Shown here piece after piece: positions 1 through 35,402 of a stretch of 35,402 nucleotides of DNA. A program made the translations under genes and the position numbers. Under the pieces are notes generated by a model, which was given only the letters and a program-made list of their open reading frames with translations, was not told the DNA's origin and made no database searches. Positions within the stretch are counted from its first letter, which is position 1. Every line of letters starts with the position of its first letter. Source of the stretch: Acidimicrobiia bacterium (GTDB taxonomy: Bacteria; Actinomycetota; Acidimicrobiia; Spongiisociales; Spongiisociaceae); contig VXMM01000027.1 in assembly GCA_009841105.1 (NCBI GenBank), forward strand, positions 1-35,402, written 5' to 3'.

Positions 1-54
1 CGTGAAGGCGGACGCACCGTCGGAGCAGGCACCGTCACCAAAATCATCGAATAA
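1..54 (+). CDS. tuf: Elongation factor Tu, C-terminal end only (partial)
   Basis: The first 17 codons read REGGRTVGAGTVTKIIE and then TAA, which is the signature C-terminus of EF-Tu (domain III end). The rest of the gene lies before the window. EF-Tu delivers aminoacyl-tRNA to the ribosome as a GTPase. It sits 42 bp upstream of rpmG, so it probably heads or belongs to the rpmG cluster. The identification is by the conserved C-terminal peptide alone, but that peptide is very distinctive. Confidence 0.9.
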   Translation, partial: REGGRTVGAGTVTKIIE

Positions 55-96
55 CACCAAACGAAAAACCAGCAGGAAGACAGCGGGAGGGCCGCC

Positions 97-279
97 ATGG
101 CCAAGAAAAAGGGAAGCCGCATCAAGATCACCCTCGAGTGCACCGAGGCGAGGGCCGAAGGTAGGCCCCCGTCGCGCTACATCACCACCAAGAACCGGAC
201 CAATACCACCGGACGCCTCGAGCTCAGGAAGTACAACCCCTTTCTCCGACGCCACACCCTGCATCGCGAGACCCGCTAG
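97..279 (+). CDS. rpmG: 50S ribosomal protein L33, cysteine-poor form
   Basis: A 60-residue basic protein with the L33 pattern: [10 protein letters not shown] near the N-terminus, YITTKNR in the middle, [18 protein letters not shown] at the end. L33 is a small protein of the large ribosomal subunit near the E site. The zinc-binding form has two CxxC pairs. Here only the first cysteine (in LECTEA) remains; the positions normally Cys in KYCPxCRKH are Asn and Leu. This is therefore the zinc-independent (C-minus) type. An SD-like GGAGGG precedes the ATG. It follows tuf closely and precedes the dehydratase by 12 bp, so these genes are probably co-transcribed. Confidence 0.93.
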
Positions 280-291
280 GAGCGCATCGGG

Positions 292-1179
292 ATGGTGACG
301 ACGGGCCTGGGGCACCTGGCCGGTCGCACTTACGGCCCCGCGCGGTTCCGGGTCAGCCGGGCCCAAGTGGCTGCATACGTGGCGGCGTCCGGCGACGATC
401 CGGAGCGCTGGCAAACCCACGCTCCTCCCTCGTTCGCAGGCGCGCTTCTGTTCAAGGTGGCCACCCCCTTCCTGCGCGATCCCGAGGTGGCCTCGCATGC
501 CCGGCTGCTCATCCACGGTGACCAGACCTTCACCTGGCGCCAGCCCTGGCGCATCGGTGACGACCTGACGATCTCGGCCCGGATCGATCGTCTCCGGGAG
601 CGGGCCGGAACAGCGTTCGTCACCTTCGGCGCCGAGGTCGCCGACTCCGCGGACCAGACGGTGATGTCCTCCCGCTCGTTGTTCCTCATGTCCGCGCAGA
701 CCCCACCGGGAGGGACAGCCACGGAGCGTTCAGAGCCGGTGGCGGAGGCGCGCCGAGCCAATTCCGTTCCCCGGGCGGAGCCTCTTCCCGCGGTCGGCGA
801 GGCTCTTACGCCGCTGGCCAAGTCGGCCTCCCGGGCCGATCTGGTGCGGTACGCCGCCGCCAGCGAGGACTTCAATCCGGTCCACTGGGACCATCTCCGG
901 GCGGTCGAGTCCGGAGTGGGAGGCGTCATCTGCCACGGCCTGCTGATGGCTGCGTGGGCCACCCAGCCGGCCGCCGCCTTGTCCTCCCGTCCCCATCCCC
1001 TGGCCAGGGCCCGCTTCCGGTTCCTGCGGCCCTTGTATCCCGACCAGGCTGCCCTGGTCACCACCACGGTCAAGGATCGGGATGAGCGACGGACCGTTCT
1101 CAGTTCCAGAGTGTCGTCAGAGGCGGGGGATCACGTCTCGGCTAGCATCGAAATACCTACGGGCGACGGAGGCGGGTAA
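292..1179 (+). CDS. Fused double-hotdog MaoC-type (R)-specific dehydratase/hydratase, Had-like
   Basis: A 295-residue protein with two hotdog folds. Residues about 10-135 resemble the N-terminal FAS1-dehydratase/MaoC-N half (GxxYGPxRFRVSRAQVAAYVAASGDD). Residues about 170-290 form a MaoC half carrying the hydratase-2 motif, with D193-x-N195-P-x-H198 followed by the GxxCHGLLM segment. The two halves are joined by a charged linker of about 35 residues. In mycobacteria the same site between rpmG and tRNA-Trp/secE holds separate hadA-hadB-hadC subunits of the 3-hydroxyacyl-ACP dehydratase. The natural inference is that this single chain does the HadA+HadB job in a fatty-acid elongation cycle; the substrate is not shown. 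An AGGAG lies 8-9 bp before the ATG. Its 3' end touches the sigma gene start. Confidence 0.82.
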   Translation: MVTTGLGHLAGRTYGPARFRVSRAQVAAYVAASGDDPERWQTHAPPSFAGALLFKVATPFLRDPEVASHARLLIHGDQTFTWRQPWRIGDDLTISARIDRLRERAGTAFVTFGAEVADSADQTVMSSRSLFLMSAQTPPGGTATERSEPVAEARRANSVPRAEPLPAVGEALTPLAKSASRADLVRYAAASEDFNPVHWDHLRAVESGVGGVICHGLLMAAWATQPAAALSSRPHPLARARFRFLRPLYPDQAALVTTTVKDRDERRTVLSSRVSSEAGDHVSASIEIPTGDGGG

Positions 1180-1183
1180 CAGG

Positions 1184-1747
1184 GTGCGGGACCACCGGTT
1201 GGACCCCGATGTAAACGAGCTGGTGAACCGGTCGCGAGAGGGCGATCAGGCCGCCTTCGGAGAGCTGGCCCGGCTCCATCAACACGAGGTCTACACCCTG
1301 GCGGTCCGGTTGACGGGTGATCGAACACTGGCCGCTGACGTCACGCAGGAGGCGCTGATCCGGGCGTGGCGGGCCATCGGGCGTTTCCGGGGCGATTCGA
1401 GCTTCTCCACCTGGCTGTACCGGATCACGGCCAACGTCGCCTGGACGCTCAAGGGGCGGGCAGCTCGCCAGCGCACCTACCAGCTCGACGCGATGATCTT
1501 CCAACCGCAGGCGGACGACCGCACCAATCCCGAGGTGGCGGGGGAGCGGACGGAGTTACGCGCCCGGTTGGGGGCGGCGCTCGCGGAACTGGCGCGATCC
1601 CAGCGCACGGTGGTGATCTTGAAGGATGTCTACGGCTGGTCCCACAAGGAGATATCCGAAGCGCTGTCGATTTCCGTGACCGCCTCCAAGGTGCGGTTGC
1701 ACCGCGCCCATCTCCGGCTGCGGGAGCTGTTGAAGGAGGCGAGTTGA
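1184..1747 (+). CDS. ECF-type RNA polymerase sigma factor (sigma-70 family)
   Basis: 187 residues from a GTG start. Region sigma-2 spans about 20-90 (DQAAFGELARLHQHEVYTLA, then ADVTQEALIRAWRAIGRFRG and FSTWLYRITANVA). Region sigma-4 spans about 127-185 and contains a helix-turn-helix (DVYGWSHKEISEALSISVTASKVRLHRA). There is no sigma-1.1 or sigma-3, so this is ECF type. The frame is open from an ATG at 1082, but that start would lie about 100 bp inside the dehydratase gene. The GTG at 1184 has GGAGG about 11 bp upstream and follows the dehydratase stop by 4 bp, so it is preferred. The next gene overlaps its stop codon (TTGA) and looks like its anti-sigma factor. The regulon and the inducing signal cannot be read from the sequence. 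Confidence 0.88.
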   Translation: MRDHRLDPDVNELVNRSREGDQAAFGELARLHQHEVYTLAVRLTGDRTLAADVTQEALIRAWRAIGRFRGDSSFSTWLYRITANVAWTLKGRAARQRTYQLDAMIFQPQADDRTNPEVAGERTELRARLGAALAELARSQRTVVILKDVYGWSHKEISEALSISVTASKVRLHRAHLRLRELLKEAS

Positions 1748-2151
1748 GCCGCCTGGCAGCCCGAGCCGGCCTCGATCGAGTTCCGAGGATCGCCACCTGC
1801 GGCCTCACCCGCCTAGTCCTCCACGGTGCCGAGTCGGGCGGGATCGACCTGCCTCCGGTGCTTGAGAGACATCGCCGCGGCTGCCTGTCCTGCCAGGCCG
1901 CCACCGCCCGCCAGCGGAGGATGCTGGCCGAGTTGGGCGCGATGCGGAACCAAGTCGAGCCGGTGCCCTACGACATGACGGCCGGCCTGGAATATCCGGT
2001 CGAAGTGGACGCCGACCACCCCGCGGAGCAGCGCCGGTCCATCAATCGGAAGACCACTACCGCGGTGGCATCGGCGGTATCGGTCGCCGCCATAGGGGCG
2101 GTGGTGCTGGCCCGCCGGATGAGATCGCCCCGCATCCGGAGGCCGACCTAG
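1744..2151 (+). CDS. Putative ZAS-type anti-sigma factor, single-pass membrane protein
   Basis: 135 residues from a TTG start that overlaps the sigma factor stop (TTGA), with AAGGAGG 4-5 bp upstream. The N-terminal half contains H43-RRG-C47-LS-C50, the HxxxCxxC signature of zinc-associated anti-sigma domains. Residues about 104-123 are a hydrophobic segment (TTTAVASAVSVAAIGAVVLA) flanked by basic residues, so the C-terminus is probably a short extracytoplasmic or basic tail of about 12 residues. Translational overlap with an ECF sigma gene is the classical arrangement for a cognate sigma/anti-sigma pair. No periplasmic sensor domain is present. The TAG stop lies exactly at the left end of a small inverted-repeat element. 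The family call rests on motif and context rather than full-length similarity. Confidence 0.72.
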   Translation: MSRLAARAGLDRVPRIATCGLTRLVLHGAESGGIDLPPVLERHRRGCLSCQAATARQRRMLAELGAMRNQVEPVPYDMTAGLEYPVEVDADHPAEQRRSINRKTTTAVASAVSVAAIGAVVLARRMRSPRIRRPT

Positions 2152-2316
2152 TGGTCTGTCTGCGAAACAGCCGGGTGCTCTGGCGGCCATCGGCGTCCCG
2201 TCGCTGCGTTCCGCTTCCTCAACGTACCGCTGCGGGCACGCCTTCGTCAGCGGGCCTTGCGAGGAACACCGCTGCCGACGCCATACCACACCGCCATTAC
2301 ACAGACAGACCACTAG
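2148..2316. mobile_element. MITE-like element with perfect 15-bp terminal inverted repeats
   Basis: CTAGTGGTCTGTCTG at 2148-2162 is the exact reverse complement of CAGACAGACCACTAG at 2302-2316. If the flanking TA is a target duplication, the element proper is about 163 bp (2151-2313). Inside it, further partial inverted complementarity (GGCGTC near 2190 against GACGCC near 2277) suggests one long imperfect hairpin. It has no transposase gene. A TA duplication with inverted ends fits a non-autonomous IS630/Tc1-mariner-type element (inference). It lies between the anti-sigma gene and the tRNA-Trp promoter. The TAG stop of the anti-sigma gene straddles the junction, but the reconstructed empty site (ACC TA G) also gives TAG, so insertion need not have changed that protein. 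Confidence 0.6.
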
Positions 2317-2360
2317 AGGGCTGGACGAAGCCGCCGACGACCGCACCGCGTCGTGAGGTG

Positions 2361-2390
2361 TTTACACTAGGGCAGACCTGTTCGTATACT
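2361..2390 (+). promoter_or_regulatory. Sigma-A-type promoter of tRNA-Trp (-secE-nusG)
   Basis: TTTACA at 2361-2366, an 18-bp spacer, and TATACT at 2385-2390. The predicted start near 2397 lies about 8 bp before the tRNA. This is the best housekeeping promoter match in the window, and no other promoter is evident between it and secE. Confidence 0.7.
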
Positions 2391-2404
2391 CCCTGCGGCA
2401 GCCG

Positions 2405-2480
2405 AGGGGCGTAGCTCGAAGTTGGTTAGAGCGCCGGTCTCCAAAACCGGAGGTTGGGGGTTCGAGTCCCTCCGCCCCTG
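2405..2480 (+). tRNA. trpT: tRNA-Trp (anticodon CCA)
   Basis: A 76-nt cloverleaf. The acceptor stem AGGGGCG/CGCCCCT is perfect, with discriminator G at 2480. The D-arm begins GCTCGAAGTTGGTTAGAGC. The anticodon stem-loop is CCGGT-CTCCAAA-ACCGG with anticodon CCA. The T-arm has the loop TTCGAGT. The 3' CCA is not encoded. tRNA-Trp just upstream of secE is a conserved arrangement in actinobacteria. Confidence 0.95.
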
Positions 2481-2537
2481 CTCTACTCGTTCACTGCGAT
2501 CGTCGTCGCAGCACACACAAGAAAAAGGCAGCAGAAA

Positions 2538-2852
2538 ATGAACCGCGAGATGCGTCGCATGGCCGAGCGGGAAGAGCGGCGCAACAAGCAGCAGCAGGGC
2601 GACCGCCGCCGTTCGCCGATCCCGGGTGCGGGAGGCGATGGGTCGGTGACCGGCCGCTGGGGCCGGCTGGTCCAATTCCTCCGCGAGGTGCGGGTGGAGT
2701 TGAGCCGGGTCAACTGGCCCAACCGCCGGCAGATGATCGCGTTCACAACCGTGACCGTCATCACGACCGGCGTGCTTACCGGTTACGTATTCCTGGTGGA
2801 CCTGGCCCTTAGCCGGTCGGTGCTGGCCGGGATCAGAGCTTTGACAGGTTGA
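2538..2852 (+). CDS. secE: Preprotein translocase subunit SecE
   Basis: 104 residues. A basic N-terminal tail of about 40 residues leads to the SecE core (FLREVRVELSRVNWPNRRQM), then one transmembrane helix (about residues 70-92, AFTTVTVITTGVLTGYVFLV). SecE clamps SecY in the inner membrane and is essential for the Sec channel. The open frame runs back into tRNA-Trp, so the start must be downstream; the ATG at 2538 is the first plausible one, although its SD (AAAAAGG region) is weak. Its TGA stop overlaps or abuts the nusG start. The position between tRNA-Trp and nusG is canonical. Confidence 0.93.
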   Translation: MNREMRRMAEREERRNKQQQGDRRRSPIPGAGGDGSVTGRWGRLVQFLREVRVELSRVNWPNRRQMIAFTTVTVITTGVLTGYVFLVDLALSRSVLAGIRALTG

Positions 2853-2854
2853 AA

Positions 2855-3709
2855 ATGGCGGAACGGACAGCAGTGAAGCAGGACGGAGTTCCCGCAGAGC
2901 AGGAAGATCGCGAGGAGTCCTCGCTCGGATCCCTGGGAGCGGCGTTTCTGAGCGCCGGGTTCATGGCTGATGGGTCCCGTGAGGAGACCGAGCCGGAACC
3001 CGCCGCGGAAGTACCCGGGCCGGACGTCGAGGACGCATCGACCACCGCCGAGCCCGAGCGCGAGGAGGCGGTTGCGAAAACGCCGGCGACCGGAGCGAAG
3101 ACCGCCGCCCCTCAGGATCTGGTTCCCGAGTTCGTGGAAGAGGATCCGATCAGCCCCTTCGACAAGCGCGGGTCCTGGTACGTGATTCATGCCTACTCGG
3201 GTCACGAGAAGAAGGTCCGGGCCAATCTCGACACCCTGAAGACCTCCCAGCACCTGGAAGGGAGCATCTTCGAGGTAGTCATCCCCACCGAAAAGGTGGT
3301 CGAGATCAAGGGAGGCCGCAAGGTCGAGGTGGAGCGGCGCATGTTCCCCGGCTACCTGCTGATCCGGATGTACGACGACGCCCATACCTTCAACGTGGTG
3401 CGGAACACACCCGGAGTTACCTCGTTCGTAGGAAGCGGCATGGGAGGCGGATTCCAGCCCACCCCGCTGTCGCGCCGCGAAGTGGAGCGTTTCCTGGGCC
3501 TCAAGCGAGAGGCGGCCAAGAAAGCGCCGAGGTTCCGTCCGGCGTGGGATATCGGAGAAACGGTGCGGGTGTCCAAGGGGCCCTTCGCCGACTTCAACGG
3601 GGTCGTGGAGAACATCAATGTCGACCAGCAGAAGGTCACCGTGCTGGTCGAGATATTCGGCCGGGACACGCCGATGGAATTGGACTTCGAGGACATTCAG
3701 AAGCAGTAG
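2855..3709 (+). CDS. nusG: Transcription termination/antitermination factor NusG
   Basis: 284 residues from ATG 2855, which has ACAGG 6 bp upstream; a TTG at 2849 overlapping the secE stop is an alternative. The first 100 or so residues are acidic, Ala/Pro/Glu-rich and probably disordered. The NGN domain follows (WYVIHAYSGHEKKVRANL, then RRMFPGYLLIRM and VRNTPGVTSFVG). A C-terminal KOW domain has GETVRVSKGPFADFNGVVE and ends with LDFEDIQKQ. NusG binds the beta-prime clamp helices, modulates pausing and couples transcription with Rho or ribosomes. An N-terminal extension occurs in other actinobacterial NusG proteins; this one is long. Confidence 0.95.
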   Translation: MAERTAVKQDGVPAEQEDREESSLGSLGAAFLSAGFMADGSREETEPEPAAEVPGPDVEDASTTAEPEREEAVAKTPATGAKTAAPQDLVPEFVEEDPISPFDKRGSWYVIHAYSGHEKKVRANLDTLKTSQHLEGSIFEVVIPTEKVVEIKGGRKVEVERRMFPGYLLIRMYDDAHTFNVVRNTPGVTSFVGSGMGGGFQPTPLSRREVERFLGLKREAAKKAPRFRPAWDIGETVRVSKGPFADFNGVVENINVDQQKVTVLVEIFGRDTPMELDFEDIQKQ

Positions 3710-3719
3710 CGAACCGCGA

Positions 3720-3741
3720 CTATCCGGTCCGAGCCGGATAG
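3720..3741 (+). promoter_or_regulatory. Intra-operon RNA hairpin between nusG and rplK
   Basis: CTATCCGG (3720-3727), a 6-nt loop, and CCGGATAG (3734-3741) form a perfect 8-bp stem. No U-tract follows, so it is not a convincing intrinsic terminator. It could be an mRNA processing or ribosomal-protein control element. Confidence 0.4.
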
Positions 3742-3774
3742 CCAAGACGAGACGATGCGAAGGACAGATCGACT

Positions 3775-4203
3775 ATGGGCAGAAAAAGGGTTGCAGCCAT
3801 CCTGAAGGTTCAGATCCCGGCAGGCGAGGCGAGCCCGGCGCCGCCGGTGGGGCCCGCCCTGGGTCAGTACGGCATCAACATCATGGAGTTCGTCAAGTCG
3901 TACAACGATGCCACCCGGGCCCAGGTGGGCACGATCGTTCCGGCCGAGATCACCATCTACACCGATAGGTCGTTCAGCTTCGTTACCAAGTCACCCCCCA
4001 CGGCGGTGTTGCTCCGGCAGGCTGCTCGGGTGGAGAAGGGGTCGCCTGAGCCGCACCGGGAGAAGGTCGCCACCCTGTCCAGGGATCAGATCAGGCGGAT
4101 CGCCGAGACCAAGCTCCCCGACCTGAACACCAACGACGTCGAAGCGGCCATGAAGATCGTGGCCGGCACTGCCCGGTCGATGGGGATCATCGTCTCCGAC
4201 TGA
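3775..4203 (+). CDS. rplK: 50S ribosomal protein L11
   Basis: 142 residues, the normal L11 length. The N-terminal domain has [39 protein letters not shown], including the conserved proline-rich factor-binding stretch. The C-terminal RNA-binding domain has [13 protein letters not shown] and ends with [22 protein letters not shown]11 binds the 23S rRNA GTPase centre with L10/L12 and is the target region of thiopeptides. AAGGA lies about 12 bp before the ATG. It is separated from nusG by 65 bp holding a hairpin, and from rplA by 123 bp. Confidence 0.97.
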
Positions 4204-4207
4204 CCAG

Positions 4208-4301
4208 GCCCCTCGTTCGAAGGGGCGGCCAGAGCACGCCGACCGCCCCACAGAATGACCACGAAATAACACCGATGGGAGAGCCACCGCGATGGTGGCT
4301 C
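4208..4301 (+). promoter_or_regulatory. Two RNA hairpins in the rplK-rplA spacer, candidate autoregulatory site
   Basis: GCCCCT/AGGGGC (4208-4213 with 4221-4226) and a stronger GAGCCACC-GCGAT-GGTGGCTC (4281-4288 with 4294-4301) are both perfect stems. The second ends 26 bp before the rplA ATG. L1 commonly represses its own mRNA by binding a site in the rplK-rplA transcript, but I cannot match the L1 consensus with certainty, so this is only a candidate. Confidence 0.4.
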
Positions 4302-4326
4302 GCTATGACCACAAGGAGGAAACGCT

Positions 4327-5043
4327 ATGGCTCGCAGGGGCAAGCGCTACGACCGGCTCTCCGCAGCCTACGACAAGTACCACCACTACGAACCACTCGA
4401 GGCGGTTCGTATGGTGAAGGCTTCCGCCGCCGCCCGCTTCGATGAGACCATCGAAGCGGTGATGAAACTGGGGATCGATCCGCGGAGGGCCGACCAGCTG
4501 GTGCGGGGGACCGTGGTGCTCCCGCACGGAACGGGCAAGGCGGTTCGCGTCGGCGTGTTCGCGGTCGGCGACTTGGCAACCGAAGCCGAGGAGGCAGGAG
4601 CCGAGGTAGTCGGTGGTGACGAGTTGATCGCGTCCATCGCCTCGGGCGGGGACATCACCTTCGACGTGGCGATCGCCTCGCCGGACATGATGCCGAAGGT
4701 GGGTCGCCTCGGAAGGATCTTGGGACCTCGGGGCTTGATGCCCAACCCGAAGGCCGGGACCATAACCCGAGACCTGGCAAGGACGGTCAGAGAGTTCAAG
4801 GCCGGCAAGATCGAGTACCGCAACGACCGCTATGGAAACGTGGCGGCTCCCATCGGCAAGGCCTCTTTTGACGAAGCGCTCCTTCACGAGAACCTGATCT
4901 CGCTGGTCTCCGAGGTGTTACGGGTAAAGCCGGCTGCTTCCAAGGGCACCTATCTGAAGGGCTTGTCGATCTCTTCGACCATGGGTCCCGGAATCAGAGT
5001 GGACGTGACGAAAGTGGACCGCCTGTCCGCTGTGGGCTCGTAG
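4327..5043 (+). CDS. rplA: 50S ribosomal protein L1
   Basis: 238 residues, full length. Characteristic segments are [28 protein letters not shown] at the N-terminus, then [51 protein letters not shown] and the C-terminal [22 protein letters not shown]1 forms the mobile L1 stalk at the E site and is usually the translational repressor of the L11 operon. AAGGAGGAAA precedes the ATG at good spacing. A 741-bp gap then separates it from rplJ, which has its own promoter. Confidence 0.97.
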
Positions 5044-5111
5044 CAGGACGAACCGGGCCGCCCCCACGATTCGGGACCCGCTGACCCGCCGTCGACCGGA
5101 ACCCCAGGATC

Positions 5112-5204
5112 AGGGCGTCATATATGACGTTCTGCGCATCGAGAGTGCTTGGCTGGTTGAACCTGAGGTGTAGGGCGTCACATTTGACGTTCTGTGCATA
5201 GAGA
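5112..5204. repeat. Pair of 33-bp direct repeats with palindromic cores, 60-bp period
   Basis: Copies at 5112-5144 and 5172-5204 match at 29 of 33 positions and start exactly 60 bp apart. Each begins AGGGCGTCA and ends with GAGA. The core of copy 1 is the perfect palindrome CGTCATATATGACG (5116-5129). Copy 2 keeps the CGTCA...TGACG arms. They could be operator half-sites for a DNA-binding protein or an intergenic repeat family. Confidence 0.6.
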
Positions 5205-5538
5205 ATCTCCAGAAATGCCGAAATCGCGAAAATCCGGCGCCTCGCACAGGGCCCTCCTTTACCACCGCCGTTGGTTCGGAGCGTGGGCGGCCATGCCCGG
5301 GCTGCTGCCGGGTGTCGGCGGTTCGCTCCACGAAGCCTCGTATGTTCCCTGCGGACCGGCCGGTCCGATCGGTCTTGCGTCATCGGCCGGTGTAGGTGCT
5401 TGGCGACGGGCAACGTGTCGCGGGGGTGGGACGATTTCTACCCCCTTCCCCTAGAACGCCGGTGGTGCCTCTCCGAGCCGGTGATACTTCTCATGAGGAT
5501 CCCGGCCACCACGCCGGTAAGGCCTGTGTGGGGCTGCT

Positions 5539-5568
5539 TTGGTGCCGGGCCGGTGGGCCCGCTACAAT
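5539..5568 (+). promoter_or_regulatory. Putative promoter of rplJ-rplL
   Basis: TTGGTG at 5539-5544, an 18-bp spacer, and TACAAT at 5563-5568. The predicted start near 5575 falls just before the first hairpin of the L10 leader, which supports the call. Confidence 0.5.
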
Positions 5569-5577
5569 CCCCCAGGC

Positions 5578-5760
5578 TTCCCGGTCCCTGGCCGGGAATG
5601 TTGGCCGTAGACAGCCGGTACCCGTCGCGGGTGTAATGCAATCCGGAGGATTCGCCTGCCGAGGTCGGATCGAGGCGTTCGTCTCGACTCTTCCTTGCTG
5701 TCCCTGCGCCCGTTACGGCGCGTGCGGCCAATCGCCAGCACAGTCGCGGGCCGGCCCGCG
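5578..5760 (+). promoter_or_regulatory. Ribosomal protein L10 leader RNA
   Basis: The segment starts with a perfect 7-bp hairpin (TTCCCGG 5578-5584 with CCGGGAA 5592-5598). It is followed by GGCCGTAGACAGCCGGT, GTAATGCAATCCGGAGG and ATTCGCCTGCCGAGGT, which resemble the conserved core of bacterial L10 (rplJ) leaders as I remember them from actinobacteria. In this family the L10(L12)4 complex binds the leader and represses rplJ-rplL. The 3' boundary is approximate. Confidence 0.65.
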
Positions 5761-5784
5761 ACCCGCAATCCAGCGGAGGAACTC

Positions 5785-6306
5785 ATGCCACGACCCGACA
5801 AGGTCCAGGCTGTTGAAGACATCAAGGGTTACTTCTCGGCCTCGTCCTCTTCGTTCCTGACCGAGTACCGCAGCCTGCCGGTGGCGGCTCAGCAGGAACT
5901 TCGCCGGAACCTCAGGGAAGCCGGGGCCAGATACCGGGTTCTGAAGATGACCCTTACCAAGCGAGCCCTCCACGATCTCGGCTACGTTGACTTCGATGAT
6001 TGGCTCACGGGACCGACCGCCGTGGCCTTCGTCGAGGACGATCCCGTCCTGGCTGCCAAGGCACTGGTCGCCTTCAGCCGAGACAACGAAGGTCTGGTCA
6101 TCAAGGCCGGCATGCTCGACGGTCAGGCCATCGGGGCCGATCAGGTGGAGCGCCTGGCCACCCTCGGCAGCCGGGATGTGCTGTTGGCCAAGGTTGCCGG
6201 AGCTTTCAACGCGCCTCTGGCCAGAGGCGCCTCGCTGCTGGGCTCCTTTACGAGGAACGCAGCCTCGGTGTTCTCGCAGTTGCTCGAAAAGAAGGAAGAG
6301 GGATAG
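5785..6306 (+). CDS. rplJ: 50S ribosomal protein L10
   Basis: 173 residues from ATG 5785, which has GGAGGA 4-5 bp upstream; the open frame extends 90 bp further upstream but lies in the leader RNA. Features include the N-terminal [23 protein letters not shown], the [23 protein letters not shown] rRNA-binding segment, [19 protein letters not shown], and a C-terminal helix ([13 protein letters not shown]) that carries L7/L12 dimers. L10 anchors the stalk on 23S rRNA. It is followed by rplL after 64 bp. Repression through the upstream leader is expected. Confidence 0.96.
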
Positions 6307-6370
6307 GCCGAGCCCAGGCGCGCTACCGGCGCCGGCACCGGCCGAACGAACGGAATCTAGGAGGATGGCA

Positions 6371-6757
6371 ATGGCCACTATGACTACTGAAGAACTGTTG
6401 GGTGTGTTCGAGGAGATGACGGTCCTCGAACTCAAGGAGTTCCTCGATGCCTTCGAGGAGCACTTCGACGTGACCGCGGCTGCGCCGATGGCGATGGCGG
6501 TCGCGGCCGGGGACGGGGCCGGCGCCGAGGAGGCCGCCGAGGAGCAGACCGAGTTCGACGTGGTGCTCACCGGATCCGGTGACAAGAAGATCCAGGTCAT
6601 CAAGGAAGTCCGTGCCATGACCAGTCTCGGGCTCAAGGAGGCCAAGGCCGTCGTGGACGGTCTACCAAGCACCGTCCTCGAGGCAGTCTCCAAGGAGGAA
6701 GCCAACGCCGCCAAGGAGAAGATCGAGGCGGTCGGAGGCTCCGTAGAGATTCGGTAG
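6371..6757 (+). CDS. rplL: 50S ribosomal protein L7/L12
   Basis: 128 residues from ATG 6371. AGGAGG at 6359-6364 is 6 bp before it; the ATG at 6365 would have no spacing, so it is rejected. The N-terminal dimerisation domain is [26 protein letters not shown]. An Ala/Gly/Glu-rich hinge follows at about residues 38-60. The C-terminal factor-binding domain contains [37 protein letters not shown] and [14 protein letters not shown]. It forms the multicopy ribosomal stalk that recruits translational GTPases. A tandem heptamer array and a hairpin follow it before rpoB. Confidence 0.96.
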
Positions 6758-6790
6758 TTGGTGGTTGGTAGTTGCTGGTATAGGTTGAAG

Positions 6791-6840
6791 ACCACTGACC
6801 ACTGACCACTGACCACTGACCACTGACCACTGACCAGTGG
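6791..6840. repeat. Heptanucleotide tandem repeat, ACCACTG x 6 plus a partial copy
   Basis: Six perfect head-to-tail copies of ACCACTG (6791-6832) are followed by ACCAGTGG. The array starts just after a stretch rich in GTTGGTGG/GTAGTTGCTGG. Related CTGACCG arrays occur near 22.57 kb and 26.57 kb. The unit is too short, and has no spacers, to be a CRISPR. Confidence 0.85.
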
Positions 6841-6946
6841 GAAAGTGGTTGACGGCTGCTCCGGCCTCCCACTAACATCACCGAGAAGTGGACGGCATAG
6901 CCCGTAGGGTGCAGCGACGGGAGTCCGTCGATACGAGTTGATTTTC

Positions 6947-6974
6947 GCCTAAGGCTTCGGGTTTAGGCCGTTTT
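6947..6974 (+). terminator. Candidate intrinsic terminator/attenuator after rplL
   Basis: GCCTAA (6947-6952), a 10-nt loop containing TTCG, and TTAGGC (6963-6968), followed by CGTTTTG. The stem is short (6-7 bp) and the U-tract is only four long, so at most partial termination is expected. It overlaps the candidate rpoB promoter. Confidence 0.35.
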
Positions 6975-6989
6975 GTCGCGTGCTAAACT
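6962..6989 (+). promoter_or_regulatory. Candidate promoter for rpoB-rpoC
   Basis: TGC-TAAACT, an extended -10 at 6981-6989, with a weak TTTAGG 16 bp upstream at 6962-6967. It would give an rpoB leader of about 185 nt. Confidence 0.35.
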
Positions 6990-7180
6990 ACCGAGGTTGC
7001 TGTGCCCTATGGTGTCGGGAGAGCGCGCGTACTTCTACACATTCCGCCTGGTGGCGACCGGTATTCGGAGAGCATGGTGATCGTTCGTGTCCGTAATGGC
7101 GTCGGAGCACGAATGACTCGGATCGAGTGAGTCAGTCAAGTTGGCCGGTGTTGCCGGCCGCGTGTCTTTAGGAGGAAGCT

Positions 7181-10100
7181 TTGGCCCTAGCTCGCGCTGT
7201 TGATCGACTGTCGTTCTCCAAGATTCCAGAGGTCAGCCCTCTGCCCGACCTGATCGCGGTCCAGCGCGAGTCCTTCAACTGGTTCCTGGAGGAAGGCCTC
7301 AGCCGCATCTTCCGCCAGCTCTCACCCATTGAGGACTTCGGCGGGCAGTTGGCTCTTGACCTCAGTGATCACTACTTCGGCGAGCCGCTGATGACCGAGG
7401 AGGAGGCCAAGGAGCGGGACACCAGCTACTCGAAGCCCCTCCACGTGATCGCCCGGTTCGTCAACCGCAACACCGGGGAGATCAAGGAACAGAGGGTGTT
7501 CCTCGGCGACTTCCCGATGATGACCCGCAACGGCACCTTCATTATCAATGGCACGGAGCGGGTGGTGGTGAGCCAGTTGGTGCGGTCTCCCGGCGTGTAC
7601 TTCGACCACTCGGTCGACAAGGCCTCCGACAAGGACGTCTACGGCGCCAAGGTGATACCCGGGCAGGGCGCCTGGATGCAGTTCGACATCGACAAGCGCG
7701 AGACGGTCGGCGTCCGGGTGGATCGCAAGCGGCGCCAGTACATCACGTCGTTCGTGAGGGCACTGGGCATTGCCGAGACCGATGACGAGATCCTCCGCCT
7801 CTTCCAGGACGCGGATGTCATCGCCAACACCCTGGAGAAGGACCCGGTGGGGGATGTCGAGGAGGCCATGCTCGACTTCTACCGCAAGCAACGCCCGGGC
7901 GAGCCCACCACCCTGGACTCTGCCAAGGGCCTGATCGGCTCCATCTTCTTCAACTCGAAGCGTTACGACCTGACCGAGGTGGGTCGCTACAAGGTCAACC
8001 AGAAGTTCGAGAACCCGGAGGGACACTCTTCCGAGAACGGTCTCTTCACCCAGGACGACTTCATCGACACGATCCGCTACCTGATCCACCTGCAGGAGGA
8101 CAAAGAGACCATGACCACCCGGGCCGGCAACGAGGTGGCGGTCCGTACCGACGACACGGACCACTTCGGAAACCGCCGCGTCCGGACGGTCGGAGAGCTG
8201 GTCCAGAACCAGATCCGGGTGGGCCTGAGCCGGATGGAACGCCAGGTCAGGGAGCGGATGTCCACCCAGGACCCGGATTCAATCACGCCCACATCCCTGG
8301 TCAACATCCGGCCCGTGGTGGGTTCGATCAAGGAGTTCTTCGGATCCAGCCAGCTGAGCCAGTTCATGGACCAGCCCAACCCGTTGGCCGGGCTCACCCA
8401 CCGGAGGCGCCTGTCGGCACTGGGTCCGGGCGGCGTGTCGCGGGAGCGGGCAGGCTTCGAGGTGCGGGACGTCCATCCCTCCCACTACGGGCGCATGTGC
8501 CCCATCGAGACCCCGGAAGGTCCCAACATCGGGCTAATCGGTTCCCTCGCCAGCTACGCCCGGGTCAACCGGTTCGGCTTCATCGAAACCCCCTACCGCG
8601 AGGTCAAGGACGGCCGGGTGACCGATGTCACCAAGCACCTGACCGCCTCGGAGGAAGAGCGTTACGTGATCGCCCAGGCCAACTCGGAGTTGAACCCTGA
8701 TGGCACCTTCGTCCGCGACCGGGTTCTGGTCCGTCGGGCCGGAGGCGAGATCGACCGGGTTCCGCCCAGGGACGTCGACTACATGGACATATCTCCCAAG
8801 CAGATCGTCTCGGTGGCCACCTCGCTGATCCCGTTCCTCGAGCACGACGACGCCAACCGGGCGCTAATGGGCTCCAATATGCAACGCCAGGCGGTTCCCC
8901 TTCTCCGGGCCGAGGCGCCGCTGGTGGGCACCGGGGTGGAAGCCCGGGCGGCCCAGGACTCCGGTGATTTGATCACCGCCGAAGTGACGGGCGTGGTGAC
9001 CGCCGTCACCGGCAACGAGATCGTGATCGCCGAAACCGGCACCGATGAAGAGCACCGCTACCGGCTCCGCAAGTTCGAGCGTTCCAACCAAGGCACCTCT
9101 ATCAACCAGAAGCCGTTGGTGGATGTCGGAGATGAGGTACCGGCGGGGACCGTGATCGCCGATGGTCCCTCCACCGAGGCGGGAGAGTTGGCGCTGGGCA
9201 AGAATCTGCTGGCCGCCTTCATGCCGTGGAAGGGCCACAACTTCGAGGACGCCATAGTCCTCAGCGAGCGGCTGGTGAAGGACGACGTGCTGACCTCGAT
9301 CCACATCGAGGAGCACGAGGTCGACGCTCGCGACACCAAGCTGGGCGCTGAGGAGATCACCCGCGACATTCCCAACGTGGCGGAGGAGGTGCTCAAGGAC
9401 CTCGACGACGAGGGTGTCATCCGGGTGGGCGCCAATGTCGGCCCGGGCGACTACCTGGTCGGCAAGGTGACTCCCAAGGGCGAGACCGAGATGACGCCCG
9501 AGGAGCGCCTGCTACGTGCCATCTTCGGCGAGAAGGCCCGCGAGGTAAGGGACTCCTCGCTCAAAGTTCCCCATGGAGAGTCCGGCAAGGTGATCGACGT
9601 ACGGGTCTACCGGCGGGATGAGGGCTACGACGATCTCCAGCCCGGGGTCAACGAGCTGGTACGGGTCTGCGTGGCCAGCCAGCGCAAGATCTCCGAGGGG
9701 GACAAGCTGGCCGGCCGGCACGGCAACAAGGGCGTGATCGCCAAGATCCTCCCGGAGGAGGACATGCCCTTCCTGGCAGACGGGACCCCCATCGATATCG
9801 TGCTCTCGCCGCTGGGTGTTCCATCCCGGATGAACCTGGGTCAGGTGCTCGAAACGCATCTGGGCTGGGCCGCCGCCCAGGGATGGCGCCCGTTCAAGAG
9901 CGGCACCCCGGCGGCGGAAGGGAGGCCACCCCGATCTCCCGTGGCCACGCCCGTGTTCGACGGCGCTCGCCAGAGCGAGATACGGGATGTCATCGCCAAC
10001 AGCCTGCCCAACCGGGACGGGATGCACCTGGTGGGCGACGACGGCAAGGCGGTCCTCTACGACGGGCGTTCCGGGCGGCCCTTCGACACGACCATCACGG

Positions 10101-10549
10101 TGGGATACCTCTACATCCTCAAGCTGGTCCACCTGGTGGATGACAAGCTCCATGCCCGTTCGACCGGCCCCTACTCGATGATCACCCAGCAGCCGTTGGG
10201 AGGTAAGGCGCAGTTCGGTGGCCAGCGCTTCGGAGAGATGGAGGTGTGGGCGCTCGAGGCCTACGGCGCCGCCTACGCCCTCCAAGAGTTGCTGACCATC
10301 AAGTCGGACGATGTCCTCGGTCGGGTCAAGGTCTACGAGTCGATCGTCAAGGGCGACAACATACCCGAGCCGGGAATCCCGGAGTCCTTCAAGGTGCTAA
10401 TCAAAGAGATGCAGAGCCTGTGTCTCAACGTAGAGCTGCTGTCGGCGGGAGAGGAAGTCCAGTTCAGAGACTTGGACGAGGACCTCTATCGCACGTCGGA
10501 GTCGCTCGGAATCGATCTGTCGCGTCCGGAGCGCAGGGAAGAAGGTTGA
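7181..10549 (+). CDS. rpoB: DNA-directed RNA polymerase subunit beta
   Basis: 1122 residues from a TTG start with AGGAGG about 6 bp upstream. All major beta signatures are present: the rifampicin cluster around residues 388-420 ([11 protein letters not shown], then [13 protein letters not shown]), [73 protein letters not shown], and the C-terminal [25 protein letters not shown]. Residue P399 takes the place of E. coli N518 in the rifampicin cluster. The other main resistance positions (D516, H526 and S531 equivalents) look wild type. The beta subunit carries much of the active-site cleft. It is followed directly by rpoC, so the two are co-translated. Confidence 0.98.
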
Positions 10550-10554
10550 CAAGC

Positions 10555-14589
<4,035 letters not shown>

Positions 14590-14637
14590 CTGCTAGGCGA
14601 CCAACTAGCCTCCGGTGGCGCCGGGCCGCAAGCATGG

Positions 14638-14659
14638 AGCCCGGGAAGACAACCCGGCT
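14638..14659 (+). terminator. Candidate hairpin downstream of rpoC
   Basis: AGCCCGGG and CCCGGCT pair around AAGACAA with one bulged C. It has no U-tract. It lies 49 bp after the rpoC stop in the 265-bp convergent gap, where nothing else is recognisable. Confidence 0.3.
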
Positions 14660-14854
14660 AACCGCCTAAGCGGACCCACAGCAGAGCCACGACAGCTACC
14701 GCGAGTCCGATCTGGATGGAGTTGCCGCCGAGTCGGGCATCGGCCCCCTGTTATCGATTAATACTCCATTCTAGCGAAGGTTAGGCGCTAGGTGGAGTGG
14801 TAGTCATAACCGAATCCCGGTCAGGTTGCGAATCATGACCCGCCCACCTTCCGG

Positions 14855-15901
14855 TCAGTCCGGGTGATCGCGGCTCGGCTCCGGTGGCTTGACGTCCTGG
14901 GCCCGGTCCATGGCCGCTACCAGGACGGCGTCCCCGGTGTCCACCACGATGACCCGATCGAGGCCGAGCACCAGCACGGGTCGTTCCCCGGCGGAGACAT
15001 AGCTGGACGAGACCGAGCGCACCTCGGCGGGCCCGGCCACCACGTTCCCACGGCTGTCACGGCTTGCCTCCTCCCAAAGGGCGGCCCATGACCCCAGGTC
15101 GGACCACCCCGCCTCGAGGGGCGCCATGGCGCCGCGCCGCGTCCGCTCCATTACCACCCGGTCTATGGATCCTTCCGGGCAGGCTGCGAATGCCTGGTGG
15201 TCCAATACGGCCGCGTCGGTTTCGCCCTGGCCGCCGAGCGCGGCGCGGACCTGGCGGATCATGCCGGGACTCGCCGACCGGAGTTCATCGACGAAGGTGC
15301 CGGCCCGGAACAGGAACATGCCGGAGTTCCACGAGTAGCGTCCCGAGTCGAGGTGACTGCGGGCGGTACGAAGGTCCGGCTTCTCTCGGAACGAGGCGAT
15401 CCGGATCACGCCCGGCAGACCGGTGATAGCGGGCCCGTGCTCGATGTACCCGTATCCGGTCTCGGGCCGGTCCGGCGTGACCCCGAACGTGACCAGCCAG
15501 CCGGCCCGGGCGGCGGCCTTGGCTCCCTCCACCGCCTCGACGAAGGCCCCGGTGTTCTTGATGTCATGGTCGGCGGGGAGGACCAGCAGGAGATCGTCCG
15601 CCGCGGACAGCAGCGCCGCGGCGGCCGCCGCAGGGGCGGTGTTGCGCCCTACCGGTTCCAGGACCGCTCGGTAGAGGTTCACCCCGATTTCGGCCAGTTG
15701 GTCCGATATGGGCGGGTAGTGGTCCTGGCCGCAAACCATGATCGGATCCGCCGACTCGCCGAGGAGGGCGGCGCGCAGGGCGGTCTCCTGCAACATGGAA
15801 CGGTCACCGGCCAGGCGGACCAGAGGCTTGGGATGTTCGGGACGCGAAAGCGGCCACAGCCGGGTGCCCGACCCGCCAGCCAGGATTACCGGTCGGAGCA
15901 C
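14855..15901 (-). CDS. manC: Mannose-1-phosphate guanylyltransferase
   Basis: 348 residues from a GTG start. The nucleotidyltransferase signature GGSGTRLWPLSRPEHPKPL is at residues 9-27. Further family blocks are EPVGRNTAPA, LVLPADHDIKN, PETGYGYIEHG, FREKPD, YSWNSGMFLFRA and GWSDLGSWAALW. The product GDP-mannose feeds cell-envelope glycan synthesis in the cytoplasm. At 348 residues it matches the single-domain GMP type, without the phosphomannose isomerase fusion. It lies 6 bp downstream of the dgt-like gene, so they form an operon, and it converges on rpoC. The gene symbol is by family. Confidence 0.88.
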   Translation of the reverse strand: MLRPVILAGGSGTRLWPLSRPEHPKPLVRLAGDRSMLQETALRAALLGESADPIMVCGQDHYPPISDQLAEIGVNLYRAVLEPVGRNTAPAAAAAALLSAADDLLLVLPADHDIKNTGAFVEAVEGAKAAARAGWLVTFGVTPDRPETGYGYIEHGPAITGLPGVIRIASFREKPDLRTARSHLDSGRYSWNSGMFLFRAGTFVDELRSASPGMIRQVRAALGGQGETDAAVLDHQAFAACPEGSIDRVVMERTRRGAMAPLEAGWSDLGSWAALWEEASRDSRGNVVAGPAEVRSVSSSYVSAGERPVLVLGLDRVIVVDTGDAVLVAAMDRAQDVKPPEPSRDHPD

Positions 15902-15907
15902 CTTGCC

Positions 15908-16903
15908 CTACCCGCAGCGAGCCGCGTGGGCACGGTTGGCGAAACGATCGGTCATGCCGGCCACGTAGTCGACCGCCTGAAGCGTCGGGGAATCGGCTTG
16001 ACGCGCGGAGGTGGGGATCTCGGTCGGATGCGCCTCGTAGTAGCGGACCAGGTCCTGGACCACTCCAATAGCGCGCCTCCGCATAGTCTGACCCTCAGCC
16101 CGAAGGTAAACCCGCTCGAACATGAAACTCCGCAGATCGGCCATAGCCTCGGCCACGTCGGGCACCATCCGGACCCGGCCTGCGCTGATCGACTCGTCGA
16201 TCACTGCGTGCACCATTGCGGTGACCCAGCGGCCATGCTGGTCGCCGAGGAGGGCTTGCGCCCGGAACGGCATGTCCCGGTAGCGGATGATCCCAGCCCT
16301 CATGGCATCGATGGGATCGTGGCTCAGGTAGGCGATCCGGTCGGCGTAGCGGCACAGCATCCCCTCCGGGGTGGCGGGTCCTTCCTCGTTCCGCCACGGG
16401 TGGGCGCGGATGCCGTCTCGCGTCTCCCAGGTGAGGTTGAGCGGCTCGATCACCGACAGCACCCGCACCGAGTGATCTGAATGGACCCAGCCCTCGTCGA
16501 GGATCTCGTCGAGGGCATCCTCTCCGGTATGGCCGAACGGAGCGTGCCCGATGTCATGACCCAGGCAGATGGCCTCGGTCAAGGACTCGTTCAGACCGAG
16601 CGCCACCGCCATCGAGCGCCCGATCTGGGAGACCTGGAGCGTATGTGTGAGCCTGGTGACGAAGTGGTCGTTGCTGGGGTCGATGAATACCTGCGTCTTG
16701 CGAGCCAGCCGCCGGAAGGCGTTGGAGTGGACGATGCGGTCCCGATCCCGTTCGTACGCGGTACGCAGCGGGTCGGGTTCCTCCGGCCTTTCCCGGCCCT
16801 TGGACTCGCTCGCCTTGGTGGCGGCGGGCGCCAGCCGTTGGAATTCGAAGCTCTCTCGAGCCTCGCGCGCAACGTGGCGGAAGGGTTCTGCTGGGACGAC
16901 CAC
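15908..16903 (-). CDS. dgt: dGTP triphosphohydrolase-like HD-domain protein
   Basis: 331 residues from GTG 16903. A longer frame from 17002 would overlap the divergent dnaX start by 37 bp, so the inner GTG is chosen, although its SD is weak. HD-domain metal ligands are visible: H87 (RLTHTLQVSQIGRSMA) and H116-D117 (LGHDIGHAPFGHTGE), with a later YADRIAYLSHDPID segment supplying the distal Asp. This is the layout of the dgt family, which cleaves dNTPs to deoxynucleoside and triphosphate. The upstream SNAFRRLARKTQVF motif is also typical. Its neighbours dnaX and recR suggest a DNA-metabolism context. Substrate specificity cannot be told from sequence. Confidence 0.87.
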   Translation of the reverse strand: MVVPAEPFRHVAREARESFEFQRLAPAATKASESKGRERPEEPDPLRTAYERDRDRIVHSNAFRRLARKTQVFIDPSNDHFVTRLTHTLQVSQIGRSMAVALGLNESLTEAICLGHDIGHAPFGHTGEDALDEILDEGWVHSDHSVRVLSVIEPLNLTWETRDGIRAHPWRNEEGPATPEGMLCRYADRIAYLSHDPIDAMRAGIIRYRDMPFRAQALLGDQHGRWVTAMVHAVIDESISAGRVRMVPDVAEAMADLRSFMFERVYLRAEGQTMRRRAIGVVQDLVRYYEAHPTEIPTSARQADSPTLQAVDYVAGMTDRFANRAHAARCG

Positions 16904-16930
16904 GCTCCGACGATAGCGAGGCCGCCGCGG

Positions 16931-16958
16931 TTGGCCGGCCCTGCCGGAGGAGTACGCT
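16931..16958 (+). promoter_or_regulatory. Possible leaderless promoter of dnaX
   Basis: TTGGCC at 16931-16936, a 16-bp spacer, and TACGCT at 16953-16958 would place the start at or next to the dnaX ATG. The only SD-like sequence (CGGAG) abuts the ATG, which is too close to work, so leaderless initiation is plausible. Confidence 0.3.
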
Positions 16959-16965
16959 TCCGGAG

Positions 16966-18690
16966 ATGGAGTACCAGGCGCTCTACCGCAAGTACCGGCC
17001 ACAGCGCTTCGATCAGGTAATCGGCCAGGACCATGTAACCGTAACTCTGGCCAGGGAAATCGCGGGCGGTCGGGTGGCTCACGCCTACCTCTTCGCCGGT
17101 CCCAGAGGCACGGGCAAGACCAGCACCGCCCGCCTCCTGGCCATGGCCCTGAACTGTCCCAACCGGGGTCCTGACAGCGAACCGTGCGGCGCCTGCCCGT
17201 CCTGCTCCGGCGTGGCGTCCTCCGCCTCCATGGACGTGATGGAGCTCGATGCCGCCTCCCACAACAAGGTGGAGGACATCAGGGAACTTCGGGCCGGGGT
17301 GTCCACGGTGGCGTCTGTGGGTGGCGCTCGGCGGGTGTTCATCCTCGACGAGGCTCACATGCTCACCAAGTCGGCCGCCAACGCGCTGCTCAAGACCCTG
17401 GAAGAGCCTCCCGAGCACGTGCACTTCGTGCTGGCCACGACCGAGCCCTACCGGCTGCTGGACACCGTCCGTTCCCGGAGCCAGCGGTTCGATTTCCACC
17501 TGGTGCCCACGGGCATCCTGACCAATCACCTGAGGACCATCGCCGAGGCCGAGGGATTCGAGGCCACCGACGGCGCCCTGGTGGCGGTGGCTCGGCGGGC
17601 TGCCGGATCGGTCCGCGACTCGTTGAGCCTCCTGGAGCAGGTAGCCGCGAGGGACGGCACCGTCACGGAGGAAGGCGTCCAGGCGGCACTCGGCGTGGCA
17701 GGGCCCGAGTCGATCATGAGGCTGGTGGATGCAGTTGCCGAGGAGGCGCCGGCCGCCGCCCTCGAGCTGGTGGCCCACCTTTCGGCCGGCGGAGTCGATC
17801 TGCGACGCTTTGCCGGCGATGCGCTGGGGTTCTTCCGGGGGGTATTTCTCGCTCAATGGAGCTCCGACGTGAAGGAGCTCACCGACGAGCCACCCGATGT
17901 GATAGAGCGCTGGCAGGAGGTGGCCGGCCGGACTCCTCGCGCCCTGGTAACGAGGTCCATCGACCTTCTGGGAGAGGCGCTGGTCAAGCTCAGGGAGGGC
18001 CGGGACGAACGCATGATGCTGGAATTGGCGGTCCTGAAGCTAACCCGCCCGGAGCTGGATGAGGGCGCGGAGGGATTGTTGCGGCGGATCGAGCGCCTTG
18101 AGAGGGGCATTCCGGCGGCGGCCTCGCCCAGCCCACCCGCACGCCGGCCCGCCCCCACTGCCGCTGTCGAGACGGAACCCCCCGACCAGGGCTCGGAGGC
18201 GCCTGTCGAAGCCTCCGATCAGCCACTCCCGGATGCGGACCTGGACCGCATCTGGCCACAGCTCAGCAACGCGGTTATCGAAGGGGTGGGTGGCCGGGTG
18301 GGCGCTTTCTTTCGCGACGTTGTCCCGGGCGCACTGGAGGGTTCTACTCTGGTTCTGTACCTTCCGGCCGGATACGGGCTTCACCACAAGACTCTTTCGG
18401 CCGACGCCGATCTGACCGCACTGCTCGTTCGGGAGGGAGAGAGACTCCTCGGAACGTCGGTGGAGGTCGACTTCCGGATGGAAGGTGCGCCTGATCGGTC
18501 ATCCGGGCAGGGCGCCCGATCGGATCCGATGCCCGAGCCGGAGTCCGAGCCGCCGGCCCCGCCCGAGCCGGAACCTGAACCCGCCGCCCGACCGGCGCCG
18601 GAGCAGGTGGACCCGGCGGCGGCCATGCATCAGGCCACGCTGCTGGTCGAGTCGGAACTCAACGCCCGAGAGGTCCAGCCCGACTCTTAA
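16966..18690 (+). CDS. dnaX: DNA polymerase III subunit gamma/tau
   Basis: 574 residues. AAA+ clamp-loader motifs are clear: YRKYRPQRFDQVIGQ at the N-terminus, Walker A GPRGTGKT (45-52), the zinc module C64/C74/C77/C80, Walker B VFILDEAH (124-131), and TLEEPPEHVHFVLATTEP. The sensor motif reads RSRSQRF where RSRCQRF is usual. After residue about 370 a Pro/Ala/Glu-rich linker leads to a tau-like C-terminal domain (LWPQLSNAVIE...) and a second acidic proline-rich tail. I see no programmed-frameshift slippery site, so probably only the long form is made. It loads the sliding clamp and couples the polymerase to the helicase. recR follows after 134 bp. Confidence 0.95.
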   Translation: MEYQALYRKYRPQRFDQVIGQDHVTVTLAREIAGGRVAHAYLFAGPRGTGKTSTARLLAMALNCPNRGPDSEPCGACPSCSGVASSASMDVMELDAASHNKVEDIRELRAGVSTVASVGGARRVFILDEAHMLTKSAANALLKTLEEPPEHVHFVLATTEPYRLLDTVRSRSQRFDFHLVPTGILTNHLRTIAEAEGFEATDGALVAVARRAAGSVRDSLSLLEQVAARDGTVTEEGVQAALGVAGPESIMRLVDAVAEEAPAAALELVAHLSAGGVDLRRFAGDALGFFRGVFLAQWSSDVKELTDEPPDVIERWQEVAGRTPRALVTRSIDLLGEALVKLREGRDERMMLELAVLKLTRPELDEGAEGLLRRIERLERGIPAAASPSPPARRPAPTAAVETEPPDQGSEAPVEASDQPLPDADLDRIWPQLSNAVIEGVGGRVGAFFRDVVPGALEGSTLVLYLPAGYGLHHKTLSADADLTALLVREGERLLGTSVEVDFRMEGAPDRSSGQGARSDPMPEPESEPPAPPEPEPEPAARPAPEQVDPAAAMHQATLLVESELNAREVQPDS

Positions 18691-18824
18691 TCGCGGGATA
18701 CTGCCTCCAGTGCTTCAAGCGCATGACCCGCGACTAGTAACGAACGCTCATGGCGTGAACCCGCACAGCCATCGGCGGAGGATGCGACGGTTCGTCACTC
18801 CCACCGACTAGCCTGGTCAGGCTG

Positions 18825-19460
18825 ATGTTCGAGCGTCCCGTCCAACGACTGATCGACGAGTTGAGCAGGCTACCCGGGGTGGGTCGCAAGTCGGCCCAGC
18901 GCCTCGCTTTCCATCTGCTGAACGTCGAAGAGGCCGAGGCCCGCCGCTTGGCGGGGGCGATCATCGACCTGCGCGAGCAGACCTCCTTCTGCTCTCGTTG
19001 CTACAACGTCACCGCCGGTGTGGAGTGCTCGATCTGCCGAGATCCTCGTCGTGAGCCTGGGTACATCTGCGTGGTCGAACGGGCCCAGGACATTGCGGTC
19101 ATCGAGCGCACGCGCGAGTTCGCCGGCCAGTATCACGTGCTGGGCGGCGCCCTCTCGCCCATCGACGGGATCGGCCCCTCCCAGCTCCGGATCGAGGAGC
19201 TCGAGCTCCGGATCGAGGAACTCCGGAACGGAGGCGCGGGCAACGGCGCAGTCGCCACCGGGGAGCGGCGGATCGAGATCATCATCGCCACCAACCCCAC
19301 CATCGAGGGCGATACCACCGCCATGTACCTGGCGCGGCGCTTCAAGCCCTTCGGAGTAACCGTCACCCGTCCTGCCAGCGGTCTGCCGGTCGGCGGCGAC
19401 ATGGACTACGCCGACGAGATCACCCTCGGCAGGGCCCTTGCGGACCGGCGGGAGCTGTAG
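18825..19460 (+). CDS. recR: Recombination mediator protein RecR
   Basis: 211 residues. The N-terminal HhH region is [21 protein letters not shown] zinc finger uses C56, C59, C68 and C71 ([19 protein letters not shown]). The Toprim domain has [16 protein letters not shown], then [16 protein letters not shown] and [18 protein letters not shown], and the C-terminal [26 protein letters not shown] is intact. RecR works with RecO/RecF to load RecA at gaps. Within the Toprim domain, residues after GPSQ carry a duplicated LRIEELE heptad and a Gly/Ala-rich insertion not found in the compact E. coli protein. ybaB, which often sits between dnaX and recR, is absent. Confidence 0.94.
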
Positions 19461-19544
19461 AGGACCCGTCCCGTCCCCGATGTTCGGGATGGCCGGATAG
19501 CTTGATATCGTATGCGCCGATCCACAGGCGCTCGGAATGGACTC

Positions 19545-20732
19545 ATGGGCACAGGCATCGGACCGGTAGAGACCCGGTTCTTCACATTCGGCAGCGAGAA
19601 AGAGCCGTTCGTCTGCGCGGACGGCAAGAAGCTGCCCGAGGTCACCCTGGCCTACGAGGTCTACGGTGAGCTCAACGAGGCCGGCGACAACGCCATCCTC
19701 CTGTTCCACGCCCTCACCGGCAGCCACCACGCGGCCGGCGAGAACCGCGACTACAAGGGCGCCGAGGACCGCTGGACCGACGAGGTGCACACCGGCTGGT
19801 GGGACGACTTCATCGGGCCGGGCCGCTCCCTCAACACCGACAAGTTCGCCGTGATCTGCGCCAACTGGCTGGGTCACTGCTACGGCACCACCGGCCCCGC
19901 CAGCATCAACCCGCTCACTGGCAAGCCCTACGGACCGGACTTCCCCCGGGTCTCGGCAGGCGATACGGTCCGGGCGCACTTCCGGCTGCTGGACGACCTC
20001 GGCGTGGACAAGCTTCATGCGGTGGTCGGGGGAAGCGTGGGCGGGATGATGTGCCTCGACGTGGCTGTCAACTACCCCGATCGGGTGCGTTTCGTGGTTC
20101 CCATCGCGGCAGGCCTGCGAGCCACCACCCTACATGTGATCCATGACTTCGAGCAGATCAACGCCATCTACAACGACCCGGACTTCAACGGCGGCCACTA
20201 CTACGACGGGGAGCGGCCCGATGCCGGCCTCGCCCTGGCCCGGATGATCGGCCACAAGACGTTCGTGTCGCTGGACCAGATGAAGAAGCGGGCCAGGGGA
20301 GAGGTAGCCGAGTCCGGAGACCGGGTCCGGCTCCCGATCGAGAGCTACATGTGGCACCAGGGCCAGAAGTTCGTCAAGCGCTTCGACGCCAACGCCTACC
20401 TGCGGACCATGTGGTCCTGGCAGGACTTCGATCTGTACGCGGAGGCGGAGCGCAAGGAGAAGACGCTCCGGGAGCTGCTGGCAGCCGGATCCCACGAGTA
20501 TCTGGTCTTCTCGATCGACTCCGACGTGTGCTACTACCCGGGCGAGCAGAAGGAGCTGGCCGAGGAGCTGAAGGCGGCGGGCGTGGACTTCAATTGGATC
20601 ACCGTCCACTCGGAGAAGGGTCACGACGCCTTCTTGCTCGAGCCGCACCTGTTCGAGCCCCATCTTCGTTACCATCTGGAGTCCGATTGGGATCCCCAGA
20701 TGTCCGCCCGCGGCAGGAGGCGCGCCACATGA
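19545..20732 (+). CDS. metX: Homoserine O-acetyltransferase (MetX family)
   Basis: 395 residues from ATG 19545, chosen because GGAATGG precedes it; an in-frame ATG at 19512 would add 11 residues. The alpha/beta-hydrolase MetX fold is clear. HALTGSHHAAG and NWLGHCYGTTGP form the oxyanion/substrate blocks. S164 lies in the nucleophile elbow GGSVGGMM. D327 (SIDSDVCYYP) and H360 (KGHDAFLLE) complete the triad. It transfers an acyl group from acyl-CoA to homoserine, the first committed step of methionine synthesis. Acetyl versus succinyl specificity cannot be fixed by overall similarity, but pairing with metY favours acetyl. The stop overlaps the metY start (ATGA). Confidence 0.92.
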   Translation: MGTGIGPVETRFFTFGSEKEPFVCADGKKLPEVTLAYEVYGELNEAGDNAILLFHALTGSHHAAGENRDYKGAEDRWTDEVHTGWWDDFIGPGRSLNTDKFAVICANWLGHCYGTTGPASINPLTGKPYGPDFPRVSAGDTVRAHFRLLDDLGVDKLHAVVGGSVGGMMCLDVAVNYPDRVRFVVPIAAGLRATTLHVIHDFEQINAIYNDPDFNGGHYYDGERPDAGLALARMIGHKTFVSLDQMKKRARGEVAESGDRVRLPIESYMWHQGQKFVKRFDANAYLRTMWSWQDFDLYAEAERKEKTLRELLAAGSHEYLVFSIDSDVCYYPGEQKELAEELKAAGVDFNWITVHSEKGHDAFLLEPHLFEPHLRYHLESDWDPQMSARGRRRAT

Positions 20733-22003
20733 GCCAGGAGTACGGCTTCGACACCCGTTCCATCCATGCCGGCCAGCGGCCTGATCCCGAGACGGGCGCG
20801 CGGGCCATGCCCATCTACCAGACCACCTCCTACGTGTTCGAGGATCCCCAGCAGGCCGCCGACCTGTTCGCCCTCCAGAGCTTCGGCAACATCTACACGC
20901 GGATCGGGAACCCCACCAACGCGGCCTTTGAGGAGCGCATGGCCTCGCTGGAGGGCGGCCTCGGCGGCCTGGCCACCGCCTCCGGTATGGCGGCACAGCT
21001 CGTTGCGGTACTCACCCTCTGCGAGGCTGGTGACCACATCATCGCCAACCGGTCGCTCTACGGCGGGACGTTCACCCAGTTCGACGTGACCCTCCGCCGG
21101 ATGGGCATCGAGACGACCTTTGTGAACACCAACGACTTCGATGCCATCGAGAGTGCCATCACCGACCGGACCCGGCTCGTCTACGGCGAGACCATCGGCA
21201 ACCCGGCGGGTGATGTGCTCGACCTGGAGCCGATGTCCGAGTTGTGCCGTTCCTACGGCCTGCCCCTGGTGGTGGACAACACCTTCGCGAGCCCGGCGCT
21301 GTGCCGACCGATCGAGTACGGCACCGATGTGGTGGTGCACTCGGCCACCAAGTTCATCGGCGGGCACGGCACCTCCATCGCCGGCGTGATCGTGGAGAGC
21401 GGGGTGTTCCCGTGGGACAACGGACGGTTCCCCGCCATCGTCGAGCCGTCACCCGCCTATCACGACCTCACCTTCTGGGCGAACTTCCGGGAGTACGCCT
21501 ACCTGATGAAGGCCCGCATGGAGTTGATGCGGGATGTGGGCGCGGTCCTGTCGCCCTTCAACTCGTTCCTGCTGCTGCAGGGTCTGGAGACGCTGTCGCT
21601 ACGGATGGAACGCCATGTGGCCAACACCCAGGCGGTGGCCGAGTTCCTGGAGGCGGACAGCCGGGTGTCGTGGGTGTCCTATGCCGGGCTGCCCTCCCAC
21701 CCCTCCCACGACCTGGCGCGCAAGTACGTGCCGGCCGGGCCGGGAGCGGTGTTCACCTTCGGCATAGCCGGGGGCTACGAGGCGGGCGTTTCGTTCATCA
21801 AGCGGGTGGAGCTGGCCAGCCATCTCGCCAACGTGGGCGATGCCAAGACGCTCGTGATCCACCCTGCCAGCACCACCCACCAGCAGCTTCCGCCCGAGGA
21901 GCGAGCAGCAGGCGGGGTGGGCGATGACATGATCCGGATCTCGATCGGTCTCGAGAACATAGAGGACATTCTCTGGGACCTCGACCAGGCATTGGGGAGC
22001 TGA
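20729..22003 (+). CDS. metY: O-acetylhomoserine sulfhydrylase (PLP-dependent)
   Basis: 424 residues from ATG 20729, with GGAGG about 10 bp upstream, overlapping metX by 4 bp. This is a Cys/Met-metabolism PLP enzyme: FDTRSIHAGQRPDPETGARAMPIYQTTSYVF at the N-terminus, YTRIGNPTNAAFEERMASLEGG, the PLP-facing VVDNTFASP, and the Schiff-base lysine K208 in HSATKFIGGHGTS. The length and the HAGQ...FEDPQQAADLF block match the O-acetylhomoserine (thiol)-lyase subgroup rather than cystathionine gamma-synthase, which is nearer 380 residues. It converts O-acetylhomoserine plus sulfide to homocysteine, directly using the metX product. Confidence 0.93.
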   Translation: MSQEYGFDTRSIHAGQRPDPETGARAMPIYQTTSYVFEDPQQAADLFALQSFGNIYTRIGNPTNAAFEERMASLEGGLGGLATASGMAAQLVAVLTLCEAGDHIIANRSLYGGTFTQFDVTLRRMGIETTFVNTNDFDAIESAITDRTRLVYGETIGNPAGDVLDLEPMSELCRSYGLPLVVDNTFASPALCRPIEYGTDVVVHSATKFIGGHGTSIAGVIVESGVFPWDNGRFPAIVEPSPAYHDLTFWANFREYAYLMKARMELMRDVGAVLSPFNSFLLLQGLETLSLRMERHVANTQAVAEFLEADSRVSWVSYAGLPSHPSHDLARKYVPAGPGAVFTFGIAGGYEAGVSFIKRVELASHLANVGDAKTLVIHPASTTHQQLPPEERAAGGVGDDMIRISIGLENIEDILWDLDQALGS

Positions 22004-22006
22004 ACC

Positions 22007-22486
22007 ATGACCGAGGTACTGGAAGCCGACGCTCGCACCCGGCTGCGGATCATTCGCGAGGCGAAATCGGTGGCCCTGGTGGGCGTGTCGGGAAACGAGC
22101 TCCGGGCGTCCAACTTCGTTGCGACCTACCTGGTCCGCACCCACCTGCGGGTCTATCCCGTCAACCCGGCCTACGACGAGGTGCTGGGACTGAAGTGCTA
22201 CGACTCGCTGGCGGAGCTACCGGAGGTTCCCGACATCGTCGACATCTTCCGCCATCCTGACTACATCCCGACGGTGGTGGACGAGGCGATCGCCGTAGGC
22301 GCCAAGGTGGTGTGGTTCCAGCTCGGCCTTCGCCATAACGGGGCGGCCCGGACCGCGATGGACGCCGGTCTCGAGGTGGTCCAGGACCGGTGCCTCAAGA
22401 TCGAGCATGCCCGTTTCTCGGGCCGTCTGAACCTGGCCGGCTTCGACACCGGCGTCATCTCCAGCAAGCGCCTCCGCGACATCTAG
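22007..22486 (+). CDS. CoA-binding (Rossmann) domain protein
   Basis: 159 residues, starting 3 bp after the metY stop. A single CoA_binding_2-type Rossmann domain: the glycine-rich SVALVGVSGNELRASNFVATYL (residues 21-42), VYPVNPAYDEVLGLKCYDSLAELP, then VDIFRHPDYIPTVVDEAIAVGAKVVWFQLGL and the VVQDRCLKIEH block near the C-terminus. The fold is that of the succinyl-CoA synthetase alpha N-terminal domain, but it lacks the ligase part. Members are often found beside metY/metX genes, and the tight spacing says it is part of this methionine operon. Its biochemical role is unknown; binding CoA or acyl-CoA released or used by MetX is a reasonable guess. Confidence 0.85.
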   Translation: MTEVLEADARTRLRIIREAKSVALVGVSGNELRASNFVATYLVRTHLRVYPVNPAYDEVLGLKCYDSLAELPEVPDIVDIFRHPDYIPTVVDEAIAVGAKVVWFQLGLRHNGAARTAMDAGLEVVQDRCLKIEHARFSGRLNLAGFDTGVISSKRLRDI

Positions 22487-22489
22487 CCG

Positions 22490-22523
22490 ACCGTGGTCCG
22501 CCGCGCCACAGACCGACCACGGT
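22490..22523. terminator. Hairpin after the metXY operon
   Basis: ACCGTGGTC (22490-22498) and GACCACGGT (22515-22523) form a perfect 9-bp stem with a 16-nt loop, starting 3 bp after the CoA-binding gene stop. There is no U-tract. It lies between convergent operons and might act on either, or be the end of a decayed repeat (see findings). Confidence 0.35.
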
Positions 22524-22570
22524 GGTCTGCGTGTTCTGGGCGGCCATCGACGCCTCTGGTTGCAAATTCG

Positions 22571-22592
22571 CTGACCGCTGACCGCTGACCGG
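22571..22592. repeat. Short heptamer array, CTGACCG x 3
   Basis: CTGACCGCTGACCGCTGACC followed by GG: three units of the CTGACC-type heptamer, the same family as the array after rplL. It lies in the 206-bp convergent gap between the CoA-binding gene and the ABC operon. Confidence 0.75.
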
Positions 22593-22692
22593 TTCCGTCG
22601 GTCCGCTCGGCGTCTGCCGGCACGGTCTGCCGACATGGGACGCGGAGAGGAACGGATTGGAACTGAAGCCCAACGTCCGACCGCGCTGGGGT

Positions 22693-24471
22693 TCAGGTGT
22701 TTCGGGTGGCGAGTAGGCGGGCGAGTTCGCCGTTCCCCTTCTCGAGCTCGTGTGGGGGGCCGACTTCGACCACATGTCCGTCGGCGAGGACGACGGCGAG
22801 GTCGGCTCGGCGGATAGTGGACGGTCGATGGGCGATGACCAGCGTGGTGCGTTGGCCGGCGACCCGTGCCAGTGCGTCTTCGAATGCTCGCTCGGATTCG
22901 GCATCGAGGTTGGACACTGCTTCGTCGAGGACGAGGATCGGTCGATCGGCGAGCAGGGCCCGGGCGATGGCGAGGCGTTGGCGTTGTCCGGCCGACACGC
23001 CCGAGCCGCGTTCGCCGAGGCGGGTCTGGTCGCCGTCAGGCATGGCATCGACGAATTCGTCGGCTTGTGCGGTCTCGATGGCGTCTCGTATGGCGGTGTC
23101 GGAGGCGTAGGGACGGGCGAGGGCGACATTGTCGCGAACCGTCCAGCCGAACAGGTGGGCGTCCTGGGGGACATGGGCCATCAGGGCGCGCAGATCGTCC
23201 TGGCCCAGGTCGCGAATGTCAACGTCGCCGATGGTGATGCGGCCTCCCTGGGGGTCCCAGTAGCGGAGCAGCAGGTAGGTACATGTGGTCTTACCCGCGC
23301 CGGACGCTCCGACGAGCGCGACGGTCGAACCGATCGGCACCGTGAAGGACAACTGATCGAGCACGGTCGGGAGCGTTTCGTCGGCCGGGTAGGCAAAGCT
23401 GACGTCCTCGAAACGGATGGTCACGTCCTGCGGGGGCGGCACCGGTTCTTTGGTGTCGAGAACGGGGGGTTGCTCGTCGAGCAGTACACGGACCCTTACG
23501 GCTGCCGCGGTGATCCGCCCGAGTTCCTGTCCCAAACGGGAGATGGCGATGACGGGTACGAATGCCCCCATAGCGAGTACGACGGCGGGGAGCAGCAGGG
23601 CGGCATCGAGTCGGCCGCCCTCGACCAGGCTGGCGCTGACGAGCAGGGTGGCCACGGTGCCGAGGGACAGGAAGACGTCAGTTGCGGCCTGTTCGAGCCC
23701 GGCCCGTCGGCCGTGGGACGCGGTCGCCTGGGCGAGCTTGTGCTGGCGCGTCTTGAGGCGATCCAGCAGCCATGACCCGGCCCCGAAGCTGGCGATCTCG
23801 CGGACGCCCTGGGCTGCGTCGACCACGTCGGCTGAGAGGTCTGCGGCGCCGGTTCGGATCCGGGCTCCGTCGTCGAGCGCCCGTCCGGCGAGCCACGCGG
23901 GTACCGATGCGAGCAGGAGGAGGAACGGCAGCAGCGTCAGGGCCAGGAGGGGGTGGAACACCGCGAGGGTGATGAGGGTGGCGCCGGGGACGATGACGGC
24001 GACCACAGCCGGCGGGAGGAAATGCGACGTGAACAGTTCGAGCAGTTCGACGTCGGCCATGGCCGTGGAGGTCGTATCTCCTGAACGGCGTCGTACCGAG
24101 AACGCCGGCGAGAGCCTCCGGATTTGCTCGTAGAGGCGAACTCGGAGGTCGGCCAGCAGCCGGTAGGACGCGACGTGGGTCCAGTAGTTATGCAACCCGG
24201 CAGCGACGACGACCGGCACGGTGACGACGAGGGCGACGATGGCCCATGTCTCCAGCCGGTCCTGTTCCTCGCCGGCCAGGGCAAGGGCGAGCAGGTACGA
24301 GGCGGCGCCGGCGCCGAGCAGCGCCAGGCCGCGGGCCACCACGTCTGCGGCCACGGCTCCAACGAGGAGCTTGCGGTCCGTGGTCGCCAGCTCGCGGGCC
24401 AGGACGGCCAGCGATCGCGCTCCCATTCTGAGCTTGCTGGTACTGAGGTCGGTGGAGCGGGGCTGGTTCAT
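22693..24471 (-). CDS. ABC transporter, fused membrane and ATPase domains (second subunit of pair)
   Basis: 592 residues. Residues about 30-330 form a type-I exporter membrane domain with several hydrophobic helices (for example VVARGLALLGAGAASYLLALALA and AIVALVVTVPVVVAAGLH). The nucleotide-binding domain has Walker A GASGAGKT (388-395), a Q-loop near Q436, signature VSAGQRQR (492-499) in place of LSGGQ, Walker B ILVLDEA (512-518) and switch H548. The altered signature suggests an asymmetric heterodimer with the upstream gene, whose signature is canonical. The ATG overlaps the upstream gene's TGA by the ATGA arrangement. The substrate is not shown by sequence. The operator upstream of the pair hints at a metal-related substrate such as a siderophore. 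Confidence 0.88.
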   Translation of the reverse strand: MNQPRSTDLSTSKLRMGARSLAVLARELATTDRKLLVGAVAADVVARGLALLGAGAASYLLALALAGEEQDRLETWAIVALVVTVPVVVAAGLHNYWTHVASYRLLADLRVRLYEQIRRLSPAFSVRRRSGDTTSTAMADVELLELFTSHFLPPAVVAVIVPGATLITLAVFHPLLALTLLPFLLLLASVPAWLAGRALDDGARIRTGAADLSADVVDAAQGVREIASFGAGSWLLDRLKTRQHKLAQATASHGRRAGLEQAATDVFLSLGTVATLLVSASLVEGGRLDAALLLPAVVLAMGAFVPVIAISRLGQELGRITAAAVRVRVLLDEQPPVLDTKEPVPPPQDVTIRFEDVSFAYPADETLPTVLDQLSFTVPIGSTVALVGASGAGKTTCTYLLLRYWDPQGGRITIGDVDIRDLGQDDLRALMAHVPQDAHLFGWTVRDNVALARPYASDTAIRDAIETAQADEFVDAMPDGDQTRLGERGSGVSAGQRQRLAIARALLADRPILVLDEAVSNLDAESERAFEDALARVAGQRTTLVIAHRPSTIRRADLAVVLADGHVVEVGPPHELEKGNGELARLLATRNT

Positions 24472-26237
24472 CGCTGTTCCTGGGCGGCGATGAGGCGTTG
24501 GTACGGCCCGCCGGCTCGTGCCAACGTGGCGTTGGTGCCCTCCTCGATGACCCGGCCGGCGTCGAGGACGAGCACGCGGTCGGCGTTGGCGACGGTGGAG
24601 AGCCGGTGGGCGATCACCAGGGTGGTCCTGGTCCGCGTGATCTCCGCCAGCGATGCGACGATGGCCTGCTCGTTGGCGACATCCACGCTCGAGGTCGCCT
24701 CGTCGAGGATGAGGATCGGGGCGTTCTTGAGCAGGGCACGGGCGAGCGCAAGGCGTTGGCGCTCGCCGCCGGAGAGCCGGGTGCCCCGTTCCCCGACGAT
24801 CGTGGCCAGCCCGGCAGGTAGCCCGGCAACGAGGTCCCGTACGCTTGCGATCCGGAGAGCCTCGTGGAGCGCTCCGTCGTCGGCGTCGCGGCGGGCCATG
24901 CGGAGGTTGTCTCGCACGGTCCCGTGGAACAGGTACGTGTCCTGGGCGACGACGGCGCAGTGCGCACGTACCTCGTCGGGTGCCATGGTCCGGGTGTCGA
25001 GGCCGTCGATCGAGATCGTCCCCGCTTCGGGGTCATAGAACCGCAGCAACAAGTTGACCAGGGTCGACTTGCCCGATCCGGAGCGACCGACGATGGCGAC
25101 GGTCTCCCCCGCCGAGACCCGGAACGAGATGTGGTCGAGGGCCGGGCGGTCACCGGTGCGGTATCGGAACGTGACGTCGGTGAACTCGATGGCAGGAGGA
25201 GTCCCGGCCGATCCCTTCTCTGTTTCCCGAGCTTCGACGGTGGAGATGGGTCGGCTTGACACCTCGGGCTCGGTGTCGAGCACGGCGAAGACCCGCCGAG
25301 CGGCGGGCATGCTGGTCATGGCGAAGTGGTAGGCCATCATCAGGTCCCAGACGGGGCGGAAGCACTCGCCGACGAGGAGCAGGATGATGAAGGCCTCCAC
25401 CGGTGTGGTCGATCCCGACGACACGCCGAACGCGGCGATGACCAGGCTGAGTGCGGTGCCGAGAGCGGTGAGAATGCCGAGGATGCCCCAGATGAACCCC
25501 CCGGTGGTGGCGAAGGCGATCGAGTCACGCCGCACGAAGTCGGCCCGCTCGGCCAGGTCGGCACCGACGCGGCGATCGGCATTGAACGCTCGGAGCACAC
25601 CCATGCCCTGATAGGCGTCGACGAACTCTGCAGCGAGGTTGCGGTAGCGATCGTCGACTTTGATGAGGCGCTGCTTGAGGCGAGCCATGTGCCAGCGCGG
25701 TAACACGATCGAGGCCACGATCACGACGACGAGGGTGCCCGCCACCCGCCAGTCGATCGCGGCGACCACGGCGATCGCCCCGATGGCTGCGACGCCGGCG
25801 ACCAGCGCCTGGGCCAGGAACTGGCGGTAGTAGTCGTCGAGGCGTTGGATCCCCTCGACCAGGGTGGCATCGAGTTCCCCGGATCGATGTCGGCTGGTCC
25901 AGGCCGGGCCCAGCTCGAGCAGGTGTGCCAGCACCCGCCGTCGCAGTGAGCCGGTGACACGCACCGAGGCCTCCGCCGCGGCGCTGGCCCGCCACACCAT
26001 GGCAACCGCCCGCACCGCGATGAGCCCCACGACGGCGGCGACCAAGGCGATTACAGCGTTGACGCCGTCACCCTCGAAGGCTCGGCGCACGGCCAACGCC
26101 GTGAGCACGCCCTGACCGAGGTAGGTGCCGCTCACGACCAGTCCCGCGACGACGATGCGGGCCAACGCTCGCCATTCCGACGCGGCGAGCGCCACCAACC
26201 GGCGATGCACGCGGCTGGATTTATCGGATCGGCTCAC
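24468..26237 (-). CDS. ABC transporter, fused membrane and ATPase domains (first subunit of pair)
   Basis: 589 residues from a GTG start with a G-rich SD-like stretch. The membrane domain (about 20-320) has six likely helices, including IVVAGLVVSGTYLGQGVLTALAV, AVIALVAAVVGLIAVRAVAMV and ALVAGVAAIGAIAVVAAI. The ATPase domain has Walker A GRSGSGKST (384-392), Q432, signature LSGGERQR (488-495), Walker B ILILDEA (508-514) and H544. It is translationally coupled to the second ABC gene; the two halves would make one exporter-fold heterodimer in the inner membrane. A Fur-like box lies about 91 bp upstream. IrtAB of mycobacteria and YbtPQ are iron-regulated siderophore importers built on this fold, so such a role is possible but unproven. 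A drug or lipid exporter is the alternative. Confidence 0.88.
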   Translation of the reverse strand: MSRSDKSSRVHRRLVALAASEWRALARIVVAGLVVSGTYLGQGVLTALAVRRAFEGDGVNAVIALVAAVVGLIAVRAVAMVWRASAAAEASVRVTGSLRRRVLAHLLELGPAWTSRHRSGELDATLVEGIQRLDDYYRQFLAQALVAGVAAIGAIAVVAAIDWRVAGTLVVVIVASIVLPRWHMARLKQRLIKVDDRYRNLAAEFVDAYQGMGVLRAFNADRRVGADLAERADFVRRDSIAFATTGGFIWGILGILTALGTALSLVIAAFGVSSGSTTPVEAFIILLLVGECFRPVWDLMMAYHFAMTSMPAARRVFAVLDTEPEVSSRPISTVEARETEKGSAGTPPAIEFTDVTFRYRTGDRPALDHISFRVSAGETVAIVGRSGSGKSTLVNLLLRFYDPEAGTISIDGLDTRTMAPDEVRAHCAVVAQDTYLFHGTVRDNLRMARRDADDGALHEALRIASVRDLVAGLPAGLATIVGERGTRLSGGERQRLALARALLKNAPILILDEATSSVDVANEQAIVASLAEITRTRTTLVIAHRLSTVANADRVLVLDAGRVIEEGTNATLARAGGPYQRLIAAQEQR

Positions 26238-26327
26238 GACCCCCGCCTTTCATTGATGCTGACCCGGCCTCGCTGGACATTTCGGAGGGCGATCAGCCGG
26301 CGTCGGGGTCCTCGTTGATCCCTCCTG

Positions 26328-26348
26328 TAATGAGAATCATTCTTATTA
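26328..26348. promoter_or_regulatory. Fur-family operator-like palindrome
   Basis: Arms TAATGAGAAT and ATTCTTATTA flank a central C and match as inverted repeats at 9 of 10 positions. The A/T-rich TGAnAAT-n-ATTnTTA pattern is that of Fur/Zur-type boxes. It lies about 91 bp before the ABC operon start and at the predicted +1, ideal for repression. It is 325 bp from dnaK. Which metal is sensed is not decided by the sequence. Confidence 0.65.
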
Positions 26349-26354
26349 TGCCCG

Positions 26355-26382
26355 ATACTACCGATGACGGGCAGAAGTTCAA
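26355..26382 (-). promoter_or_regulatory. Putative promoter of the ABC transporter operon
   Basis: On the minus strand, TTGAAC (26382-26377), a 16-bp spacer and TAGTAT (26360-26355). The expected start falls inside the adjacent Fur-like box. Confidence 0.45.
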
Positions 26383-26570
26383 CTCTTGACGACGGAACCG
26401 CTCATGCGAGCGCCGTTCCCGGCGAGACCAGCCTCGGAACACCGGCCACCGGAGTGGCAAGTGGTCGGTTGCCAGCAGCCAGTGAGCGCCCCGGAAGTAA
26501 CGGGTGCCGCTAGGCCCTTGGGCCTGGTGGGTTGCTCTTATTCGTCCCTGGGTTACACCATTCACTGACG

Positions 26571-26584
26571 CTGACCGCTGACCG
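26571..26584. repeat. CTGACCG heptamer doublet upstream of dnaK
   Basis: CTGACCGCTGACCG, preceded by CACTGACG: a third occurrence of the CTGACC-type heptamer family, ending 14-15 bp before the TATGAT that could be the dnaK -10. Confidence 0.6.
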
Positions 26585-26602
26585 GGATTCGCGGGAATAT
26601 GA

Positions 26603-26628
26603 TAAGGTATGACTTAGGTTATACCTAA
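26603..26628. promoter_or_regulatory. Candidate dnaK-operon operator (TAAGGT/TTAGGT/ACCTAA half-sites)
   Basis: TTAGGT-TAT-ACCTAA (26614-26628) is a dyad with perfect 6-bp arms. An extra half-site TAAGGTAT (26603-26610) also pairs with ATACCTAA at 7 of 8 positions. It overlaps or follows a possible -10 (TATGAT, 26598-26603). It is not the HAIR box (CTTGAGT-N7-ACTCAAG) known for HspR. The regulator could be the HspR of this operon with a diverged site, or a DtxR/IdeR-like protein, whose site also begins TTAGGT. Confidence 0.45.
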
Positions 26629-26673
26629 AGAACACACTGAGAAGTTTACAAAACGTACGGAAAGGGAGAACGC

Positions 26674-28506
26674 ATGGCTAAGGCCGTCGGAATCGATCTG
26701 GGCACCACCAACAGCGTGATTGCGGTGCTCGAAGGCGGCGAACCGACCGTGGTCGCCAATGCCGAGGGGGCTCGCACGACCCCGTCGGTGGTGGCTTTCA
26801 AGGACGGTGAGGTCCTGATCGGTGAGGTCGCCAAGCGGCAGGCCATCACCAATCCCGATCACACCGTCAGGTCTGTCAAGCGCCACATGGGAACCGACTG
26901 GTCCATCGACGCCGATGGAAGGTCCTACACGGCTCAGGAAGTGTCCGCCCGGATCCTCATGAAGCTCAAGAGGGATGCCGAGGCATACCTGGGATCTCCT
27001 ATCACCTCCGCCGTGGTCACGGTGCCCGCCTACTTCAATGATGCGCAGCGGCAGGCCACGAAAGAGGCGGGGCAGATCGCCGGCCTGGAGGTGTTGCGGA
27101 TCGTCAACGAGCCCACCGCGGCCGCCCTGGCGTACGGCCTAGACAAGGAGGAGTCGGATCAGACCATCCTGGTCTTCGATCTCGGGGGAGGAACCTTCGA
27201 CGTGTCGGTGCTGGAGATCGGCGAAGGCGTGTTCGAGGTGAAGTCGACCAGCGGCGACACCCAACTGGGTGGGGACGACTGGGACCAGGCGATCATCGAT
27301 TGGCTGGTAAAGGGCTTCAAGAACGAGAACGGTGTCGACCTGGGCACCGACAAGATGGCCGTGCAGCGGCTCAAGGAAGCGGCGGAGAAGGCCAAGATCG
27401 AACTGTCGACCGTGCCCGAGACCGACCTCAACCTCCCGTTCATCACCGCCACTTCTGAAGGACCGTTGCATCTCCAGCAGAAGCTGACCCGCTCCGAGTT
27501 CGAGAAGCTTACCGATCGCCTGGTGGCCCGGACCGAGGGCCCGTTCAAGAGGGCGGTGGCTGACGCCGGGGTGGCGGCCGACGAGATCGACCACGTGGTG
27601 CTGGTGGGCGGTTCCACCCGGATGCCTGCCATCCAGGACCTGGTTACCCGATTGACCGGCAAGACCCCCCATCGTGGGGTCAACCCGGACGAGGTGGTGG
27701 CGGCCGGGGCCGCACTCCAGGCCGGCGTGCTGACAGGTGACGTGAAGGACATCCTGCTGCTGGACGTGACGCCCCTGACGCTCGGTATCGAGACCAAGGG
27801 GAGCGTGATGACCAAGATGATCGAGCGCAACACCACCATCCCCACCAAGCGCACGGAGATATTCACCACGGCGGATCACAACCAGCCGGAGGTCGAGATA
27901 CATGTGCTGCAGGGCGAGCGCCCTATGGCCGGCGACAACAAGAGCCTGGGCAAGTTCCGCCTGACCGGAATCCCGCCCGCCCCGATGGGTGTGCCCCAGA
28001 TCGAGGTGAGCTTCGACATCGATGCCAACGGGATCGTGTCGGTCAACGCCAAGGACCTGGGTACCGGCCGCCAGCAGGCCATGACCATCACCGGCGGGAC
28101 CGCCCTGTCCCAGGACGAGATAGAGCGGATGGTGGAGGACGCGGAGCGTTACGCGGACGAGGACCGGGAGCGCCGGGACTTGGCGGATGCCCGTAACCGG
28201 GCTGATCAGGTTCTCAACCAGACCGACAAGCTGCTCGAGGACCACGGCGACAAACTTGATGACGATGAGCGGTCCGCCATCGACGAGGCGGTGGCTTCCC
28301 TGCGGTCGGTCATCGCGGACGAGGCGGCCTCGGCCGATGACATCCAGTCCGGCATCGATGCCCTCTTCCAGGCGTCCGCCGTGCTGGCCCAGAAGATGTA
28401 CGCATCGGAGGCGGAGGGGCAGGCGCCCACCGGCGAGGGCCAGGCGATGCCGGATGACGAGGACATCGTGGAGGCCGAGATCATCGACGAGGGGGAGGAC
28501 GGTTGA
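26674..28506 (+). CDS. dnaK: Molecular chaperone DnaK (Hsp70)
   Basis: 610 residues, typical actinobacterial length. The ATPase domain has [14 protein letters not shown] (5-18), [53 protein letters not shown] and [14 protein letters not shown]. The substrate-binding domain follows with [15 protein letters not shown] and [27 protein letters not shown]. The helical lid is charged and the tail is acidic ([11 protein letters not shown]). GGAAAGGGAG precedes the ATG. It folds nascent and stress-damaged proteins with DnaJ and GrpE, both encoded immediately downstream. Its stop codon overlaps the grpE start. Confidence 0.98.
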
Positions 28507-29165
28507 CCGGCTCCACCCGGCCGAGCGCTGATCCGTCCGGTCGCCCACAGGAAGAGGTGGCGCCGCCCGCCCCCGAAGTGGTGGTCGAGGCCATCCTCGA
28601 CGACGGCATGGATGACCACGTTGATCGCATGGAGCTTCCCGAGGATCCGGATGAGGCCATATCCTTGCTGATAGGCGAACTGCTGGCGGTCCGGGAGGCG
28701 GCCGGGCAGGCGGAGGACAGGTGGAAGCGGTCGGTTGCCGAGTTCGACAACTATCGCAAGCGCGCGGCACGGGTCCAGCAGGAGTCGGTTGCCCGCGCGT
28801 CGGAGCGGGTGATGCGCCAGCTCCTTCCCGTGCTCGACAGCCTCGACGCCGCACTGATCATCAAGTGCGCGGACGGGTCCGCGGACGGTGGCTTGCGCCA
28901 GGGGATGTCCAGCACGCGGGAGCTCTTGCTCTCCACGCTGGCCCGGGAAGGCCTCGAGCCGATCGAGGCCCTGGGCGCCGCGTTCGATCCAACCGTCCAT
29001 GAAGCAGCCCAGATGGCAGAGGGGAGCGGCACGATGGTGGTGACGGCTGAGCTCCGCCGTGGCTACCTGCTCAAGGGCAAGGTTGTCAGGCCTTCCCTGG
29101 TCGCGGTCGGATACGAGCCCGCCTTCCCCTCTGAAGCGGAAGCCGGGGAGGAGGGCCCGGCATGA
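28503..29165 (+). CDS. grpE: Nucleotide exchange factor GrpE
   Basis: 220 residues from a TTG start overlapping the dnaK stop (TTGA), with GGGGGAGGA 4-5 bp upstream. An unstructured, acidic N-terminal region of about 70 residues leads to the long dimerisation helix ([25 protein letters not shown]), then [14 protein letters not shown] and the C-terminal beta domain ([38 protein letters not shown]). GrpE releases ADP from DnaK and acts as a thermosensor. Position and overlap indicate translational coupling within the chaperone operon. Confidence 0.95.
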
Positions 29166-29184
29166 TCCCGCCCGGGAGTCGTCC

Positions 29185-30276
29185 ATGAACCGCGACTGGC
29201 TCGAGAAGGACTTCTACCGGCTACTCGAGGTGAGGAAGGACGCCGATCAGGCGACCATCAAGAAGGCCTACCGGCGTCTGGCCCAGAAGCTCCATCCAGA
29301 CGCCAACCCGGACGATCCGAATGCCGCCGAGCGTTTCAAGGAGGTCTCGGAGGCCTATTCGGTGCTGTCGGATGCCGACCGTCGCGGGGAGTACGACCAG
29401 GTCCGCTCCATGGGAGCGCAGGGCTTCGGCACGGGGGGTGGCCCGTTCGCCGGGGGGCAGGTCCGGATCGAAGACCTGTTCGGCGGCGCCGGGGGTATCG
29501 GTGACCTGTTCAACTTCGGCCGGGGAGCTAGAGGCCCCCAGCGCGGTTCCGATCTGTCGGCGACCCTGGACCTGACCTTCGAGGAGTCGATCCGGGGAGC
29601 CACCAGTCCGGTGGGGGTGTCGGGCGCGGTCCAGTGCGGGCGCTGCTCGGGATCGGGAGGGGAGCCGGGGACTCCGGTCGACGTATGCGGGAACTGCGGC
29701 GGCACCGGCACGGTCGCTTCCAACCAGGGATTCTTCTCCTTCACCAACCCGTGCCCCGTGTGCGGCGGCGCCGGCAGGAACGTGGAGTCCCAGTGCCGCC
29801 AGTGCGGCGGTTCGGGCCAGGAAGTCCGGGCGCGCACCATCAGGGTGCGCATCCCTCCAGGTATCAAGGACGGCGCCACGATCCGGCTGCGAGGCCGGGG
29901 AGCGCCCGGGCCGAGGGGCGGACCCCCGGGTGACCTGCTGGTCAAGGTCAGGGTGGGCAAGCACCCACTGTTCTCCCGTAAGGGCGACGACCTGACGATG
30001 CAGCTGCCGATCACGTTCACCGATGCGGCGCTGGGCGCCAAGGTAAGGGTGCTGACGCTGAACGGCCCGGTCAAGCTCAAGATCCCGGCCGGTACACCCT
30101 CCGGCAAGACCTTCCGGATACGCAAGGAAGGGGTGCGAAGGGACTCTGGGCGCCCCGGCGACCTGCTGGTCACGGTGCAGGTGACCGTGCCGGAGAAGCT
30201 GCCGAAGGATGCCAGGAAGCTCCTAGAAGAATTCAAGGACAAGTACGAGACCGCCGACCCGAGAGCACATCACTAG
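29185..30276 (+). CDS. dnaJ: Chaperone protein DnaJ (type I Hsp40)
   Basis: 363 residues from ATG 29185, with GGGAG upstream; the open frame extends into grpE but that is not a start. The J domain carries H37-P38-D39 and the family signature FKEVSEAYSVLSDADRRGEYD. A Gly/Phe-rich linker (80-115) follows. The zinc domain has four CxxCxGxG repeats with pairs C151/C154, C168/C171, C190/C193 and C204/C207. C-terminal substrate-binding domains contain RIPPGIKDGATIRLRGRGAPGPRGGPPGDLLVKVRV and GRPGDLLVTVQVTVPEKL. It stimulates DnaK ATPase and delivers substrates. It lies 15 bp before hspR. Confidence 0.96.
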   Translation: MNRDWLEKDFYRLLEVRKDADQATIKKAYRRLAQKLHPDANPDDPNAAERFKEVSEAYSVLSDADRRGEYDQVRSMGAQGFGTGGGPFAGGQVRIEDLFGGAGGIGDLFNFGRGARGPQRGSDLSATLDLTFEESIRGATSPVGVSGAVQCGRCSGSGGEPGTPVDVCGNCGGTGTVASNQGFFSFTNPCPVCGGAGRNVESQCRQCGGSGQEVRARTIRVRIPPGIKDGATIRLRGRGAPGPRGGPPGDLLVKVRVGKHPLFSRKGDDLTMQLPITFTDAALGAKVRVLTLNGPVKLKIPAGTPSGKTFRIRKEGVRRDSGRPGDLLVTVQVTVPEKLPKDARKLLEEFKDKYETADPRAHH

Positions 30277-30291
30277 CGGAGGAGGTTACGG

Positions 30292-30708
30292 ATGGCCGGC
30301 AAGAGAATCTCACCCGAAATGGAGGCGGTCTACGTCATCTCGGTAGCGGCCTCGCTGTCCGGCATGCACCCCCAGACCCTCCGTATCTACGAGCGAAGGG
30401 GGCTGATCGAGCCCTTCCGGACCCCGGGTGGTACCCGGCGCTATTCGGATGCCGACCTAGAGCGTCTCTCCCTCATCCAGAATCTGACCAGACAGGGCAT
30501 CAACATCGAGGGCGTGAAGCGCATCATCGCCCTCAGGAAGGAGAACCGGCTCCTCCGGGACGAGGTGAGGAGGCTGCGCCGCCAGAAGCAGGTCGCCCAG
30601 GACGCCGCGATCGCCGCAACCGAGGCGTTACAGGAGACCAGGCGCAACATGGCAGGCGAGATACTCGTACGCCGAGACATCCTCCGCTTCCCCGATCTTC
30701 CCCGGTAG
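30292..30708 (+). CDS. hspR: Heat-shock repressor HspR (MerR family)
   Basis: 138 residues with GGAGGAGG upstream. The MerR-type winged helix-turn-helix spans about 13-60 (YVISVAASLSGMHPQTLRIYERRGLIEPFRTPGGTRRYSDADLERL). It is followed by the HspR-type IQNLTRQGINIEGVKRIIALRKENRLLRDEV region and a coiled coil of roughly 40 residues for dimerisation. In other actinobacteria HspR, with DnaK as co-repressor, binds HAIR sites and represses this very operon. No canonical HAIR box was seen upstream of dnaK here. The family call is firm; the operator is unresolved. Confidence 0.93.
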   Translation: MAGKRISPEMEAVYVISVAASLSGMHPQTLRIYERRGLIEPFRTPGGTRRYSDADLERLSLIQNLTRQGINIEGVKRIIALRKENRLLRDEVRRLRRQKQVAQDAAIAATEALQETRRNMAGEILVRRDILRFPDLPR

Positions 30709-30722
30709 CCAGGAGGGCACGC

Positions 30723-31166
30723 ATGGAGTTCCAGCCCGTCGAACTCGGTGGCACCGAACGTCCCAGAGTCGTGTTGCCCGCCCCCGATCCCGGCTTGCTG
30801 CGCCGGATCGAGACGGCATCGACAGTCGACGAACTCGCCGGGGTAGTCGCCGCCCATCCCGACTCGTCGGATGCGTGGGCGGCGCTGGGGGAGCGACACG
30901 AGCGGAGCGACGCCGCGCCGGAGAACGCGGTCACCGCCTATGCCTGTTACCGGGTCGGTTACCACCGCGGGCTGGATGCGCTGCGCAAGAACGGTTGGAA
31001 CGGTGGCCAGTCGGTCAGGTGGGAGGACGAACCCAACCGGGGATTCCTGCGCTGCGTGGCCGGGCTCGCCCGGATGGCCGACCGAATCGGCGAACGCCCC
31101 GAAGCCGAGCGATGCGCCCGGTTCCTCGTCGACCTGGATCCGGACTGGAACCCGTCCAACCGTTAG
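30723..31166 (+). CDS. DUF3151 family protein
   Basis: 147 residues, 14 bp after hspR with AGGAGG before the ATG, so probably the last gene of the chaperone operon. The C-terminal half has the conserved block AYACYRVGYHRGLDALRKNGWNGGQSVRWEDEPNRGFLRCVAGLARMADRIG, which I recognise as the actinobacterial DUF3151 pattern. The N-terminal half (IETASTVDELAGVVAAHPDSSDAWAALGERH) looks helical and TPR-like. There is no signal peptide or membrane segment. The function is unknown. Link to heat shock is by operon position only. Confidence 0.75.
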   Translation: MEFQPVELGGTERPRVVLPAPDPGLLRRIETASTVDELAGVVAAHPDSSDAWAALGERHERSDAAPENAVTAYACYRVGYHRGLDALRKNGWNGGQSVRWEDEPNRGFLRCVAGLARMADRIGERPEAERCARFLVDLDPDWNPSNR

Positions 31167-31182
31167 CCCTGACTCTTAGGAT

Positions 31183-31196
31183 GGCGTGAACACGCC
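31183..31196. terminator. Short hairpin between the convergent DUF3151 and PKS genes
   Basis: GGCGT-GAAC-ACGCC, a perfect 5-bp stem directly after the PKS stop (minus strand) and 16 bp after the DUF3151 stop. No U-tract is present on either side, so bidirectional termination is only a possibility. Confidence 0.3.
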
Positions 31197-34100
31197 CTAG
31201 ATCCAGTGCCGCCTGCGCTGGAAGGGGTAGGTGGGGAGAGCGATCCTTCGCCGGGCCTCACCGGAGAACAGTCCGGCGAACGAGATGCCCACCCCGGCCT
31301 CGTAGGCGCCCGCCACCGCGCTCAGGAACCCGCCGTCGGCCTCCGCCGTTTCTGCGTCGCCCCGGGAACCCACCAGAGTGGAGAGCACGGTCGGCGCCGG
31401 CGCGGTCTCCGGCCACGCATCACGGATGGTCCGGCCCTGCGTCGAGTCGGGACCGATTACCACCACCACATCCGTCCCGAGCCCGGCCAGGGTGCCGGCA
31501 CAGCCGGACAGACCGGCCGGTCCGCCGGCCTGCCGGAGCCAGCCGGCCAGATCGAGTTCGCCGACCGATCCCACCACCCGGCCGTCCGCACCGTCGACCA
31601 GGGAGATTGACGGCGCGGAGAGGGTGAGGCCGGCCACCTCCGCCTCCAGACCATCGAGAGCTGCTTGCGGGTCCCAGCCGGGGCCCGGCCTCAGCCGGGC
31701 GCCCAGCTCCGCCGCCAACCGCAGGCCCTCCTCCAGGCTGAGCACACCTGCCGCCTGGGCCGCCGGCAATCCCGGGCCGCTTCCCACGACCGCATTCGGG
31801 CGGATGCCTATGCTTGCCCACTGCGCGGTCAGCGCGCATGCAAGCGCGTAGGCGAGCGGGTGTGTCAAGGCCGGATCGTGCTCAACACCGGGTTGACCGA
31901 ACATCGCGTCGAGAAGTGACACGTCGAGGTCTCCCCTCAACACCTCTTCGCAACGGTCCAGCACGGCCCGCGCCACCGGCTCGCTCCGGTAGAGAGCCTC
32001 ACCCGCAGCCATCCATCGGCGGCCCGGGCCGGTGTACGCGAACGCCACCCTGGCCGTTCCGTCGCGTGCCTCTCCAGCGGGCGTCTCGTAGCTTCCGGCC
32101 AGGCTCCGCAGCCTCTGCCGGAGTTGGTCGGCATCTGTGAACACCACCCCGGCGCGGTGCGGCAGGTGACTCCGGCCCGTACCCGCGGTCCAGGCCAGGT
32201 CGGACAACAGCGCATCGGAGGCCGAACCGTCCTGACCGTCCAGCCAGGACACGTAACGCCTCGCCAGATCCCGGACCGCGCCCGGCGATTTCCCGGAGAG
32301 GGGAAGCAGGCGGGCGCCGCGCCGTCCTGCTTCTGACCCGGAGAAACCGGCGACGGACTCCGGAAGGTTCACTGCCACCGCCTGCGGGCCTCCGGCCGGA
32401 CCGCCGGCAATGTCGCCCGCCGCGACAACATCCGTACCCAAGCCGTAGCCCTCGACCAGGACGTGTGCGTTGGTCCCCGACAGCCCGAACGCGTTGACAC
32501 CTGCGAGCGGCGGGCGGCCGGAGTCAGTCGGCCATGCGGTCCTCTGCGACGCGATCCGCACCGGTATCTGATCCCATTCGACGTGCGGATTCGGGTCCCG
32601 CAGGTGCAGCATCGGAGGGATGACTCTCTGGTTCATCGAGAGAACGGTCTTGATGAACGCCGCTATCCCGGCTGCCCACTCGGCGTGTCCTATGTTCGAT
32701 TTCACCGATCCGACCAGCAAGGGGCGGTCGGTGCCACGCCCGTCACCGTAGACCGCCGCCGCCGCGTTCAGCTCGATCGGATCGCCCATTTGCGAGCCGG
32801 TCGCGTGCGATTCCAGATAGTCGACCTGGGACGGCTCGAAGCCCGCTTGGGAGAGAGCTTCGGTCATGATGCGTTCCTGGGTGGGGCCGTTCGGCACCGT
32901 CAGGCCCGCGCTGGCGCCGTTCTGGTTGACCGCCGACCCTCGGATGACGGCCCAAATCCGGTCACCGTCCGCCTCCGCGTCGCTCAACCGCTTCAGGACC
33001 ACCATCCCGCACCCCTCGCCGCGCACGTAACCGTCCGCGGAGGCGTCGAATGGACTGCACCGCCCGGTGGGGGACAGCATCCCCACATCCATCATGAACC
33101 GGGAGATCGGAGGGGACAGGACCACGTTCACGCCACCCGCGAGCGCCATGTCCACCTCACCCCGCTGGAGGCCCACCACCGCCTGATGGATCGCGGCCAG
33201 CGACGACGCGCAGGCCATGTCGACCGGCATCGCCGGCCCTTCGAGGCCCAGGGCGAAGGCGACACGACCCACGGCCACGCTTCCGGTGGTCCCGAGGTAG
33301 CTGTCAGCCCGGTTGCCGGCCGCGATCAGGTCGCGGTACTCGCTGCTGCCGATTCCCGCGTACACCCCGGTACGGCTGCCCCTGAGCCCATCGGAATCCA
33401 GACCGGCGTCCTCCAGGGCTTGCCAGGTGGTCTCGAGCAGCATGCGTTGCTGGGGATCCATCAGCTGCGCCTCTATCGGGGAGATCCGGAAGAAGCGCGA
33501 GTCGAACCAGTCGATTCCGTCGACGAAGGCGCCCCGCCGGTACGCGATATCCGCCGCATCGGGATCCCCCACGGCGCCGCTCCAAGACCCGGCGTCCTGG
33601 CGTCCGTCGGTCACCGCATCGACGCCGCCCTCCAGCAGGTCCCAGAACGCCGCCAGATCGCGTGCGCCCGGAAAGCGGCAGGCCATACCGACGACCGCGA
33701 TCCCGTCCTCACCGCTACGGACCGGAACGGGGGGTTCCGGTTCGGGGATATCGGGCGAAGGGGGAGCCTCACCGACCGTCGAGAGTTGGCCGAGCTCGTC
33801 GGCGAGATGGCGCGACATGCTCTCGATATCCGGATAGTCGAAGACGATGGTGTTGGAGGCGACGTACTCACCGTCGAAAGCACGGTTCAGGCGGTTGCGT
33901 AGCTCGACCGCCATGAGAGAGTCCATACCCAGATCGAAGAAGCCGACCGTGGGCGAGGGCGCCTTCGGCAGCCTGAGCACCGCCTGGACCTGCTCCGCCA
34001 GGAAGGATCCCAGAACGTCTTCGCGGTCCCCGGCAGGGGTGCCGCCCAGCCTGGAGATGATGTCCTCCGTCGCGGCGGAGGCGCCGGCCGCGTCACCGGC

Positions 34101-35402
34101 ATCCGACGACAGCAGGTCCTCCAAGAGGGAAGGCCGATCTTCGACAGCCTCCTCGAACACCGACCAGTCCATCGACATGACCACCGAGTTCGTGCTGTCC
34201 TGGCGCACCAGCCGCTCGAGCGTCCGGATACCTTGCTGCGGCGTGAACCAGCGACCGCCGAGGGCCGCTCGTCGCTGCTCGATCCGCTCCCGCTGCTCGG
34301 CCGCCTCGCCGATATCCGACCATGCCCCCCAGGCGATGGCCTGTCCCGCCAGGCCCTGAGCACGGCGGTGACCGGCGAGTTGGTCAAGGAAGGCATTGGC
34401 CGCAGCATGGTTGGCCTGTCCGGGATTGCCCATGACGCCGACGCGGCTCGAGAACAGGACGAATAGATCCAGATCCCGCCGACGCGTGGCCCGGTGCAGG
34501 TGCCAGGCCCCCACGATCTTCGGCCACAGCACCCGCTCGAAGCTCTCCCAGGTCTGGTTGGTCAGCGCCGCGTCCGACAGCACCCCCACGCTGTGGATGA
34601 CGCCACCGAGTGGCGGTAGCTCCGCGTCCATGCGCGCCAGCATCGCGTCGAGCGCCGCGACATCCGTCACGTCCGCCAACTCGACCTCGACCCTGACGCC
34701 TCTCCGGCGCAACTCCTCGATGGTATCCCGTGCCTCGGCATCGGGATCCCTGCGGCCGTTCAGGACGATGGTCCCGGCGCCCCGGTCCGCCAGCCACTCG
34801 GCCACGGCGCAGCCGATGCCTCCCAGGCCGCCGGTGACCAGGTAGGTGCGGTCCTGCCGCAACCGGCCCCGGGCGAGCGGGTTGGCCGTCACAACGATCT
34901 TGCCGAGGTGCCGGGCAGCCCGCATGAACCCCAGGGCGGGTCCGGCCTCGGCCAGCGGCCACCTGCTGTGGATGAGCGGTTCCAGCACCCCCTCCGACAG
35001 CTGGGCCATCACCTCTCGCAGTACCTCGCCCACCCACTCCGGCTCGGTCTTCTTGAGCACGTCCAGCTCCAGGATGTCGTAGCCCACATCCGGGCGGACC
35101 TCCGCCATCTCCTCGTGGGTCAGGATGTCCCTCCGGGCCAGCTCGACGAAACGGCCACCCTCCGCCAGGCAGGACAGGCCGGCCTCGATGAAGCCCTCGC
35201 TGGTGAGGCTGTTCAGCAGCACGTGAACGCCCTCGCCTCCGGTGGCTTCCAGGATCTGGTCGCCGAACGCGGTCTGGCGGCTGTCGTACACGTGCTCGAC
35301 GCCCAGCGACCGGACGAAGTCGTGCTTCGGGAGGCTGGCCGTGGCGAAGACCTCGGCGCCCGCGGCGTGCGCCAACTGGATCGCGGCAGTTCCCACCCCG
35401 CC
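31197..35402 (-). CDS. Modular type I polyketide synthase, C-terminal part: ER(partial)-KR-ACP-KS-AT-like
   Basis: 1401 codons are in the window; the N-terminus lies beyond it. Numbering from the Val at 35396: ER 1-170, cut at its NADPH GGVG motif; KR 184-380, with TGGLGGIG at 188-195, FSS at 315-317, and His330 where the catalytic Tyr usually stands (QANHAAAN); ACP 460-535, with the phosphopantetheine Ser493 (LGMDSLM); KS 565-985, with Cys729 (DMACASSL), His864 and His904, a complete triad; AT-like 1115-1335. The AT-like domain is about 80 residues short. It reads YTGPG for FTGQG and GSGPG for GHSxG, so the catalytic Ser is Gly1207. The protein ends with the usual post-AT linker (ALPTYPFQRRRHWI), with no ACP or thioesterase after it. 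The product cannot be inferred. Confidence 0.9.
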   Translation of the reverse strand, partial: GGVGTAAIQLAHAAGAEVFATASLPKHDFVRSLGVEHVYDSRQTAFGDQILEATGGEGVHVLLNSLTSEGFIEAGLSCLAEGGRFVELARRDILTHEEMAEVRPDVGYDILELDVLKKTEPEWVGEVLREVMAQLSEGVLEPLIHSRWPLAEAGPALGFMRAARHLGKIVVTANPLARGRLRQDRTYLVTGGLGGIGCAVAEWLADRGAGTIVLNGRRDPDAEARDTIEELRRRGVRVEVELADVTDVAALDAMLARMDAELPPLGGVIHSVGVLSDAALTNQTWESFERVLWPKIVGAWHLHRATRRRDLDLFVLFSSRVGVMGNPGQANHAAANAFLDQLAGHRRAQGLAGQAIAWGAWSDIGEAAEQRERIEQRRAALGGRWFTPQQGIRTLERLVRQDSTNSVVMSMDWSVFEEAVEDRPSLLEDLLSSDAGDAAGASAATEDIISRLGGTPAGDREDVLGSFLAEQVQAVLRLPKAPSPTVGFFDLGMDSLMAVELRNRLNRAFDGEYVASNTIVFDYPDIESMSRHLADELGQLSTVGEAPPSPDIPEPEPPVPVRSGEDGIAVVGMACRFPGARDLAAFWDLLEGGVDAVTDGRQDAGSWSGAVGDPDAADIAYRRGAFVDGIDWFDSRFFRISPIEAQLMDPQQRMLLETTWQALEDAGLDSDGLRGSRTGVYAGIGSSEYRDLIAAGNRADSYLGTTGSVAVGRVAFALGLEGPAMPVDMACASSLAAIHQAVVGLQRGEVDMALAGGVNVVLSPPISRFMMDVGMLSPTGRCSPFDASADGYVRGEGCGMVVLKRLSDAEADGDRIWAVIRGSAVNQNGASAGLTVPNGPTQERIMTEALSQAGFEPSQVDYLESHATGSQMGDPIELNAAAAVYGDGRGTDRPLLVGSVKSNIGHAEWAAGIAAFIKTVLSMNQRVIPPMLHLRDPNPHVEWDQIPVRIASQRTAWPTDSGRPPLAGVNAFGLSGTNAHVLVEGYGLGTDVVAAGDIAGGPAGGPQAVAVNLPESVAGFSGSEAGRRGARLLPLSGKSPGAVRDLARRYVSWLDGQDGSASDALLSDLAWTAGTGRSHLPHRAGVVFTDADQLRQRLRSLAGSYETPAGEARDGTARVAFAYTGPGRRWMAAGEALYRSEPVARAVLDRCEEVLRGDLDVSLLDAMFGQPGVEHDPALTHPLAYALACALTAQWASIGIRPNAVVGSGPGLPAAQAAGVLSLEEGLRLAAELGARLRPGPGWDPQAALDGLEAEVAGLTLSAPSISLVDGADGRVVGSVGELDLAGWLRQAGGPAGLSGCAGTLAGLGTDVVVVIGPDSTQGRTIRDAWPETAPAPTVLSTLVGSRGDAETAEADGGFLSAVAGAYEAGVGISFAGLFSGEARRRIALPTYPFQRRRHWI

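Follow-up and report, generated by a model that had tools for sequence, protein, structure and literature searches.

A two-gene ABC operon behind a predicted Fur/Zur-type box

The window, that is, the whole 35,402-nucleotide stretch of DNA analysed here, encodes two ABC half-transporters on its minus strand. P1, the CydD-side subunit (24468..26237; 589 aa, GTG start), and P2, the CydC-side subunit (22693..24471; 592 aa), are each a fusion of a transmembrane domain and a nucleotide-binding domain, as assigned from Pfam (PF00664 and PF00005 in P1) and, for P2, also from the signature columns and AlphaFold model described below. Walker A, Walker B and the H-loop are complete in both proteins, and the signature motif of P2 is slightly deviant (VSAGQ). 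The two genes overlap by 4 bp, so their translation is likely coupled, in line with the first-pass annotation of this DNA, which had described two coupled, fused ABC proteins.

About 91 bp ahead of the P1 start lies a predicted Fur/Zur-type operator, the palindrome TAATGAGAATCATTCTTATTA (26328..26348, no strand assigned). It was identified by a pattern search and by scoring against a matrix built from 19 Zur boxes that have been published for M. avium paratuberculosis (PMC4298942). Its arms (TAATGAGAAT / ATTCTTATTA) pair at 9 of 10 positions around a central C, and the 21-bp palindrome is thus present just as first reported. The box scores 30.7 bits on the Zur matrix and the runner-up in the window 5.0 bits, a match that is not exclusive to Zur since Fur boxes resemble Zur boxes. 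No comparable site is expected in shuffled window sequences. Genome-wide, AATGANAATNATTNTCATT with at most one mismatch occurs at three distinct sites in four places, one sequence being found on duplicate contig ends, against a composition-based expectation of about 0.0004 sites and zero matches in the reversed control.

In the window, the pair is flanked by dnaK on one side and by plus-strand housekeeping genes on the other, with no metal gene adjoining it on either flank. The first-pass annotation had put the box at a predicted transcription start, but a scan there found no standard sigma-70 promoter. Control of dnaK by the box was set aside because the box lies 326 bp upstream of that gene, past a terminator-like stem-loop (26507..26530, plus strand, a consensus match only), and is elsewhere common to metal genes. 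A separate perfect palindrome, TTAGGTTATACCTAA, at 26614-26628, stands 46 bp upstream of dnaK in the dnaK-grpE-dnaJ-hspR cluster and is a candidate HspR operator or DtxR/IdeR-like site. At the end of the window, the minus strand of 31197-35402 encodes a Type I polyketide synthase (KS, AT, KR, ER-like, ACP) cut by the contig end.

The same box precedes metal genes in the genome and its relatives

The second genomic box (contig C5, L015) lies upstream of an operon encoding a FecCD permease, a Peripla_BP_2 protein and an ATPase, and the third upstream of a gene for a His-rich ZnuA/AztC protein on the duplicate contigs C48 and C52. Both of these contigs carry the 5' part of that gene and break at its His-rich repeat; the 3' end is on C19. 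The duplicate ends, with the same box and the same 5' part, are an assembly artefact.

Boxes of this type were found in 12 of the 13 related genomes searched. Most of those fetched adjoin ZnuA-ZnuC-ZnuB genes, ZnuB/ZnuC paralogues, or FecBCD operons with His-rich binding proteins, and a few adjoin no clear metal gene. The first-pass annotation had called for a scan of this kind, with a lack of matching boxes before other metal genes to count against it; such boxes do stand ahead of metal genes, in this genome as well as in its relatives. In three of the loci (L018:5250-7637, L179:2336-4813, L188:2912-5239), the His-rich loop of the ZnuA/AztC protein houses an AztD zinc-chaperone domain, and each of these genes has the box upstream and znuC and znuB downstream.

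A homologous ABC pair (41-44% identical) lies beside a box in six related genomes (G003, G009, G012, G107, G108 and G109), mostly divergent from a His-rich FecBCD-type operon. In G107, the pair follows FecCD-SBP-FecE in a single run with a single box ahead, and in G003 it adjoins an AztD-bearing ZnuA-ZnuC-ZnuB set. The nearest homologue of the window's pair, in G241, lies near no box and no metal genes, and wider searches of the order and class returned no closer one within the class. The close relatives of the genome are metagenome bins of sponge or coral type that carry the label Acidimicrobiia, so the DNA probably comes from a marine actinobacterium that lives in association with a host.

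Zinc or iron

A search for Fur, Zur and Mur genes, also proposed by the first-pass annotation, returned a single Fur-family protein, which scores similarly against Fur, PerR and Zur. It has the HHHH and CRSC motifs common to mycobacterial FurB/Zur, lacks the Zur Cys76 ligand and retains the Fur-type YEL(A) glutamate. Structure matches did not separate Fur, PerR and Zur either. The genome has two DtxR-family matches, so iron may be handled elsewhere.

We read the box as Zur-like rather than as an iron-Fur site. Zinc is favoured by the Zur-matrix score and by the content of the regulon, as the genes that follow the boxes in the genome and its relatives are largely zinc-type. Given the likeness of Fur and Zur boxes and the missing Cys76, zinc is favoured rather than proven, and since the Fur-family protein scores alike against all three types the call leans on regulon content. 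The first-pass annotation had instead proposed a siderophore importer under iron control by Fur. The similarity of the boxes, the YEL(A) glutamate and the fact that FecBCD homologues are often siderophore importers would agree with such a reading, but ZnuABC/AztD, ZigA and His-rich binding proteins recur in the box-bearing or neighbouring gene sets, and iron may be the task of the DtxR-family proteins; we consider it unlikely.

The pair belongs beside CydDC, apart from IrtAB and YbtPQ

In a maximum-likelihood tree of 53 sequences, IrtAB and YbtPQ cluster together (99/96), with P1 and P2 outside their group. P1 groups with P1-family proteins and CydD (99/98), whereas P2 joins first the P2 family (99/95) and, beyond it, CydC (97/91). 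The kinship with IrtAB and YbtPQ suggested by the first-pass annotation is accordingly rejected, as the tree puts the pair beside CydDC. When actinobacterial CydD sequences were added, the CydD proteins that pass the family cut-off formed their own clade (100/99) with the window's P1 outside. In that tree, support for the fork that carries the pair's family is only moderate (87/84), and several of the reference branches are long.

The nearest NCBIfam models of the pair are CydD/CydC ('thiol reductant exporter') and the MsbA type, and P1 and P2 fall short of the CydD and CydC cut-offs (379 against 435 and 302 against 329, respectively). One relative does pass the CydC cut-off. The warning that annotation pipelines would misname the pair therefore holds in spirit, though the expected label, multidrug exporter, is not the one that the nearest models give. 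We found no description of the family in the open-access literature.

A predicted metal site in the membrane domain

IrtA holds a divalent metal with His356, His402 and His407, and in YbtP the third position is Asp (PMC10246721). P2 has H99, E145 and H150 in the same columns, with identical spacings of 46 and 5 residues, giving a triad of H-E-H where IrtA has H-H-H and YbtP H-H-D. The heme of CydDC is clamped by CydC His85 and CydD His312 (PMC10691846, PMC10374445). The first of these columns is that of P2 H99; the second is that of H304 in TM6 of P1, where 18 of the 19 members of the P1 family have His. The window pair thus keeps the two axial heme histidines of CydDC. In the alignment, neither signature histidine is present in MsbA, MdlA, MdlB or the genome's other three ABC exporters.

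These residues, together with the tree, would suit a CydDC-type transporter of heme (or of heme and thiols) that has been brought under metal control. CydC R77, R81 and R136, however, interact with the heme propionates (PMC10374445), whereas P2 has A, N and H at the corresponding positions; this argues against heme. All 20 aligned family members have His in place of R136. Cytochrome bd oxidase was not found in the genome (assembly 97.5% complete), and the genes near the pair are metal rather than heme genes. A classical CydDC is rejected on the cut-offs, the clade position, the absent arginines and the lack of cytochrome bd; we hold a metal-controlled heme transporter of CydDC type to be distinctly improbable for the same reasons and on account of its neighbours.

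The signature residues go with metal-uptake genes

P2 H99 and H150, together with a further signature residue, E260, occur jointly in 35 of 74 homologues as well as in the window. A metal-chelate or metal importer-class neighbour (FecBCD, Nik-type, Znu, TonB, CobW/ZigA or YcaO, counted within the stretches examined) is found at 26 of the 35 signature loci and at 1 of the 39 without the signature (Fisher p 2e-11, indicative only, because the classes were chosen after some of the loci had been viewed); the other 9 signature loci have no such neighbour within those stretches. Since the 35 include many closely related sponge-derived loci, which are not independent, the sponge-derived loci were also collapsed to one group, upon which 14 of the 22 remaining signature loci keep a metal-class neighbour. 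L082 and L086, which had initially been assigned to the controls for their low identity, have both the signature and FecBCD genes.

A YcaO cyclodehydratase (TOMM SagD type, 730-760 aa) adjoins the pair in three phyla (L055:4992-7277, L058:2339-4564, L064:1-2202), with a ZigA-like zinc GTPase near YcaO in L055 and a TonB receptor near it in L058; these are possibly azoline-type metallophore systems. In four Bacillota loci (L069, L065, L041, L071), NikA/CntA-type importers accompany the pair, mostly together with a UbiE-like methyltransferase, which hints at nickel/cobalt chelates. In the Rhizobiales loci L059 and L060, a standalone pair lies beside a TetR-type regulator with the signature residues retained and metal genes absent.

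Fold and direction of transport

The AlphaFold model of P2, based on a 75-row alignment, has a pLDDT of 93 (an earlier 7-row model, pLDDT 42, was unused). Its best match, on a par with others, is the YbtQ chain (Z 35.4, rmsd 2.8 over 572), and Sav1866, Atm1-type exporters, MsbA and IrtA follow within a few Z units. The exporter fold of the pair is thus confirmed, for P2 in the model and for P1 by sequence. In the structural comparison with IrtAB that the first-pass annotation had suggested, IrtA does appear among the matches, but the ranking does not single it out. Since importers and exporters are mixed in it, the ranking says nothing on direction.

An exporter fold would be natural for a pair that, induced by metal shortage, exports a metallophore made by the cell. 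In favour of such a role, YcaO enzymes adjoin the pair at the three loci above, and in Commensalibacter genes for an adenylation enzyme and an NRPS are clustered with it. In the sponge-derived relatives, however, the pairs adjoin uptake genes only, the G107 pair follows FecCD-SBP-FecE behind one box, and an IrtA-like metal triad is an importer feature, so that we give metallophore export little credence, though more at loci where NRPS or YcaO genes are next to the pair. An ordinary drug or lipid exporter with the box there by coincidence is very improbable: the fold fits MsbA, Sav1866 and others no less than YbtPQ, but MsbA, MdlA, MdlB and the other ABC exporters of the genome lack the signature histidines, and the linkage of box and pair recurs in six other genomes.

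Discussion

We propose, at a probability of about 0.6, that the pair represents a third lineage and is a metal-regulated, exporter-fold transporter of metal chelates, which it probably imports. The suggestion of the first-pass annotation that a metal or metallophore transporter under metal control lies here is supported by the boxes before metal genes and by the conserved metal-ligand residues. We infer that a metal-loaded Zur-like (or Fur-like) repressor on the box would keep the two-gene operon off and that metal shortage, most likely of zinc, would allow its expression. P1 and P2 would then form an exporter-fold ABC heterodimer, of the lineage beside CydDC, that may use P2 H99, E145 and H150 and P1 H304 to bind a metal chelate within the membrane. 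The chelate would be moved inward, and the pair would work alongside the importers of FecBCD and ZnuABC type with which it shares a regulon.

Transport direction is not readable from sequence, and descriptions of CydDC make it an exporter. Three things favour import here: the uptake operons that accompany such pairs, the shared IrtA-type site and the precedents of mptABC and PchHI. M. avium paratuberculosis mptABC encodes an exporter-fold system that is repressed by Zur, responds to zinc and not iron, and is induced by zinc shortage (PMC4298942). Like the operon described here, it has exporter-fold ABC genes behind Zur boxes, but it comprises three genes and is an IrtAB homologue (PMC4298942). 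In Pseudomonas, the exporter-type pair PchHI acts with FepBCDG in pyochelin-iron uptake (PMC10846271), a role in chelate uptake like the one proposed for our pair.

The pair has traits of each of the better known systems. With the mycobactin importer IrtAB of Mycobacterium it shares the exporter-fold heterodimer, and its H-E-H residues are in exact register with the TM2/TM3 metal triad (H-H-H) of IrtA, whereas it lies in a separate clade, has no siderophore-interaction domain and belongs to a zinc-type rather than an iron-type regulon. Like the yersiniabactin importer YbtPQ, it consists of two fused half-transporters, and YbtQ gives the best Z score; YbtPQ, in contrast, groups with IrtAB, and YbtQ is without the TM6 histidine. 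CydDC, its nearest lineage, has the axial histidines and the D-then-C gene order in common with it, and differs in the clade of CydD, the heme-site arginines and the association with cytochrome bd, as well as in the predicted metal regulation of the window's pair.

Given the above, we tentatively suggest a third lineage of exporter-fold metal-chelate importers that arose beside CydDC, spans at least five phyla, may handle zinc, nickel or cobalt chelates, and combines the IrtA-type triad with the CydD-type TM6 histidine; on the same tentative footing, this lineage would have so far gone unrecognised, its members misnamed as thiol or multidrug exporters. Annotation cannot tell metal transporters apart from exporters of drugs and lipids; one relative already scores above the 'thiol exporter CydC' cut-off. 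If our reading is right, a residue test for the TM2 His, the TM3 Glu/His and the TM6 His would make the distinction. Distinct exporter-fold lineages would then move metal chelates via one conserved membrane site, and this common site would link CydDC, which binds heme, with the siderophore importers IrtAB and YbtPQ.
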